A stretch of DNA of 64,000 nucleotides, taken from NCBI RefSeq assembly GCF_963667685.1, contig NZ_OY763930.1:1160501-1224500 (forward strand), read 5' to 3'. Both the position numbers and the translations under genes were made by a program. Within the stretch, counting starts at the first letter, position 1; the number at the start of each line of letters is the position of its first letter. A model generated the notes under the pieces. It was not told the DNA's origin, did not search any database, and saw only the letters and a program-made list of their open reading frames with translations. The DNA comes from Maridesulfovibrio sp. GTDB lineage: Bacteria > Desulfobacterota > Desulfovibrionia > Desulfovibrionales > Desulfovibrionaceae. Positions 1 through 64,000 of this stretch are shown piece by piece.

Positions 1-1756
1 AAATCTGTCACCGGAAGCCCATGTCCTGTATCGCCCTTTACCAGATAAAAAACTAAAGCTGGCGGACATCCCTAAATTCGGGCTGCATGGGAGCTGGAAG
101 GATATCGGAGTAATTATTTGCATCGGAATTGTTGTCGGGATTATGGGGCTGGTTACTCCTTCCATAGGCAGAATAATTTTCGAAGATATCATTCCCGGCG
201 CAGAACGTGGAAGACTGATGCAGCTGGTTGCAATCATGATCGGATTCAGTGTTGCGTCACTCCTCTTCCAGATAACCCAAAGCTTCGCCATGATACGCAT
301 GACAACAAGAACAGAACATAATCTGGAAACAGCGCTATGGGAACGGCTGATGTGTCTGCCTGTACAATTTTTCCGCAAATTTACTGCCGGAGATCTGGCC
401 CAGCGGGCCATGGCCATGAACTCTGTCCAGAATATTTTAACTGGTGCCGTTCTTACTGGAATGAGCTCAGCTTTCTTCTCATTTATATATCTTGGGCTTC
501 TTTTCCACTATGACCTGAAATTAGCCTTTCTTGCCTTGGGAATAACTATTTTTTCGGGGGTTCTTGTAATCGGAATAGGTTTTATCCAGATCAGATTCCA
601 GCGTAAGGCAGTAAATCTTGCAGGCAGAATTTCCGGAGAAACCCTGCAATTTATTACAGGAGTCTCCAAAATAAAGGCTGGCGGAGCTGAAAACAGAGCC
701 CTGATGCTTTGGGCTGGCAATTTTGCCAAACAATGCCGCACATCTTACAAAATGAAGTCTGTCGGGATAGCATTCAATTCATTCAACGCAGTGTATAAGG
801 TAACTGCTTCAGCACTTATTTTTATGGGAGTTTTATATTTTAAACGTGACAATGCGCTGGATTTCGGAACGTTTATAGCCTTTTGGATGGCGTACGGAAG
901 CTTGCAGAACGGGGTACTTTCACTTGTAGGCGGAGTCTTGAAATTTTTTCAGGCAACACCATATTTTGAAAGGTTAGAACCGATTCTATCTGAAGTCCCG
1001 GAAAATTCCGGAAATAAAGGGCGGTCTGTAAAGCTTAAAGGCAACATTGAAATCTCCAGTATAGACTTCCGTTACGCACATGACGGGCCAAAAATCCTGA
1101 ACGATGTATCGATCCAGATTCACCAGGGTGAATTTATCGCTATTACGGGAAGTTCTGGATCAGGAAAAACGACATTATTGAGGCTGCTGCTCGGATTTGA
1201 AAAAGCTGAAACCGGAGCAATTTTCTACGAGAATCAAGAAATATCACAACTGGATATTCATAAACTAAGAAATCAGCTCGGCGTTGTTCTGCAAAACGGC
1301 GGACTGATGCCAGGCGATATTTTTACCAACATTACAGGTACGGCAAATCTGACTATTGATGATGCATGGGAAGCAGCCCGCATGGCAGGTTTCGACCATG
1401 ACATAGAGGAAATGCCAATGGGGATGCATACAGTAATATCAGAAGGGGCCGGAACATTATCAGGAGGACAGAAACAAAGGTTGATTATTGCACGCGCTCT
1501 TGCCCGCAAACCCAAGATTCTTATTTTTGATGAAGCAACCAGTGCGCTGGATAACCGGACTCAGGAAATAGTAACCCAAAGCCTGAATAGGCTCACTGTA
1601 ACCCGCATAGTCATAGCCCACCGCCTTTCAACCATAAAGAATGCCGACAAAATAGTTGTTTTGGAGAATGGACGTGTAGAAGAAATAGGAACATATAATG
1701 AACTGCTGAACAATAAAGGAACATTCTTCAATCTGGTTAAAAGACAAACGGTATAA
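1..1756 (+). CDS. ABC exporter, fused permease/ATPase, 5'-truncated by window edge (NHLP-bacteriocin type)
   Basis: The frame is open from base 2, so the gene begins upstream; an internal ATG at 143 is not the start. The visible 584 residues hold the end of an N-terminal cytoplasmic part (VLYRPLP), about five membrane spans of an exporter-type permease, and a full ATPase: Walker A GSSGSGKT, signature LSGGQ, Walker B ILIFDEATSALD and the switch His in IAHRLST. The segment before the first span and the absence of a visible C39 peptidase resemble the second ABC protein of NHLP-leader peptide export systems. That family is recognised from memory; a generic type I exporter is the alternative. The substrate gene is not in the window. 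The gene ends in TAA at 1756. Confidence 0.75.
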   Translation, partial: NLSPEAHVLYRPLPDKKLKLADIPKFGLHGSWKDIGVIICIGIVVGIMGLVTPSIGRIIFEDIIPGAERGRLMQLVAIMIGFSVASLLFQITQSFAMIRMTTRTEHNLETALWERLMCLPVQFFRKFTAGDLAQRAMAMNSVQNILTGAVLTGMSSAFFSFIYLGLLFHYDLKLAFLALGITIFSGVLVIGIGFIQIRFQRKAVNLAGRISGETLQFITGVSKIKAGGAENRALMLWAGNFAKQCRTSYKMKSVGIAFNSFNAVYKVTASALIFMGVLYFKRDNALDFGTFIAFWMAYGSLQNGVLSLVGGVLKFFQATPYFERLEPILSEVPENSGNKGRSVKLKGNIEISSIDFRYAHDGPKILNDVSIQIHQGEFIAITGSSGSGKTTLLRLLLGFEKAETGAIFYENQEISQLDIHKLRNQLGVVLQNGGLMPGDIFTNITGTANLTIDDAWEAARMAGFDHDIEEMPMGMHTVISEGAGTLSGGQKQRLIIARALARKPKILIFDEATSALDNRTQEIVTQSLNRLTVTRIVIAHRLSTIKNADKIVVLENGRVEEIGTYNELLNNKGTFFNLVKRQTV

Positions 1757-1874
1757 GAACCAAACCGCGCAAAATCTTTCCTTCGCCGTTACAACAGCTC
1801 ATTTTACAAGCCAAACCGAGATTTCTAAAACCGCCTCGATATGAATAGAAGCGCCAACATATATTCCAAAATTT

Positions 1875-2816
1875 CTAACCGATCAAAACCGGAAGATTGC
1901 GAATGGACACGTTTCCGATACGGTTCTGAATAAACTCAGCGTGACTCATGAGCCAGTCACCATCAGCACTGGAGAGTCCGGCCTGCCGTAGCTGGGACAC
2001 GCATTCAACGCAGACCGCTTCGACTTTATCTTCCAGAACTTTCGGATCGTTGGCGCCTGCGGCATTAAAAGAATTAAGCAGAATCTGAAGTTTTGCCAGC
2101 ACTCCCTGCGCAGCGGGGAGATCCTGACACCCGCGGAAAGCCCACTTGTAGAAAGGCATATACTTCTTGCTAAGCAGAAATTGCAGGGACAGCGTTGCCT
2201 CCACAAACTTTGATAAAGCCTGCAAAGACGCAACCGCGTCGCCTCTTTTTACACAACGCAGCAGGTTGTACTGCCCGCTCTGGGCCATAGTGCCGCAGCG
2301 GGCGGCAATCTTTTTCAGCCGCACATCTTCCGGATAATAATCAAGTAGAATCTGACGGTAAGCTGAGAATTCACCGCAATCATCACGGAAGACTTCACCA
2401 TTGGTGCAGGTAGCCAGAAAAGACTCCGGGATTGCGAACCATTCTTCCACGCTCTGCGGAGGACGCTTAGAACGGGTAAAACGACTATAAAATTCACCGA
2501 TGCCGAACAGTCCGCAACGACCAATCCTTTTATCAGGAACCATACGGCTTGGAACGCCTTCAAAAGTCTCAGGCAAAAAATTAAAAAGACCTTCCACCCG
2601 GCTGCGCAGTTCGTTCAGCTTATCATCAGGGACCCAGACGCAGAATGCCGGACCCCAGTCATGATCAATTGAATGTTCGTCATCAAAGCCGAAACACTCG
2701 GAGCCTTCACCAACCAGCCCGACGGCCAGCTGATCAAGGATATCCGCCAGCACCTTTTCCATCATCGGAGCCGCGCAACGGCGGTAGAACTCTTTTGAAA
2801 GCTCAAGTCCCTTCAT
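1875..2816 (-). CDS. DUF4037 protein (nucleotidyltransferase-like fold)
   Basis: A 313-residue soluble protein recognised as DUF4037 by the N-terminal sequence GLVGEGSECFGFDDEHS followed by DHDWGP. The acidic DD/DxD pattern recalls the metal-binding part of nucleotidyltransferases; the C-terminal two thirds are helical. Its role is unknown. The start at 2816 is supported by a GAGG ribosome-binding site 7-10 bases upstream. That site and all DNA further upstream belong to a degraded Tn7-like left end (2817-2930), so the gene is now expressed from relic DNA. The N-terminus looks complete for the family. It is convergent with the ABC exporter. Confidence 0.75.
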   Translation of the reverse strand: MKGLELSKEFYRRCAAPMMEKVLADILDQLAVGLVGEGSECFGFDDEHSIDHDWGPAFCVWVPDDKLNELRSRVEGLFNFLPETFEGVPSRMVPDKRIGRCGLFGIGEFYSRFTRSKRPPQSVEEWFAIPESFLATCTNGEVFRDDCGEFSAYRQILLDYYPEDVRLKKIAARCGTMAQSGQYNLLRCVKRGDAVASLQALSKFVEATLSLQFLLSKKYMPFYKWAFRGCQDLPAAQGVLAKLQILLNSFNAAGANDPKVLEDKVEAVCVECVSQLRQAGLSSADGDWLMSHAEFIQNRIGNVSIRNLPVLIG

Positions 2817-2930
2817 CTCAAATCCTCATTTATCAGCGATAAATTCTATGTTTCAAAATATGGTTGTATACTGGATCGAGTCCGCCTTGTAAAATCGGAC
2901 CTTTCCCCAATAGTAAAATTGTATGCAGGC
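2817..2930. mobile_element. Degraded left end of a Tn7-like transposon
   Basis: About 114 bp align collinearly, with roughly 70 percent identity by eye and length differences of only 1-2 bp, to 29194-29308 inside the left end of the intact Tn7-like element. Shared blocks are CTCAAATCCTCATTT (2817), TGTTTCAAAA, GTTGTATACTGGA, TCCGCCTTG (2881) and a decayed GTATGCAGG (2921). GTTGTATACTGGA is the TnsB-site core of the intact element. The outermost 35 bp, including TGTGGG and the first TnsB site, are missing. The orientation is the same as the intact left end, with the outside facing left. Confidence 0.8.
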
Positions 2931-2969
2931 AAAAAAACTATTCCCAATGGCTGATTGTAATCCCTAGCC

Positions 2970-3181
2970 AACCTCGCTGCAATTCTTGAAGAAGCAAGTT
3001 GTACTGTGCGGGCATTATCAGCGTAGATGTCTTTCTTACGGATATGGCCGAGTTTTCAACACTTAATGAACTCTATGCCGACTTCATGCAGGACCACAAA
3101 CCGACCCGGACAGCAATTCAGGTTGCAGCGCTACCGCTTGGCGGGTTGGTTGAAATAAAATGTGTAGCCCGCATTAAATAA
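2970..3181 (+). pseudogene. ridA: Broken RidA/YjgF-family gene (C-terminal part, frameshifted)
   Basis: Two reading frames together spell the C-terminal half of a RidA-type imine/enamine deaminase. NLAAILEEASCTVRAL (2970 on) runs into a stop at about 3024, and the next frame continues as VDVFLTDMAEF, then ARTxIQVAALPLGGLVEI-like sequence to the stop at 3181. One missing base around 3014-3020 explains the break. The N-terminal half, including the start, is absent; the sequence instead runs into the Tn7-like relic at 2817-2930. The gene was therefore probably cut by transposon-related rearrangement and then decayed. The ATG at 2999 is fortuitous. Confidence 0.75.
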
Positions 3182-3206
3182 ATCAAATACTATCAAATCC
3201 GCACTG

Positions 3207-3247
3207 GAAAGCTCCATGGTCCCGTTTACACGGGATATGGGGCTTTC
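3207..3247 (+). terminator. Strong hairpin between ridA relic and permease gene
   Basis: GAAAGCTCCAT (3207-3217) pairs with ATGGGGCTTTC (3237-3247), one G-T pair, enclosing a second stem CCCGT/ACGGG with a four-base loop. There is no clear T tract. It may be a terminator remnant of the broken ridA or a leader hairpin of the permease gene starting at 3281. Confidence 0.5.
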
Positions 3248-3280
3248 ATCATTAAAAACAGGAACCAAAAAAAGAAAACC

Positions 3281-4552
3281 ATGATTGCCAGCATACAACG
3301 CAATACAGGATGGATCATCTTGGCCACCCTGATAATGTTCATCCTCAGTAACCTCATTCCTTCCGCCACAGTCGTTGTTGCCTCACTGGCATGGCTGGTG
3401 CTCATAGTGGAGTGGCACAGACTGCCATCCGGGTCCCGCATGCAGGCATCCTTTCTCCTCTTTGCCGGGATTGCGGCCCTGATATTCTCGGCGCAGAAAG
3501 GGATATTTCCGGGCTGGGAAAAAATTCTTACCCAGAATTTACAGTTACTGCCCATGTTTATAGCCGTCTCGTTTCTGTCATTAACCAACCCCATGAATCA
3601 GGACGAGAAACTGCCAAGCGGGAAACGTGCAATCGCCACCACCGCGATCGGAACCAACCTGATCGGCGGGGTAATCAACCTTTCCATCATGTTTGTTTTT
3701 GGAGATCGTCTGGAACGCAGACAAACTTTAAGCAAGGGGCAGGCAATACTTCTAGGACGCTCGTTCTGTGCCGCGGCATGGTGGTCACCATTCTTCCTTT
3801 CGGCCGGGGTAGCCCTCACCTATGCCCCCGGAATGGAGTATAATCGGATACTCCTGCCCGGCATCATTCTCAGCGCAACTGCCCTATGCTACACAATTAT
3901 AGAGCTGGGCTTTGTTCGTAAAATTGAATTCACCGGTTATCCGGTGCGCAAGGAAAGCCTGACAGTACCGCTTCTGCTCGCAGTGGCCGTAATAGCTGGC
4001 CATTCTTTCTTTCCTGAACTGGGCATGATCATGCTGATCTGCCTGATTGCGCCTCCAGCTGCGATACTGTTGATGCCCAGCAGACCGAGAGCACTATACC
4101 TACGGGACTTTATCACCCATCGAATCACCTCAACAGTAAGCCAGTTTGTACTCTTTCTTACTGCCGGGATCTTCTCAGTCGGTATTACTTCAATTATTCA
4201 GGTCTACCCAGAAATATTTGATTTTGCAGGAACAACATTCAACCCAACATTATTTGCACTAATTTCAGCTTTACTGATCAGCATGGGACTCATCGGCGTA
4301 CACCCTCTGGTTGGCATATCCATAGTCAGTCCCCTGCTGCTCCCCCTGCAACCCGACAACTCACAACTTGCCTTCCTGTTTCTAACCTGCTGGGCCATAT
4401 CAACGGGCAGCAGCCCTCTATCCGGAGTCGGGCTTGTACTAAGCAGTCGCTATCGGGTACCAGCATGGTCAATACTGGCAAACAACTTTCATTACGCAAT
4501 TACAATGTGGATCTGCGCCAATCTGGTCAACGCACTCTATTTTTGCAGATAG
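3281..4552 (+). CDS. Polytopic membrane permease of unknown substrate
   Basis: A 423-residue, very hydrophobic protein with about 10-11 predicted membrane spans and short polar loops. The layout, with two halves each containing Gly/Pro/Ser-rich breaks (GTNLIGGVINLS near 127 and ISTGSSPLSGVGL near 385), resembles ion-transporter-superfamily carriers. No family could be assigned by eye. No strong ribosome-binding site is seen before the ATG at 3281. It lies just downstream of the ridA relic and may once have formed an operon with it. The substrate is unknown. Confidence 0.6.
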   Translation: MIASIQRNTGWIILATLIMFILSNLIPSATVVVASLAWLVLIVEWHRLPSGSRMQASFLLFAGIAALIFSAQKGIFPGWEKILTQNLQLLPMFIAVSFLSLTNPMNQDEKLPSGKRAIATTAIGTNLIGGVINLSIMFVFGDRLERRQTLSKGQAILLGRSFCAAAWWSPFFLSAGVALTYAPGMEYNRILLPGIILSATALCYTIIELGFVRKIEFTGYPVRKESLTVPLLLAVAVIAGHSFFPELGMIMLICLIAPPAAILLMPSRPRALYLRDFITHRITSTVSQFVLFLTAGIFSVGITSIIQVYPEIFDFAGTTFNPTLFALISALLISMGLIGVHPLVGISIVSPLLLPLQPDNSQLAFLFLTCWAISTGSSPLSGVGLVLSSRYRVPAWSILANNFHYAITMWICANLVNALYFCR

Positions 4553-4639
4553 ATACGGGGGCTGACCCCACAAAAACAAAGATCAGTCCCATGAAATTCA
4601 ATGAAGGCAATCCTGATCTGTGGCTCCGTTTATCCGGAT

Positions 4640-5650
4640 CTATGCCTCTCGCTGATTTTTGACCATTGTAGTATTCATAATATTCAACGCGCTTCGCAAT
4701 TGCCGGGCGGTGGCAAAATCATTACGGGTTTCGGCTGCCTCCAGCCCCAACAGAGCTTTCTCCATAAAATTAATATGCGTCGAATCACTCTCCATATCTG
4801 CGGATTGTCCTGTTGCAACAGAAACTTTGAGGGTCATGCCCATAAATGGAGAGCTGTCATCCAGTGACATTCTTCCTGCGCGGATTTCATTGTTCATCCA
4901 ATCGAACACATCCTTCCGGGTTGCATTAGTAAAATCTATAGCTGAAGAAGTTCCTACTATCCCCGAAACAGAGTCTGTTTCTGTAACAGTCCCTGCGCTT
5001 GGTTCAGTTTCCCCGGGCTGGGAAATTCCGGTATTTGTCTTTTGCTCCTGAACAGATTTTCCATCAATCTGGCTGGACGAGGATATCGACTCTCCTACAG
5101 TCAGAACGAATGAGTCAGCAGCATCCTTGCCAAAAAGCCGGTCGCCATATTGTGCAACGGCCGCATATGGGTTCTTTTTATACTGATTTGCAAAATCAAC
5201 ATGCTCATGCCCGGCATTAACCATACTGGACAGACCTGAAACCTTTTTAAAGTCGTTTTCCAAATCTGGATTGTCAGCGAATAATTTTTCTATCTGCTCT
5301 GATTGTGGATGATCTCCTTCAACCCGCACATGTCCATTTTCATCGGATGTCAGTTTTACTTCGGGTGGAACTTTTATACCGTTATTAAGGAATAAAGAGT
5401 TAATATCAGTTTCCAATTCCTTTTTTTGTTCCTGCAAACCTTTTTCTAAATCATCCAAAGAAATACTTTTGCCGGAAGTGAAATCAATGCCCAATCCGGA
5501 AAAGAAACTGGACATAAGCTTTCCAGCACTGGAAAGAGACACAGTGTCCTGTGTACCGGGTTGCCGGGATTGTTGTCTGGCCGCATAAGAGTTTCTTGCG
5601 GTATGGTCAATTTGATGAGCGCCATATCCAGTGCTTATGGAATTGATCAT
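4640..5650 (-). CDS. Uncharacterised 336-residue protein
   Basis: Not recognised. The ATG at 5650 is chosen over the upstream one at 5683 because GGAGG lies six bases before it. The N-terminus (MINSISTGYGAHQ, then DTVSLSSAGKLM near 35) resembles the disordered leaders of flagellar regulatory and hook-associated proteins such as those with VSLS-type motifs, but this is weak. The middle (about 195-240) is Ser/Thr/Glu/Gln rich and likely disordered; the ends are helical. No signal peptide or membrane span is visible. It is convergent with the permease and shares a strand with the downstream-facing tetR gene 95 bp away. Confidence 0.55.
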   Translation of the reverse strand: MINSISTGYGAHQIDHTARNSYAARQQSRQPGTQDTVSLSSAGKLMSSFFSGLGIDFTSGKSISLDDLEKGLQEQKKELETDINSLFLNNGIKVPPEVKLTSDENGHVRVEGDHPQSEQIEKLFADNPDLENDFKKVSGLSSMVNAGHEHVDFANQYKKNPYAAVAQYGDRLFGKDAADSFVLTVGESISSSSQIDGKSVQEQKTNTGISQPGETEPSAGTVTETDSVSGIVGTSSAIDFTNATRKDVFDWMNNEIRAGRMSLDDSSPFMGMTLKVSVATGQSADMESDSTHINFMEKALLGLEAAETRNDFATARQLRSALNIMNTTMVKNQREA

Positions 5651-5744
5651 ACAATCCTCCACTAAGAATTTTTTTCCTATCAAAATGGACCAGCAATATG
5701 CGTTCCACCAAAATCATTTGTAGGACAGAATTCAGACTGGAAAT

Positions 5745-6377
5745 TTATGGATTGCTATTGCCGGCAGCCCATTCAATAAGGGCGGTAATTCCTCCAAGAT
5801 GAAATGTTGTGGCAGCTGCAAAACACTTTAAAATGGACTCACTGTCTTCAAAGTGCTCCAGAGTGGAAACAATGCCCCTGACAGAATTAGTAAGCACCTT
5901 TTTAAGCATAAACTGTAATAATGGGCTGATTTCCAATTGTGGATGCTGCTCACTAATTCTATCAATAGCCTGAGCAACCATAGCTTCTACATATTGCTGA
6001 CTAAAGTCTTCATACTTGGTGCCAGCCGAACGTGCCAGCAGGATAACGGCCTTAAGACGGTTTTCAATCAAAAAATGCAACAGTTCTCCCGCCTCATTAT
6101 CCAGATAAGGATGGGGGCTATGTTCTTTCTGCGAAATTTCGAACGCGCTAATCCTGTTGCGAGTTAAACGTGAAAACTTTTCAACAAACTCAGGAGTTAT
6201 TATAGCTTCGAACAAGCTTTTCTTGTTCGGGTAGTACTTATATACATTGCCAATAGAAACATTGGCTTCTTGAGCGATATCTTTAATCGTGGCCTTCCTG
6301 AATCCGGATCGAGCGAAATGGATCTCAGCAGCATTCACAATTTTAAACCGTACAGTCTCTTTGAGAACTTGAACCAT
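5745..6377 (-). CDS. TetR/AcrR-family transcriptional regulator
   Basis: A 210-residue protein with an N-terminal TetR helix-turn-helix at about residues 12-58 (KATIKDIAQEANVSIGNVYKYYPNKKSLF), followed by a helical ligand-binding domain. AAGGAGG lies seven bases before the ATG at 6377. It is divergent from the acyltransferase-like gene at 6509; the 131-bp gap between them contains a perfect dyad (6413-6430), which suggests that it represses both itself and that neighbour. The effector is unknown. Confidence 0.9.
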   Translation of the reverse strand: MVQVLKETVRFKIVNAAEIHFARSGFRKATIKDIAQEANVSIGNVYKYYPNKKSLFEAIITPEFVEKFSRLTRNRISAFEISQKEHSPHPYLDNEAGELLHFLIENRLKAVILLARSAGTKYEDFSQQYVEAMVAQAIDRISEQHPQLEISPLLQFMLKKVLTNSVRGIVSTLEHFEDSESILKCFAAATTFHLGGITALIEWAAGNSNP

Positions 6378-6402
6378 ATATACCTCCTTGACTCTTAAAA
6401 AA

Positions 6403-6449
6403 GAACAGGATATTCATTTTTAAAAATGAACTAACCATTCTTTTTTAAA
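6403..6449. promoter_or_regulatory. Dyad operator between tetR and acyltransferase-like gene
   Basis: TTCATTTTTAAAAATGAA (6413-6430) is a perfect 18-bp palindrome. It is flanked by the inverted pair AAAAAAGAAC and TTCTTTTTT, and the second arm overlaps a related element with the core CATTCTTTTTTAAAAATG. Two such nested dyads in a divergent TetR promoter region are the expected operator layout. That TetR binds here is inference. Confidence 0.65.
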
Positions 6450-6508
6450 AATGTCAATTTTTTAAGGTATTATAACGCATTTTATTTGTATTAATCACGG
6501 GAGACACC

Positions 6509-7804
6509 ATGCTTGAAAACCTTATATCCATACCGCTCCAGGATACGGAAATCGCGCACAACATGTACGATGCTCCTGTCACCATCGCGACTATTTTCAA
6601 AGGAAAGCCACCATTAGGTTTCCTTGAGGAACGGGTCCGGCAAATATTGTCCGCAAACCCATGGCTGGCATCGAGATTGGTAGACAATGAGCAGACTGGC
6701 AAACCAAGCCTCATCCATGCGGAAAACCCGCCGCTATATCCATTTTATGAGCAAGTAGAAATCGCAGATATTTGCGCAACCGGGACAACTGTGGATGCTA
6801 TACTGGCAGAAACATACGCAATGCCCCTTTCTAAATCCATGTCTCAGATTTACACAAAACATGGATTTAATTCTCTGAATTCTGATGAACCACTCTATAA
6901 AATACGACTATGCACAGGAAGTGATGATCGGTTCATGCTTGTCGTCTCTATGAGTCATGTTCTTGGAGACGGTTTTACCATATACAGAATCTATCAGATG
7001 CTTGAACGTTCGGAACCTGTCGTTGCACTGATTCCGCAAAGAATAAAAAATTTTCAGAATATACTGAACACTACAGGCGGACTTCCGGGCAGCATGTGGA
7101 TTCCAAAAGCTGGAACTCCATCAACCCCCAACAAAAAACTGGACTGGCTGCTGGAATCAAGGGCTATCTGGTGTACTAAAAAAACGCGCGAAGCCATAGG
7201 AATGAAGCACGGGGAAGAAGAAGATATCCCGGAACAGGAGTTTCAAACAAGCGGAGGCCTTTTCCGGGTTAACCGGGACTGGGTAGCGGAGCAAAAACGG
7301 AATTTTAAGGGGAATGAAACAATTCCATGGATTTCGACGAATGACGTAATTTCATCATGGTTTTTGACCAGAAGCAATACCAGTATGGGGTCCATTGCAA
7401 TCAACTCCCGCGATAGATCTCCTGAAGTTGGGATGCTCCATGCCGGAAATTACCAGGTCGGATTCCTGCTTTACCCTGATGAATATGAATCCCCGGCAGC
7501 AATACGGGCCTCTGTCGGATCATTTTCGTCCTTTACCAAACCTGAAAGCAAAGCAGGGGCGGGAAACAGTCTAGCACTTATCAGCAGTTGGACTCAAAGC
7601 TATATCGACCTTGATTTCGGCCCGGAATGCTCTCAGCTCATCCACCTGCCCCTCGCACCGGAGGCTCTATCCCCGCCGACATCAATGGACTCTATCATGA
7701 TTCTGTTTTGTTGCGGAAATGGAGAACTTGCTGCTGCGATAAGGTCGACCAATATCTCAAATTATCTGGATGGGACGGCGCTACAGGGGCCACTGCTGGG
7801 ATAA
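6509..7804 (+). CDS. Condensation-domain-like acyltransferase
   Basis: A 431-residue soluble protein carrying SHVLGDGF near residue 150, which matches the HxxxDG active-site motif of the CoA-dependent acyltransferase superfamily (condensation domains, wax-ester synthases, polyketide-associated acyltransferases). The N-terminal half forms the first lobe and the C-terminal half (from about 250) the second. Substrates cannot be read from the sequence. It stands alone under the control of the divergent tetR gene, with no carrier protein or NRPS gene nearby, so a stand-alone acyl transfer is more likely than assembly-line work. The ATG at 6509 follows a short GGGAG ribosome-binding site. Confidence 0.6.
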   Translation: MLENLISIPLQDTEIAHNMYDAPVTIATIFKGKPPLGFLEERVRQILSANPWLASRLVDNEQTGKPSLIHAENPPLYPFYEQVEIADICATGTTVDAILAETYAMPLSKSMSQIYTKHGFNSLNSDEPLYKIRLCTGSDDRFMLVVSMSHVLGDGFTIYRIYQMLERSEPVVALIPQRIKNFQNILNTTGGLPGSMWIPKAGTPSTPNKKLDWLLESRAIWCTKKTREAIGMKHGEEEDIPEQEFQTSGGLFRVNRDWVAEQKRNFKGNETIPWISTNDVISSWFLTRSNTSMGSIAINSRDRSPEVGMLHAGNYQVGFLLYPDEYESPAAIRASVGSFSSFTKPESKAGAGNSLALISSWTQSYIDLDFGPECSQLIHLPLAPEALSPPTSMDSIMILFCCGNGELAAAIRSTNISNYLDGTALQGPLLG

Positions 7805-7883
7805 CGACACTTCACGGTTTCCCCGGTTATAGGATTGAGTTTCTTTCTAGCCTAAACCTTACCACCAAGATCTCTGATTCAAC

Positions 7884-7922
7884 AGTTATGGGTTGTTCAA
7901 AATCTCAGAACAACCCATAACT
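7884..7922 (+). terminator. Hairpin terminator after acyltransferase-like gene
   Basis: AGTTATGGGTTGTTC (7884-7898) is perfectly complementary to GAACAACCCATAACT (7908-7922), with a nine-base loop and a short T-containing tail. Confidence 0.75.
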
Positions 7923-7992
7923 TTCTAAAATATATCTAAAATACAGCACTATCCTGCAACTTCCGACAAATGGACAAGTTGCGCCCGTGAAC

Positions 7993-8088
7993 ATGCATAT
8001 CTGCAATTGAGGTGCATTTCTCATGAGAATAACTTAAAAATAACCGTTGCAAAACTGAAACCACTGAAGTCAGGTTGCAGAAATGCAC
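7993..8088. promoter_or_regulatory. Putative activator sites upstream of islA
   Basis: GTTGCAGAAATGCAC (8074-8088) is the reverse complement of GTGCATTTCTGCAAC and matches the two repeats found before dctP (16880-16912). A weaker copy, ATGCATATCTGCAAT, lies at 7993-8007 and a half-site GTGCATTTC at 8012. They are 160-250 bp upstream of the sigma-54 promoter, the usual place for enhancer-binding-protein sites. The rest of the roughly 400-bp gap shows no gene. Confidence 0.55.
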
Positions 8089-8243
8089 AAAGTGATTACT
8101 CCCCGTTTTACTTGCATAAACCGGATTTGATCTGCTTCTGTTTCCGAATTGCAACATCATTCCATTTTTCCCACAAGGCTTCCATAAAACCATCTTAGAC
8201 AAAAAAAGCTTTATTTACAGCAAGATAGACAGATTGTTCATTT

Positions 8244-8259
8244 TGGCACACTCCATGCT
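8244..8259 (+). promoter_or_regulatory. Sigma-54 (-24/-12) promoter of islA
   Basis: TGGCAC-ACTCC-ATGCT fits the consensus TGGCAC-N5-TTGCW with one mismatch and correct GG-to-GC spacing. Transcription should begin near 8270, leaving a leader of about 60 bases before islA. Confidence 0.75.
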
Positions 8260-8328
8260 CAGTAGGAAAACAATTAGCCCACAATTGTGGTCAAAAATTT
8301 CCACAGTAAACATAGAAGGAGAATCCAA

Positions 8329-10809
8329 ATGGAATGTTGTCGTTCACCTCATGAGCAGATGCTCGAAGATAAGATTGCCGGTAAAACCAACCCTTTCCGC
8401 GAAACACATAAACGTGTTTTCAAAATTCTAGATACCATCGAAGGCCTGAAACCCGCCATCGACGTAGAGCGTGCTCTTTACTTCACCAAATCCATGGAAA
8501 AAACCGAAGGCCAGCCCCTGATCCTGCGCTGGGCCAAAGCCATGAAGCACGTTGCTGAAAACATCACTGTATACATTGATGATGACAACCTGCTCTGCGG
8601 TCGTGCCGGTTACCTCGGTCGTTACGGCATCCTCTACCCTGAACTCGACGGTGACTTCCTCGATATGGCTGTTGAAGAACTGCCTAATCGTTCCGGTTCT
8701 CCTTTCTCCATTACTGAAGAAGATGCAAAAATCGTTATCGAAGAAATCGCTCCTTTCTGGAAGGGCAAGACCTACCACGAAGCACTGAATCAGGCTCTTC
8801 CCGAAGAAGTTCACACCCTGACCTACGATGATCCCGAAGGCCTGATCTCCCGCTTCATCGTTAACGAAACATCCTCCTTCCGTTCATCCCTGCAGTGGGT
8901 CCACGACTACGAAAAAATTCTCAAACGCGGTTTCGGCGGCATCCGTGCTGAAGCACAGGAAAGACTCGACGCTCTCGACGAGTTCTCACCCAAAGCCAAC
9001 ACTCAGGATAAGCCTTTCCTCGAAGCTATTGTAATCATCTGCGACGCTATTATCCTTTGGGCTAACCGCCATGCTGACCTTGCTGCTGAAAAAGCTGCTG
9101 AAGAGACTAATCCTGTCCGCAAGGCTGAACTGGAAACCATGGCAGCAGTATGCCGCAATGTTCCTGAAAAGCCTGCAACCAACTTTCACGAAGCAATGCA
9201 GTCCCAGTGGTTCACCCAGATGTTCTCCCGCCTTGAGCAAAAGACCGGTACCATTATCTCCAACGGCCGCATGGACCAGTACCTCTACCCCTATTACGAG
9301 CAGGATGTTGAAGCAGGTATCCTTGACGAAGACAAGGCTATCGAATTCATCGAATGCATGTACGTAGGTATGGCTCAGTTCATCGACCTCTACATCTCCC
9401 CTCAGGGCGGCGCATTCAACGAAGGCTACGCACACTGGGAAGCTGTCACCGTCGGCGGCCAGACAAAAGACGGCCTTGACGCAACCAATGACCTTACTTA
9501 CCTCTTCCTGCGCTCCAAACGTGAATTCCCGCATCACTACCCCGACCTCGCGGCACGTATCCACGCACGCTCCCCGGAACGTTTCCTTGCTGAAGTTGCT
9601 GAAACAATCAAAGAAGGTTCCGGTTTCCCGAAACTGATCAACGATGAAGAAGTAATTCCCCTGCACCTCTCCAAGGGCGCAAAATTCGAAGAAATCTACG
9701 ACTATGCTGTATCCGGCTGCGCAGAAATCAGAATGCCCAACCGTGACACATACACTTCCGGTAACCCATACATCAACTTTGCAGCAGCAGTTGAAATGGT
9801 TCTCTACAACGGAAAGATGCTCAAGTACGGCGACAAACAGCTTTCCATCGAAACCGGCGATCCCTGTTCCTTCAAGACCTGGGATGAGTTCTACGCCGCA
9901 TACAAAGCACAGCATAACAACTTCCTGAAGAACGCTTTCGTTCAGCAGGCTAACGTTATCCGTCTGCGTAAGAACCACTTCGCAACACCTTTCGGTTCCG
10001 CAATGCATGACCTGTGCATGGAAAGCTGCACCGATCTGCACCAGCCCGATGTTCCCGGTGGAATCGACCTCGGTTACTTCGAATTCATGGGCCTCGGTAC
10101 TGTTGTGGACTCCCTCGTGGCCATCAAGAAGCTTGTCTTCGAAGACAAGGTTCTGACCATGGAACAGATTGTTGAAGCTTGCCGTGCAAACTTCGAAGGT
10201 CATGAAGATGTTCGCGCAATGCTCCAGAACGTTCCCTGCTACGGCAACAACGATCCCTACCCGGATTCCATTGCCAAAGACCTTGACGAACTCTGCGTAT
10301 CTTTTGCCAACAAATACCAGATGGAACTCGGCGTGCACCTCGACGTTCGTTACGTGCCTTTCACTTCACACGTACCTTTCGGTAAGGTTGTATCCGCTAC
10401 TCCTAACGGCCGCTACGCATACACTCCGCTTTCCGACGGCTCCTCCGCATCCCACGGCGCAGACAAGAACGGTCCCACCGCGGTTATGCTCTCCAACTAC
10501 ACCACCAAGAACTTCAACTACCGCGAACGTGCAGCACGTCTGGTAAACATCAAGTTCACACCCAAGTGCGTTGAAGGCGAAGAAGGCACCAAGAAGCTGG
10601 TAGACTTCATCCGCACTTACTGCGACCTGCGTCTCTGGCACATCCAGTTCAACGTTGTTAACGCGGATACCCTTAAAAAAGCTCAGGCCAACCCCGAGCA
10701 GTACCGCAACCTCATCGTTCGTATCGCCGGTTACTCAGCATACTTCTGCGATCTGTCCAAAGACCTTCAGGACGACCTGATCAGAAGAACAGCACACGAA
10801 ACCCTCTAG
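8329..10809 (+). CDS. islA: Isethionate sulfite-lyase (glycyl radical enzyme)
   Basis: An 826-residue glycyl radical enzyme that cleaves the C-S bond of isethionate to sulfite and acetaldehyde in the cytoplasm under anoxic conditions. The start at 8329 is set by AGGAG eight bases upstream; an ATG at 8287 lacks one. Catalytic Cys464 and Glu466 lie in GCAEIR, and the radical Gly801 in RIAGYS. Arg185, Gln189, Trp370, Arg674 and Phe678 occupy the places of R189, Q193, W374, R678 and F682 of Bilophila IslA (numbering from memory, constant offset of four), which separates it from pyruvate formate-lyase and choline lyase. It is preceded by a sigma-54 promoter and followed by a terminator before its activase gene islB. 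Codon use is strongly biased toward C-ending codons, suggesting high expression. Confidence 0.93.
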
Positions 10810-10855
10810 AGCTTAAAGATAATCAACACCCTTTAAGGCCTCTTACGTGAGCCCT

Positions 10856-10894
10856 GTCGGCGGGCTGATCCTCCTCAGCCCGCCGACTTTTTTT
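10856..10894 (+). terminator. Rho-independent terminator between islA and islB
   Basis: GTCGGCGGGCTGA (10856-10868) pairs perfectly with TCAGCCCGCCGAC (10875-10887), followed by seven T. It probably lowers islB expression relative to islA. The remaining 200 bp up to islB show no gene. Confidence 0.9.
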
Positions 10895-11090
10895 AAGAAT
10901 GCCTACCGGCGGTCCCTCCGGGGGCTTAAACCCTTTTTGAAAAAAGTGTTTAAGAATCCCAAAAACTTTTATCGGGCTTCGCTGTATGTGCCATGCAAAA
11001 CGTTGTTAATTTGGCATCTTTAAATACCAATAAAAATTTTCATTTCGTCCGTCGTAGAGACAACCTCGGGCTGAATAAGGCAATTACACA

Positions 11091-12023
11091 ATGAGTTCTC
11101 TTCTTGATAAAAAGCAGACCGGCATAGTTTTCAGCGTCCAGAAATATTCCGTTCACGACGGTCCGGGAATCAGGACTCTCGTATTCCTCAAAGGCTGTCC
11201 CCTGCGTTGCGCATGGTGTTCCAACCCCGAATCACAGAGCTTCAAGCCTGAACTGGCCTATAACCGCAACAAGTGCCTCGGTATCGATAAGTGTACCCGT
11301 TGTGTGGACCACTGTTCTTCCGGTGCCATCACTTTCGGCGAGGACGATAAAATAGATCTTGATCATGATCTGGCTAAGAATGAGCTGCATCTCGCCAAGA
11401 CCTGCCCCAATGATGCAATTATCGTTTACGGAGAAGAGCAGACTGTGGATAAAGTCCTGAAACGCGTAGAGGAAGACGAAATGTTCTACGCCCGGTCCGG
11501 TGGCGGCATGACCATCTCCGGCGGAGAACCGTTCGCACAGCCGGAATTCGCACTTCCCCTGCTGCGAGAAGCTCGCCGCAGACATATCAACACAGCAGTT
11601 GAAACCTGTGGTGCTGCAAAATGGGAAACCATTGAAGAATGCATGCCCTACATCAACACTCTCATGTTCGACATCAAGTCCATGAACAAAGAAAAGCACA
11701 AGAAATTCACCGGTCATTCCAACGAAGCCATCATCGAGAACCTGAAAAAAATCAGGGAACATTTCCCCAAAACCAAAATCAGGGTCCGCACCCCCATAAT
11801 TCCCGGCTTCAATGACAGCGAAGAAGACATCGCTGAAATTATCAAATTCATTTCTGAACTTCCCGGCGAGAAATGTGAGTACGAAGCCCTCGAATACCAC
11901 CGCATGGGGCAGCCAAAATACGAGAATCTCGGCCGCGAATACCCTCTCGATGCAGCAACAATGCTGGATGGGGAAGTTTTCACCAAAATCAAAACTCTGG
12001 TGGACAGGTATAATAAATTTTAA
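11091..12023 (+). CDS. islB: Isethionate sulfite-lyase activating enzyme (radical SAM)
   Basis: A 310-residue glycyl-radical-enzyme activase. Cys36, Cys40 and Cys43 (CPLRCAWC) bind the radical SAM [4Fe-4S] cluster, and further cysteines (CLGIDKCTRCVDHC near 63-76, and a Cys near 103) form the ferredoxin-like insert typical of the GRE activases of IslB/CutD/HpdA type. The SAM-binding GGE motif is SGGEPF near 143. It generates the Gly801 radical on IslA. Spacing from islA is 281 bp with a terminator between, so it is transcribed by read-through or from its own weak promoter. No strong ribosome-binding site is visible. Confidence 0.92.
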   Translation: MSSLLDKKQTGIVFSVQKYSVHDGPGIRTLVFLKGCPLRCAWCSNPESQSFKPELAYNRNKCLGIDKCTRCVDHCSSGAITFGEDDKIDLDHDLAKNELHLAKTCPNDAIIVYGEEQTVDKVLKRVEEDEMFYARSGGGMTISGGEPFAQPEFALPLLREARRRHINTAVETCGAAKWETIEECMPYINTLMFDIKSMNKEKHKKFTGHSNEAIIENLKKIREHFPKTKIRVRTPIIPGFNDSEEDIAEIIKFISELPGEKCEYEALEYHRMGQPKYENLGREYPLDAATMLDGEVFTKIKTLVDRYNKF

Positions 12024-12168
12024 TCCGTGGCGAAACGGGGACGGATGGGTGTGGTTTGTGGATTTGAGTGCATAGCATCCTCTTTAGCTTCATCCGTTCC
12101 CGTAAATACTACTGTCCGCCATCTGCGGTCTTAAAATACGGCATAATCTTTCACACTCTGCAGCACCA

Positions 12169-12221
12169 CGGGATATCTCCGGTCAGCACCCCTTCACGCT
12201 AACCGTACCGGGGATATCCCG
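12169..12221. terminator. Long hairpin downstream of islB
   Basis: CGGGATATCTCCGG (12169-12182) pairs with CCGGGGATATCCCG (12208-12221) with one T-G pair and a 25-base loop. No T run follows, so it may be a structured mRNA end or a bidirectional element rather than a simple terminator. Confidence 0.5.
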
Positions 12222-12248
12222 GCAGGGTAATTTAGGTCGGCAAACCCG

Positions 12249-12282
12249 GATATGCCCCGCAACTTTTGGCGCGGGGCATATC
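12249..12282. terminator. Second hairpin between islB and the mscS-type gene
   Basis: GATATGCCCCGC (12249-12260) is perfectly complementary to GCGGGGCATATC (12271-12282). It lies between two convergent genes and could end both transcripts. Confidence 0.6.
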
Positions 12283-12319
12283 GATTGACTACAGTTGAAA
12301 ACCCGAGAAAAATTTAATT

Positions 12320-13501
12320 CTATTTATCCTCGGGGCGGACAAAATTCTCGGCAACAACTCCGGGAACTTCCTCTATGTAAATAGACTGTGATGGGAAAGC
12401 GAAACCTGCCCCGGCCTCGACCTCAACTATTTCCTTGATACGATAGGCCAGATTTTCTCTTATCTTCAGCCACTCCATCCAATTCGTAGTTTTGGTGAAT
12501 GCATAAAGCTGAAAGTCTATTGACGAATCACCGAACTGAACCACACGCATAAAAGTGGAAACCTCAGGCGGCTGGGCATAATCTTCATTTCCCAGAATAT
12601 ACTCCATTACCCTTTCTTGTATCAGCTTAAGCTGCTCGGTTGTTGTGCGGTACTCAACACCGATAGTCCAAAGAATACGCCTGTGGCTCATCTTGCTGAA
12701 ATTTATCAGGCAATTATCGGAAAGGGTTGAATTTGGGACATATACAGGAGCCTTATCAAAACGGCGGATACGGGTGGACCTAAATCCGATAAATTCAACT
12801 GTGCCATCAACTTTTCCATCAACAGTAACCCAATCCCCCACGTCAAACCGGCTCTCTGCAATAATGGAAATTCCGGCAATAATATTCTGAAAAAGATCTT
12901 TCGCACCCAAGGCAACAGCCACACTGAAAAGACCGAGACCTGTAAGAATAGGTCCGATATCAATACCGAAAAGTTCAAGAATACTTGCCGCCCCCATCAG
13001 AACGACAACAAACTTAACCAGCTTGATAAGCCAGTCTACAAGAGATGGAGTAAGAACTTTCTCAAGTTTGCGAAAAATTTTGGTCGCCACGGAAACAAGA
13101 TTGAATAGAGCCCAAAATAACACAAATAGGATTAAAGCCTTAACAATCGTATTAGTAAACTTCTCCACAGGCATGGGGAAATCAACACATTGATCGGCAA
13201 AGAACAGTCCCAGCACAACAGGGATAAAACGGATAGGCTCGGCCAGAGCCTTCAAAACACTGCCTCCGCCACGCGTATCATGCTTTTCCAGAATATTCTG
13301 CAAACGGTTCATAGTGAACTTTGTAAGAAACCGCCGAAGAATCAGAAAAAGAAGCAATATACCTATTGCCTGCCCAATACTGATTAGACTTGCTCCAGAT
13401 ATTCCATTTTGCCAGATGTCCAGCCCAAACTCTTTAACATGCTCAAACCAGTCGAACACTGTTGAATGGTCGACTTGAACAGAATCAGTTGCGTTATTCA
13501 T
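12320..13501 (-). CDS. MscS-family mechanosensitive channel
   Basis: A 393-residue inner-membrane channel with four to five spans. The pore helix region is LTGLGLFSVAVALGAKDLFQNIIAGI (about 180-205), matching the Gly/Ala-packed TM3 of MscS, and is followed by the beta domain (FDVGDWVTVDGKVDGTVEFIGFRSTRIR) and the alpha-beta cytoplasmic cage. The N-terminus has a periplasmic or peripheral stretch of about 45 residues. It should release solutes on hypo-osmotic shock. It is convergent with islB and is not obviously part of the sulfonate regulon, although it lies inside it. Confidence 0.88.
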   Translation of the reverse strand: MNNATDSVQVDHSTVFDWFEHVKEFGLDIWQNGISGASLISIGQAIGILLLFLILRRFLTKFTMNRLQNILEKHDTRGGGSVLKALAEPIRFIPVVLGLFFADQCVDFPMPVEKFTNTIVKALILFVLFWALFNLVSVATKIFRKLEKVLTPSLVDWLIKLVKFVVVLMGAASILELFGIDIGPILTGLGLFSVAVALGAKDLFQNIIAGISIIAESRFDVGDWVTVDGKVDGTVEFIGFRSTRIRRFDKAPVYVPNSTLSDNCLINFSKMSHRRILWTIGVEYRTTTEQLKLIQERVMEYILGNEDYAQPPEVSTFMRVVQFGDSSIDFQLYAFTKTTNWMEWLKIRENLAYRIKEIVEVEAGAGFAFPSQSIYIEEVPGVVAENFVRPEDK

Positions 13502-13600
13502 GAGGATCTCCCACCCTAAGGTTTAGAAAAATATCTTAGAGATTAGCAAAGATACAAAGCATGTCAACGCAACACAGTCTTTTTAGAATATATTAAGAAA

Positions 13601-13626
13601 AGGGCTTGCGATTACTCGCAAGCCCT
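13601..13626 (-). terminator. Terminator of the sigma-54 activator gene
   Basis: AGGGCTTGCGA (13601-13611) pairs with TCGCAAGCCCT (13616-13626), with a four-base loop. On the minus strand a T-rich tail follows, so it serves the gene ending at 13663. Confidence 0.8.
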
Positions 13627-13662
13627 TTAAATTTTGAACAACAATTACTCAGCTGCTTTCCA

Positions 13663-15093
13663 TCAAATCTCAACTCCGGCTTTCTTCAATTTCCTGAAAA
13701 CAGTGGTCCTGTTGACATTTAAAGCCTTTGCCGCCTTGGGTATTGAGCCGTGAATCTTCACAGCATTCAACAGTACCTGCATCTCAAATTCAGCCATTAT
13801 TTCCTTAAGGTCCATACCGCCGTAACCGTCGATATTCAGTTCCAGTTTTTGCGAAACCTTGGATACAGCACTTTTCTCAATCATGGCTGTGGGCAGATTT
13901 TCAACTTGGATAAGGTTGTTGTCGCAGGTGACAACCAGGCTGTGGATCAGGTTCTCCAGCTCGCGGATGTTACCGGGCCAGCGGTAGTTGAGCATGACCT
14001 CCTCTGCATAGGCAGAAAGGCGGACCTGCCTTTTGTAGCGAGTGTTGAACTGTTTGATAAAAAATCTGATGATGGCATGCAGATCCTCCCCACGGTCACG
14101 CAGGGGGGGGATATTGATAACCGCGACCTGCAAACGGTAAAAAAGATCGCTGCGAAAGTTCCCGTTTTCGACTTCTTCCTCAAGATTCCTGTTAGTGGCG
14201 GCAATAATCCGCACATCGATCTTACGGGCCTTGGTGGCTCCGACCCGCTGGATTTCTCCGTCCTGCAGAACACGCAACAGCTTGCCCTGCATGGGCATGG
14301 GCAGTTCACCTATCTCATCAAGAAAAAGGGTGCCCTTGTCTGCCATTTCAAACAACCCGAGCTTGCCCTTTGAATCTGCCCCGGAAAAGGCTCCGGGCGC
14401 GTAACCGAACAACTCCGATTCAATTAAATTCTCCGGAATGCATGTACAATCGACTTTAAAAAATGAATTCTTCTTGCGCTTGCTGTGATCGTGCATCTCG
14501 CGGGCCATGACATCCTTACCAACTCCTGTTTCGCCAAGGTAAAGGACAGTAGCATCTGTCTTGGCGACCCGCTGCACCTGTGTAAATAAATCTTTCATCA
14601 CTTTGCTTTGCGGCGCAAGATAAAGGGTTTCAGGCTTCTGGCTGATACCGTGCTGGTATTTATCGATCAACTGCCTCTGTGCAGCGACCTGATCCTTCAG
14701 CTGTGTGATAAGGGCGATGTCGCGAACATAGGTGACAACAAGCTCTACGTCTTCATCGTAATCAAAGATAGGGTGCGCGGTAAGTACAACCCTGCGCCCC
14801 TTACCGGTGATCTGCACGGTGGTGGAAGTCTTCTTGGACTGCACAACTTCGGAGTTCAAGACCACATCAAACACCCCTTCCTCAACAAGATCCTTTACAT
14901 TCCTGCCAAGAAGATCACGGGCGTCCAATCCTGTCAGATTCTCATACATGGTGTTTACAGCCAATGTCTCCCCATCCTTGTTGGAGATATAGAGACCATC
15001 ACTCATGGTATCAAAGACCTGGCAGAGGTAATTGGATATTATGTACTTATATTTCTGGGAAATTCTTTTGGGGTAAGCTTCTTCATTCTTCAT
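13663..15093 (-). CDS. Sigma-54-dependent activator of the isethionate regulon (PAS-AAA+-Fis)
   Basis: A 476-residue enhancer-binding protein with a PAS domain at about 20-135, an AAA+ domain at about 165-395 (Walker A GETGVGKD, Walker B TLFLDEIGELP) and a Fis-type helix-turn-helix at the end (IPKAAKALNVNRTTVFRKLKK). The sigma-54 contact loop reads GAFSGA rather than GAFTGA, a conservative change. It lies between islAB and the transporter genes, and the three sigma-54 promoters at 8244, 15875 and 17174 are its probable targets; the repeat GTGCA-N5-TGCAAC is a candidate binding site. The PAS domain may sense isethionate, a product, or redox state. tauE is 17 bp upstream in the same direction, so both probably share a transcript. 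Confidence 0.88.
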   Translation of the reverse strand: MKNEEAYPKRISQKYKYIISNYLCQVFDTMSDGLYISNKDGETLAVNTMYENLTGLDARDLLGRNVKDLVEEGVFDVVLNSEVVQSKKTSTTVQITGKGRRVVLTAHPIFDYDEDVELVVTYVRDIALITQLKDQVAAQRQLIDKYQHGISQKPETLYLAPQSKVMKDLFTQVQRVAKTDATVLYLGETGVGKDVMAREMHDHSKRKKNSFFKVDCTCIPENLIESELFGYAPGAFSGADSKGKLGLFEMADKGTLFLDEIGELPMPMQGKLLRVLQDGEIQRVGATKARKIDVRIIAATNRNLEEEVENGNFRSDLFYRLQVAVINIPPLRDRGEDLHAIIRFFIKQFNTRYKRQVRLSAYAEEVMLNYRWPGNIRELENLIHSLVVTCDNNLIQVENLPTAMIEKSAVSKVSQKLELNIDGYGGMDLKEIMAEFEMQVLLNAVKIHGSIPKAAKALNVNRTTVFRKLKKAGVEI

Positions 15094-15110
15094 GGCTCAA
15101 ATCCTGTTAC

Positions 15111-15836
15111 TTAAATGCAGGAATACAAAATAGAACTGCCTGCGAATAAAATTAGTGCCAGAAGCACCTTACGACTGGTCTCTTTTTTAAAGTTACGCGA
15201 ACAGCGTATGCCCACCCAGCCACCGGCCAGCGCGGCAGGACCGGCAGCCAGAAAATAGGCCAGAGTCTGCATGTTTTGCAAGCCGGCAGATATCTGCCCG
15301 GAAAGTATGGCAAATCCCGTCAGGATAAAACATGCCCCCAATGTTCCCTTTGCTGCATCCGCAGTCCAGCCGGACATGGCCGTATAGACAGCCAGCGGCG
15401 GACCGTTAAACCCTAATGCCGAACCGAAAAATGTGGAAAGACTCCCGGCAAGCATGCCCCAACGGGAATCAAGACCGCCCGGGCCTCTCTTTTCAAGGAA
15501 CAGAGCGTAAAAAGCATAACAGATCAAAAAGACAGCCATCAGCATTTTCAAAGTCTCGTTGGGCAGAGAGCTGATCATATAAATCCCGGCAACGGTTCCA
15601 CCAATACCGCCGATAAAAATATACCGCAGATCAGGCCACTGAATATATTGCCTGAAATTCCAGCCTAATTGCAGATTGATGCTGAGCACTATCAATGTTG
15701 AGCTGGGGACCGCCACATTCAAGGGGATGAACGGAACCACAATAGGCATGGCAACCATGGCCGCCCCCAACCCGGCTATATGATTAACCACCCCGGCTAT
15801 AAACCACGCTCCAACGTATATAAGTAAGTCTTCCAT
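15111..15836 (-). CDS. TauE/SafE-family membrane exporter
   Basis: A 241-residue membrane protein with seven to eight spans and the repeated DUF81 layout (GxGAAMVAMPIVVPFIPL in the first half, GSALGFNGPPLAVY in the second), typical of the TauE/SafE family. Members are linked to sulfite or sulfoacetate export in sulfonate degraders. Here it could release excess sulfite made by IslA, which is inference from position. It heads a two-gene unit with the sigma-54 activator. No convincing ribosome-binding site precedes the ATG at 15836. Confidence 0.8.
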   Translation of the reverse strand: MEDLLIYVGAWFIAGVVNHIAGLGAAMVAMPIVVPFIPLNVAVPSSTLIVLSINLQLGWNFRQYIQWPDLRYIFIGGIGGTVAGIYMISSLPNETLKMLMAVFLICYAFYALFLEKRGPGGLDSRWGMLAGSLSTFFGSALGFNGPPLAVYTAMSGWTADAAKGTLGACFILTGFAILSGQISAGLQNMQTLAYFLAAGPAALAGGWVGIRCSRNFKKETSRKVLLALILFAGSSILYSCI

Positions 15837-15874
15837 ATTTTTGTCTTAGCAATTTTTCTGCCATCATTTTTGAT

Positions 15875-15890
15875 TGGCATCATGCTTGCT
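15875..15890 (+). promoter_or_regulatory. Sigma-54 promoter of the amidohydrolase-like gene
   Basis: TGGCAT-CATGC-TTGCT matches the -24/-12 consensus with one mismatch and correct spacing. Transcription should begin near 15901, leaving a leader of about 36 bases. Confidence 0.75.
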
Positions 15891-15936
15891 CAAAGCGAGA
15901 CATAATTTCGCATTAATACTTTTAAGGAGTAACCAA

Positions 15937-16773
15937 ATGAACATTATCGACTTCAGATTCAGACCCAATACCCCCGAAGTAATCAACGGCATTGCCAACA
16001 GTGCAATGTTCAAGGATCTTTGTGAAGCAATTGAATTCCACAAACAGAAGCCCGAACCGTTTGAAGACATCATTAAAGGGCTGGACGAAAATAATGTAGT
16101 CAAAGCTGTAATCACCGGCCGCGACTGCGAAACAACATATGCATCCATGGCCAACGGCAACGGCGCATTACTCGATTTTTGCAAAAAATGTCCCGAAAAA
16201 TTCATTGGTTACTGGGGTATCGACCCGCACAAGGGCATGGTCGCTATCCGCGACCTGCAAAAGGCTGTAACTGAAAATGACTCAATCCGCGGTGCTGCTG
16301 TCGACCCGTACCTAGCCAAGATTTACCCCAACGACGCCAAGTACTACCCTGTTTACTCCAAATGCTGTGAACTTGAGATCCCCATTATTTTCACAACCGG
16401 AACCGCAAGCTTTGTACCCGGCGCAGTCATCGACCACGTAGCACCTCGCTATATCGACTTTGTCGCCCGCGACTTCCCGGAACTGAAAATCATCATGAGC
16501 CACGGCGGTTACCCATGGGTAAATGAAGCGATCATCGTAACCCAGCGCAACAAAAACGTTTTCATGGAAATATCCGAATATGAGCTCTGGCCTCAAGCAG
16601 AAGCCTATGTGCAGGCGGCAAACACAATCATCGGCGATAAGCTTATGTTCGCTTCCGCGCATCCTTTCATTGACTACCGTGAGCAGCTTGAGAAATACGC
16701 AAATCTACCCTTCGAAAAAGATATTTACGAGAACGTCATGTATAATAACGCAGCCAGAGTTCTCGGCCTTTAA
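15937..16773 (+). CDS. Amidohydrolase-2-like protein lacking the HxH metal motif
   Basis: A 278-residue TIM-barrel protein of the ACMSD/amidohydrolase-2 superfamily. The start at 15937 is fixed by AAGGAG nine bases upstream. The first strand reads IIDFRFRP, where metal-binding members have DxHxHP, so both N-terminal histidines are replaced by arginine. A His is kept in MSHGGYPW (near 191), and ASAHPF occupies the usual C-terminal Asp position. It therefore either works without metal or binds it differently. Its own sigma-54 promoter places it in the isethionate regulon. A role on an acetaldehyde or sulfonate adduct can be imagined but is not shown by the sequence. Confidence 0.75.
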   Translation: MNIIDFRFRPNTPEVINGIANSAMFKDLCEAIEFHKQKPEPFEDIIKGLDENNVVKAVITGRDCETTYASMANGNGALLDFCKKCPEKFIGYWGIDPHKGMVAIRDLQKAVTENDSIRGAAVDPYLAKIYPNDAKYYPVYSKCCELEIPIIFTTGTASFVPGAVIDHVAPRYIDFVARDFPELKIIMSHGGYPWVNEAIIVTQRNKNVFMEISEYELWPQAEAYVQAANTIIGDKLMFASAHPFIDYREQLEKYANLPFEKDIYENVMYNNAARVLGL

Positions 16774-16820
16774 TATTCCATTATAAAGACCTCACTAACA
16801 AAAAACTGCTCCACACAGTT

Positions 16821-16851
16821 ACCCCCGAATAGTTTTCTTTTCGGGGGTTTT
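16821..16851 (+). terminator. Terminator after the amidohydrolase-like gene
   Basis: ACCCCCGAA (16821-16829) pairs with TTCGGGGGT (16840-16848), followed by a T-rich tail. Confidence 0.85.
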
Positions 16852-16879
16852 CCTTTATAATTAGGTACTTATCAATGAT

Positions 16880-16995
16880 GTGCAATTATGCAACCCGGTG
16901 CATTATTGCAACACCTACATAGTATCCCTCAGGAATTCAAGTAAATATCATCAGCTGTTCTCTTACATATCTAACCCAGGTTGCCGTTTTGCAAC
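16880..16995. promoter_or_regulatory. Putative activator sites upstream of dctP
   Basis: GTGCAATTATGCAAC (16880-16894) and GTGCATTATTGCAAC (16898-16912) are tandem copies of the motif also found before islA. A looser palindrome, GTTGCCGTTTTGCAAC, lies at 16980-16995. All are 180-295 bp upstream of the sigma-54 promoter, as expected for enhancer-binding-protein sites. No gene was seen in the gap 16774-17260. Confidence 0.65.
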
Positions 16996-17173
16996 GAGGT
17001 TTACAAAATCAAGCTCCCCCGGTATCCAAAGCGCACCTGATCCGGATGTGAACTTTTTCACCTTCTGCCCGCAACTAGCTCCTTATACTCTGTACGTTAA
17101 GAACAGGTGACAAGCTTCTTTTTAGATTTCCCACGATTTCACAGACCTCTAAAATAAATGGAGCGAGCACTCA

Positions 17174-17189
17174 TGGCACAGCAATTGCT
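17174..17189 (+). promoter_or_regulatory. Sigma-54 promoter of dctP-dctQM
   Basis: TGGCAC-AGCAA-TTGCT is a perfect match to the -24/-12 consensus. Transcription should begin near 17201. Confidence 0.88.
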
Positions 17190-17239
17190 CAATGTGAAAA
17201 AAATGGCAAAGCCAGATTTGTGTTAACCAAAACAATTAA

Positions 17240-18283
<1,044 letters not shown>

Positions 18284-18321
18284 GGCTTATTCGGACAATT
18301 TCAGAAGAAGGGTAGATTATT

Positions 18322-20214
18322 ATGGCAACCAATATGGCTCCCACTGCGGTGGGAGCCCCTTCACAGGAAAAACCCCGCCGCGGGTTTCTGCAGATGCTTA
18401 ATGATGACTTTGAAAAGCCGTTCCTCTTCATCGGCCTGCTCTCAATCATCCTCATCATTACTTTTCAGACATTTTACAGATACGTTGTTACCAATCTGAC
18501 CGAAGATGCCGGATCAGCAGTATGGACGGAAGAACTGGCCCGCTTCATCTTTGTCTGGATTTCATACCTTGCCGCGCCACTGGCAATTAAAAACCGTGAC
18601 AACATCCGGGTGGATATTGTTTTCGACAGACTGTCCCAGAAATGGCAGCACATTTTCTGGATGGTCAACAACCTCTGCTTTATCGTACTTGGTTTTGTTG
18701 TAGCCATCATGGGTATGGACCTGATCAGCATGCAGATGCGTTCTCCCCAGATCGCCCCGGCTCTCCAGATTCCGTACTATATTCCTTACATGATCCTGCC
18801 TGTAGGGTTCAGCCTCATGGTGCTGCGCCTTGTGCAGGACACCATCAAGGAGATAAAGAAATCCAGTATCATGCACGGAGTTGCGGCGGTCGGAATAACT
18901 GCGCTCATATTCATTCCGGTCCTGCTGGGTATTGATTTCGGTGCAACCACGGTTCTATTCGGTTACTTTATTCTCTTTCTGATAATAGGCGTACCCATCG
19001 GTATCAGCCTCGGACTTGCATCTCTGGTAACCCTGATCAGCTCCGGCTCGCTGCCCATTGACTACGTTGCGCAAATTTCCTTCACCTCAATCGACAGCTT
19101 CCCCATCATGGCAATACCTTTCTTCATTGCCGCCGGCATCTTCATGGGCTCCGGCGGACTGTCCGAAAGATTGCTCAACCTCGCTGATGAACTGCTCGGG
19201 CCCCTGCCCGGCGGCATGGCACTGGCAACCATTGCGACATGCATGTTCTTTGCCGCCATTTCCGGCTCCGGCCCAGCAACTGTTGCTGCCATCGGCTCAC
19301 TGACCATCCCGGCCATGATTGAGCGCGGGTACGATAAATACTTTGCCTGTGCGGTTGTTGCCGCTGCCGGTGCTATCGGGGTTATGATTCCCCCTTCCAA
19401 TCCTTTTGTCATCTACGGTGTTGCTTCTCAGGCATCCATCGGCAAGCTGTTCATAGCAGGCATCATGCCCGGAATACTTACCGGTCTGGTACTCATGGCC
19501 TTCAGTTACTGGATTTCCAAGAAAAAAGGATGGATGGGGGAACAGAAAGAACGTTCCGTTAAATCCATCGCCAAGGCATTCTGGGATGCGAAACTGGCGC
19601 TCATGGTTCCGGTCATCGTTCTCGGCGGCATCTACGGCGGTCTGATGACCCCCACCGAAGCTGCTGCGGTTGCCGCATTCTACGGCCTAATTGTCGGTAT
19701 CTTCGTTTATAAGGGCCTCAACCGACACAATATCGTGGACTCCTTCATGGAAGTTTGTTCCACCTCAGCCATCGTAATTATTCTCATGGCGATGGCAACC
19801 ATCTTCGGTTATATCATGACGGTTGAGCAGGTTCCGGCGAAAATAGCCTCTTTCATCCTAGGCATGACCAACAGCAAGATTCTCATCCTGCTCCTTATCA
19901 ACGTATTGCTGCTGGTAATCGGTACCTTTATGGAAGCACTAGCCGCTATCGTAATTCTGGTTCCGATCCTGCTGCCCATCGTGACCAAGGTCGGGGTAGA
20001 TCCGGTCCACTTCGGTATCATTATGGTCGTCAACCTCGCCATCGGATTCGTAACACCTCCGGTAGGGGTCAACCTCTTCGTGGCCTCCTCCGTTGCCAAG
20101 GTTAAACTTGGAGACGTATCAAAGCAGATAATGCCGATCCTCGGCCTGATGATTCTCGTACTGCTCGCAGTAACCTATATCCCCGAAATATCCCTCATGC
20201 TTGTCGGAAACTAG
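18322..20214 (+). CDS. dctQM: Fused TRAP transporter permease DctQM
   Basis: A 630-residue inner-membrane protein joining the small DctQ subunit (about 30-200, four spans) to the large DctM subunit (about 205-625, about 12 spans) in one chain. DctM motifs are visible: PIGISLGLAS, ISGSGPATVAAIGSLTIPAM, MIPPSNPFVIYG and TPPVGVNLFVA. It imports the ligand delivered by DctP using a sodium gradient. It is co-transcribed with dctP and closed by a strong terminator. Confidence 0.93.
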   Translation: MATNMAPTAVGAPSQEKPRRGFLQMLNDDFEKPFLFIGLLSIILIITFQTFYRYVVTNLTEDAGSAVWTEELARFIFVWISYLAAPLAIKNRDNIRVDIVFDRLSQKWQHIFWMVNNLCFIVLGFVVAIMGMDLISMQMRSPQIAPALQIPYYIPYMILPVGFSLMVLRLVQDTIKEIKKSSIMHGVAAVGITALIFIPVLLGIDFGATTVLFGYFILFLIIGVPIGISLGLASLVTLISSGSLPIDYVAQISFTSIDSFPIMAIPFFIAAGIFMGSGGLSERLLNLADELLGPLPGGMALATIATCMFFAAISGSGPATVAAIGSLTIPAMIERGYDKYFACAVVAAAGAIGVMIPPSNPFVIYGVASQASIGKLFIAGIMPGILTGLVLMAFSYWISKKKGWMGEQKERSVKSIAKAFWDAKLALMVPVIVLGGIYGGLMTPTEAAAVAAFYGLIVGIFVYKGLNRHNIVDSFMEVCSTSAIVIILMAMATIFGYIMTVEQVPAKIASFILGMTNSKILILLLINVLLLVIGTFMEALAAIVILVPILLPIVTKVGVDPVHFGIIMVVNLAIGFVTPPVGVNLFVASSVAKVKLGDVSKQIMPILGLMILVLLAVTYIPEISLMLVGN

Positions 20215-20238
20215 GTTTAAATCCAAAGTCAAATTGAA

Positions 20239-20274
20239 ATGCCCTGCGGAACATACGTTCGCAGGGCATTTTTA
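20239..20274 (+). terminator. Terminator of the TRAP transporter operon
   Basis: ATGCCCTGCG (20239-20248) pairs with CGCAGGGCAT (20260-20269), with an extra inner pairing, followed by a run of five T. Confidence 0.9.
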
Positions 20275-20436
20275 CTTTACGAAAAGTAACAGGTCTAAAT
20301 CGCGACCCATCTATATCTATTATCTCCCCTGAGACAAAAACGGATGTTGGGCAGAACAACACACCTCGGCTCCGGCACAGTCAGCACTATGCCTTCACCC
20401 CTCTATGATGTTCCTGCTTCGGCGAATTTTCTAAAA

Positions 20437-21471
20437 TCAGTCCAAAGTGCGGGACAGGAAAGTGTAAATTCTTTCATTTAGCCGGGAGTGGAACCGCGCG
20501 CGGTCGAATCCTGGAGGGTCTTCGGCCACAGTTCCGGCACGGGCGGCAGCTTCAGGAGGAAACGGGGTGAGGAAGGAATAATGCCCGGCATTGGGAACAA
20601 CCATGTATTCGCATGGGACATGAAGATGCTGCCGTATGGCTTCTGCATGGTAAGGATAATGAAGAAAATTATCTTTTTCAGCACGGAAGATACAAATGGG
20701 GACAGATACCGCATTCAACGCACCATCGTAATTGAAGAAAACACCAACAGGAGCCATTAGTATTGCCGCCTTGATTCTTGGGTCATAGAGATTGTCGAGA
20801 CGTTGGTTCGTGGCCGGAGCCTGCGGTGTGGGGAGATTCGTGATGCGGCTAAGGCTCTGACTGTCTGGACTACCACAGAGAACATCTTCGCCATGTTCCC
20901 GGCAGTGCGCTTCTAGGATCGACAAATCGGGAACCCCGCCTGCAAGCGCCATGGCTGTGTAGCCGCCTGCGGAATGACCGAGAACTGCAATGCGGTCTGC
21001 ATCTATATATTGCGCATAGCGTGAACTGGTAAGCAGGAAATCCAATACCCTTGTGATATGCTGCGGTCTGTTGATCCAGTTTGCCGAAGTCCCCTCCGCC
21101 GAATTATCCAGAAAATTGTTCTGAGGATGCAGGACAGAGACTACGATATCTCCATGTTGCGCCAGAAACATGGCCGTGTCGCGATGTCCCAAGTGACTTC
21201 CGCCCGAACCGTGTGAAATGACAACCAGTCGGTGCTTGCCATCCTGAATGGATGCATCCTTCGCCACGTTCAGTTTATAGGGCCCCATTGCGATACTGTG
21301 TGGCTCTTCTGCCGTAGGAAACCAGATACTGCCCAGTATGTTGCTAGTTGTGGGCGGATACGGCACGGAAAGCTGGCGCAGCCCCACATTGAAAAGGTGG
21401 GGGGCAGCCTGAGCGGCAAGGGGGCAGAGCATAAGACAGCATGCCATGCAGAACAGTCGGACAACCTTCAT
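20437..21471 (-). CDS. Secreted alpha/beta hydrolase (PAF-acetylhydrolase/dienelactone-hydrolase-like)
   Basis: A 344-residue protein with a signal peptide of about 22 residues ending AQA, so it is likely periplasmic. It carries the oxyanion loop SHGSGG near 84, the nucleophile elbow GHSAGG near 165, a candidate Asp near AEKDN (about 265) and the catalytic His in NAGHYS (about 298). Several cysteines (CREHGEDVLC) may form a disulfide. It stands alone and its substrate is unknown; similar proteins hydrolyse short esters. No link to the neighbouring sulfur-compound clusters can be shown. Confidence 0.8.
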   Translation of the reverse strand: MKVVRLFCMACCLMLCPLAAQAAPHLFNVGLRQLSVPYPPTTSNILGSIWFPTAEEPHSIAMGPYKLNVAKDASIQDGKHRLVVISHGSGGSHLGHRDTAMFLAQHGDIVVSVLHPQNNFLDNSAEGTSANWINRPQHITRVLDFLLTSSRYAQYIDADRIAVLGHSAGGYTAMALAGGVPDLSILEAHCREHGEDVLCGSPDSQSLSRITNLPTPQAPATNQRLDNLYDPRIKAAILMAPVGVFFNYDGALNAVSVPICIFRAEKDNFLHYPYHAEAIRQHLHVPCEYMVVPNAGHYSFLTPFPPEAAARAGTVAEDPPGFDRARFHSRLNERIYTFLSRTLD

Positions 21472-21691
21472 GAGTGTACTCCGTATGCAAAATGGAAATT
21501 GTGCAGGTGCCGCAAGCTGATGCGGAATAACCGATGTTGAATGCCCTGTAGCATAGTTTGCGCAGAACAGCCAAATCAGAAAAACTAAGGAAAAACAATC
21601 GTTTTTGAGATGATTAATTTCATATTTGCGGTGGCGTACATTGATGGATAAACCTTGCGATGCTTGGTCACAGTCCGGCTTGTTGTAAAAA

Positions 21692-22597
21692 TCATCCTTG
21701 AATCAAAGTCTTTCTGGAAAACAGATATTTTTTTAGTGAGGTTGTTAGTTCCTGCACTTCTTCTGAAAAATTTTTTTCATCAAGATAAGCCAGGACGAAG
21801 TCCGCGACAGGCAACCCCCCATCAACCTCAATTTCTTGAAAAACAGCCTCCTTGAGTTCATTCTGAACTGTAAAACGCATAAGAATTGCGCTGCCGATAT
21901 CCTGATGGATAAACTGTTTGATGACATCGGCACTGATATTATCCATGACCACGTTGGGGTCGCCCACTTCTTTCTTGATAAATTCATCAACAATATAAAT
22001 ATTTCTTTCCTGCAAAAGTAGTGGAATAGAGCCGATATCTCTTGGTGTAATCTTCTTCTTCTCGATCAGCTTACTATCATGCAAGGCGACAAGGGCCAGT
22101 TCTTCGGAAAAAAGATGAATTTTTTTGAGATCAGGGCCTTGGGGAAGACTTGCGGAAAGTACAAAATCAATTTCTTGCGACTGAAGTTTTTCAAGCAGAT
22201 TCGGCACCGTATCCAAAATCATTTTTACATTTAGGTTCGGATGCAACTTTTTTAACAATACGATGAGATTGGGCAGTATGTATTTTGCGAGAATATGATG
22301 CGACCCTATAATCACCTCGTTTGCATGGGCGGTCATCATTTTTTCAAATATATTTTCCAGAGCTTCCGCCTCCTGAAAAACTTTTGTTGCCTGAGCGTAA
22401 ATTGTCATTCCGTCTTGGGTAAGCTTTAAAGAATTCCCTTCGCGAATAAGCAGCCTGAACCCAGCCCAATGTTCCAGTTTTTTTATCTGCATGGTCACAG
22501 CGGAAGGAGTCACAAAAAGTAACTCAGCCGCCTTGGAAACACTCTTGAATTTTGCAGCAAGGTAAAAACTGCGTAGCTGATTTAGATTTATCTTCAT
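21692..22597 (-). CDS. LysR-family transcriptional regulator
   Basis: A 301-residue LysR protein with an N-terminal winged helix (residues 1-60: KSVSKAAELLFVTPSAVTMQIKKLE) and a two-lobed effector-binding domain. It is divergent from the DASS-thioredoxin-sulfotransferase operon, with about 290 bp between the starts, and so is its probable regulator. The inducer may be the compound imported by that cluster. Confidence 0.88.
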   Translation of the reverse strand: MKINLNQLRSFYLAAKFKSVSKAAELLFVTPSAVTMQIKKLEHWAGFRLLIREGNSLKLTQDGMTIYAQATKVFQEAEALENIFEKMMTAHANEVIIGSHHILAKYILPNLIVLLKKLHPNLNVKMILDTVPNLLEKLQSQEIDFVLSASLPQGPDLKKIHLFSEELALVALHDSKLIEKKKITPRDIGSIPLLLQERNIYIVDEFIKKEVGDPNVVMDNISADVIKQFIHQDIGSAILMRFTVQNELKEAVFQEIEVDGGLPVADFVLAYLDEKNFSEEVQELTTSLKKYLFSRKTLIQG

Positions 22598-22887
22598 AAT
22601 TTTTGCTTTAAACTGTTGTCGGAGAGATACTCTGTGCGACTTTTAACAAATCAGATTTAAATCTTGTTTTTATCTTATTATTTTAGCTTATATCCGAATT
22701 CAAAACTGAAAATACTTTGTCCAAAATCCCACAAGTTCTCTGGCGGATTAACTAAAACTTAAAACCAAGTCAATTTAATTGTCTTGAACACGGCCCGGAC
22801 TACGGGCATTAATCCAATTATTCACAAAGTCCTGATCAGACCAACTTTGCATTAAATTGATTCGTTATACAGTTGGAGGAAACAACA
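22598..22887. promoter_or_regulatory. Divergent promoter region, lysR and the sulfotransferase operon
   Basis: A 290-bp AT-rich gap without a gene. It must hold both promoters and the LysR sites, but no single box stands out clearly enough to name. No sigma-54 promoter was found here, unlike in the isethionate regulon. Confidence 0.4.
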
Positions 22888-24303
22888 ATGAGTGCAAGTG
22901 CTACTGCACCACCGAGTGGAATATCTCTAGTCCAGAAAATAGGCTGGATTCTGTCATTAGCTATACCTGCTTTTATCCTGCTGACAGTAGGCGGAGAAGG
23001 TCTGTCCCGCGAAATGATTATTTTTATGGCTATCACAAGTTGGGCAGTAGTCTGCTGGGCTACTGAAATTCTGCCCCCCCCGCTGGTAGGTATCATCCTG
23101 CCCATATTCTATTTCGCAGCCAAGATCGCCCCGGCTTCAATTGCACTGGCAAAGCCGTTTGCCACTGTTATTCCCTGGGCGGTAATCGGCGCGCTTATGA
23201 TCGGCCTTATGGCCCAGAAAACCGGGCTCGCAAAACGCATTGTCCTTAAATGTATGGTCATGACCGGATCAACTTACCCCGGCCTGTTCTTTGCGATGTT
23301 CATCAGCGGCTTGATTCTTACCCCGCTTGTTCCATCCGCAACGGCAAAATGCGCAATTATGCTCGCACTTGGTGTTGGAGCCTGTGATGCCCTGAATCTG
23401 GAAAAAGGAAGCAGAGAGGCAACCGCTGTTGTTTTCGCCGCTTTTCTCTCTGTGTGCGGTCCCCGTTTCGGAATTCTCACTGCATCGCTTGAAAACCTGA
23501 CCATCACCAGACTTATGGCAACTGTAACCGGCGAAACCGTCGGCTATGCTGACTTCGCCATGCATAACTTCATCCCTGCCATTATCTACAGCGGTCTTTC
23601 CATATGCCTCGTCCTGTTTATGGTCCGCGGAAAAGGTAAGCTCAACAAGGATGAACTGCTCAGGCAGTACCGCGAAATGGGATCACTCACTCGCGATGAA
23701 TATATAGCCGGATTCCTCGCTGTCTTCGCAGTGGCCCTTGCTGCGACTTCAAAATACCACGGTCTTCCTGGCATGCACCTTTTTGTTGCCATCAGCGCCG
23801 TTGCCTTTATCCCTAAAATCAACATCCTCAATCAGAAGGATTTCAACTCGCTTGCCTTCCCGATCATTTTCTTTGTGGCCGGTTCTCTGGCAATCGGATT
23901 TGTGGCCGGACATGTGGGTATTGGTAAATGGCTCAGCGTACACATGCTGCCGCTTGCGCAGTCAATGGACAGCGTCTTCGGACTTTCAACTCTGTCATAT
24001 GCCTTTGGTGTGTGCTTCAACTTCATCCTCACCCCGCTGGCAGCTCAGGCCCTGATGACCGTTCCCCTTTCCGAGCTGGCGGTATCCATGCATGTGCAAC
24101 CTTACCCGGTTATCTATAGCTTCCTTTACGGTACCGACCAGTATCTTTTTGCATACGAATTCGCCCTGCTGCTATTTTTCTGCTCCACCGGTCACCTGCA
24201 ACTGCGTCATGCAATGAAACTCCTTGCCATCCGCATGGTTTTCTGCCCGGTTTTTCTTGGTCTGATAGCGGTCCCCTACTGGTCACTGCTGGGAATTGTT
24301 TAA
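22888..24303 (+). CDS. DASS/SLC13-type sodium:anion symporter
   Basis: A 471-residue inner-membrane carrier with about 11-12 spans in two inverted halves. The start at 22888 is set by GGAGG ten bases upstream. The half-repeat hairpin regions include LTPLVPSATAK (about 150) and ILTPLAAQALMTVP (about 390), the positions of the sodium- and anion-binding loops in this family. Relatives move dicarboxylates, sulfate or organosulfonates. It heads the operon with thioredoxin, sulfotransferase, thioredoxin reductase and outer-membrane protein genes, so import of a sulfated or sulfonated organic anion is the simplest reading. Confidence 0.82.
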   Translation: MSASATAPPSGISLVQKIGWILSLAIPAFILLTVGGEGLSREMIIFMAITSWAVVCWATEILPPPLVGIILPIFYFAAKIAPASIALAKPFATVIPWAVIGALMIGLMAQKTGLAKRIVLKCMVMTGSTYPGLFFAMFISGLILTPLVPSATAKCAIMLALGVGACDALNLEKGSREATAVVFAAFLSVCGPRFGILTASLENLTITRLMATVTGETVGYADFAMHNFIPAIIYSGLSICLVLFMVRGKGKLNKDELLRQYREMGSLTRDEYIAGFLAVFAVALAATSKYHGLPGMHLFVAISAVAFIPKINILNQKDFNSLAFPIIFFVAGSLAIGFVAGHVGIGKWLSVHMLPLAQSMDSVFGLSTLSYAFGVCFNFILTPLAAQALMTVPLSELAVSMHVQPYPVIYSFLYGTDQYLFAYEFALLLFFCSTGHLQLRHAMKLLAIRMVFCPVFLGLIAVPYWSLLGIV

Positions 24304-24346
24304 CGATTAAACATACGTAATCAAAATAAATCTGAGGAAATATAAA

Positions 24347-24655
24347 ATGATTCAAGAAATTAATACCCAGGAATACGACGCCCTTGATGCTTCCGGCCCC
24401 ATGCTGGTTGAATTTTACTCTAAAAGCTGCGGACCCTGCAAAATGCTGGCTTTCGTTCTCAAAGACATTGACAAGATGATGCCTGATTTCAAAATTCTCA
24501 CCATCGACTATGACGAAAACCAGGACCTTAAAGAACGCCTTGAAGTCAAAGGGTTCCCCACCATGCTGTTTATGAAGGACGGTTCTGAAGTGAGCCGTTT
24601 GCAGGGCCTGAAACAGAAGCCCGCCATCGTAAAAGAAATCGAAGCACTCTTATAA
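24347..24655 (+). CDS. Thioredoxin
   Basis: A 102-residue thioredoxin with the standard active site CGPC (Cys28, Cys31) and a cis-Pro in GFPTM near 74. There is no signal peptide, so it is cytoplasmic. It is placed 43 bp after the transporter and 16 bp before the sulfotransferase, with trxB further along in the same operon, so it is probably a dedicated redox partner rather than the general housekeeping thioredoxin. Confidence 0.93.
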   Translation: MIQEINTQEYDALDASGPMLVEFYSKSCGPCKMLAFVLKDIDKMMPDFKILTIDYDENQDLKERLEVKGFPTMLFMKDGSEVSRLQGLKQKPAIVKEIEALL

Positions 24656-24671
24656 TCAAGGAGCAATAATT

Positions 24672-26555
24672 ATGAGCAACTGCATCACCTACACCTGCGA
24701 AGACCACCTGATCACCAGTCAGGCCAAAGCTGAAAAGGCATTTCTAGCTGACTTTGAACAGGGCGGATACACATTGAAAAATCCCCTTGTTGTTGAGAAT
24801 CCTTACCTCATCAACCCTCTTTGCGCCCTTGTAATGTTCAAGACTTCCGAAGAAGTTTCCGTAACAGTCACAGTCCACGGCAAACGCATCCAACGTGAAG
24901 ATCTGAGCCATACTTTTGCTCCGGCTAAAGAGCACAAGCTGCCTATCCTCGGCTTATACGAAGATTTCAGCAACAAAGTTGAGATTAAACTATCCGACGG
25001 TTCCAGTACTACCCTGACCATCAAGACTGCAAAGCTGCCCGCACGGGTCAGCCGTTGCAGACATATCTCCACTTCCATCGACTACCTCAAAAACAACTTC
25101 ATGTTCCTGAGCACAGCCGGCAAAAACAGCCCTGCTGCATATGACTACAAAGGTAACATCCGCTGGATGCTGACCGTGAACACAATGTTTGACCTCAAGC
25201 GTGCTGAAAACGGAAATCTGCTCACCGGTTCCCCCCGTTTCTGCCACATGCCTTACAATGCAACCGGTCTGATCGAAATCGACATGCTCGGTAAAATTTA
25301 CAAGGAATACCGTCTCCCCGGCAGCTATCACCATGATCAGTGGGAAATGGAAGACGGCAACCTGCTTATCCTTACTCAGGACATGCATTCCGATACCGTG
25401 GAAGACCAGTGCGTTCTGGTTGACCGCAACACCGGTGAAATCCTCAAGACATGGGATTTCAAAGATGTACTGCCTCAGGATGTTGCCGGTTCCGGTTCTC
25501 AGGATGCTCATGACTGGTTCCACAACAACGCTGTCTGGTACGACAGAAACACCAACTCCCTTGTGCTCTCCGGCCGCCATCAGGATGCCATCATCAGCAT
25601 CGACTATGATTCCGGTAAACTGAACTGGATTCTTGGCGACCCCGAAGGCTGGCCGCAGGAAATGGTGGACAAATACTTCTTTACCCCGGTGGGTGATGTG
25701 GAAAACTTCGACTGGCAGTACGAACAGCATGCATGTCTGGTTACACCGACCGGAGACATCATGTGTTTTGACAACGGTCAGTTCCGTGCCAAGTCCAAAG
25801 AGAATTACCTCAAGAACTCCGAAAACTTCTCCCGTGGTGTGCGCTACCGTATTGATACCGACAAAATGGAAATCGAACAGGTCTGGCAGTACGGTAAAGA
25901 ACGCGGACCCGAGTTCTTCTCTCCTTACATCTGCAACGTTGAATACTACGAAGACGGCCACTACATGGTCCACTCCGGCGGTATTGGTTATGAAAACGGT
26001 CTGCCCGCTGATTCACTCGGAGCTTTCCTCGACAAGAACGACCCCAACGTTGAGCTGCGTTCCGTCACTATTGAAGAAAAAAATGGAGTGGTCCTCTACG
26101 AAATGGAAACTGAGGGCAACTTCTACCGCGCAGAAAAGCTGCCCCTGTATCATGACGGTGAAAATGTTTCCTTCGGCCCCGGTCAGCTTCTCGGAAAGCT
26201 GGATGTTACTCCCACTTTCGACACTGACCCTGAAGTTGAAGAAGTTAATGAGCTGCCCGATTCATGGCACAACATCATCATTGAAGAGGATGAAGACCGC
26301 TTTGTTTTCCATGGCAAATTCGAGCGTGGCACTCTGGCCATGCTCTGCCTTGACGGTAATGAGGGCAAACACAACTACTTCATCAACACTGCTGCCGTGC
26401 GCCATCTGGCCATGTGTTCTGGTGCATTCCTTGAAGATGATGATCGCGACGTAAAATTCAACGTTAGCAAGGAAGGGCTTAAAGGCCGCTACACCCTCAA
26501 ACTGATTATCAATGAGAAGAAATACCACCTTGGTGTTTCTATCTTCGCTGGATAA
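24672..26555 (+). CDS. Cytoplasmic arylsulfate sulfotransferase (ASST-like)
   Basis: A 627-residue protein of the PAPS-independent arylsulfate sulfotransferase family: N-terminal beta domain (1-125, with NPLVVENPY) followed by a six-bladed propeller. Active-site positions are present: His220/His221 in YHHDQWE, His284 in DWFHNN, Arg302/His303 in SGRHQ, and His353 in EQHACL, the likely sulfohistidine nucleophile. Characterised E. coli and Klebsiella enzymes are periplasmic and work with DsbL/DsbI; this one has no signal peptide and sits between thioredoxin and thioredoxin reductase genes. It would move a sulfuryl group from a sulfate ester to an acceptor. Both substrates are unknown, and a changed reaction is possible. 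Confidence 0.85.
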   Translation: MSNCITYTCEDHLITSQAKAEKAFLADFEQGGYTLKNPLVVENPYLINPLCALVMFKTSEEVSVTVTVHGKRIQREDLSHTFAPAKEHKLPILGLYEDFSNKVEIKLSDGSSTTLTIKTAKLPARVSRCRHISTSIDYLKNNFMFLSTAGKNSPAAYDYKGNIRWMLTVNTMFDLKRAENGNLLTGSPRFCHMPYNATGLIEIDMLGKIYKEYRLPGSYHHDQWEMEDGNLLILTQDMHSDTVEDQCVLVDRNTGEILKTWDFKDVLPQDVAGSGSQDAHDWFHNNAVWYDRNTNSLVLSGRHQDAIISIDYDSGKLNWILGDPEGWPQEMVDKYFFTPVGDVENFDWQYEQHACLVTPTGDIMCFDNGQFRAKSKENYLKNSENFSRGVRYRIDTDKMEIEQVWQYGKERGPEFFSPYICNVEYYEDGHYMVHSGGIGYENGLPADSLGAFLDKNDPNVELRSVTIEEKNGVVLYEMETEGNFYRAEKLPLYHDGENVSFGPGQLLGKLDVTPTFDTDPEVEEVNELPDSWHNIIIEEDEDRFVFHGKFERGTLAMLCLDGNEGKHNYFINTAAVRHLAMCSGAFLEDDDRDVKFNVSKEGLKGRYTLKLIINEKKYHLGVSIFAG

Positions 26556-26567
26556 ACCTCCCTTGAC

Positions 26568-26600
26568 ATGCCCGCAGTGGACCGATGCCACTGCGGGCAT
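26568..26600 (+). terminator. Hairpin between sulfotransferase and trxB genes
   Basis: ATGCCCGCAGTGG (26568-26580) pairs perfectly with CCACTGCGGGCAT (26588-26600), with a seven-base loop. The following AATATTATAT lacks a T tract, so partial termination or mRNA stabilisation is likely. Confidence 0.65.
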
Positions 26601-26625
26601 AATATTATATATTTCAGGAGTTATC

Positions 26626-27552
26626 ATGAAAACATATGATGTTCTCATTATCGGTGCAGGACCCGCCGGCATGACTGCCGCTATTTATGCTATCCGCGCA
26701 AACATGTCCGTACTTATGATCGACAAGCTGTCCCCCGGCGGACAGATGGTCAATACCAACGAGATCGAAAACTACACCGGGTCAGGTGCTGTTAACGGTG
26801 CGGAATTGAGTATGCAGATGTTTGAACATACTCAGGATCTGGGTGTGGAATTCGATTATAAGACTGTGCTGGATATCGTGGATAACGGCGAAACCAAGAC
26901 CGTTATCTGTGAAGAAGATGATGCCCGTTTTGAAACCCGTACCGTGATTATCGCTACCGGAACCGTGCCAAGAAGACTGAATGTTGCTGGCGAGGATAAT
27001 TTTGCAGGAACCGGAATCAGCTGGTGCGCAATCTGCGATGGTGCGCAGTACCGTGGCAAAGACGTAGTGGTTATCGGTGGAGGGAACTCCGCAGTGGAAG
27101 AATCCATTTACCTTGCCGGAATTACCTCATCCCTGACCATTGTGACTATGTTTGACCTCACTGCCGACCCTAAAGCCTGCGATCAGTTGCGTGCTATGGA
27201 AAATGTCACAATCTATCCCTATCAGGATGTACTCGAATTTACAGGGGAAGGTGCTCTTGATGGTGTCCGTTTCAAGTCCACTAAAGAGGATGCCACTGAA
27301 CGCTATGTGAAATGCGATGGGGTCTTTGAATATATTGGACTCATGCCTACCTCCGAAAACTTCAAGCATCTTGGAATACTCAATGATTTCGGATTTATTG
27401 AAGTGGATGACGAGATGAACTCCTCCGTGAAAGGTATCTACGGTGCCGGAGACATCACCAGTAAAAAACTCCGTCAGATTATTACAGCCTGCTCCGATGG
27501 AGCCATCGCAGCCAACAACGCTGCTAAATATGTCGAGAGCCTTAAAGGCTAA
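26626..27552 (+). CDS. trxB: Thioredoxin reductase
   Basis: A 308-residue low-molecular-weight flavoprotein: FAD motif GAGPAG at the N-terminus, NADPH motif GGGNSA near 150, redox-active CAIC (Cys134, Cys137) where the common form is CATC, and the C-terminal FAD segment GIYGAGD. The start at 26626 follows CAGGAG. It should reduce the thioredoxin encoded two genes upstream, keeping the cluster supplied with reductant. It is separated from the sulfotransferase gene by a hairpin and followed after 30 bp by the outer-membrane protein gene. Confidence 0.92.
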   Translation: MKTYDVLIIGAGPAGMTAAIYAIRANMSVLMIDKLSPGGQMVNTNEIENYTGSGAVNGAELSMQMFEHTQDLGVEFDYKTVLDIVDNGETKTVICEEDDARFETRTVIIATGTVPRRLNVAGEDNFAGTGISWCAICDGAQYRGKDVVVIGGGNSAVEESIYLAGITSSLTIVTMFDLTADPKACDQLRAMENVTIYPYQDVLEFTGEGALDGVRFKSTKEDATERYVKCDGVFEYIGLMPTSENFKHLGILNDFGFIEVDDEMNSSVKGIYGAGDITSKKLRQIITACSDGAIAANNAAKYVESLKG

Positions 27553-27582
27553 CATATAACTACCAAACATATTGGAGGAAAG

Positions 27583-28500
27583 ATGACTTCTAAGAGAGTC
27601 CTGCTTCTGGCAGGATTGGTATTGCTATGCCTTGTGACCAGCGCATACGCAGAAGAAAAGGCCCCTGTAGCATGGGGACCTGCCAGTGCCACATTCGGTC
27701 CCAGCGGTCTTAGCATGCCAGCTGGAAAATTCGCTATAGGCGGTAATATTGTCTTTGGCGACAGCAATGGCCTCTGGCATCACGGCAAAAGGATCAATGG
27801 AAATGTCAAAGGTACCAAGTTCAATCAGGTAGTCAAAATGCGCTACGGTATCTGGGACGGACTTGATGTCCGCTCAGCAACCCCGATCTACAGTGTACAT
27901 TTGGACAAGACTAAAACTGATGATAAAGATTTATATGGTGTAGGGGATACCACAGTTCTTTTTCACCAGAGACTGCTGAGCCAGAAAAAAGGTGACCCTT
28001 TTTCTATGGCTTTTGATATCGGTTTTGTTATGCCTACTGGCACCGTGAGTACCCATTCTTCCGATGCAGCAGGAAATGCCGCATGGGGTGCAATGGGCGG
28101 TATTGGGGCGACTTACTTTATCGATGCCAACCGCTTTGACATGGAAGTGAACTACGCGACATTTGCAGAAGGCGGACATGATTATCAGAAGGGTAACCGA
28201 CTGCGCTGGAACGCCGCATACGCATATGCCATTAATGATAATTGGGATGTCGGTGTTGAATCAAGTCTTGAATCGTATGACGAGTCCGAAAGGAATGGAA
28301 GCATGCAGAACGACGCTTCCCTTGAATGGTACGCAGGTCCCAAGGTTGCTTACAAATATAAACCATGGGGCACCTTCGCCGGTCTTACAGTTAAGGCCCC
28401 TGTTCAACGTTGGTATCAGGGGACTAAGGCTTGCTCCGATGATTACCGTGTTGAATTCAAACTGATGAAGACTTTTGATCTGGCAAAGCTCTTTGAATAG
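27583..28500 (+). CDS. Outer-membrane beta-barrel channel (MetA/phenol-degradation type)
   Basis: A 305-residue protein with a clear signal peptide (cleavage after AYA at about 23), alternating hydrophobic strands, and a C-terminal phenylalanine region, as expected of an outer-membrane barrel. The spacing of Gly/Tyr-rich strands resembles the outer-membrane proteins annotated in aromatic-degradation (MetA-pathway) operons. Its place at the end of the sulfotransferase operon suggests entry of the same substrate, perhaps an aromatic sulfate ester. The family assignment is tentative; the barrel nature is firmer. Confidence 0.7.
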   Translation: MTSKRVLLLAGLVLLCLVTSAYAEEKAPVAWGPASATFGPSGLSMPAGKFAIGGNIVFGDSNGLWHHGKRINGNVKGTKFNQVVKMRYGIWDGLDVRSATPIYSVHLDKTKTDDKDLYGVGDTTVLFHQRLLSQKKGDPFSMAFDIGFVMPTGTVSTHSSDAAGNAAWGAMGGIGATYFIDANRFDMEVNYATFAEGGHDYQKGNRLRWNAAYAYAINDNWDVGVESSLESYDESERNGSMQNDASLEWYAGPKVAYKYKPWGTFAGLTVKAPVQRWYQGTKACSDDYRVEFKLMKTFDLAKLFE

Positions 28501-28592
28501 CCGGATCAAAAGACAAATAAAGAAGTAAAGCTTAAAGCTATACAGAAGAATAGGATTCTTCCCCGGATGTTCCGGGAATTGGCTATGGTATG

Positions 28593-28628
28593 ATAACCCC
28601 CGGCTTCGACAAAGAAGCCGGTGGTTAT
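28593..28628 (+). terminator. Terminator of the sulfotransferase operon
   Basis: ATAACCCCCGGCTTC (28593-28607) pairs with GAAGCCGGTGGTTAT (28614-28628) with one mismatch and a six-base loop, followed by TT. Confidence 0.8.
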
Positions 28629-28760
28629 TTATGATACGAGATGACCAATGTACTGCGGGGAAGAACTGCCGAGTCTTATACGCAAATTTACGGACAGTCA
28701 CCAAATAATGGAATAATCCTAATTCAAATTATATTCGCCGATGAGGTCTTCCCCCTATTT

Positions 28761-28914
28761 TGTACCGGTCAAATATAGAGAAATCTCAACTTCAGGAGAA
28801 ATCCAATGAGTGGCAATAGTTACACAGAAGAATTCAAAACCGCAGCATTATAACAACTTACCGTCCACGGATACCCAGTACAAGACGTTTGCAACAGTTT
28901 GGAAGTTAGCGAAT
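28761..28914 (+). pseudogene. IS3-family OrfA relic
   Basis: From 28806 the sequence spells MSGNSYTEEFKTAAL, a stop, then QLTVHGYPVQDVCNSLEVSE, which is the N-terminal helix-turn-helix of an IS3-group OrfA with one in-frame stop. TGTACCGGTC at 28761 may be the former left terminal repeat. The element is cut at about 28914, where a reversed tnsA fragment begins. Confidence 0.75.
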
Positions 28915-29035
28915 AGGCAGGAACGTCTTGTACAATTAGTCGGAGCTTGTACTCACCCCCGGAACCTTTTCCACGTCCTTCATCCAAAAATTTCTGGATT
29001 TTCTTCTCGTCAAATGAATATTTTTTCCTAGCCAT
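28914..29035 (-). pseudogene. tnsA: tnsA fragment of a second, older Tn7-like element
   Basis: From the ATG at 29035 (AAGGAAGG upstream), about 40 codons read as the TnsA N-terminus: MARKKYSFDEKKIQ, then EGRGKGSGGEYK and VQDVP. This matches the intact tnsA product (EGRGNGHGPKYK, ARDVA) and Tn7 TnsA (EGRGQGHG, VQEVP) as recalled, but is clearly diverged from both. The rest of the gene is gone, replaced by the IS3 relic. It reads leftward, as tnsA does in the intact element, so it marks the right end of an earlier insertion. Confidence 0.75.
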
Positions 29036-29084
29036 AAAAAAGCCTTCCTTTTGGAAATGATTTTCATCATCCCAGAGGAAGGTC

Positions 29085-29154
29085 TTTTTTATCAAACTAG
29101 CTTATTTATCGGACTAATTTCAAATTTATCAGACTTTATTTTCAGTCCACGACA
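29085..29154. mobile_element. Relic right end of the older Tn7-like element
   Basis: Three TnsB-site-like repeats, TTTATCAAACT (29088), TTTATCGGACT (29105) and TTTATCAGACT (29125), are spaced 17-20 bp and followed by CAGTCCACGACA, ending in the ACA expected at a Tn7-type terminus at 29154. The core differs from the GTATACT core of the intact element, so it came from a different lineage. Confidence 0.6.
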
Positions 29155-29158
29155 AACC

Positions 29159-29307
29159 TGTGGGAGAACAATAAAGTTTTATACTAGGCTCTCCTCAAAT
29201 CCTCATTTCTCGTCGACCAAGTTCGGTGTTTCAAAAATAAAGTTGTATACTGGAGTTAATCCGCCTTGGAGAATTAAATCTTTTCGAACAATAAAGTGGT
29301 ATACTGG
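29159..29307. repeat. Transposon left end with three TnsB sites
   Basis: AATAAAGTTTTATACTAGG begins at 29170, AATAAAGTTGTATACTGGA at 29237 and AATAAAGTGGTATACTGGA at 29290, in the same orientation and separated by spacers. The 340 bp after them up to 29652 are very AT-rich and hold no recognisable gene, only presumably the promoter of the methyltransferase. Confidence 0.88.
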
Positions 29308-29652
29308 AGATGCAATACACCTACCTAAAAGAGGAGCCAAATCGCTTGCTTGGCCAGCAGTGGGAGTAGAATTAAATTTGTTCAATATATCAATATATTA
29401 TCATTATATTTATGTTTGTTGAGAACTACAACATTGGTGTGTATGATAAAGTTTGCATTCGACAGCTTAATCAACTAAAAAGCTCACTCCGAATATTTCT
29501 CTATTTTTTAAAATGAAATAAGCATCTTTTAACTTATGTTATTTTTATATAAAAATACGGAATTCTATGTCAAATAGGCGAAAATTTTCATGTTAAATAG
29601 TTAGCTCTTATATGTAGTATGAGTAAAATAGATGACAATTTTAAGGTAAGCA

Positions 29653-31281
29653 ATGAAGTTTAAGTCAGATCAAAGTGTTCAAAAGTTAAGAGGTGGATAT
29701 TATACGCCACAAAACTTAGCTGACTATATTACAAAATGGGTATTAAGCCAAAAACCACAGAGCATATTGGAGCCTAGTTGTGGGGATGGTGCTTTTATGC
29801 AAGCACTAAACAACAATAATTGCGATAAAAACACAAAAATTTCTTGTTTTGAACTTTTTGATCTTGAGGCCCAAAAGACAATAGAACGTTGCAGCAATCT
29901 TGGATTTAAGAACTATTCTGTAACTGAGGGTGATTTCCTAAAATGGGCAAACAAAAAAATTGAGCAAAAGAGTATTTTATTTGATGGAGTGTTAGGTAAT
30001 CCTCCTTTCATTCGCTATCAGTTTTTAGAAAAAGATTTTCAAGAACAAGCGGAACTTGTCTTCAAGCATCTGGATCAAAAATTCACCAAGCATACAAACG
30101 CATGGGTTCCGTTTCTTTTCTCGGCGTTGGCTTTGTTGCGAGCAGGAGGGCGTATGGGAATGGTTATACCCTCTGAGATCATTCATGTAATGCACGCTCA
30201 ATCCTTACGAAGTTATCTTGGTAAACACTGTTCAAAAATTGTAATAATTGATCCAAAAGAAATTTGGTTTGAAAACACACTTCAGGGTGCTGTGATTATT
30301 CTTGCTGAAAAAAAACAGAATAGAGAACTTCCCTCGGAAGGGGTTGGAATTGTGAATGTTAATGGATTTGATTTTTTGCAAGAAAATCCAGAGGAGCTAT
30401 TTCGTAAAACACCTGGTATCAATGGAGAAACGATAGCTGGGAAGTGGACTAAAGCAATATTAGACCCAAATGAGCTTTCATTAATTAAAAATTTATTTGA
30501 GCATGAATCTGTATACCTATTCAAAGATGTCGCAAAAGTTTGTGTTGGAATTGTCACCGGTGCAAATAATTTTTTTCTGGTAAGGGATCAAATTGTTGAG
30601 CAATATGATTTGGAAGGATATTCGCATCCGATGTTTGGTAGAAGCCAGCATTGCCCTGGAATACTCTATGATAAAAATCAGCATAATGAAAATCGTAAAA
30701 AAGGTTTTCCCACAAACTTTTTATACATTGATGATGATTTTGATAAAATTTTGCAAGGTCCTAGGGAGTATATTTCGCGCGGAGAAGAGAGCGGATATCA
30801 TACTAGGTATAAATGTAAGATTCGTAAACCTTGGTATCGAGTTCCTTCTGTGTACAGTTCGGAAATAGGAATGCTAAAGCGCTGTCATGAGTACCCAAAG
30901 TTAATCTTGAATAGCATTGGAGCTTACACAACGGATACCGCTTACCGTGTAACTTCCCCATTCATTAGTCCCGAGAAACTAGTCTGCAGTTTTTTAAATC
31001 CGCTCACAGCGATTACTGCGGAATTAGAAGGAAGATACTATGGAGGCGGAGTGTTGGAGCTGGTACCATCGGAAATTGCCAAATTACATATTCCTATTGT
31101 TGAAAATTTTGATTACGATTTAAAAAAAATTAACCGACTGGTCAAAGAGGGACGGTCAGAAAAAGTTATGCATGAAAATGGCAAGGCCATTATGGAGTCC
31201 TTGGGATATTCTTCGCTTGATAATGAATTATTAATAAAAATCTGGCAAAAACTAAAAGCACGAAGACAGAGAAAATTATAG
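29653..31281 (+). CDS. N6-adenine DNA methyltransferase (cargo, modification partner)
   Basis: A 542-residue stand-alone methyltransferase. [11 protein letters not shown] (motif X-like) and [10 protein letters not shown] (motif I, SAM binding) come first, and the catalytic motif IV is NPPFIRYQF near 117-125. The C-terminal half resembles the target-recognition region of Eco57I-class methyltransferases. It lies tail to tail with the type IIG enzyme gene, overlapping it by six bases. A separate methyltransferase beside a fused nuclease-methylase is the Eco57I arrangement and would protect both strands of an asymmetric site. The base composition is markedly more AT-rich than that of the tns genes and the chromosome, indicating a separate origin. 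Confidence 0.85.
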
Positions 31282-34200
31282 GGAGTTGGGAGTAGGTTGC
31301 AGTCCAGCGTATAGATCTTCTACAGATGGAATCTTGATGTCAAATTCTCCTAAATCGAAGAGATCCTTGAGGGCTTTATCCATTTCATCTTTCTTCGAGG
31401 CGAAAAGTCTTTTCAGTATAATTTTTTGTCGTTCCTCAGCATTCTCAATTTGCCCAAAAAGATCATTCATTTCCTCTTGTAACGCTGCAATCCTATTATG
31501 TTTATCTTTTTGCTTTTTATCTTGGAAATTAATTATAGGGACTGGCATTCGTTCCTGTATTTTTGTCCCACGAGCCACAAATCCACCACGAAAAATTTCT
31601 CCAAAAATTGAAGCAAACCATTCGACATATTTTGAAGATAGCACTGCTTGAATATAAAAAATAGAATATTGAGTTTCTTCCGGGACATTGATAATATTAT
31701 ACCCCGCAGTCCCTCCTGACGAAACAAAAGTTCTATTTGTGTCTATTGAATACTTATGGCCATTTGATAAAATACCAACAATAATTTTTCGGGCAACATC
31801 ACAATTCTCTAGAGCCTGACTTCTGCCATACCTATACCATTCTTCTTTTGTTGTTGGAGTTGGTTTTATAGAGCGCTTATTGTTATCTAGATAATCTTTT
31901 ACAATATGAAGAAACTCAAAGAGACAAGGAAAATTACTTTTCAGCTTGTCAAAACTGACAAGCTTAATTTTTTCAGCTCTTTTCTGATAAGGATAAATAA
32001 CAAATGAGTTTGGCTCGACATTCTTATAAGTATAAAAATTGTCATGCCCCGAACGATCTGTTTCGTAGTATGGTCTGGTTAATTCTTCTTCTACTTTATA
32101 CTCCATTCCATTATACTGAAAATAAACAAACCCATCTTTTGATTTTATCATTTTGTGAATATAGTAAGGATTAGCACTAGTTTGAATGCCGTTTGCTATA
32201 TTCTTTTTTCCAACAACCTCAGCCAGTGTTGCTGAACGTTGTTGTATCCGATCTAGAATTAAATTTGTTTCTTTTTCTAATATCCAAGTGTCAGAACTTA
32301 ATTGATCCATTTTATATTTGTTAGCCGGATAATTTTTTTTATCATCTGTAAACCATGCTTTTAAATCAGTGACTTCACAAAAAGAAAATTCATGTTGTGA
32401 TGATTTTTTAAGAAAAAGCAAACAGGTATACGTTGTTTTGGATTTAAATATTTGGTTAGAACCAAATGAAATTACACCACACAAATATTTGTTGTCCGTC
32501 AATAGTTTACGTAACTTTTGCCCTGCCCCAACCTTCATGAATTTTGAAGGAAGAATATACCCTAGACATCCACCATCTTTTAATATTTGCATTGAGCGTT
32601 CTACAAATAAAAAATATTTATCAAACTGTTTAAAGGCTGACTTGTATTTTTTTTTATAAATTGAATACTCTTTAGGGGTAATTTGTTTCATGTGCTCAGT
32701 AGCCATATACGGAGGATTTCCAATTACAACATCAAACTGGTAATTATTGATGTCAAACGGATTTACTGAAAAGAGATCTTCATCTTTAATGTTGTCTTGC
32801 TGATCAATTAAACTGTTCCCAAAAAGGATATTCTTATCTAAGTTTGGAAGTATTGGAGTTACCATACCAATGGTTTCTTTTGACTCTCCTTCTATTAATT
32901 TCAGCAAGAGGCCAAAAGAACATGCGCTAACAGCGTTATAATCTTTGTCTACTCCATAAATACACTTACATAAAACTTCTTTCTTGACAGAGAACTTCAA
33001 CTTATACGTGTAAGTAGAGATTTGCTCAACCTTTGAATGATCATGCAATAGGTAGTAGTCGATAAGTAAATCCTGAACAACTTGAAATGCCTCAATTATA
33101 AATGCACCGGACCCACAAGCAATATCTGCAATTTTTAAATCAAATATTTCCTTAGCTGTTTTTTCTTTACAGTACTTGACTAATGTGTTTTTTATAATGC
33201 TCTTTATGATATGACTTGGTGTTGTGACAACATCACGCTCTACGTGTTCAGCTTTTGGCAAAAGTTTGATATTCTTACTATCTGTAATATGAACTCTTTC
33301 ACTTAAAAATACTTCATAAATATTCCCAAGTATGTCCGATGAAAAAACTGAGAATGAATATGTACTCTGTGGATAATAAAGATCGCTTATTATTTGCCAA
33401 ACAGCGGAATTAGAATTATTAATTAAGTCTTGAATATGTTCAAGCGCGAACAGCCCAGAATTGTATTTTTTATCAGCCTCTTGAAGTTTGCAAATTAGCT
33501 CTTTGCAGCTCTTTTTTTCTGCAAAATGATAAAGATCTTCATACCTTTCAAGATCACGATCCTCGCAAACTCGCAAAAAAACGATACTATTTATGTAGCT
33601 CTGAGTTAAGTCATTTAAGCTGGTATCGTCTAAGTCTTTCTTTATTTTTACAAAATCATTAGCAAGTAAAATTCGCCAACTATTAATCTGCTTAAGAAAC
33701 AAATCGTCGATACTAAATTTTGAAATTTTAAGTTCAATTTCAGACCATTCTTCGTCAAATTGTCCAGAATAAACACTTTCCCGCCCAATCAACAACTTAA
33801 TTTCTTCAAATTTATCAACTAACTCTGTGTAATGATATAATTTAACTCTCGATTTTGTGGAGTCGTCATCATCTTTAACTGGATTTGAAGTGTCATATAT
33901 AGCTGTGTATTCAAAATTGGATAGGACGGATATTTTTAGTTTTGCTGTAAAGCCGTATCGTCTAACTTGCTTTGCGGATTCAGAAGATACTGCGATGTTA
34001 ACATTTGGCTTCTTCGCTTCAACAAAAAATTTTCTTTTAGAAAACAGTCTGAATGTATAATCTGGCCTTTTTGTGTTCTCTCCAGAGCTATTTAACGCTT
34101 CCTCAACAAGCACTTCTCGTTCATTTGTTGGCTTACCAGACGAGTTGACAATGTCCCAACCTAAAAGAGCAAAAAATTGATCAAGAAAATCAGTTCTAAG

Positions 34201-34290
34201 CTGGGTTTCATTATATTTAGAAGAACGATAATAATTCAAATCTGAGCTAAATTTATCAACCAAACTTTGTAGCAAGTGCGCTTTACCCAT
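31276..34290 (-). CDS. Type IIG restriction-modification enzyme (fused nuclease-methyltransferase)
   Basis: About 1004 residues from the ATG at 34290; a longer GTG start at 34389 is possible but adds 33 unconserved residues. The N-terminus carries a PD-ExK nuclease signature (RPDYTF, then FFVEAKKP). The middle has SAM motif [11 protein letters not shown] and catalytic motif [12 protein letters not shown]; the last third matches TaqI/Eco57I-type target recognition with a C-terminal coiled stretch. It should cut unmodified DNA a fixed distance from its site, defending the host and stabilising the transposon. AT-rich like its partner. A BREX PglX is the main alternative, but the nuclease motif and lack of BREX neighbours argue against it. 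Confidence 0.85.
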
Positions 34291-34582
34291 ATGTGTACCA
34301 GTGTCTTGTAAAATGATGACAGACGACAGTGAGTAAAACACTATGTCATCTTGATGTATCCGCGATTCTATATACACAACTACACCCACTGTCTAGTATG
34401 GCTAACCCAGATTATTTTTTCGCCACTTCCATATTCACCAAACTGGCAAATATAAAAAATACGACATAGACAGCTTTAGCTATCCCTATGGAAGATGCGG
34501 AAATTTGGTGGTTTGAGATCTAGTCTGATCATTACAGACCTTTTCATTACAAAGAAAGTTGGAATAAAGTAAAATTCAACAA

Positions 34583-36196
34583 CTAATATCCTAATAAATC
34601 CAGAATTCGCCCATAAAACCTACTAGCCCATCCCGCAACAGTATCAGGAAGCAATAACCCTTTATGCCCCCCAGCACATTTTGGATGCCTGATCCAGGTA
34701 TGCCCGCTCTTCCCACAAACTTGATCCAAAACATCCAATGGCCAAACAAGAGAACCACGAACAAGCTCGTACATAATCCGTTTTAGATCATCATCCCAAT
34801 TTTCAACTATACTAAGAGCCAAAACCCTTGTAGACATGGCTTTTTCTGCGTCAGAAGTGTCGACCTCAAGAAGAATAACATGCGTATCTTCTACCAGTAG
34901 CTCAATAACAGCCAAGCATCGAGGATTACCGTCAGAAAGGCGATGCTTTGAACAACGTGAAACAGGAGGTAATTTAATAATTCGATCGGAAACCACTGTA
35001 CAGTCATTATTGGCTGTCACCAGCTCTATCATCTCTGAAAAGCACTTGAATTTATTTCTAAAAAGATGCTCGTTCTTCGTTAGATCTTCAGTGATATCCC
35101 AATCAACTCCAGTACGCCCATTTCCTGCAATAGGCTCCTCTGAACTGGCATCAATGACATGACCCTCTCCTTCTGCTCCGTTTGGAAGAGAAGAGCTGAT
35201 TTTCCTTTTTTTCTCAGTAACTCTATTTGTTACAAAAGCCTTCGTGAATTCGGATTCGACCTTTTCCCCCTGAATTATCCGCCTACTTCCGTCTGCATTT
35301 GCAGGTTCAGCATCATGCAAATGATATCCCTCAATATCCCCGCTGGGAGCTACGTGTATCTTACCATTTACTGATTCAGGGCTGGGAGTTGTAAATTTAG
35401 GATGATACATTTCAATTACCTCGGGAATATCGGCCTGAATTCCTCCAATTCTGACAATTTCATTTACGAAAAGTGACCTTGTACTCTTATCAAAGAGGCC
35501 ACGCACTTTAAAATATGCGTTAGGCAACTCAGGAGGATCAAATCTAAAATTCCACTTTTCGTATCCTCCCGACCGGTAGCCCGTCTTTTTCTGCCACCAA
35601 CTTATACTTCTGTATGACCTACGAGCTTGAGCATCCAGCAATATCCAGCTCAAAAAATTACGGCTTTTCAACTCATTAAAATGCTTTAAAGGATATCCTG
35701 CGGTAGGCATGACATTGATATGCGCTATCCCATTTTCCCAGTCACGAATAACTTGAAAATCAAAATCCAAAACATCCGACTCCATTGCTGTTCTTGCCAA
35801 ATATCCATCACGAAGAAATAGAACACGAGCAAGTTCAAACTGTGGCAAATAGACTGTTTTACCGTTGGCAATCGAAAAAACAAAACAGAACTGATCTCTA
35901 TCTTTTGCTGTTCGTTTCATTGGACAATCTCTTATTCGGCAAACATCCCAATTCGTTGTGCTGGCTATATAGAAGTAATCTTTCCAACCTCTACGTTCAA
36001 GTTCTCCTTGTGAACGAAGTGTTCTTTTTCTAGATAGAATCGGTGCGTATGAAATCGTTAGTGAACTTTTTTTCTGCTCAGAATCAAACTCAAGATTAAT
36101 CCCCCACATTGTCCCGCCAATTTTACAGAACAACAGCCCAATGCCTTCAATTACAGCATCAGGGTCCAATAAATGAAAAGTATAATTATCAGACAT
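34583..36196 (-). CDS. tnsE: Transposition protein TnsE
   Basis: A 537-residue protein in the place and at almost the length of Tn7 TnsE (538 residues as recalled), overlapping the end of tnsD by eight bases. TnsE binds the sliding clamp and 3'-recessed DNA to direct insertion into conjugal plasmids and replicating lagging strands. Its C-terminal region (ADNDCTVVSD-type strands, then KCAGGHKGLLLPDTVAGWASRFYGRILDLLGY) matches the conserved TnsE C-terminal domain. Its presence shows that the element keeps both the attTn7 route and the mobile-plasmid route. It is the last gene of the tns operon. Confidence 0.85.
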   Translation of the reverse strand: MSDNYTFHLLDPDAVIEGIGLLFCKIGGTMWGINLEFDSEQKKSSLTISYAPILSRKRTLRSQGELERRGWKDYFYIASTTNWDVCRIRDCPMKRTAKDRDQFCFVFSIANGKTVYLPQFELARVLFLRDGYLARTAMESDVLDFDFQVIRDWENGIAHINVMPTAGYPLKHFNELKSRNFLSWILLDAQARRSYRSISWWQKKTGYRSGGYEKWNFRFDPPELPNAYFKVRGLFDKSTRSLFVNEIVRIGGIQADIPEVIEMYHPKFTTPSPESVNGKIHVAPSGDIEGYHLHDAEPANADGSRRIIQGEKVESEFTKAFVTNRVTEKKRKISSSLPNGAEGEGHVIDASSEEPIAGNGRTGVDWDITEDLTKNEHLFRNKFKCFSEMIELVTANNDCTVVSDRIIKLPPVSRCSKHRLSDGNPRCLAVIELLVEDTHVILLEVDTSDAEKAMSTRVLALSIVENWDDDLKRIMYELVRGSLVWPLDVLDQVCGKSGHTWIRHPKCAGGHKGLLLPDTVAGWASRFYGRILDLLGY

Positions 36197-37709
36197 GATA
36201 TCTCACTTCCTTCAAGTACAACTCAGCTTCAACACGAATTCGTTCGTCACTCAGACCGGCCAATCTCAAAATTTTCCATCTGCGTTTGGGTTCACAGCCA
36301 GCGTCAAGACGACGGATAGCAACGGCAATCCTCCGAATCTGATAGTCCGGCACCGATTCACAATATTTCCCAAAAAACTCAACAGTTAATGGCAGTTTAT
36401 CAAGATTTGCCTCGACAGTTGCTTTCGGTCCGAGCTGATCCAAATACCAATTTCTGGAACGCCTCGGCCCTTTCATATCGTTTAATGCCCTTTGATGTAC
36501 TTCTTCCAAAGTAATCAAAACGTCCTGATCTCGTTTTCCCCAGTCAACGCGCTTGTTTTCAGAATGGGATGATCGATGATACTGCCCATTAATTTTCATC
36601 AACCAAGCACGATCATTTCGATATAGCCACGCATAAATTGCTCCGCCACCACAAGAACGAGCCTTTTTCGCCCCGAACTTTTTGAGGAACGCTTCCCACG
36701 AGCTGCGCATATCGAGAATTTCTTGACTGGGATTGTCCTCTAAAAGATCCACAGGACAGCTCACAATGCTCTTTGACTCTAAACTGGGCACATTGCTCAA
36801 GACTGAGTGGAAATCCCATTCTGACCCCAGTAAAGCTTCTAAAACTACAATGTGTTCAAGATAGCTAAAAGACTTCCGATGCTTTCGGAAAATTGATTTT
36901 AACCAACAAGAATTTGAATTGATGGATAGTGAAAGGCTTCTCTTTACGAGCCATTGATTCGTCCAGCAGACAGTGACTTTTTCAGAAACCTTATCATGCT
37001 GAACTTTCTTACCCTTTGCGCAGCCTGTATCTCCTGCTAATCGTTTGTAAAAAAGTCCCCACTGCTCAAGTGAAGGAGATGCTACTGGAGGCATGTTCAG
37101 CAGCTCATGAATACGCTCTGCAACTCGGACAGCTTCTACACGGCAGGACTTAATCGCTTCTCCAACACAAACATCCGCCCTCAAGGCAAAAAACTGATGA
37201 CGGTGCCGACCATGTAATTCTATTCGAGAGTTACGTAATGGCCCATGATGTGGGCAAACATCCGCACCTGCGACCTGCCAGCCACGCTTCCAATAGTATT
37301 CTCCAAATTGAGCAAGCTGCTGATCAAGACACTTAGGGCAATATCTTAAAAAACGAATTTGCTTTATTCGGGAAGCTGCTGCTCCCAAGGCAAGATGGAC
37401 GGCTCCTTTAGATTGTCCGGCCATCCATCTTAGGCACTGGATTCTTCGATCTTCCGGGACAAAGGGAGCGTAAAGAGGAAAAAGGGTATGTTTGTAAATG
37501 ATGTTCGTGACATCAAGACTCAGGGAGTGTGGGTACAGATCTGAAATTTGTTTGGTATGGGATGGCAGGTCCGGGGTCGCTATAACTTTACGATTGGCAA
37601 ATACTTCATCTAGGAGTTGCTTAGGACTCATCAGTCCTGCATGCACACCTGCCCGCGCCACTGTGCTGTAGATAAGCTCATCGGGGTATGGCACAGGAAA
37701 ATCAAGCAT
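36189..37709 (-). CDS. tnsD: Target selector TnsD (TniQ family)
   Basis: A 506-residue TniQ-family protein, close to Tn7 TnsD in length. It opens with FPVPYPDELIYSTVARAG, the TniQ N-terminal signature. A zinc-finger motif with RYCPKC and ADVCPHHGPL near residues 125-155 supplies the Cys-Cys-Cys-His ligands. TnsD recognises the 3' end of glmS, which agrees with the position of this element 25 bp past the glmS stop. It lies 10 bp after tnsC and overlaps tnsE. Confidence 0.9.
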   Translation of the reverse strand: MLDFPVPYPDELIYSTVARAGVHAGLMSPKQLLDEVFANRKVIATPDLPSHTKQISDLYPHSLSLDVTNIIYKHTLFPLYAPFVPEDRRIQCLRWMAGQSKGAVHLALGAAASRIKQIRFLRYCPKCLDQQLAQFGEYYWKRGWQVAGADVCPHHGPLRNSRIELHGRHRHQFFALRADVCVGEAIKSCRVEAVRVAERIHELLNMPPVASPSLEQWGLFYKRLAGDTGCAKGKKVQHDKVSEKVTVCWTNQWLVKRSLSLSINSNSCWLKSIFRKHRKSFSYLEHIVVLEALLGSEWDFHSVLSNVPSLESKSIVSCPVDLLEDNPSQEILDMRSSWEAFLKKFGAKKARSCGGGAIYAWLYRNDRAWLMKINGQYHRSSHSENKRVDWGKRDQDVLITLEEVHQRALNDMKGPRRSRNWYLDQLGPKATVEANLDKLPLTVEFFGKYCESVPDYQIRRIAVAIRRLDAGCEPKRRWKILRLAGLSDERIRVEAELYLKEVRYHV

Positions 37710-37719
37710 AATGAAACAC

Positions 37720-39339
37720 CTACTGCATCCATGAACTCATATCAAAGATAAGTGAATCCTTTTTCAACTGGCCGTATAAATTCCCACCACTGGACTGAGA
37801 GAGCTTAAAACGCAAGGCATTAGAATCAAGCGTGTGCCATTTTGATTGGGGTACGGATTTTACCCTTTCTGGCTTCGGTTTGCATTCTTCGACCTTGAGG
37901 TCATTTGATTCGTACCAATTGAGTATTATCCTCATCAATTTATGTGGTGAAATGCCTGGATGCTCATCAAAAACTCTTTCAACAAGCGGAACTATTCTTG
38001 ATTCATCACAACCTAATCTTAAAAGTTGATTATGAATCCTTTCCGCCTCTCTATTGCCTCCATAGGTATTTCTAGAGGAATCATTTTTTTTCAAGGATTC
38101 AAGAATGAAAGACGACATTTCAAGAGTTCTTTGCTCTATATCCGGCAAAGTCAAATCAGAAAATTGAGATATTTTTTCAGGGTCTTTTGATCTAAGGGCT
38201 CCCAACATCGAATGCACAGGCTTCAAATCATCGTAATAGACTTGTTCCATCAGCTTCGGAGTGAGTCTCTCTGTCTTTGTAACGATCGCGCGCATTTGTG
38301 CTAAAACGAATAATTTTACGACAATATCATGTACTCCCTGAGACAAGTCGAACCAACAATCGCGAAGCTCTTCACTTAGGACATCATCATGTTTTCTAAG
38401 CCACTGGAACCTCCAAAGCGCGTCTGTAAAACCAACCCAAGTGAGCGATGAATTCTCCATAGGCTCCCACAGCAGAGAACCAAGCCCAGCACCTCTGCGA
38501 GCAGAACGCAAATCATTTTCAAAAATATCTCGGGCTTTAGGAGTTCCCACAAAGACAACTGGCAGGCCGATTGTATTTACCATGGTTACGAAGAAACTCA
38601 GCATATTGTTAATCCCGCCAGAATTCTTCCTGCTCAGATGCTGAATTTCATCAATTATCAAAACTCCCAAACCGTGTTTATTCGCGACTTGAGGGATCAG
38701 ATTTAATAGTGTTTCAATATTATGTCTTTTCTTTACATATCTGAGTTCATAGGTTGTCCCTAGAACTCGGTCTAACTCTCGAAAGAAATTGATACAAAGG
38801 TTCTTAATTCCACCGTCATGTGGACAGTCTATTCTTAAATATACAACTTGAGTAAAATTGTACTTTTCATGGAAAATAACTTGCGGATACGTTGAGAGAA
38901 TTCGCCTAATAGTTGTTGTTTTGCCACACCCCGGCACACCGGTCAGTAACAAACTAGAAGCTGTCGACTCCGGACCTTCAAAAACACGAGCCTCAAGGTC
39001 GCCACTCATGATTCTCTCATATCCGTTTTGCATATGTGTTTTATGAGAGCCGTCAGCCAAATTTCGTCCGACATACCCTTTACGTATCAAGATGGATAAT
39101 TTCTTCTCTAGCTTCACATGCGTGGAAAGAGGCTGGAAGAAATCATCAAGAAGCGACGAGATCATATGGATTCGATCTATGTCCTCCTCATCAACATCCC
39201 GTACATCATAATCAACTTTTCCCGTCAGATTCTTTTGAATTTGTTGCAAGGACATATTGGGCGGCAAAGCTTCAATACTAGGGTTGCCTTTATATCTACG
39301 TACTGTTGATTCCCTATAAACAGCATCAACCTTCTTCAT
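37720..39339 (-). CDS. tnsC: AAA+ regulator TnsC
   Basis: A 539-residue ATPase (Tn7 TnsC is about 555). Walker A is GVPGCGKTTT near 137, Walker B is VLIIDEIQH near 225, with a sensor-type stretch VFVGTPKARDIF further on. It links the target-bound TnsD or TnsE complex to the TnsAB transposase and carries target immunity. The start codon directly follows the tnsB stop with no gap, so translation is coupled. Confidence 0.92.
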   Translation of the reverse strand: MKKVDAVYRESTVRRYKGNPSIEALPPNMSLQQIQKNLTGKVDYDVRDVDEEDIDRIHMISSLLDDFFQPLSTHVKLEKKLSILIRKGYVGRNLADGSHKTHMQNGYERIMSGDLEARVFEGPESTASSLLLTGVPGCGKTTTIRRILSTYPQVIFHEKYNFTQVVYLRIDCPHDGGIKNLCINFFRELDRVLGTTYELRYVKKRHNIETLLNLIPQVANKHGLGVLIIDEIQHLSRKNSGGINNMLSFFVTMVNTIGLPVVFVGTPKARDIFENDLRSARRGAGLGSLLWEPMENSSLTWVGFTDALWRFQWLRKHDDVLSEELRDCWFDLSQGVHDIVVKLFVLAQMRAIVTKTERLTPKLMEQVYYDDLKPVHSMLGALRSKDPEKISQFSDLTLPDIEQRTLEMSSFILESLKKNDSSRNTYGGNREAERIHNQLLRLGCDESRIVPLVERVFDEHPGISPHKLMRIILNWYESNDLKVEECKPKPERVKSVPQSKWHTLDSNALRFKLSQSSGGNLYGQLKKDSLIFDMSSWMQ

Positions 39340-41430
39340 CTAACTGTCCTCACCATTGAAAAGTTCATCAATATACTCGGGATAACTATAGTCTTCTTCC
39401 TGAATATCCCCATTCAAAGAAAGAACCTTCGCAGGTTCATCATTACGTTTCTTTTCCGGCTTATAGAACGGGACATTCCTCTCAGTTTCTTTTTCTTGAA
39501 CTTTGTTGCCTTTGATTCCACGTATCCGCTCGGCGTTGCTCATATGCCTTGTGTCAGGACTCTTCTTTTTAGCAGATTTGATAAGACCGCTAACAAATTC
39601 TTCATGAAGTCGCTTTTGCTCAGCTTCCTCCTGTTTACTTTTAGCTATAGTCCGCTTTTGCGCATCCTTGACCTGCCACACATCCCAGAAAGAACTTCCT
39701 TGAAACTCTCTGAAGCAATCGGTTAACGAGCAGACCCAATAATCAGACTTTCCCTTAAAAGGAAAAAGGTAAACATTATCTGCTGAAGCAGGATCGTAGG
39801 CCGCAGACATCCCCACCGGTCTATGAACATCTTTTGATCTATGCATCCACCCACTTTTCATGAGTTCTGAGGAGGTATAATATACCCCAAAAACAGAAAC
39901 TCCCAATTCAGAAGCAGTGGCCTTGACTCTGGGCAACAAGCTAATCCTAAGAGCATCTTCTGAAGCTGTCCTTAATCGGCCCGTTCTATTTTGAATTCCC
40001 CAATTCCACAGAGACAAAGGAGTCATTGCCAGATCAGCAGGCATATCGACTTCTCTATCGTATTTCTCAAGCACGTGATATTTATTATGAAGCAGAACAG
40101 TAGACATAATTATCTGCTTAAATTCAAAAACAGACATTTCCGCTTCAGCCCGATAGTCTTTGCCCCCACGCTTTTTGATAAGTGTCTTCTCGACAACCCC
40201 CGGAGCAAATGGCTTGAATTCGGCTTGAATTGTTCCAAAATAGCGCTCAACAATTCCTTTTGCATCACCCCGATAGGGTGGGGCATTCTCAATACGCACA
40301 CCAAAATTACTTACAAGTGATTCAATCTGGTGCCCAAGCAACTCTCCCCTGTCCGCAAGGATTACGCTAGGCAGGCCAACAACGGGCCAATCTTCGTAAG
40401 TAACATCCTCAAAACCGAATTGCTTGCACCACTCAACCTTGTCAGTCATTGCCGTAGCAAGAGCCTGCATAGCGGTTACGTATGATGGGGATTCAAATCC
40501 CACATAAAATCCCGCAACCATTCTGCTGAAGACATCGATAACCATGTAGATGACCGGCCGACCGACAATATTTACTCGATCACTGTCCGAAACGAGATAA
40601 ATATCTGCAATTGTAGCATCGATCTCAAAACGGGAACCTGGCCCCAAAGCATTGCTAGTTGCAGTACCTATTAGCTGGCGTGTGTCTTTATTGTATTCAA
40701 TAGAGCTGGTTCGTTTTTTTAACCTTTCTATCTGACTATATTCACGCTGATAAAAATACTGCATCTGTCTTTTGGTGGGAACTTCTGAGTCCAGTATCTC
40801 CGGAAAAATATTTTTATATAAAGTTTTGAACCTTCTATGAGCATAAGCAATGCTAATCTTTTTATCTTTCAAAAGGTATTTATCAATTGTTCTTCTGAAA
40901 AGCTGTTCGACTTGCTCATCAATTACAGCTCCCACACCTGAAGTATATTTCCGGGGCCTTCCCAATTTACCCGAAGCCTTCTTCTTTTTTCCCTTACCCC
41001 CTGAATTCTTATAGTCAGGAAGTAAAGCATTGGGTGTTTGCCCGCGCTGCCAGTATCTGCGCAAGGCTATGTATATACTACGTTTCGTAGCCCGACCGTC
41101 AGACACAATTTCATTTATATACTCAGCCCTAACTTTGGGAAGATAGCTACGGGGATCAGTAACAATATCCAAAATCAGCGTATAATTTTTGTCTCGTTTT
41201 TTCTGAGCAGAGGAACCTGGCTCAGGAGTTTCAAACGCTAATTGTGCAAAAGGATCTTCAGCACGAAGAAGTACACCGTCCTCTAAAGCTATACGTAACT
41301 CTTTAGTAAGCATAACCACGGGGAAGGCCTTTGGGGCAGCCATATCAATCCAAACGATTTGTTCCGATAAAATTTGCAAAACACGGAACAACTTACTTTC
41401 ATATTTGAGAACTTCATTAACTCTAAACAT
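39340..41430 (-). CDS. tnsB: DDE transposase subunit TnsB
   Basis: A 696-residue transposase (Tn7 TnsB is 702). The DDE triad is visible as RFEIDATIAD (first Asp), VILADRGELLG (second Asp) and GDAKGIVERYFG (Glu), in the order and spacing of retroviral-type integrases. N-terminal helix-turn-helix domains should bind the GTATACT repeats at both ends; the Lys/Glu-rich C-terminus would contact TnsC. TnsB cuts and joins the 3' ends. The start overlaps the end of tnsA by eight bases. Confidence 0.93.
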   Translation of the reverse strand: MFRVNEVLKYESKLFRVLQILSEQIVWIDMAAPKAFPVVMLTKELRIALEDGVLLRAEDPFAQLAFETPEPGSSAQKKRDKNYTLILDIVTDPRSYLPKVRAEYINEIVSDGRATKRSIYIALRRYWQRGQTPNALLPDYKNSGGKGKKKKASGKLGRPRKYTSGVGAVIDEQVEQLFRRTIDKYLLKDKKISIAYAHRRFKTLYKNIFPEILDSEVPTKRQMQYFYQREYSQIERLKKRTSSIEYNKDTRQLIGTATSNALGPGSRFEIDATIADIYLVSDSDRVNIVGRPVIYMVIDVFSRMVAGFYVGFESPSYVTAMQALATAMTDKVEWCKQFGFEDVTYEDWPVVGLPSVILADRGELLGHQIESLVSNFGVRIENAPPYRGDAKGIVERYFGTIQAEFKPFAPGVVEKTLIKKRGGKDYRAEAEMSVFEFKQIIMSTVLLHNKYHVLEKYDREVDMPADLAMTPLSLWNWGIQNRTGRLRTASEDALRISLLPRVKATASELGVSVFGVYYTSSELMKSGWMHRSKDVHRPVGMSAAYDPASADNVYLFPFKGKSDYWVCSLTDCFREFQGSSFWDVWQVKDAQKRTIAKSKQEEAEQKRLHEEFVSGLIKSAKKKSPDTRHMSNAERIRGIKGNKVQEKETERNVPFYKPEKKRNDEPAKVLSLNGDIQEEDYSYPEYIDELFNGEDS

Positions 41431-42240
41431 TAATCGCCTCCAAAACAGAAATATCGTCCACGAAACGAATATCCGCAGGGGTTATCTTTCTGAATGGAAT
41501 ATTCACGTCAAAAGATAGCAATCGACTCGCTAAAAGTTCTCTAATTTCAGCCAGCGACTCCCCGGCTCCATGGTCATATTTAACATCCAGTAATTTTGAA
41601 ATTTGAATTATGGTTGAGGAAGGGTTCTTCGCAAAATGGTGAGAGTAAAAGGTCAATTGCTCAGCCAACTCACTAAATTTATAATCCCTTTGCTGGTCAG
41701 GGTATAACCATTCAATATTCTGAGAAGCTGTTCGTGAAATCTCTTTTTCAGTAATTATACGCCATGGAACATTTTTATATTCCCAATAGCGTTGTTCCAG
41801 CTCAAGCTTTTCCACGGTTCTTGGATCGCTTAGGTCTTTAGCGTATTTTGCTTGCAGTACAAATTTCGGAAGAGCTGGATCAGAAGAGTTGACCAGAAAA
41901 TCTGAGGACATGACTTGGCAAGACTCTGAGACTTGGGGATGTCTGATACCGACATCTCTTGCTAGTTCAAGTGTGACTTCTTGCTGTAATGGAAACTGCT
42001 CACGGATATCAATTGTCTTGTGACACCAATCAAGACTAAAAAAACAGCCAGCTCCAGATCGGAAAAAAGATGATGAATTCGGCGGGATTTGTGGCCAAAG
42101 ATTCGGTGAGACCTACCTTTGGAAGCAACATCCCGAGCAGTTAGCCAAGGCTTATACTTAGGTCCATGGCCATTCCCACGCCCTTCTTTGATCCACTTCT
42201 TGATCTTTGCCTCTGTTAAGCCATTACTTCTTTTTGACAT
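41423..42240 (-). CDS. tnsA: Endonuclease subunit TnsA, read through a -1 frameshift
   Basis: Two overlapping frames encode one TnsA. Frame one runs from the ATG at 42240 for 68 matching codons (EGRGNGHG, GRSHRIFGHK, SDLELAVF), then continues for 24 unrelated codons to a stop at 41962. The second frame enters at 42037 with SLDWCHKTIDIREQFPL and runs to 41423. A -1 shift at T_TTT_TTA (42043-42037) joins them into 272 residues (Tn7 TnsA has 273). The catalytic Glu63 falls in the first part and Asp114, Gln130 and Lys132 in the second, all at the Tn7 numbers, so neither part alone could cut the 5' ends. This is either programmed frameshifting, a one-base T loss, or a sequencing error in a seven-T run. 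Confidence 0.9.
42037..42043 (-). promoter_or_regulatory. Candidate -1 ribosomal frameshift site in tnsA
   Basis: Read on the minus strand, zero-frame codons are GTT TTT TTA, so the heptamer T_TTT_TTA is in the exact X_XXY_YYZ register. After slipping -1, the next codon is AGT (Ser69), the correct TnsA frame. A 6-bp stem, GTCTTG (42036-42031) with CAAGAC (42020-42015), begins directly after the heptamer, closer than most stimulatory stems. Confidence 0.6.
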
Positions 42241-42244
42241 AAGA

Positions 42245-42292
42245 AAGCCGCTCCTGTTTTATACCTTATTTTCAGTCTAACAGAAGCGGCTT
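42245..42292 (-). promoter_or_regulatory. tnsA leader hairpin hiding the ribosome-binding site
   Basis: AAGCCGCTCCTGTT (42245-42258) and AACAGAAGCGGCTT (42279-42292) are 14-bp inverted arms with one mismatch and a 20-base loop. On the tnsA transcript the proximal arm contains AGGAG, ten bases before the ATG at 42240. Transcripts entering from glmS would fold this stem and block tnsA translation; a transcript starting inside the right end after the distal arm would not. Confidence 0.65.
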
Positions 42293-42360
42293 TAGTATAC
42301 AACTTTATTGTCTAGTATACGACTTTATTGTTCAGTATAAAACTTTATTGTTCTCCCACA
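42257..42360. repeat. Transposon right end with four TnsB sites
   Basis: Reading inward from 42360: TGTGGGAGAACA, then AATAAAGTTTTATACTG, AATAAAGTCGTATACTAG, AATAAAGTTGTATACTAA at about 20-bp intervals, and a degenerate fourth copy (AATAAGGTATAAAAC) overlapping the tnsA leader. The tnsA promoter must lie within these sites, so TnsB probably represses it. Confidence 0.9.
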
Positions 42361-42385
42361 AACCCTAACTCATAACCACCGCATC
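42361..42385. other. attTn7 insertion segment downstream of glmS
   Basis: Exactly 25 bp separate the transposon end from the glmS stop codon, as in E. coli. No glmS terminator is left in this stretch, so glmS transcripts run into the transposon. The TnsD-binding sequence should lie in the last codons of glmS. Confidence 0.85.
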
Positions 42386-44209
42386 CTACTCGACAGTTAC
42401 GGACTTGGCGAGGTTTCTCGGCTGGTCTACATCTTTGCCGAGGTAATCTGCTGTTTCGTAAGCGAAGAGTTGCAAGGCAGGGAGAGCGATAAAGGTGTTC
42501 AGCGGTCCCCATACTTCAGGGAGGGACCAGCGCTCCTCAACGTCAAGTTCGACTCCCGCATTGGTCAGAGCAATAATCTCGCCGCCACGGGCCTGAACTT
42601 CCACGAGGTTTGATTTTACCTTAGGAAAAAGATCATCGTTGAGGGCCATGGCAAAGGTTGGAAACTTTGGGTCAATCAGCGCGATGGGACCGTGCTTCAT
42701 TTCCCCGGAAGCGTAACCTTCCGCATGAATATATGAAATTTCCTTAAGCTTAAGCGCTCCTTCAAGGGCCAGCGGAAAATAAAGTCCGCGTCCGAGATAG
42801 AAAAAACTGTGCGCTTCTGAATACTTGCGGCTAAGTTCCTGTGCCCTGCTGCGCATGTCTGGAAGCGCCGCTTCAAGGATTGAAGGAATATTGCGTATAT
42901 CCATACTTGCCCTGCCGTAGATTGCAGGATCAATCACACCCTTCTTCCTACCCCAGTAGAGAGCCAGCAGCAAAAGCGCAGTCAACTGACTACACATTGC
43001 CTTGGTTGAAGCAACGCTGATTTCCGGCCCAGCCTGAGTGTACATGACGTAATCAGACTCACGGGCAACACTGGAACCGACCACGTTACACAGACCGATA
43101 ATAGACAGACCTTTTTCCTTGGCGAGTTTGATTCCGGCAAGGGTATCAGCTGTCTCACCGGACTGACTGATAGCAAGGGCGACTCCGCCTTTGGAGAGTA
43201 AAGGATCGCGATAACGGAACTCGGAAGCGATCTCCACTTCCACCGGGATCTTGGCCCACTGCTCAATAAGGTATTTGCCCCACAATCCGGCGTGGTATGA
43301 AGTACCGCAGGCAATAATATGCAACCTTTCCGGCGGCTCCATTCCTTCAACTTCAGGAAGGACAATTTCGTTGTTGGCCTGATCCACGCGGCCCGCAAGA
43401 CAGTCGGAAATGACCTTAGGCTGCTCGAAAATTTCCTTGATCATGAAATGCTTATGGCCGCCCTTTTGCGCAGCCTGCACATCCCAGTTGATGGTCTTGA
43501 TTTCCTTTTCCACCAGCTCAAGGCTCTTGGCATCAAACACTTCCCATGACGAAGAAGTAATTTTAACCAGCTCGCCGTCCTCAATGAAAACCACTTCGCG
43601 GGTGTAAGGCAGGAAAGCGGGGATATCGGAAGCAACAAAATTTTCACCGACCCCCACACCCATAACCAGCGGGCTGGCAACACGGGCGGCGTAAACTGTT
43701 CCCGGTTCATCAATGGAAACTACGGCAATGGCGTATGCGCCCTCAACCTGCTTCAAAGCCCATGAAACGGCTTCGAGCATGGTGGGATTGTGTTTACGGC
43801 CCTCGGCAATGAGATTGCAAAGCACCTCGGAATCGGTATCCGAACGGAACTCGTAACCTTTTGCAAGCAGCTCGGTCTTGATTTCCTGATAATTCTCAAT
43901 AATCCCGTTATGGATCATGGCAATATTCTTTTCATGATCCAGGTGCGGGTGGGCATTACGCTCGATAGGTACGCCGTGTGTGGCCCAGCGGGTATGGCCG
44001 ATGCCGAAAGTGGAATTGGTAATATTCTTCTGAGCCAGTTTTTCATCAAGGGCGGCCAGTTTTCCTTCAGCACGGACCAGCTCGATTTCCTTGTTCTGTA
44101 TGGTAGCCACGCCCGCTGAATCATAACCACGATACTCAAGTCTTCTAAGGCCTTCCACAATAAGGGGAACAGCAGGACGGTGTCCGGCATATCCTATAAT
44201 TCCGCACAT
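42386..44209 (-). CDS. glmS: Glutamine-fructose-6-phosphate aminotransferase
   Basis: A 607-residue, two-domain enzyme that makes glucosamine-6-phosphate for peptidoglycan and lipopolysaccharide. Cys2 (MCGIIGYAG) is the glutaminase nucleophile; the N-terminal domain spans about 1-235 and two SIS sugar-isomerase domains follow (ACGTSYHAG, ISQSGETADT). The C-terminus ends DQPRNLAKSVTVE, the conserved peptide whose codons TnsD recognises. It is in an operon with rdgB 33 bp upstream. No glmS ribozyme is visible in that short gap. Confidence 0.97.
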   Translation of the reverse strand: MCGIIGYAGHRPAVPLIVEGLRRLEYRGYDSAGVATIQNKEIELVRAEGKLAALDEKLAQKNITNSTFGIGHTRWATHGVPIERNAHPHLDHEKNIAMIHNGIIENYQEIKTELLAKGYEFRSDTDSEVLCNLIAEGRKHNPTMLEAVSWALKQVEGAYAIAVVSIDEPGTVYAARVASPLVMGVGVGENFVASDIPAFLPYTREVVFIEDGELVKITSSSWEVFDAKSLELVEKEIKTINWDVQAAQKGGHKHFMIKEIFEQPKVISDCLAGRVDQANNEIVLPEVEGMEPPERLHIIACGTSYHAGLWGKYLIEQWAKIPVEVEIASEFRYRDPLLSKGGVALAISQSGETADTLAGIKLAKEKGLSIIGLCNVVGSSVARESDYVMYTQAGPEISVASTKAMCSQLTALLLLALYWGRKKGVIDPAIYGRASMDIRNIPSILEAALPDMRSRAQELSRKYSEAHSFFYLGRGLYFPLALEGALKLKEISYIHAEGYASGEMKHGPIALIDPKFPTFAMALNDDLFPKVKSNLVEVQARGGEIIALTNAGVELDVEERWSLPEVWGPLNTFIALPALQLFAYETADYLGKDVDQPRNLAKSVTVE

Positions 44210-44242
44210 ATATTGATCTCCAATTATTTGGTCAAAAAAAGT

Positions 44243-44851
44243 CTATCTGCTGATTTTTTCCTGAAAAGATTCCCATTGTTCCATGAGAGAGCGCAATGCC
44301 TTGCCGCGATGTGAACGTGCGTTCTTGGTTTCGCGGGTCATTTCAGCAGCAACGCAATCAAGCTCGGGATCAAAGAACAGGGGGTCATAGCCAAAGCCCT
44401 GTTTTCCGGTCAGTTCAAACGCGATGCGCCCTTCCCATTCGCCACGGCTCTGGATGCGGATATTGTCCGGGGTTGCAGCCACCATCACGCATACAAAACG
44501 GGCGGTGCGTTCTTCTTCCGGCACGCCTTTCAACTCTTCAAGCAGCTTGGCGTTATTCTTTTCAGGGGTTGCGTCTTCTCCACTGTAACGCGCGGAATAC
44601 ACACCGGGAGCACCGTTAAGGGCATCAACTTCAAGGCCGGAATCATCTGCAACTGCAACCAGCCCGGTCAGGTTGGCTACAGTCTGGGCCTTAATTATGG
44701 CATTTTCAAGGAAGGTTTCACCCGGTTCAGGGATTTCACCGATCTCAGGAAACTGGTCCAGACCTTTCACTTCCAGACCCATATCTTTAAGAAGCTCATC
44801 AAATTCAGCAATTTTGCCTTTATTGGTAGTGGCAAGAACAACGGTCTTCAA
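44243..44851 (-). CDS. rdgB: XTP/dITP pyrophosphatase (RdgB/HAM1)
   Basis: A 202-residue house-cleaning enzyme that hydrolyses ITP, dITP and XTP to monophosphates. Signature motifs are present: ATTNKGKIAEF at the N-terminus, ADDSGLEVDALNGAPGVYSARYSG near 67-90, FGYDPLFF near 153 and SHRGKAL near 183. It is the promoter-proximal gene of the rdgB-glmS unit. About 225 bp of apparently gene-free DNA separates it from the sensor kinase gene. Confidence 0.95.
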   Translation of the reverse strand: MKTVVLATTNKGKIAEFDELLKDMGLEVKGLDQFPEIGEIPEPGETFLENAIIKAQTVANLTGLVAVADDSGLEVDALNGAPGVYSARYSGEDATPEKNNAKLLEELKGVPEEERTARFVCVMVAATPDNIRIQSRGEWEGRIAFELTGKQGFGYDPLFFDPELDCVAAEMTRETKNARSHRGKALRSLMEQWESFQEKISR

Positions 44852-45077
44852 AACAATCCCCCGTAAGGTATTCTCTAATATTTTGAAATTTACTGACTAA
44901 AATTACTTGGAAATGCAGAGGAACTCAGCAACTCTGCTCTCAATATCCGCAAGGCTCGAACAGGAAAAACTCACCTGACGGTGATAGGCATTTGCCCGCC
45001 GGGTACGAAATCAAATCATCCAAAAGCGCGAAGCGCATCATATTTATGTTTTGAAACTAATACGCTGTAGAAACTAT

Positions 45078-46523
45078 TTAGGCAACCGGAGCTTTACGCA
45101 GCAGTAGAGCTACGCTTGTCCCTTTCCCCAAACGGCTGGCCAGCTCCACATCGCCCCCAAATTCTTCCATAATCTTTTTAACCATCGGCAGCCCCAGTCC
45201 ATTGCCGTTGACCTTGGTGGAATAGAAAGGATCAAAGACATGCGCGCGCTGATCATTCGCTATACCGGGACCGTTATCACGGACTTCCAGCCAGACCATA
45301 TTGCCGTTAACTCCGCTTGAAATTTTGAGCGTCCCCCCATCAGGCATGGCTTCCATGGAATTCTTGACCAGATTTATCAGGCACTGGCGTATCTGCTCCG
45401 CCCCGCCGACTCCGAGCGGGCACGACGGATCAAGATCCATTTCCACTTCGATCTCCTGTAACTGGCACCCTAGGGAAAGCAACTGCATGGCATCAGCGGC
45501 CACACGATTGATATCAATATTCTTCTTCTGCACATCACGTGAGCGCACAAAACTGAGGATACTTTTAAGCAAACGATCCAGCCGCTGCGCTTCCTCAAGT
45601 ATTATCTGTATTTTTTCCCGCCCGGAAGGATCAATACTCTCATCATTGATCAGCACCTTGGCAAAACCGCCCATGGCCATGAGCGGATTACGGATTTCAT
45701 GGGCGATATAAGCGGAAAGCTCACCGACTGTAGCCATGCGTTCGGACTGTTGCAAACGCTGTTCAATCATGGTCCGCTCTGTGATGTTGCGGCAGATAAT
45801 TACCAGCTGGATGACGTTATCCCCTCCCTCTTCGGTGATGGGATAAACGTAGAGACGGTAAAAATGCATTTTCCCCTGATCATCCGTCTCGGAAAACATC
45901 CGTTCGCTATTTTCCAGTGCAACAGCCGGAACGTCTATCAGACCATCTTTCAGCGGACAGATAAATTTTAATGAATCGTAGTAATCCAGTGGATTTTTAG
46001 CCTGCATGCTGAGTACAGGCTCACCGGCTCTTTCTGCGAAATGCTTGTTGCAATCCAGAATGGTTCCATCTGTGCCGACAATGATTATATCTTCCGGGAA
46101 CTGATCAACCACGGACTTAAATAAAGCCTGAGTCTGCATAAGATTGGCTTTGCAGGCGATCCACAAACGGTCTGTAGCATGTAGTTTCAGAAAAAAACGG
46201 GCGGCCGGAAGTTCAACAAGCGTGACGTCCAGCGGCAGGGAAATACGCAATTCGCGAACCATTGCAGGTTCACCAGAAAGTTCGAAAACCATATTTATTG
46301 ATGGATGGGCAGTGAGCATTGAACAAATGTCGGCATAAAGCGGAAAATCATAACCATCAAGCAGGGCTTTACCGGACTCATCAATAAGAACTCCGGCTTT
46401 CAGCTCTACACCGGCGGCCTCCCGGTTGCTTTCATGCAAAAGCATGGACAATGAAGAGAGAGCAAATGACCTCCCCACAATACCGATGCAGTCTTTCTTT
46501 TTATCAATGAAATCTTCAAGCAT
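45078..46523 (-). CDS. PAS-domain sensor histidine kinase
   Basis: About 481 residues from the ATG at 46523, chosen over one at 46634 because GGAG lies six bases before it and the earlier extension is unlike any domain. The N-terminal 150 residues (IGIVGRSFALSS, then VLIDESGK) have a Rossmann-like look, perhaps a nucleotide- or ligand-binding input. A PAS domain follows (IIIVGTDGTILDCNKHFAER), then the H-box AHEIRNPLMAM, N-box VKNSMEAMPDGG, G1 VRDNGPGI and G2 GNGLGLP. There are no membrane spans, so it senses in the cytoplasm. No response regulator is adjacent. It is divergent from rimO. Confidence 0.85.
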   Translation of the reverse strand: MLEDFIDKKKDCIGIVGRSFALSSLSMLLHESNREAAGVELKAGVLIDESGKALLDGYDFPLYADICSMLTAHPSINMVFELSGEPAMVRELRISLPLDVTLVELPAARFFLKLHATDRLWIACKANLMQTQALFKSVVDQFPEDIIIVGTDGTILDCNKHFAERAGEPVLSMQAKNPLDYYDSLKFICPLKDGLIDVPAVALENSERMFSETDDQGKMHFYRLYVYPITEEGGDNVIQLVIICRNITERTMIEQRLQQSERMATVGELSAYIAHEIRNPLMAMGGFAKVLINDESIDPSGREKIQIILEEAQRLDRLLKSILSFVRSRDVQKKNIDINRVAADAMQLLSLGCQLQEIEVEMDLDPSCPLGVGGAEQIRQCLINLVKNSMEAMPDGGTLKISSGVNGNMVWLEVRDNGPGIANDQRAHVFDPFYSTKVNGNGLGLPMVKKIMEEFGGDVELASRLGKGTSVALLLRKAPVA

Positions 46524-46701
46524 TTCTGCTCCATCCCGCCCATTTATTTTGGCAGCAAAACCAGCATAAACCATTTTCCAAAAAAGAAACAGGGCATTTA
46601 CTGCTTTGCTCTCAAGGAAGAATGGGTTAACCATTGCCGCACAAGGAATCCTGACCTATCAAACAACTATCCGTAAATTTAATTACAAACGGAATTTCAA
46701 T

Positions 46702-48018
46702 ATGAATAAAACAAGAATTTACACCATCAGTCTTGGCTGTCCGAAAAACCGGGTTGATACCGAAGTAATGCTCGGAGCATTCGGATCAGACATGACTCCT
46801 GCTCTTTCAGCAGAAGAATCGGACCTTATTCTGATCAACACCTGCGGCTTCATCGGACCTGCGACAGAAGAGTCCGTAGATACAATCCTTGAAGCTGCCG
46901 ACGCCATCAAAGACCTCACCCCGCGCCCGGTTCTGGCTGTTGCCGGATGTCTGGTCAGCCGCTACGGAAAGCTTACCGAACAGATACCGGAAGTGGATCT
47001 CTGGCTCTCCACCCGTGAACTTGGCCAGTGGCCCGCATTGGTGTCCAGTGCTCTTGCCGGCAACCTCCCTGCGGAATTCCCTGCCCGACAGCGAGCCCTC
47101 AGCACAGGCGCGGCTTACGCATATCTGAAAATAAGCGAGGGCTGCTCCCACTCCTGTAGGTTCTGTACCATTCCTTCCATCCGCGGTCCCCATGTGAGCC
47201 GGGAGATACACGGTCTGGTGGATGAATCCCGCTATATTCTTGATCAGGGCGTGCCGGAGATTGTTATTGTAGGGCAGGATACCACAGCTTACGGTTCCGA
47301 CCTTGACGATAAGGAAACAAACCTGCGTGCACTGATTGAGAAACTGCTGCCTCTCAAGGGGCTGGAATGGCTGAGGCTGATGTATCTCTATCCTGCCGGG
47401 CTGACAGATTCCATGCTGTCGTTCCTCGCCGGAGCAGGAAAACCGCTGCTTCCTTATTTCGATATCCCGGTGCAGCATGCCCACCCGGATGTTCTTTCAT
47501 CCATGGGCCGCCCCTTTGCCCGTGATCCGCGCAAGGTAATTGACCGGGTTCGCAAACATATCCCCGAGGCAGTGCTGCGCACCAGCATCATTGTCGGATA
47601 TCCCGGAGAAACTGAAGAACATTTCAAAACACTGGTGGATTTTGTAAAAGAAACCCGCTTCCAGAATCTCGGTGTTTTCGCCTACCAGCCCGAAGAAGGC
47701 ACTCCGGCCGGAGAAATGGCACAACTGCCAGAAGAATTGCGCGAAGAGCGCAGACAACAGCTCATGGAAGTGCAGTCTGAAATAAGCCGTGAGATCCTTG
47801 AAGAAAAAGTCGGCGATACAATTCAGGTTCTGGTGGAAGAGCCAAATGATGAATGGCCCGGTCTGTTCAACGGACGGGTCTGGTTTCAAGCCCCGGAAGT
47901 GGACGGTATCACCTACGTCAGTGCACCGGAAGACAGCATGGAGCTAAAGCCGGGAATGCTGGTTCAAGCCGAAATTGACAGCGTTACAGACTACGATCTG
48001 GTGACTCTGGTTAAATAA
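46702..48018 (+). CDS. rimO: Ribosomal protein S12 methylthiotransferase RimO
   Basis: A 438-residue radical SAM enzyme that methylthiolates Asp of ribosomal protein S12. The start at 46702 gives MNKTRIYTISLGCPKNRVDTE, the RimO hallmark in the N-terminal cluster domain. The radical SAM cluster motif is CSHSCRFC (SEGCSHSCRFCTIP), and a TRAM RNA-binding domain occupies the last 65 residues. The DTE and SLGCPKN forms separate it from MiaB. Confidence 0.95.
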   Translation: MNKTRIYTISLGCPKNRVDTEVMLGAFGSDMTPALSAEESDLILINTCGFIGPATEESVDTILEAADAIKDLTPRPVLAVAGCLVSRYGKLTEQIPEVDLWLSTRELGQWPALVSSALAGNLPAEFPARQRALSTGAAYAYLKISEGCSHSCRFCTIPSIRGPHVSREIHGLVDESRYILDQGVPEIVIVGQDTTAYGSDLDDKETNLRALIEKLLPLKGLEWLRLMYLYPAGLTDSMLSFLAGAGKPLLPYFDIPVQHAHPDVLSSMGRPFARDPRKVIDRVRKHIPEAVLRTSIIVGYPGETEEHFKTLVDFVKETRFQNLGVFAYQPEEGTPAGEMAQLPEELREERRQQLMEVQSEISREILEEKVGDTIQVLVEEPNDEWPGLFNGRVWFQAPEVDGITYVSAPEDSMELKPGMLVQAEIDSVTDYDLVTLVK

Positions 48019-48055
48019 TAAAACCCCGGACCGGAGTCCGGGGTTTTATTATTTT
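48017..48055. terminator. Bidirectional terminator after rimO
   Basis: AATAAAACCCCGGAC (48017-48031) pairs perfectly with GTCCGGGGTTTTATT (48036-48050) with a four-base loop and T/A-rich flanks on both sides. It serves rimO and the convergent gene ending at 48056. Confidence 0.9.
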
Positions 48056-48538
48056 TTACATATCTATTATTTCAACATTACGGTTGTTGAATTCAGACTG
48101 GTTTTCATAAATAGCCAGCACCCTTGCTCCTTCAGCCAGATGTCGCTCTATCTTTTCGACCAGGCTGCCCCGGGAGCAGCAGACCTTTTCAGGCGCATAA
48201 GTCATTCCGGTTTTTCCTTCCAGCTGTAGATAAAACTTCAATCCGGACTTCGGTGTTATCACTTCCGGTCCCTGATCCAAGTCCTGCCCGGATACAGTGA
48301 GAATAGCCTTTTTGACCACATCCCGGTGTTTCCAGAACGTTCTGTTCAGACTGATGACTTCACCATTACTGAACCCGAGTTTCACCGGGGAAATTCCCTT
48401 GAAGAATTTATAGCCCGAAGAAAGCACCGGCTTTGGTGGAGCGGACGGCCCGGAATAAAGAATCACCCCGGTTCCCAAGGCGGCAAAAACAATCAGGCCG
48501 ATAACCAGCAGTATATATTTTTTCAGCTTTGCAGCCAC
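48056..48538 (-). CDS. Single-span membrane protein of unknown function
   Basis: A 160-residue protein: one N-terminal membrane anchor (about 7-28), a short Pro-rich linker, then a soluble domain probably facing the periplasm. Two adjacent cysteines (VCCSRGS near 118) are the only striking residues. No family recognised. It shares direction with the lipoprotein gene about 100 bp upstream. Confidence 0.6.
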   Translation of the reverse strand: MAAKLKKYILLVIGLIVFAALGTGVILYSGPSAPPKPVLSSGYKFFKGISPVKLGFSNGEVISLNRTFWKHRDVVKKAILTVSGQDLDQGPEVITPKSGLKFYLQLEGKTGMTYAPEKVCCSRGSLVEKIERHLAEGARVLAIYENQSEFNNRNVEIIDM

Positions 48539-48636
48539 AGCAAAACCTGCCCTCTTAACAAATCTAAAAATTAAGAAGACAAATCGTTACTGGATCAACT
48601 CTTAACAATCAAGCCAGACTTATTATAAAATTAAGG

Positions 48637-50481
48637 TCAACCGTCATTACAGCGGACAATCTTAGCATCTGCCTGCTCTTTGCGTTCATACTCTGCAGAG
48701 GCTTCCACAGCATCAGACCACTTATCAAAACGTCCAAAACGAACGCAATACCATTTGCGATTGTTACTTGCAGGGACCTCAACGACATAGGCTTCGTATC
48801 CCTGACCGGCCAGCTGCTTACTCATCTTAACAGCGGATTTTTCCCTGCGGTTGGAGCTGACCTGCACCGCATAATTCACAGGTTTCAGCCCGGCGCTGAT
48901 CCTTGGAGCCGGAGTTGTACGCTTCTTCACTGCGGCGACGGGCGTCTTGTTCAAATTGTCATTTTTACGCACATCAAAGAACTGCCATGCCAAAGGACCA
49001 TCCAACGGGCGGGAATAAAGGAGATACTGCCCTTCACCGTCAGCCATGAAGTTGAAAATGTCATCCTCTTCAACTTTCATAGCTGAAACGATCTTCCCAT
49101 CACTTCTATCGACCACCTGCAAACGGGCGGACGGATAAATCCCCCCTTCTTCCATGGCAAAAGACACGGTTGAATTAACCGCAAAAACAGCAACACCCTG
49201 CTGTTTCTTAGATTTTCCAACCACATTCAAACCTTTGAAGAAAGGCGACTCTGTCCGTACCGGCAAAGGAAGAGACATTACCGGATCACCATAAAACACA
49301 AGGTCATAAAGTGGGCCGGGCTTTTCACCCTTCAACATATTCTGGACAAATTGTGAGCGAGCCTCGACAAGGGCGTCCCCTATACGGTGCTTACCGCTGA
49401 AATAAGCTTTATGAAACTCCAGCAGCAAACGCGGTGTTCCGCTTGAATCAACCCGGAAAACACGGCCGTCATCCAATTCCGCCTTAATATCGCCCTCGCT
49501 GTTGCAGCCGGTCATCATCGCAAGACCGCCGCCGGGAGAAAGCACTACAGCTTCAGCCGGTGTTGGCAAAGTTGAATTGGACCCGGAGACCTCACAGTAT
49601 GGATTAAGCACAACCGGCAGTCCGGGCTTATATTCCAGTTCCATAATATCAGAAACAGAGACAATGCCATTTCCGGCCCGGAAACCTTCAGGACCGGCCT
49701 TCAGAGCAATCCACTGCACAGAGACATCGTCTTCGGCCAGTGACTGCTGCAACCGCTGCGGGGTACACCCGCCGGCCGCGCCCAGATAGCGGATAGCTTC
49801 CGGTCCGGCTATGCCTTCCTGCTGCAGGTTGAAAAAAATCAACTCTGAATCGGAAAGACCTTGATCAGAGAAACCTTCTCCGCCAATAAAAGAAACAGGC
49901 CATGCCGGACGGAACTCACGATCACCGTACCAGCGCTCATACTTGGCCCCCACAGCTTCAGCCTCGGCGCAGTCGCGAGCCGGAATCCTGCCTACAGGAA
50001 GTGCATTCTCAGGAGACATGGCCGATCCGCCGTATGCATAGTCGGAAAAATAAACATCAGTTCCGTTGGCAACGGAAAAATGTGCAGAGGGAACAATCTC
50101 ACGGTTACCGAGGATGAGCACAGACATGACCCTGCCGTTTTTGTTCAAACGGTCGACCAGATCACGCACCCCGGACACTACCTTATCCACAGATTCGGCA
50201 GTTCCATTACACGATGGAACTTTAAGAATAACGGACTTTACGCCCTCGAACTCGCGATGCAGATAAGAAAAGTAGTGGGCGGCACGCATAAAATCTTCAG
50301 TGCAGACAATTATACTTTCCTTCTCCTCGGTATAAGGAGCCTCGGAAACTTTTACCGGAGCAAGAACAGGAGCAGGAACAGGCTCAGCAGTTTTTTTGAG
50401 TCCATTAAGCTTGCAGCCGGAAATCAGCAGCAGGCATGACAAAACCAAGATGGTGATAAAAATTTTATTAAACTTAATCAT
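48637..50481 (-). CDS. Lipoprotein with gingipain-like domain and C-terminal SPOR domain
   Basis: About 614 residues from the ATG at 50481, which overlaps the heptosyltransferase stop. The signal peptide ends in the lipobox ISGC (Cys23). Residues about 55-420 resemble the peptidase C25 (gingipain) fold: ILGNREIVPS, VGRIPARD, and GDPVMSLPLP at the end. The Cys in NPYCEVSGS could be the nucleophile, but the usual HG before it is replaced by ALKAG, so activity is doubtful. The last 75 residues (NYAVQVSSN to AKIVRC) are a SPOR domain that binds denuded septal glycan. A cell-envelope or division role is inferred. Confidence 0.7.
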   Translation of the reverse strand: MIKFNKIFITILVLSCLLLISGCKLNGLKKTAEPVPAPVLAPVKVSEAPYTEEKESIIVCTEDFMRAAHYFSYLHREFEGVKSVILKVPSCNGTAESVDKVVSGVRDLVDRLNKNGRVMSVLILGNREIVPSAHFSVANGTDVYFSDYAYGGSAMSPENALPVGRIPARDCAEAEAVGAKYERWYGDREFRPAWPVSFIGGEGFSDQGLSDSELIFFNLQQEGIAGPEAIRYLGAAGGCTPQRLQQSLAEDDVSVQWIALKAGPEGFRAGNGIVSVSDIMELEYKPGLPVVLNPYCEVSGSNSTLPTPAEAVVLSPGGGLAMMTGCNSEGDIKAELDDGRVFRVDSSGTPRLLLEFHKAYFSGKHRIGDALVEARSQFVQNMLKGEKPGPLYDLVFYGDPVMSLPLPVRTESPFFKGLNVVGKSKKQQGVAVFAVNSTVSFAMEEGGIYPSARLQVVDRSDGKIVSAMKVEEDDIFNFMADGEGQYLLYSRPLDGPLAWQFFDVRKNDNLNKTPVAAVKKRTTPAPRISAGLKPVNYAVQVSSNRREKSAVKMSKQLAGQGYEAYVVEVPASNNRKWYCVRFGRFDKWSDAVEASAEYERKEQADAKIVRCNDG

Positions 50482-51526
50482 CTCTGCTCTCTTCAATATG
50501 CTGAGAAATCCTGTTCCAAACCATTTCAACCGTTATATCCGTCATGCATTTATGGTGTTTTTCCCGACAGACCCTGCCGCCGTGCAAACCGCATGGTCTG
50601 CATTTCAGCTCTTCCGGACTTTCCAGCACAGTGGAGTTGTCTCCCCGCGGAAAAAAGCCAAACCTGCGTACAGTGGGACCAAACATGGCCACTACCGGAA
50701 CTTTCTGAATCCACGCAATATGCATTGGTCCTGAATCATTCGTCAGGTAAACATCCAGCTGCCGTATATACGCTGCCAGCTGCTGCAACCCCAGTTTTCC
50801 AGCCAGACTGACAACCGCGTCAGCCTTCCTGACCTGCTTGAGAATAGAGCTGCAAAGTTCTTTTTCATCAGGGCCGCCGAAGAAAATAACCTTGTAACCG
50901 GCAGCAACGCACTTATCGATCACTTCGGCAAAATTACGTTCAGGCCACTTCTTGGTTTCCCAGGTTGACCCGGGATGAATTCCTACAATGGGCACATCAC
51001 CCAGTCCTTTGAAAAAGGACTCTGCCTCACCCAGCACATCAGCGGGAAGTTCAAGCATAACTTCCAGGGCCTTTCCGGAAATTCCCAAAGGCCCGCCGAG
51101 CGCCAGCAGTCTTTCAACTTCTTCCAGCTCATCAAAACGCCGCTGCACTGTCTGCGAATAAACAAAACGGTTGTACCAAGGGGCATCATAACCTATGCGG
51201 TCCTTTATGCTTGAGGACATGGCAACCACAGCCGAGCGCATGCTGGTATGCGCAGAAATAAACAGATCAAAGCCCTGCCTTCCCAGCTCCGCACCGTAGG
51301 CGCGGGCCGCGCCCAATCCCTTTTGGGCTCCGCGTTTGTCAAAGGCGTGCACGCCAGCCAGTTCCGGTTGACCTGCGAACAAGGCTTCCACACCCTTGCG
51401 AACGAAAAGATGGATCTCTGCTTCTGGAAAACGTAAGGCAAGTCCCTTGATCAAGGGTAAAGTCAGAACTGCATCACCAAGAAAAGCAGTCTGCCACAAG
51501 GCTATTTTTGTATAATTATCTTTCAT
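50474..51526 (-). CDS. Glycosyltransferase family 9 (heptosyltransferase II-like)
   Basis: A 350-residue GT9 enzyme. The N-terminal domain starts ALWQTAFLGDAVLTLPLI, and the nucleotide-sugar domain contains GIHPGSTWETKKWP and the family motif TNDSGPMHIAW with FGPT following. Such enzymes add heptose to the lipopolysaccharide inner core at the cytoplasmic membrane. WaaF is closest by look, but WaaC or WaaQ cannot be excluded. The stop codon overlaps the start of the SPOR lipoprotein gene, implying translational coupling. Confidence 0.85.
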   Translation of the reverse strand: MKDNYTKIALWQTAFLGDAVLTLPLIKGLALRFPEAEIHLFVRKGVEALFAGQPELAGVHAFDKRGAQKGLGAARAYGAELGRQGFDLFISAHTSMRSAVVAMSSSIKDRIGYDAPWYNRFVYSQTVQRRFDELEEVERLLALGGPLGISGKALEVMLELPADVLGEAESFFKGLGDVPIVGIHPGSTWETKKWPERNFAEVIDKCVAAGYKVIFFGGPDEKELCSSILKQVRKADAVVSLAGKLGLQQLAAYIRQLDVYLTNDSGPMHIAWIQKVPVVAMFGPTVRRFGFFPRGDNSTVLESPEELKCRPCGLHGGRVCREKHHKCMTDITVEMVWNRISQHIEESRDD

Positions 51527-51596
51527 TAATCAGTTCGTTGATGCGCTGTGCGCCATTGATAAAAGGCTTCGCCGCTTTGCTTTAAAATTTACGTGG

Positions 51597-51986
51597 TCAA
51601 AAAAATATTCGCCCGGCCATACTGCTGACAATCAGAACCACCCCTACCGCCACTGTAACCAGCATTTCAGGATATGGAGTTGTCCAACGAACCCGGGCCC
51701 CGACGCTCTGTTCAAAACGGTAAAAGCGAAATGCCGCACTGGCCAGAATAACCATCCCTGAAATAATGATGAACACACCTAGAAAATTCATCTCGCGCAG
51801 CATCACTGCCGGGGTTCCGGGCATCATTTTTTCCATATACAATCTGGCTTTTTCGATAACGAAGCCAAAACCGAACAACCCCAGAGCAGTCCGGCACCAA
51901 GCCAGAAAAGTGCGTTCATTTGCCAGCAGGGTCCTCATTCTGGCAAGTTCGTTATTATCCAGCGGGTCTTTATCCAATCCAGCCAT
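51597..51986 (-). CDS. DUF202 (YidH-like) membrane protein
   Basis: A 129-residue protein with three membrane spans. The start at 51986 follows CGGAG; the open frame upstream to 52100 lacks one. LLANERTFLAWCRTALGL is the DUF202 signature before the first span. Function unknown. Confidence 0.85.
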   Translation of the reverse strand: MAGLDKDPLDNNELARMRTLLANERTFLAWCRTALGLFGFGFVIEKARLYMEKMMPGTPAVMLREMNFLGVFIIISGMVILASAAFRFYRFEQSVGARVRWTTPYPEMLVTVAVGVVLIVSSMAGRIFF

Positions 51987-52138
51987 TTGCCAACTCCGAA
52001 TTTTCTGTTCTACACTTCTTGATCTTGAATATGTATGCCTATAATCTGTAATGCGGATGCGGGCAACATTGTTCGCCCAGATGGAATAACTTCCGGCCAT
52101 ACGCCAAACCCGGCAGGCCGCATCATAAAGGACTGCAA

Positions 52139-52378
52139 ATGAAATACATCATGTTTGAAGATTTTTCCGGCGATCCGCTGCCAATTATCATCCCCAACCG
52201 TATCGGATACCTTGAGTTCAGGGAACAGATTCCTTATACAAATGTACTCTCCGCAGGATACGTACAATTACGCCCCACAGGAATAACCTGCCACGGAGAA
52301 GCCAAAGAACTCGGCGCAGCCGCCCGCCCGGAAGATGCAAAGATCATCTCGGAAAAGCTGGAAGCACCTGAATATTAA
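52139..52378 (+). CDS. Small uncharacterised protein (79 aa)
   Basis: A 79-residue soluble protein beginning MKYIMFEDFSGDPLPIIIP, with a C-terminal alanine/glutamate-rich helix. It has no recognised domain beyond a short beta-rich start. A strong terminator follows 25 bp after the stop, which supports a real gene. No clear ribosome-binding site; GGACTG precedes the ATG. Confidence 0.6.
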   Translation: MKYIMFEDFSGDPLPIIIPNRIGYLEFREQIPYTNVLSAGYVQLRPTGITCHGEAKELGAAARPEDAKIISEKLEAPEY

Positions 52379-52402
52379 ATCTGCTGCCCATATAGATTAG
52401 AA

Positions 52403-52443
52403 ATGGGCGGTTCCGACTGATTGTCGGGACCGCCCATTTTTTA
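52403..52443. terminator. Bidirectional terminator, small gene and glpX
   Basis: ATGGGCGGTTCCGAC (52403-52417) pairs with GTCGGGACCGCCCAT (52423-52437) with one T-G pair, followed by a T run on the plus strand. Confidence 0.88.
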
Positions 52444-52462
52444 ATTCTTTGTGATTTGATGC

Positions 52463-53446
52463 CTAGTCGTACTTAACTGCACTGATCTTCATCAGCTTGT
52501 CCCATGTGTGGACAGCTTCGATGTGACGTACTGTTCCGGTCTTACCGCGCATAACGAGGGAAGTGGTTTCTGCGCCGTAGCCGAGATAGCGCACACCGCG
52601 CAGGAATGTTCCGCCGGAAATACCGGTGGCAGAGAAGAAGATATCATCACTCTTCACCAGATCATTTACGGTCATGATGTTGCGCAAATCATAGCCCTGA
52701 TCTTCGAGAGCACTTTTTTCAGACTCAGACTGGGGATCGAATTTAGCGAACATTTCACCGCCCATGATGCGGATGGCGCAAGCAGAAAGAACACCCTCAG
52801 GAGTTCCGCCGGTTCCGATCATAACATCAACAGGACTGCGGGGATCAACAACCATCAGAGCACCGGCAACGTCACCGTCAGTGTGCAGCTGGATACGCGC
52901 TCCGGCATCACGGATTTCCTGAATCAGGCCATGGTGACGGGGTTTCTCCAGAACGAAGACAACGAGGTCGTCCACGTCTTTATTCAGTGCTTTTGCGATT
53001 TTGTTCAGGTTGTCCTTGACCGGTGCGTTGATGTCGACCATGTTCCTTGCGGCAGTAGGCACAACCAGCTTCTGCATATAATAGCTGGGGCCCGGATCAA
53101 GCATCATTCCGGTAGGGGCAACACCCACAACAGAGATTGCGTTGGGGCGACCGTATGCCAGCAGGTTGGTACCTTCAACCGGGTCTACGGCAACGTCCAT
53201 GCCCGGACCTTCGCCAACGCCGAGCTTCTCGCCGTTGTAGAGCATGGGGGCATGGTCTTTTTCGCCTTCACCGATAACAACAGTTCCGCTGATTTCAAGA
53301 CTGTTGAAACTAAGACGCATGGCATCAACAGCAGCCTGATCACCGGCGTTTTTATCACCCCGGCCAAGCCATCTGGCAGAAGCCAGTGCTGCAGCCTCGG
53401 TTACCCTAACAAGGTCAAGAGCCAAATTTCTCTGGGGAGCTTCCAT
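52463..53446 (-). CDS. glpX: Fructose-1,6-bisphosphatase class II
   Basis: A 327-residue GlpX-family enzyme converting fructose-1,6-bisphosphate to fructose-6-phosphate in gluconeogenesis. Motifs are GEGEKDHAPMLYNGE near 60, DPVEGTN near 88 for metal and substrate binding, and MIGTGGTPEG near 210. Full length for the family. It stands alone; 370 bp of AT-rich, gene-free DNA separate it from the divergent amidase gene. Confidence 0.95.
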   Translation of the reverse strand: MEAPQRNLALDLVRVTEAAALASARWLGRGDKNAGDQAAVDAMRLSFNSLEISGTVVIGEGEKDHAPMLYNGEKLGVGEGPGMDVAVDPVEGTNLLAYGRPNAISVVGVAPTGMMLDPGPSYYMQKLVVPTAARNMVDINAPVKDNLNKIAKALNKDVDDLVVFVLEKPRHHGLIQEIRDAGARIQLHTDGDVAGALMVVDPRSPVDVMIGTGGTPEGVLSACAIRIMGGEMFAKFDPQSESEKSALEDQGYDLRNIMTVNDLVKSDDIFFSATGISGGTFLRGVRYLGYGAETTSLVMRGKTGTVRHIEAVHTWDKLMKISAVKYD

Positions 53447-53817
53447 TTATCTATCTCCAAAATGAGTGAAGTAAATTTGTTTAAGTACTGCGTAACAATG
53501 CATATGCCAATTACATAAAATGTGATGCCAGTCCAGCTTTCATGTACTGTTATCGCACATTGATATAACAGAGTACCCGTAAAATTACAGCGGCTTGATT
53601 TCAGAAAAATAGAGCTAAAAAATAAAGGCGGTCAAAAATTATATACCCGAATTTTTCTATTGAGTATAACCAGATGATACGTTATCGGCAGTCTGGTGTT
53701 GATTTTTCGGGCGCGCAAGCTTATTAAAAAAACATCTAAACTTTTTTTAGAACAGTTGCCTGTATTTTTTTTGTTATCACGCTGGGCAAAACACTTAAAT
53801 ATAAACTACCTGAGAAT
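53447..53817. promoter_or_regulatory. Divergent promoter region, glpX and amidase gene
   Basis: A 371-bp AT-rich gap. No ORF, repeat or RNA motif was recognised; it presumably holds both promoters. Confidence 0.35.
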
Positions 53818-55578
53818 ATGCGCAAATTTTTTATTCCTAACCTGATCATGGCTCTCTTTCTTGCGGGGCTGCTTGTTTCTGTCATTCCTGCCAGTGCTTT
53901 TGGTGCCAATATCAAGGATGACTTTACAATTGCCTGGAAACAATTTCACGCTCTTTCCAAAAACGATGCTAAATCGCAGTACAGATCTGAATGGGAAAAG
54001 GTCGGCAAAAGATTTCGCAACGTGTTCAAAAGGTCTCCTCGTGGACCTTACGCCCCGAAATCCCTTTATTATCTTGGCCGTACATATGAAGAGCTGGGTA
54101 ACCGCAGCGGCATTAAAAAAGATTTTCGTACCGCAATTGATTACTATGGGCGAATGGTCTCAAATTTTCCTTCACACCAGTGGACAGATGACAGCATATA
54201 CCGCAGAGCTGAGATCAGACTGCGCAAGCTGCATGAAAGAGACCTCGCCTACTCCGATTACCTGACCATCGTCCACCGCTACTCCAAATCGGACATGTTT
54301 TCCAAAGCCCGTGCGCGCCTTGATTCCATGGACCGCAAGGGAGCTCCTGAAAATACAAAACTTAAAAAGCCTTCCGGAACCATCATCCCGGCGACAAAAC
54401 CTGAGGCAACCAGCAACAAAGACTCTTCCAGCCGCGCAAAACTCCTCTCAGTGCGCTATACCAGCAGTGAAAGCTATACCCGCGTGGTATTGGACCTCGA
54501 CGACGAGGTGCGTTACCGCTACCAGATTCTGAACCCCAACCAGAGCGTAAACCGCCCGCACAGACTCTACGTCGACCTCGAAAACACGGTACTCGGCAAT
54601 GGGGTACACAAGGCGACCAATGTAGCAGACGGCATCCTCAAAGACATCCGTTCCGCCCAGCGTGATCCGCGGACCACCCGTGTAGTTCTCGATTTTAATT
54701 CCATGCAGGATTATAAGATATTTCCGCTGGAGAACCCATTCCGTCTGGTTATCGATGTACAGGCCCCGGAAGAGGGCAAGGTTGTGGAAAATAAAAGTCC
54801 GGTTCGCCATTCCCAACCACAAAATAGTAAACCGCAAAAATACACCCCGCCCGCCAACAGCAAAAAGATGGCCGGGGAACTGCTTGAACAGCTGGGCCTG
54901 ACCTTCAAGACCATTATGGTCGACGCCGGTCACGGCGGGAAAGACCCCGGTGCGTCCGCCAACGGACTGAAAGAAAAGGACATCAACCTGCGCTTTGCTA
55001 AGATACTGGCTGCCAAGCTCAAAAAAGCCGGGTTCAACGTGCTGTACACCCGCAGCACCGATACATTCATCCCTCTTGAAGAACGCACCGCCATGGCCAA
55101 CATCAAGAAAGCGGACATGTTTATTTCGATCCACTGCAACGCGCACCGCAGCTCGAAAATAAACGGCATCGAAACTTATACATTGAACCTTGCGCGCAAC
55201 CGCAATGCCGTTCGTGTAGCGGCCCGTGAAAACGCTGTCTCGGCCAAAAGAATCAGTGATTTGCAGGTGATCCTTACCGATCTTATGCTCAACTCAAAAA
55301 TGAAGGAGAGCAAAGATCTGGCCAAAAACATCCACAATTTATCGCTGAAAAGCATTCGCCAAAAATGGTCGGTCAAAGACCAGGGTGTGCGCGAGGCACC
55401 ATTTTACGTACTCATGGGTGCGAAGATGCCTTCCGTACTTATTGAGCTGGGCTACCTGACCAACCGAACCGAAGCCAAGCGGTTAAAAACTGACAGCTAT
55501 CTCTCTTACATTGCGGACGGCATTGTAAACGGTGTATTGGAATATAAAAAACAAATTGAAAGATACGCCAGCCTTTAA
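53818..55578 (+). CDS. amiC: N-acetylmuramoyl-L-alanine amidase, AmiC type
   Basis: A 586-residue periplasmic enzyme that cleaves the peptide from glycan strands during cell separation. A signal peptide (about 1-30, ending SAFGA) is followed by a helical TPR-like region (30-170), a linker, an AMIN domain (about 200-290) that binds envelope or glycan, and the Amidase_3 zinc domain (about 360-580). Zinc and catalytic residues are visible in VDAGHGGKDPGA, NGLKEKDIN, ISIHCNA and LIELGYLTN. The extra TPR-like segment is longer than in E. coli AmiC. The HAD and zinc-ribbon genes downstream follow at short spacing. Confidence 0.9.
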   Translation: MRKFFIPNLIMALFLAGLLVSVIPASAFGANIKDDFTIAWKQFHALSKNDAKSQYRSEWEKVGKRFRNVFKRSPRGPYAPKSLYYLGRTYEELGNRSGIKKDFRTAIDYYGRMVSNFPSHQWTDDSIYRRAEIRLRKLHERDLAYSDYLTIVHRYSKSDMFSKARARLDSMDRKGAPENTKLKKPSGTIIPATKPEATSNKDSSSRAKLLSVRYTSSESYTRVVLDLDDEVRYRYQILNPNQSVNRPHRLYVDLENTVLGNGVHKATNVADGILKDIRSAQRDPRTTRVVLDFNSMQDYKIFPLENPFRLVIDVQAPEEGKVVENKSPVRHSQPQNSKPQKYTPPANSKKMAGELLEQLGLTFKTIMVDAGHGGKDPGASANGLKEKDINLRFAKILAAKLKKAGFNVLYTRSTDTFIPLEERTAMANIKKADMFISIHCNAHRSSKINGIETYTLNLARNRNAVRVAARENAVSAKRISDLQVILTDLMLNSKMKESKDLAKNIHNLSLKSIRQKWSVKDQGVREAPFYVLMGAKMPSVLIELGYLTNRTEAKRLKTDSYLSYIADGIVNGVLEYKKQIERYASL

Positions 55579-55616
55579 CCGATAACCCAGCTTAATCGTA
55601 GTCGCAGGGAAAGATC

Positions 55617-56087
55617 ATGATCAATCTAGATATACCGGGATTCGCAAAACTTGAAATCGAACACCTTGTTCTGGACTACAACGGGACTATTGCCCTCGAC
55701 GGCAATCTGCTCCCCGGTGTAGGCAAACTGATTATGGAGCTGTCTGAAGACGTTGAAGTTCATGTGCTCACAGCCGACACCCTTGGACAATGTGAAGATG
55801 AACTGGCCCACCTGCCAGTATCAATCCACATCATCAACGGCAGCCCCGAAGACAAGGCCAAACTCGCTTATATAAAGACATTGGACACGACCAAATGCGC
55901 ATGTATCGGAAATGGACGAAACGATATGCTTATGCTCAAAGAGGCCGCTCTGGGAATTATCATCTCAGGGGCAGAATGTATGTCCATGAAAGCCGCCCGT
56001 GCCGCGGATCTGGTGGCAACTGATATTTCCTGCGCTCTTGGTGTGTTCACTCATCCGGTTCGCCTGCTCACGACCCTGCGCAATTAA
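55617..56087 (+). CDS. HAD-superfamily phosphatase (KdpB/soluble P-type-ATPase-like)
   Basis: A 156-residue HAD protein of the small class resembling the soluble phosphorylation domain of P-type ATPases. Motif I reads LDYNGTIALDG with Asn where the second acid usually is, motif II TADT, and motif III-IV GNGRNDMLML. Substrate unknown. It lies 38 bp after the amidase gene and five bases before the zinc-ribbon gene. Confidence 0.82.
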   Translation: MINLDIPGFAKLEIEHLVLDYNGTIALDGNLLPGVGKLIMELSEDVEVHVLTADTLGQCEDELAHLPVSIHIINGSPEDKAKLAYIKTLDTTKCACIGNGRNDMLMLKEAALGIIISGAECMSMKAARAADLVATDISCALGVFTHPVRLLTTLRN

Positions 56088-56092
56088 TTGAT

Positions 56093-56326
56093 ATGTTAGT
56101 TCTTAAGTGTTCAAATTGCAGACGCAAGCTATGGAAGTACTACAAGATCGGACAAGGCGAAGTGCATCGTTGCCATAAGGATCGTATTCAGAAAATATGG
56201 AATGCAGAAGAACGTGACGGCAAGGTTCACTGTCCCTGCGGAAAACCTTTCGGCATTGACCGCGGAACATACTGGACCATGGACAAAAAAGCTTTCACCT
56301 ATTCAGGGACAAAAACGAATAAATAA
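56093..56326 (+). CDS. Small zinc-ribbon-like protein
   Basis: A 77-residue protein with two cysteine pairs, CSNC near the start and CPCG near 50, plus CHKD between them, suggesting a structural zinc site. Function unknown. It begins five bases after the HAD gene stop and is closed by a terminator, so it ends the operon. Confidence 0.68.
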   Translation: MLVLKCSNCRRKLWKYYKIGQGEVHRCHKDRIQKIWNAEERDGKVHCPCGKPFGIDRGTYWTMDKKAFTYSGTKTNK

Positions 56327-56352
56327 TTTTCAAGTCATCGCAAAAAGAAATC

Positions 56353-56388
56353 CCGCAATCTTTAAGATCGCGGGATTTCTTTTTGCGT
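56353..56388. terminator. Bidirectional terminator
   Basis: AATCCCGC and GCGGGATT flank an 11-14 base loop with inner AGATC-type pairing, followed by TTTCTTTTTG. It serves the zinc-ribbon gene and the convergent regulator ending at 56394. Confidence 0.75.
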
Positions 56389-56393
56389 TTTAT

Positions 56394-57647
56394 TTATACA
56401 AAACTAAAAGAATTAACACCATTGACCTGAATCTCTTTCAATCCTCTGGCGGCCCTGGAGATAGCTGTATCAAGTGTTTCAGCATCATCCTTACAGATTG
56501 TAAAAGACGCGCTGGCTATAAACCTGTTCGAACCGGAAACTATCTCTGAGCTGGCAAGTGCGGCTTTTACCGCACCGAGATCAAGTTTCAGGACATCTGC
56601 ATCATCAGCTAGAATAAAAAAACCGTACTCACTTCGCGCCACAAGCGACCAGCCAAGTGAATTCTGATCTAACAGTAAAGCCGTTTTTTTCAGAGCGGCA
56701 AAGCCGGCATCCCAGCCGTAAGCAGCATTGATTTCCAACAAACTGTCCACGTTAAAAACGGCTATAGCCGGATTTTGTCCCCGCTTCTTTGCAGTTGCGA
56801 AAAGATCACGTCCTTTATCAAGAAAAGAACTGAGATTGAAGAATCCTGTGAGGGGGTCACGGCTATAGGCATCCTTGATGGAACGGATTCGTTCAAGCTC
56901 ATTGAGGTTATTGGTGACCCGCCATGAGAACTCTTCTACTTCAAATGGCTTTTTAAGAAAGTCATTTGCACCGCGCTTAAGGAATTTTGCAGTAATGGCC
57001 CCGGAATCATGGGCAGAAACACCCAGAATTGCCATCTGATCACGGCTGTGGGTTTTGCGTACCTCACTGACAAGCTCAAAGCCGTCAAGATTGGGCATCT
57101 CGTAGTCGGTAAGCAGCAGCTTCACGTCCGGGTTGGCTCTGATCAGCTCAAGAGCTTCAGCTCCATCCTTTCCGGCCAACACAGTAAAATTAAGCCGCTC
57201 CAGCAGACTCTGCATTATTTTGCGGGCAGTTGAATTGTCTTCTGCAACCACAACCTTAATCCTATGGTTGGAATGAATACGCCTAATCAGATCAACCATT
57301 TCCTCAAGATCTTCGCGACTTGATTTATTGAAATAGTCCAGTACGTTTTTCTCAATAAAACGATTACGGATAGCTTCATCAAAGGTAGAGGTCAGAATGA
57401 TGCACGGAATTCTGCGGGACAAAACATAATCAACAGCTTCTCCTTCCGGCGCTCCTTTGATGTTCAGGTTAAGGACCGCGATAAAAATATCATTTCCACT
57501 GTCAGCAAGTCTTGCTTCCACCCCGTCCATGGTATCAACGACCATGGTATCAAAAGGGGTAATGGATTCTATATGCTCAGTTATGATTCTTGCCTGAGTG
57601 TTGCTGTTTTCAACTACAAGGACGGTATTTCTAGATGCCTCGGACAT
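56394..57647 (-). CDS. Dual-receiver response regulator with degenerate GGDEF domain
   Basis: A 417-residue protein: receiver 1 (1-120), receiver 2 (about 128-250) and a GGDEF-type domain (about 265-415). Receiver 1 has Asn-Leu-Asn (VLNLNIKG) where the phosphorylated Asp is expected and so is probably not phosphorylated. Receiver 2 keeps Asp in LLTDYEMPNLDG and Lys in KKPF. The catalytic GGDEF is replaced by ARSEYGFFIL, so diguanylate cyclase activity is unlikely; it may bind nucleotide or act as a protein-interaction module. No kinase is adjacent. Confidence 0.85.
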   Translation of the reverse strand: MSEASRNTVLVVENSNTQARIITEHIESITPFDTMVVDTMDGVEARLADSGNDIFIAVLNLNIKGAPEGEAVDYVLSRRIPCIILTSTFDEAIRNRFIEKNVLDYFNKSSREDLEEMVDLIRRIHSNHRIKVVVAEDNSTARKIMQSLLERLNFTVLAGKDGAEALELIRANPDVKLLLTDYEMPNLDGFELVSEVRKTHSRDQMAILGVSAHDSGAITAKFLKRGANDFLKKPFEVEEFSWRVTNNLNELERIRSIKDAYSRDPLTGFFNLSSFLDKGRDLFATAKKRGQNPAIAVFNVDSLLEINAAYGWDAGFAALKKTALLLDQNSLGWSLVARSEYGFFILADDADVLKLDLGAVKAALASSEIVSGSNRFIASASFTICKDDAETLDTAISRAARGLKEIQVNGVNSFSFV

Positions 57648-57771
57648 GCTGCCCCCTTTTAAAACAGATTAAAATAAATAATGATTAAGATACACTTCGC
57701 AGAAGGATAAAGGCAAGGCAAATAATTAAAGGAGCATTATAATCTCAGGCTGTATAAATGCGGCGGCAGAA

Positions 57772-58059
57772 TTATTTATCTGCAAGAGGACTGGAATAGG
57801 TATTTATGATTTCTTCTGTATTGACAGGCTCGGGGGGATATTTATCGCATTCAGAAATTGCCGCATCAATTTTATGCTGATCCTCAAGATGTTCATCAAG
57901 AGGCTGTGTGGCATTGCGGGTTTTATGCGCTTCCTGGAACTCATTTACATTAGCACCAAGAACAGCCACCCCGACAATAGCTGCAGTCCCCCACATACAT
58001 CCGGAAGACAGAAGGGAGGCCAATAGAATAAACAAAGAAAGTGCTCGTATTTTCAACAA
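57772..58059 (-). CDS. Small lipoprotein
   Basis: A 95-residue protein with a signal peptide ending in the lipobox LSSGC (Cys21), then a glycine/alanine-rich hydrophobic stretch (AAIVGVAVLGANV) and a charged C-terminal tail. No recognised domain. A rather short lipoprotein of the type often encoded alone in Desulfovibrio. Confidence 0.75.
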   Translation of the reverse strand: MLKIRALSLFILLASLLSSGCMWGTAAIVGVAVLGANVNEFQEAHKTRNATQPLDEHLEDQHKIDAAISECDKYPPEPVNTEEIINTYSSPLADK

Positions 58060-58496
58060 AATACCTGACTACTCCCCGGCGGAAGAACGCCGCATACAAA
58101 TTAACGCACTATAAATATGCCGTTGATCTTATCCAGTGAGGCCAGAAAATACACCCCATACGCCTAGACCGCAAATCAACTTTCTTAAAACAATGAGCTA
58201 TACCTAAGTAGCCCAGCTACGCAATTCTTTTAAACTATTAAATAAAACTTTGTATTATGAAATATGATTCGGAATTTATTTTTTTTTCCGAAATTTATAT
58301 GTTTTAAACAAACTTTTATACTGTATTAAAGAAAAAAGGTTTAAAAAAACATTCTTACAGTCATGCATAATTTGTGTTTTAATCAAAATATGTGCAAAAT
58401 CACATCTCATTTATTTGACAGTTACTACAATCTACTTTATCCATATTTTTTCCAACGACTCGTTAGTGAATAAATAATCCCGAAAGGAGATTTCAA
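58060..58496. promoter_or_regulatory. AT-rich upstream region of mucR-type gene
   Basis: A 437-bp, strongly AT-rich gap without a gene. An imperfect dyad with arms ATTCGGAA and TTCCGAAAT lies around 58268-58296. AT-rich inverted sites are typical targets of MucR/Ros proteins, so autoregulation is possible. Confidence 0.35.
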
Positions 58497-58883
58497 GTGG
58501 AAGATTATCTGAAAGAAGCTTTGGAGATAGTCAAAGCACAGGCAAGTGTTAGAACCATGAGTGAAGAAGAGATGACTTCCATGGTCCGCAAACTGTCTAC
58601 AGGCATTCAGGCTATAGCTGAAAATACCATCCCCGCACAGGAAGAAGCTCCTGCATGCGAGCCTAAAAAATCCATCAAGGAAAAATCCATTGTATGCTGT
58701 GAATGCGGAAAATCCTTTAAGATCATAACCAAGAAGCACCTTGCTTCCCACGGTCTGACCCCTGATGAATACCGCGAAAAATACGGTCTCAAGAAAAAGA
58801 CCCCTCTTGTCTGCAAATCCCTGCAGCGTGAACGCCGTAAAAAAATGAAGGAAATGAAACTCTGGACAAAACGCGGCAAATAG
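58497..58883 (+). CDS. MucR/Ros-family zinc-finger regulator
   Basis: A 128-residue protein starting with GTG at 58497 behind AAGGAG. Residues about 65-120 are the Ros/MucR domain: VCCECGKSFKIITKKHLASHGLTPDEYREKYG, with the Cys2-His2 zinc ligands and the following basic helix. The N-terminal half is helical and may oligomerise. Members silence AT-rich or horizontally acquired DNA and regulate surface and virulence genes in proteobacteria. It is monocistronic and ends in a terminator. Confidence 0.88.
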   Translation: MEDYLKEALEIVKAQASVRTMSEEEMTSMVRKLSTGIQAIAENTIPAQEEAPACEPKKSIKEKSIVCCECGKSFKIITKKHLASHGLTPDEYREKYGLKKKTPLVCKSLQRERRKKMKEMKLWTKRGK

Positions 58884-58910
58884 AGTTTCCGACATAATTT
58901 CCGCAAAAAA

Positions 58911-58947
58911 AGCGTGGTAAGCCGAAAGGTTTACCACGCTTATTTTT
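58911..58947. terminator. Terminator after mucR-type gene and mcp
   Basis: AAGCGTGGTAA and TTACCACGCTT form a perfect stem around a ten-base loop, with A/T runs on both sides, so it serves both convergent genes. Confidence 0.85.
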
Positions 58948-58961
58948 CTATTTAAGACCCA

Positions 58962-60989
58962 TCAAGAGCGCTTCAAACGATCCACGATCATGCTCAGCTC
59001 ACTGGTCATCTGTGACAAATCTTGAATTGCTACCGCTGACTGGGCCATACTCGCTGAAGTTTCTTCGGATATTCTGGAAACCTCTTCCACTGTATGATTA
59101 ATCTCTTCTGATGCAGCGGATTGTTCTTCAGCCGCTGTGGCGATGGATTGAATCTGCGCCGCATTTTCACGGGCAAAATTCAAAATGCTGTCCAGAACCT
59201 CACCGGAATTTGTAGCCAGTTCAGTGCTCTCATCAACAGTATTCGCAGCGTTATCCATGGACTGAATACTTTTACGCGCAGCAACCTGAATTGCGGAGAT
59301 ACTCTTACCTACCTGCTGAGTTGCTCCGATGGTCTTCTCGGCCAGTTTTCGGACTTCATCGGCAACCACAGCAAATCCCCGCCCGGCTTCCCCAGCACGG
59401 GCAGCCTCAATAGCTGCGTTCAGCGCCAGCAGGTTGGTCTGGTCGGCAATATCATTGATCACGTCCATAATCTCGCCAATACTGTCGGTCTGAGCACCAA
59501 GTGAAGTCAAATCTTCTTTCATGGCCTGCGTCTGCTGCTGAACATTGCTGACAGCCTCAATGACACGGTTAACCAGATCAGTACCATTATCAGCAGCTTC
59601 CTGCGTACTCACGGCATTGGCGGCCGCAACGGCAGAATTTCGGGCAACCTCCAGAACAGAGGAATTCATCTGCTCCATGCTGGTCGCAGTTTCAGTCATG
59701 CGTTCCCGCTGAAGATCTGTAAAGCTATTAATCTCATCAGCTTGTGCGGACAACTCTTCAGTACCGGCAGCAATGCGATCTACCACGCCTTCTATTTGCG
59801 ATGCAGCCTGAAGAATACCTTCTCTTGTTGCTCGGTCAGCTCTTTCGCGGGATTTCTCTGCCTCGGACACCGCAGCTCTCGCACGTTCGGCCTCAGCTTC
59901 GGCGAGGCGACTCTTCTCTTCGGTATCACGAAGCATTGCCTTGAGCTTTCCAACCATGGTCCGCAAGGCTTCGGCCAGCACGCCAACCTCATCATTGCGC
60001 CGCATATCCAGTGTCTTATCAAGATCTCCGTCGGCTACAGCGGCTGCGAATTCAACACCCTTTAACAACGGCTTGAAGATAAGCGCGGAAGCAAGGAAAT
60101 TCAGCATGACAGCAGCCAATGCAAGCGCAATGACAGCCACAATACCATTCTGTTTCAGATTGGTGATGGAATCTTCATTGATTACACCAAGTTCCTCGTA
60201 GGTCCAGACCTTCCAGTTCAAACTATCAATAATGTAAAGGCTTCCTGCGTATTTTTTACCGGCAAGCGAAAACTCTACCCTGCCGTTTGAATTTCGGCTG
60301 CTGAATTTTTCCAGCTCAGGAATACTTTCCCAAAGGCTTTTGCCGATGAGCTTCTTGTCACGATTGGCCATTATATAGCCGTCAGCTCGGGTCAGAAAAA
60401 TATTCTGATGATTCAGAACACTGTTCGCAAAATCGGTTACGTCTGTCAGCCCCAGATTGACACAGAGAGTGGCTTCAACCCGTCCATCTTTCATAACCGG
60501 AACGCCTACGGCCATAACCAGCGCGCCGATGGAAGACGTGTATGGAGTGGTCATAATTCTCTTTTCGCCACCGAAAAGACGTTTGTACCACTCTCGCCGC
60601 TTTGCTTTCTCCTTGAAATTTGGAATGATAGCACCCCTGTTCGCTGTATAAGTACTTCCGTCAGCAAAACAGAAATATGATTCCCCTATATTGGCCTGCT
60701 TTTTAAGCTGTCTGGCCAGCTCAATGCGATAGGCAAACAGTTCCTCTTCAGACATATCCTGGGAGCCGTCGAACATCCTTGCGGCCAGCTCAAGGGCATT
60801 GAAATAAATGTTGATTTTTTCAGCAACAGCTTTGCCTACTGCCCGGGCGACAGTATCGAGTTTTTCAAGCTCTGCTTTATGGGATGACGAGCTGAAACTT
60901 TGGTAGGAAAATCCGGCCATTACAATGATAACAACCGCAAAGAACGCGAAGACACTGAGAACAATCTTATTCTTGGCACTAATAAACAC
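58962..60989 (-). CDS. Methyl-accepting chemotaxis protein (Cache type)
   Basis: A 675-residue chemoreceptor: first membrane span about 8-29, periplasmic Cache-type sensor about 33-280 ([29 protein letters not shown]), second span about 285-308, HAMP, then the long coiled-coil signalling domain with the hairpin tip [18 protein letters not shown]. There is no C-terminal CheR-docking pentapeptide. Such sensors usually bind small organic acids or amino acids. The ligand is unknown. Confidence 0.93.
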
Positions 60990-61293
60990 AAGACCTCCTG
61001 GTCTCTAAAATCCAATGGACGTCAGGGAACTCTGTTAGCGCAAACCATTTTGCGTTAACCATGTCATCTTTTGCACCAGATAAAAAACTAAACCTCAATC
61101 AGCCTTCACGCTTAGTATCACTTATATAAAACCCAAATATAATTAAAGCTATTTTTTGAAATAAACACCTCTAAGCAGATTAATAACCACAAGATCCATA
61201 TATCCGAACAGGACAACTATCTCCCTTTTCACAACGCAAATTCTGTTTTATATAAAAGCGCAGCAATCTGAATAACCATGACCACAAAAATAT
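60990..61293. promoter_or_regulatory. Intergenic region upstream of mcp and VanY-like gene
   Basis: A 304-bp gap between divergent genes. No further gene, repeat or clear promoter motif was recognised. Confidence 0.3.
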
Positions 61294-62124
61294 ATGAAAA
61301 GAAGAACATTCCTGAAATATCTCTGCCAAGCTTCCGCCGGTATATACCTATGCCAAATTTCGGAGTTTGCGCAGGCTCAGGAAGCCGCCCGCGCTGTAGA
61401 AGAAAAAGATCTCAAAGACTATCTGCACCGCATGGCCAACTTTGACAAACAACAACCCGGAGACATTATCCTGTCTCAAAAAGAACAGGCCCTCCTGCGG
61501 TCAACGCTGGGCAGATTGCGCCGCGTGCAACGCACTGTGGGGTTCGGTAATTTCTGCGTCGTCAGCTTCGACGACATCCTGAAATTCGGGCGGAACTATT
61601 CTTCCGTCGGCAGGTTTACCAAGCCGGAACTCGAATTTATGGACCATATTTTCCACTTTGACGCTCATAAATACGGGTTTTACGGCGAAAAGCCAGAAAA
61701 GAAGCTGACTGCAGCCTTTCCTAGAAAAGAACTTGTTAAAATTCCAAGGACCGGAAATTTTCTCTACCGTGGTGAACCACACAGGAAATATCTGGAAATC
61801 AGAAAAGAGCTGGGCAAAAATGTATATCTCACTTCTGGAGTGCGCGGTATTCCCAAGCAGTTCATACTTTTTCTTTCCAAAGCTGAATCCAATGGCGGGA
61901 ATCTCTCTTTAGCTTCCCGTTCGCTGGCTCCTCCGGGATATTCCTATCATGGTGTCGGTGATTTTGATGTAGGGGAGAAAGGGCTCGGGGCAGCAAATTT
62001 CAGCGCCAGCTTTGCAAGGACAAATACATGTATCAAGCTGCGCGAACATGGATACCTGCAACTACGCTACCCGGAAAACAACATGCTGGGTGTGCGCTTT
62101 GAACCCTGGCATATTAAAGTCTGA
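61294..62124 (+). CDS. VanY-like D-Ala-D-Ala carboxypeptidase family protein (M15), Tat-type leader
   Basis: A 276-residue protein. The N-terminus MKRRTFLKYLCQASAG has a twin-arginine pattern, so export by Tat is likely. The C-terminal half carries the M15 zinc-peptidase motifs: SYHGVGDFDVG (His and Asp zinc ligands, in place of SxHxxGxAxD) and EPWHIKV (the last His). It would trim peptidoglycan stem peptides in the periplasm. The middle region (70-160) is not recognised. fliM follows after about 150 bp. Confidence 0.8.
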   Translation: MKRRTFLKYLCQASAGIYLCQISEFAQAQEAARAVEEKDLKDYLHRMANFDKQQPGDIILSQKEQALLRSTLGRLRRVQRTVGFGNFCVVSFDDILKFGRNYSSVGRFTKPELEFMDHIFHFDAHKYGFYGEKPEKKLTAAFPRKELVKIPRTGNFLYRGEPHRKYLEIRKELGKNVYLTSGVRGIPKQFILFLSKAESNGGNLSLASRSLAPPGYSYHGVGDFDVGEKGLGAANFSASFARTNTCIKLREHGYLQLRYPENNMLGVRFEPWHIKV

Positions 62125-62277
62125 TTCAGCCGGGGTTCATCCCGCTAAAGAAATTTATTTTTTTCACCGATACAGACAATACACGCACGGCTTACGCGTT
62201 TACTTTATACGCAAAAATGGATAATCGTAGTCTATTGATGGGCCACATAAACGATAACTGATACGGGTTGAACCAGC

Positions 62278-63258
62278 ATGAGCAAAATTCTGCAGCAGGA
62301 TGAGGTCGATGCTCTATTAAGGGGCCTTTCCGGCGGAGAGGTTGAAGCAGAGCAGGACATACCGGATGATGACTCCGGTGTTGTCTCCTTTGACCTTGCC
62401 AACCAGGACCGCATTATTCGCGGACGTATGCCCGTTCTCGAAATCGTTAACGACCGTTTTGCGCGTCTGGCGACCAATAATCTCGCCAACACCATGCGTA
62501 AACGCGTGGACATCAACCCCATTTCCATTGATATGTCCAAATTCGGGGACTTCATGCGCTCCCTGCCCGTGCCGACTTCACTGTCGATTTTCAAGATGGA
62601 CCCGCTGCGCGGTAACGCCATCCTTGTTGTCGACTCCCGCCTAGTCTTCGCACTCGTCGAAAGCTTTTTCGGCGGTTCCGGTTCCCAGCCCAAAGTCGAG
62701 GGACGTGATTTCACTCCCATTGAACAGGCTATCGTAGACCGGGTTGTAAAAATAGCGCTTTCCAACCTCGAAGATTCATGGCGCCCGGTACACGAAGTTC
62801 ACCTTGAACTTGTTCGTTCCGAGGTCAACCCCCAGTTCGCGGCCATTGTACCGCCTTCAGATGTTGTTGTAGTTATCACTTTTGAGGTTGAGCTGGAAAA
62901 CGCCATTGGTTCACTTATTGTCTGTCTGCCATACTCCACACTGGAACCTATCCGTTCCAAACTGCACGCATCCTTCCAGTCCGAACGTCTGGAAATCGAC
63001 CATGTATGGGTAAGCAGATTCAAGGAAAGACTCCTTGAAACACCGGTGGAGCTTCTGGTGCGCCTCGGCAAGACCAAAATCACAGGCCGTCAGCTGCTCA
63101 ACCTCGAAGAGGGCGATCTGCTCCTGCTGGATACTGACGAAGAAGACATGCTCGAATGTGAAGTCGGCGGAGTCCTCAAATATCTCGGCTCGCCCGGAAG
63201 AGTTAAAGCCAACCGTGCCTTCCAGATCGCCCACGCCATCGAGCCGAAGATGACTTAA
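62278..63258 (+). CDS. fliM: Flagellar motor switch protein FliM
   Basis: A 326-residue C-ring protein. It starts with SKILQQDEVDALLRGL, the CheY-binding N-terminal peptide, followed by the CheC-like middle domain (LEIVNDRFARLATNNLANTMRK, SFFGGSG, LEDSWRPVHEV) and the C-terminal SpoA/FliN-like domain (TKITGRQLLNLEEGDLL). The chromosomal flagellar operon is not nearby; fliM stands alone between a peptidase and a glycosyltransferase gene. Confidence 0.97.
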   Translation: MSKILQQDEVDALLRGLSGGEVEAEQDIPDDDSGVVSFDLANQDRIIRGRMPVLEIVNDRFARLATNNLANTMRKRVDINPISIDMSKFGDFMRSLPVPTSLSIFKMDPLRGNAILVVDSRLVFALVESFFGGSGSQPKVEGRDFTPIEQAIVDRVVKIALSNLEDSWRPVHEVHLELVRSEVNPQFAAIVPPSDVVVVITFEVELENAIGSLIVCLPYSTLEPIRSKLHASFQSERLEIDHVWVSRFKERLLETPVELLVRLGKTKITGRQLLNLEEGDLLLLDTDEEDMLECEVGGVLKYLGSPGRVKANRAFQIAHAIEPKMT

Positions 63259-63326
63259 GCGCTCGTAGCGCATCAACTATTCTTAACTTTCTTGACTCGC
63301 GCCGTACCCCTGCCTACAATCCGCTG

Positions 63327-64000
63327 ATGAATAAAATTACCGGACTGGTACTTACGTATAACGGCGAAAGGTTGCTTGATGAATGTCTGCAAAGCCTTTC
63401 CTTCTGCGATGAAATTCTGCTTATCGATTCCGGGTCCACGGACTCCACACACGAAATCGGGAAAAAATATAATGCCCGAATCGTGCATAACGATTGGAAC
63501 GGGGCCATTGAGCAGCACAAATTTGCATTAACCCAGATCACCACCCCCTGGGTTGTAACCATCGATCAGGACGAAATAATATCCCCTGAGCTGCGCGAAT
63601 CAATCACCGGGAAATTACAGAATTCCGACAATGTCGACGGCTATTACTGCCCGCGACGCTCCTGGTATCTGGACCGTTTCATCATGCACAGCGGCTGGTA
63701 CCCGGACAAACTTTTTCGTGTTTTTAAAAGGGACGGCATCACCATCGGCGGCATCAGGCCGCACGAGGAGCTGCGCCCTAAAAACAAATCCGGAGAAATT
63801 ACCGGGGATATAATCCACTACCCTTACGAAAACTTTTTTCAGCATCTGGACAAAATCAACAGCTACACTCAGGATGCAGCTGAAGACCTCTATTCCCGTG
63901 GCAAAAGAAGTTCGCTGGGGGCAGCCCTGGGGCACGGATTTGGCAAATTTCTCAAACAGTATATACTCAAAGCAGGATTCCGTGACGGACGGGCCGGTTT
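63327..64000 (+). CDS. Glycosyltransferase family 2 (LPS core type), 3'-truncated by window edge
   Basis: Open from the ATG at 63327 to the window end, giving 224 residues so far. The GT2 nucleotide-binding start is GLVLTYNGERLLDECLQSL, then LIDSGSTDST, and the DxD-type metal motif is TIDQDE near 90. Relatives include WaaE/KdtX, which add glucose to the lipopolysaccharide inner core; RSWYLDRFIMHSGWYPD fits that group. The C-terminus lies outside the window. Confidence 0.85.
   Translation, partial: MNKITGLVLTYNGERLLDECLQSLSFCDEILLIDSGSTDSTHEIGKKYNARIVHNDWNGAIEQHKFALTQITTPWVVTIDQDEIISPELRESITGKLQNSDNVDGYYCPRRSWYLDRFIMHSGWYPDKLFRVFKRDGITIGGIRPHEELRPKNKSGEITGDIIHYPYENFFQHLDKINSYTQDAAEDLYSRGKRSSLGAALGHGFGKFLKQYILKAGFRDGRAG

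Follow-up and report, generated by a model that had tools for sequence, protein, structure and literature searches.

A broken tnsA gene at a T_TTT_TTA heptamer in a Tn7-type transposon beside glmS of Maridesulfovibrio

The transposon beside glmS and its two-frame tnsA

The window, that is, the whole 64,000-nucleotide stretch of DNA analysed here from Maridesulfovibrio, probably a sulfate reducer, holds a Tn7-type transposon of 13.2 kb (29159..42360, minus strand), read from the sequence and inserted beside glmS (42386..44209, minus strand), the host gene that adjoins the insertion (attTn7). Each end consists of TGTGGGAG followed by TnsB-type repeats; the terminal 27 bases of the left and right ends match each other, and six 21-bp repeats are present at the ends at no more than 3 mismatches, versus 0.04 expected. 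Besides the broken tnsA, the minus strand carries tnsB (39340..41430, 696 codons, its start overlapping the end of tnsA, with matches to Mu-transpos_C and rve that are both below the curated cut-off), tnsC (37720..39339, 539 codons), tnsD/tniQ (36189..37709, 506 codons) and tnsE (34583..36196, 537 codons). These four genes are of full length, which bears out the description of the element as otherwise complete in an earlier note on this DNA. The C-terminal part of TnsC contains the Tn7_TnsC_Int domain (PF11426); the C-terminus of TnsC is able to contact TnsA (PMC11406308), and PF11426 is presumably the part that makes this contact. The cargo comprises an Eco57I-like restriction-modification protein (31276..34389, minus strand) and an Eco57I-type methyltransferase (29653..31281, plus strand). 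No drug-resistance gene was found among the ORFs scanned.

The order tnsABCDE between ends with TnsB sites, the place beside glmS and the alignment of the TnsA pieces to the Tn7 structure (see below) are all shared with Tn7 itself (TnsABCDE, glmS/attTn7), from which the element differs in having tnsA present but in two frames and in its Eco57I-type restriction-modification cargo. A perfect 5-bp target duplication is not seen, with AACC on the left (29155-29158) and AACCC on the right (42361-42365), one base short; an old insertion can lose its target duplication, and the assignment to Tn7 therefore rests on the other features. Directly to the left of the present element, positions 28988-29158 hold the remnant of an older Tn7-type element: one transposon end and the beginning of a gene that resembles tnsA, whose ATG was placed by eye at 29035 on the minus strand. 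DNA similar to this remnant occurs in the islands of two related genomes, G149 (a second species of the genus) and G179 (which has the closest intact tnsA found).

The zero-frame part of tnsA (41965..42240, minus strand) starts with an ATG at 42240 and runs for 92 codons to a stop at 41964-41962. Its first 67 codons align to residues 1-67 of Tn7 TnsA, including Glu63, and it is out of frame after the heptamer T_TTT_TTA (42037..42043, minus strand). The heptamer stands in the X_XXY_YYZ register, formed by the last base of a Val codon and the following Phe and Leu codons (GTT TTT TTA, 42045-42037, minus strand), and is overlapped by a run of seven Ts (42044-42038). The part in the -1 frame (41423..42037 with its stop, minus strand) aligns to residues 69-259, which include Asp114, Gln130 and Lys132; this frame is free of stops from 42112 to 41426, and the stop that closes it (41425-41423) overlaps the beginning of tnsB at 41430. 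With the Tn7 TnsA structure (PDB 1f1z) as reference for both pieces, the N-terminal one ends at residue 67 and the C-terminal one resumes at 69, so that the break falls on a single residue. A -1 step would give (815+1)/3 = 272 residues, a length obtained by arithmetic and not from a joined protein. Glu63, Asp114, Gln130 and Lys132, which we take to be the catalytic residues of TnsA, are thus kept in their Tn7 numbering on both sides of the break, with no further stop in either frame. On all these points (the two frames, the register, the predicted length and the residue numbering) the earlier note is confirmed.

Two other changes in this gene stand out. Gly106, present in 7 of the 8 other aligned TnsA proteins, in G149 and in Tn7 TnsA, has changed to Glu in the lineage of the window. 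Clustered changes relative to G149 and G179 are also seen at 41747-41762 (codons 161-165), with the look of a small replacement tract.

The broken gene is the only TnsA_N match in the host genome (PF08722, E up to 0.001). The region from tnsA to tnsB (40000-42361) has no second copy there either, the only other match being 27 bases that belong to the left end of this same transposon.

The break point in related TnsA genes

The earlier note had put forward a programmed -1 frameshift and had proposed that conservation of the heptamer and of both frames in related elements would support it; this comparison went against the proposal. The site codes for Val-Phe-Leu within a conserved stretch, Asp-Leu-Glu-Leu-Ala-Val-Phe-Leu. 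Among the named TnsA loci compared (the best 80 of 244 confirmed matches, two of which appear to recur in the order set), all 80 read without interruption at the break point, their open frame extending 58 codons or more upstream of it; an X_XXY_YYZ heptamer stands there in 8 of these 80 best matches and the exact T_TTT_TTA in 3. In the closest intact relative found, that of G179 (79% protein identity), the seven Ts are likewise present, as GTT TTT TTG, and the frame is uninterrupted. As T_TTT_TTA is present in intact genes, it follows from the codons at this site and is no predictor of a break.

A TnsA match was found in 21 of the 348 genomes of the order, the own genome included, and a class-level search returned the same tally (348 genomes, 21 with a match, identical match rows); in a phylum sample 6 of 395 genomes had a match, the own genome again included and the others with distant TnsA only. 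Of the 24 distinct loci rows from the order and phylum searches that fitted a sequence motif, those of the window and G149 alone carry T_TTT_TTA. Neither the heptamer nor the two-frame layout is thus conserved among orthologues, the sole sharer found being a G149 copy that is dead (see below). The plasmid search (438 records) gave only relatives below 60% identity, and an exact back-translated peptide scan with the C-terminal TnsA of the window found no relative in genome contigs or viral contigs. Breaks or truncations affect 5 of the 11 tnsA loci of the genus, as judged from the match table with two G193 pieces counted as one.

In-register X_XXY_YYZ heptamers occupy 90 of 17,420 codon positions in 39 window ORFs (chosen from 89) and 36 of 3,851 in the six intact ORFs of the element. 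T_TTT_TTA itself is found in register three times in this ORF set, each time in an intact element gene. A heptamer is therefore uncommon at any given codon (about 0.5-0.9%), yet the conserved Val-Phe-Leu favours one here. Long T runs may be prone to indel mutation, which PMC4066793 offers as one possible reason for their rarity.

The copy in a second species and selection after the split

G149 carries the same break, with the same seven Ts and flanking bases. It has four tnsA matches on one contig near glmS (196910-198732), at 199080, 226499, 228014 and 244006, and the one with the shared break is the farthest from glmS. The island (G149:C4:180000-279999) presents several Tn7-type tnsA genes in a row; the gene adjoining glmS is uninterrupted, and broken ones lie at a greater distance. 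Between the window and G149, tnsA together with the front part of tnsB is 94.5% identical and the final part of tnsB 95.3%, against 77.0% for glmS, 75.3% for a Ham1-like gene and 64.1% for a kinase (over 1,130 of its 1,557 bases). A break common to both copies would predate their separation, and the gap in identity between tnsAB and the host genes points to a transfer of the already broken segment from one species to another. Independent, identical breaks in the two genomes are possible but less simple. About 85 unchanged bases surround the heptamer in this comparison; they do not make it a special stretch, as about 100 are unchanged elsewhere in tnsA (codons 120-155).

The tnsA of G149 has acquired two more stops and an Asp114 to Asn change, and its tnsB shows a one-base insertion, 35 and about 120 missing alignment columns, a further one-base gap and a nonsense codon; judged by its sequence, this copy is dead.

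Changes were assigned to the two lineages with G179, a single outgroup at high synonymous distance, which makes the result suggestive only. In tnsB (643 codons) the counts were 13N:16S for the window and 17N:20S for G149 (11 unassigned sites left out), and neutrality was rejected for both (P = 7e-5 and 1.4e-5, respectively). The tnsA counts were 10N:5S for the window and 8N:5S for G149, two of the latter N being nonsense (three unassigned sites left out); here neutrality was not rejected (0.22 for the window, 0.13 for G149), the pooled lineages being borderline (P 0.067). An omega of 0.15 was rejected for tnsA (0.012 for the window, 0.046 for G149) and one of 0.3 fits (pooled 0.13); the long-term ratio between the tnsA of the window and that of G179 is about 0.14-0.16. 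A direct comparison of tnsA with tnsB falls short of significance (one-sided Fisher test, 0.15 in the window lineage and 0.074 with both lineages), and leaving out codons 161-165 gives 6N:3S for the window tnsA, with the reading unchanged. On these modest statistics, tnsB appears to have stayed constrained after the split and tnsA looks relaxed.

Origin of the break and routes of spread

A small length mutation probably broke tnsA at a Val-Phe-Leu site whose codons read T_TTT_TTA by chance, and the break would then have been inherited, with no conserved expression device. Such an inherited mutation ranks as the most likely account; rescue by slippage is possible, an error of sequencing improbable, and recombination could have spread the segment instead. 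The inherited mutation is also the one of the two null explanations of the earlier note that fits. A small indel at the T run would have broken tnsA and left tnsBCDE at full length. The broken tnsAB segment would have spread between species afterwards, and full-length TnsA from its own gene would have been scarce or absent when the element moved; candidate routes are replicative movement, TnsA supplied in trans by a co-resident relative, a trickle of slippage at the T run, and recombination. Points that count against this account are the key residues kept in the tnsA of the window, the lack of any further stop in its two frames, the Tn7_TnsC_Int domain kept in TnsC, a well-placed GGAG and a 6-bp hairpin right behind the heptamer, along with the non-significant comparison of tnsA with tnsB and the borderline pooled test for tnsA. 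In addition, TnsABC and D are described in PMC2918618 as all required for attTn7 insertion of Tn7. The absence of TnsA might therefore stop Tn7 itself, and the element may depend on some TnsA, made by slippage or supplied by a co-resident element.

In a variant of the inherited mutation, which does not exclude it, homologous recombination between the Tn7 islands at glmS would have been the only means by which the segment spread, and no broken element would have transposed. Identity to G149 drops sharply past tnsB, at the tnsB/tnsC junction (inside 37720-41430, the span of the two genes), and again within the right end, a pattern that suggests mosaic elements and favours this variant, as do the several Tn7-type tnsA pieces in one G149 island; the glmS beside the island is just 77.0% identical, though, which indicates that the glmS flank was not exchanged. 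Exclusive spread by this route is conceivable but doubtful.

Productive slippage, in which ribosomes step -1 on U_UUU_UUA, or RNA polymerase adds a U on the T run, and the little full-length TnsA made sets the balance between cut-and-paste and replicative transposition, is unlikely, even if some low-level rescue of TnsA is possible. It draws support from the slippery heptamer standing in register exactly at the frame change, from the conserved catalytic residues, from the apparent spread of a broken segment whose tnsB is still constrained, and from a GGAG located 7 nt ahead of the seven-T run, within the range of 6-17 nt used in PMC4066793. Many IS elements make their transposase in a similar way, by low-level frameshifting or transcriptional slippage (passages of PMC5009743 and PMC3711429). 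The -1 programmed frameshift transposases of the IS1/IS3 type also have an in-register -1 heptamer at the frame change of the transposase gene, but here the heptamer and the break are not conserved, no stable stimulatory structure is seen and the relatives are mostly single-frame. The heptamer is a by-product of the codons, as its presence in intact genes indicates, and the only sharer found, the dead copy of G149, has AGAG in place of GGAG. No stable structure was found in the 78 bases that begin with the last base of the heptamer (z +1.62, with 193 of 200 shuffled sequences folding at least as well); directly after the heptamer a 6-bp hairpin starts, the usual spacing of a downstream structure being 5-8 bases (PMC4066793). 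PMC5009743 reports that U_UUU_UUA is far less prone to shifting in E. coli than A_AAA_AAG, that a shift on it can place Phe or Leu, and that high-efficiency polymerase slippage takes place on runs of nine, against seven here. The motif is also absent from a table in PMC4066793 of 18 underrepresented motifs that exceed 0.10% without a stimulator.

No report of programmed frameshifting in tnsA was found in titles and the starts of abstracts, mostly from outside the subscription literature. Passages of PMC3384475, PMC5034289, PMC2918618 and PMC8649781 describe none, and the word frameshift is absent from the main text of PMC8649781. The tempting case for a programmed frameshift in tnsA is weakened, and its canonical look is explained by a slippery word made of conserved Val-Phe-Leu codons. 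It is quite improbable that tnsA is tolerant of such indels thanks to a heptamer already present in some intact relatives. The other null explanation of the earlier note, a sequencing or assembly error in the homopolymer, would suit a break that sits at a seven-T run but is very hard to sustain, since the separate genome of another species has the identical seven Ts and flanks.

Under the inherited mutation, this would be a natural Tn7 lineage that apparently went on spreading once its tnsA was no longer uninterrupted, with the constraint on tnsB continuing; it may serve as a natural test of whether replicative movement is open to elements with the full TnsABCDE set. Cointegrates are the main product of CRISPR-associated Tn7-like systems in which functional TnsA is missing (PMC8188705), and branches that lack tnsA exist, typically with resolvases (passages of PMC8649781). 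The element resembles the TnsA-inactive or TnsA-less ones (the TnsA D90A mutant of Tn6677, type V-K CAST and Tn5053) in a predicted shortage of 5'-strand cleavage, from which cointegrates would be expected. It differs from them in that no resolvase family, a usual though not universal associate of replicative TnsA-less elements, was recognised in its six main ORFs beside tnsA, and in that the tnsA pieces, the C-terminal domain of TnsC, TnsD and TnsE all remain.
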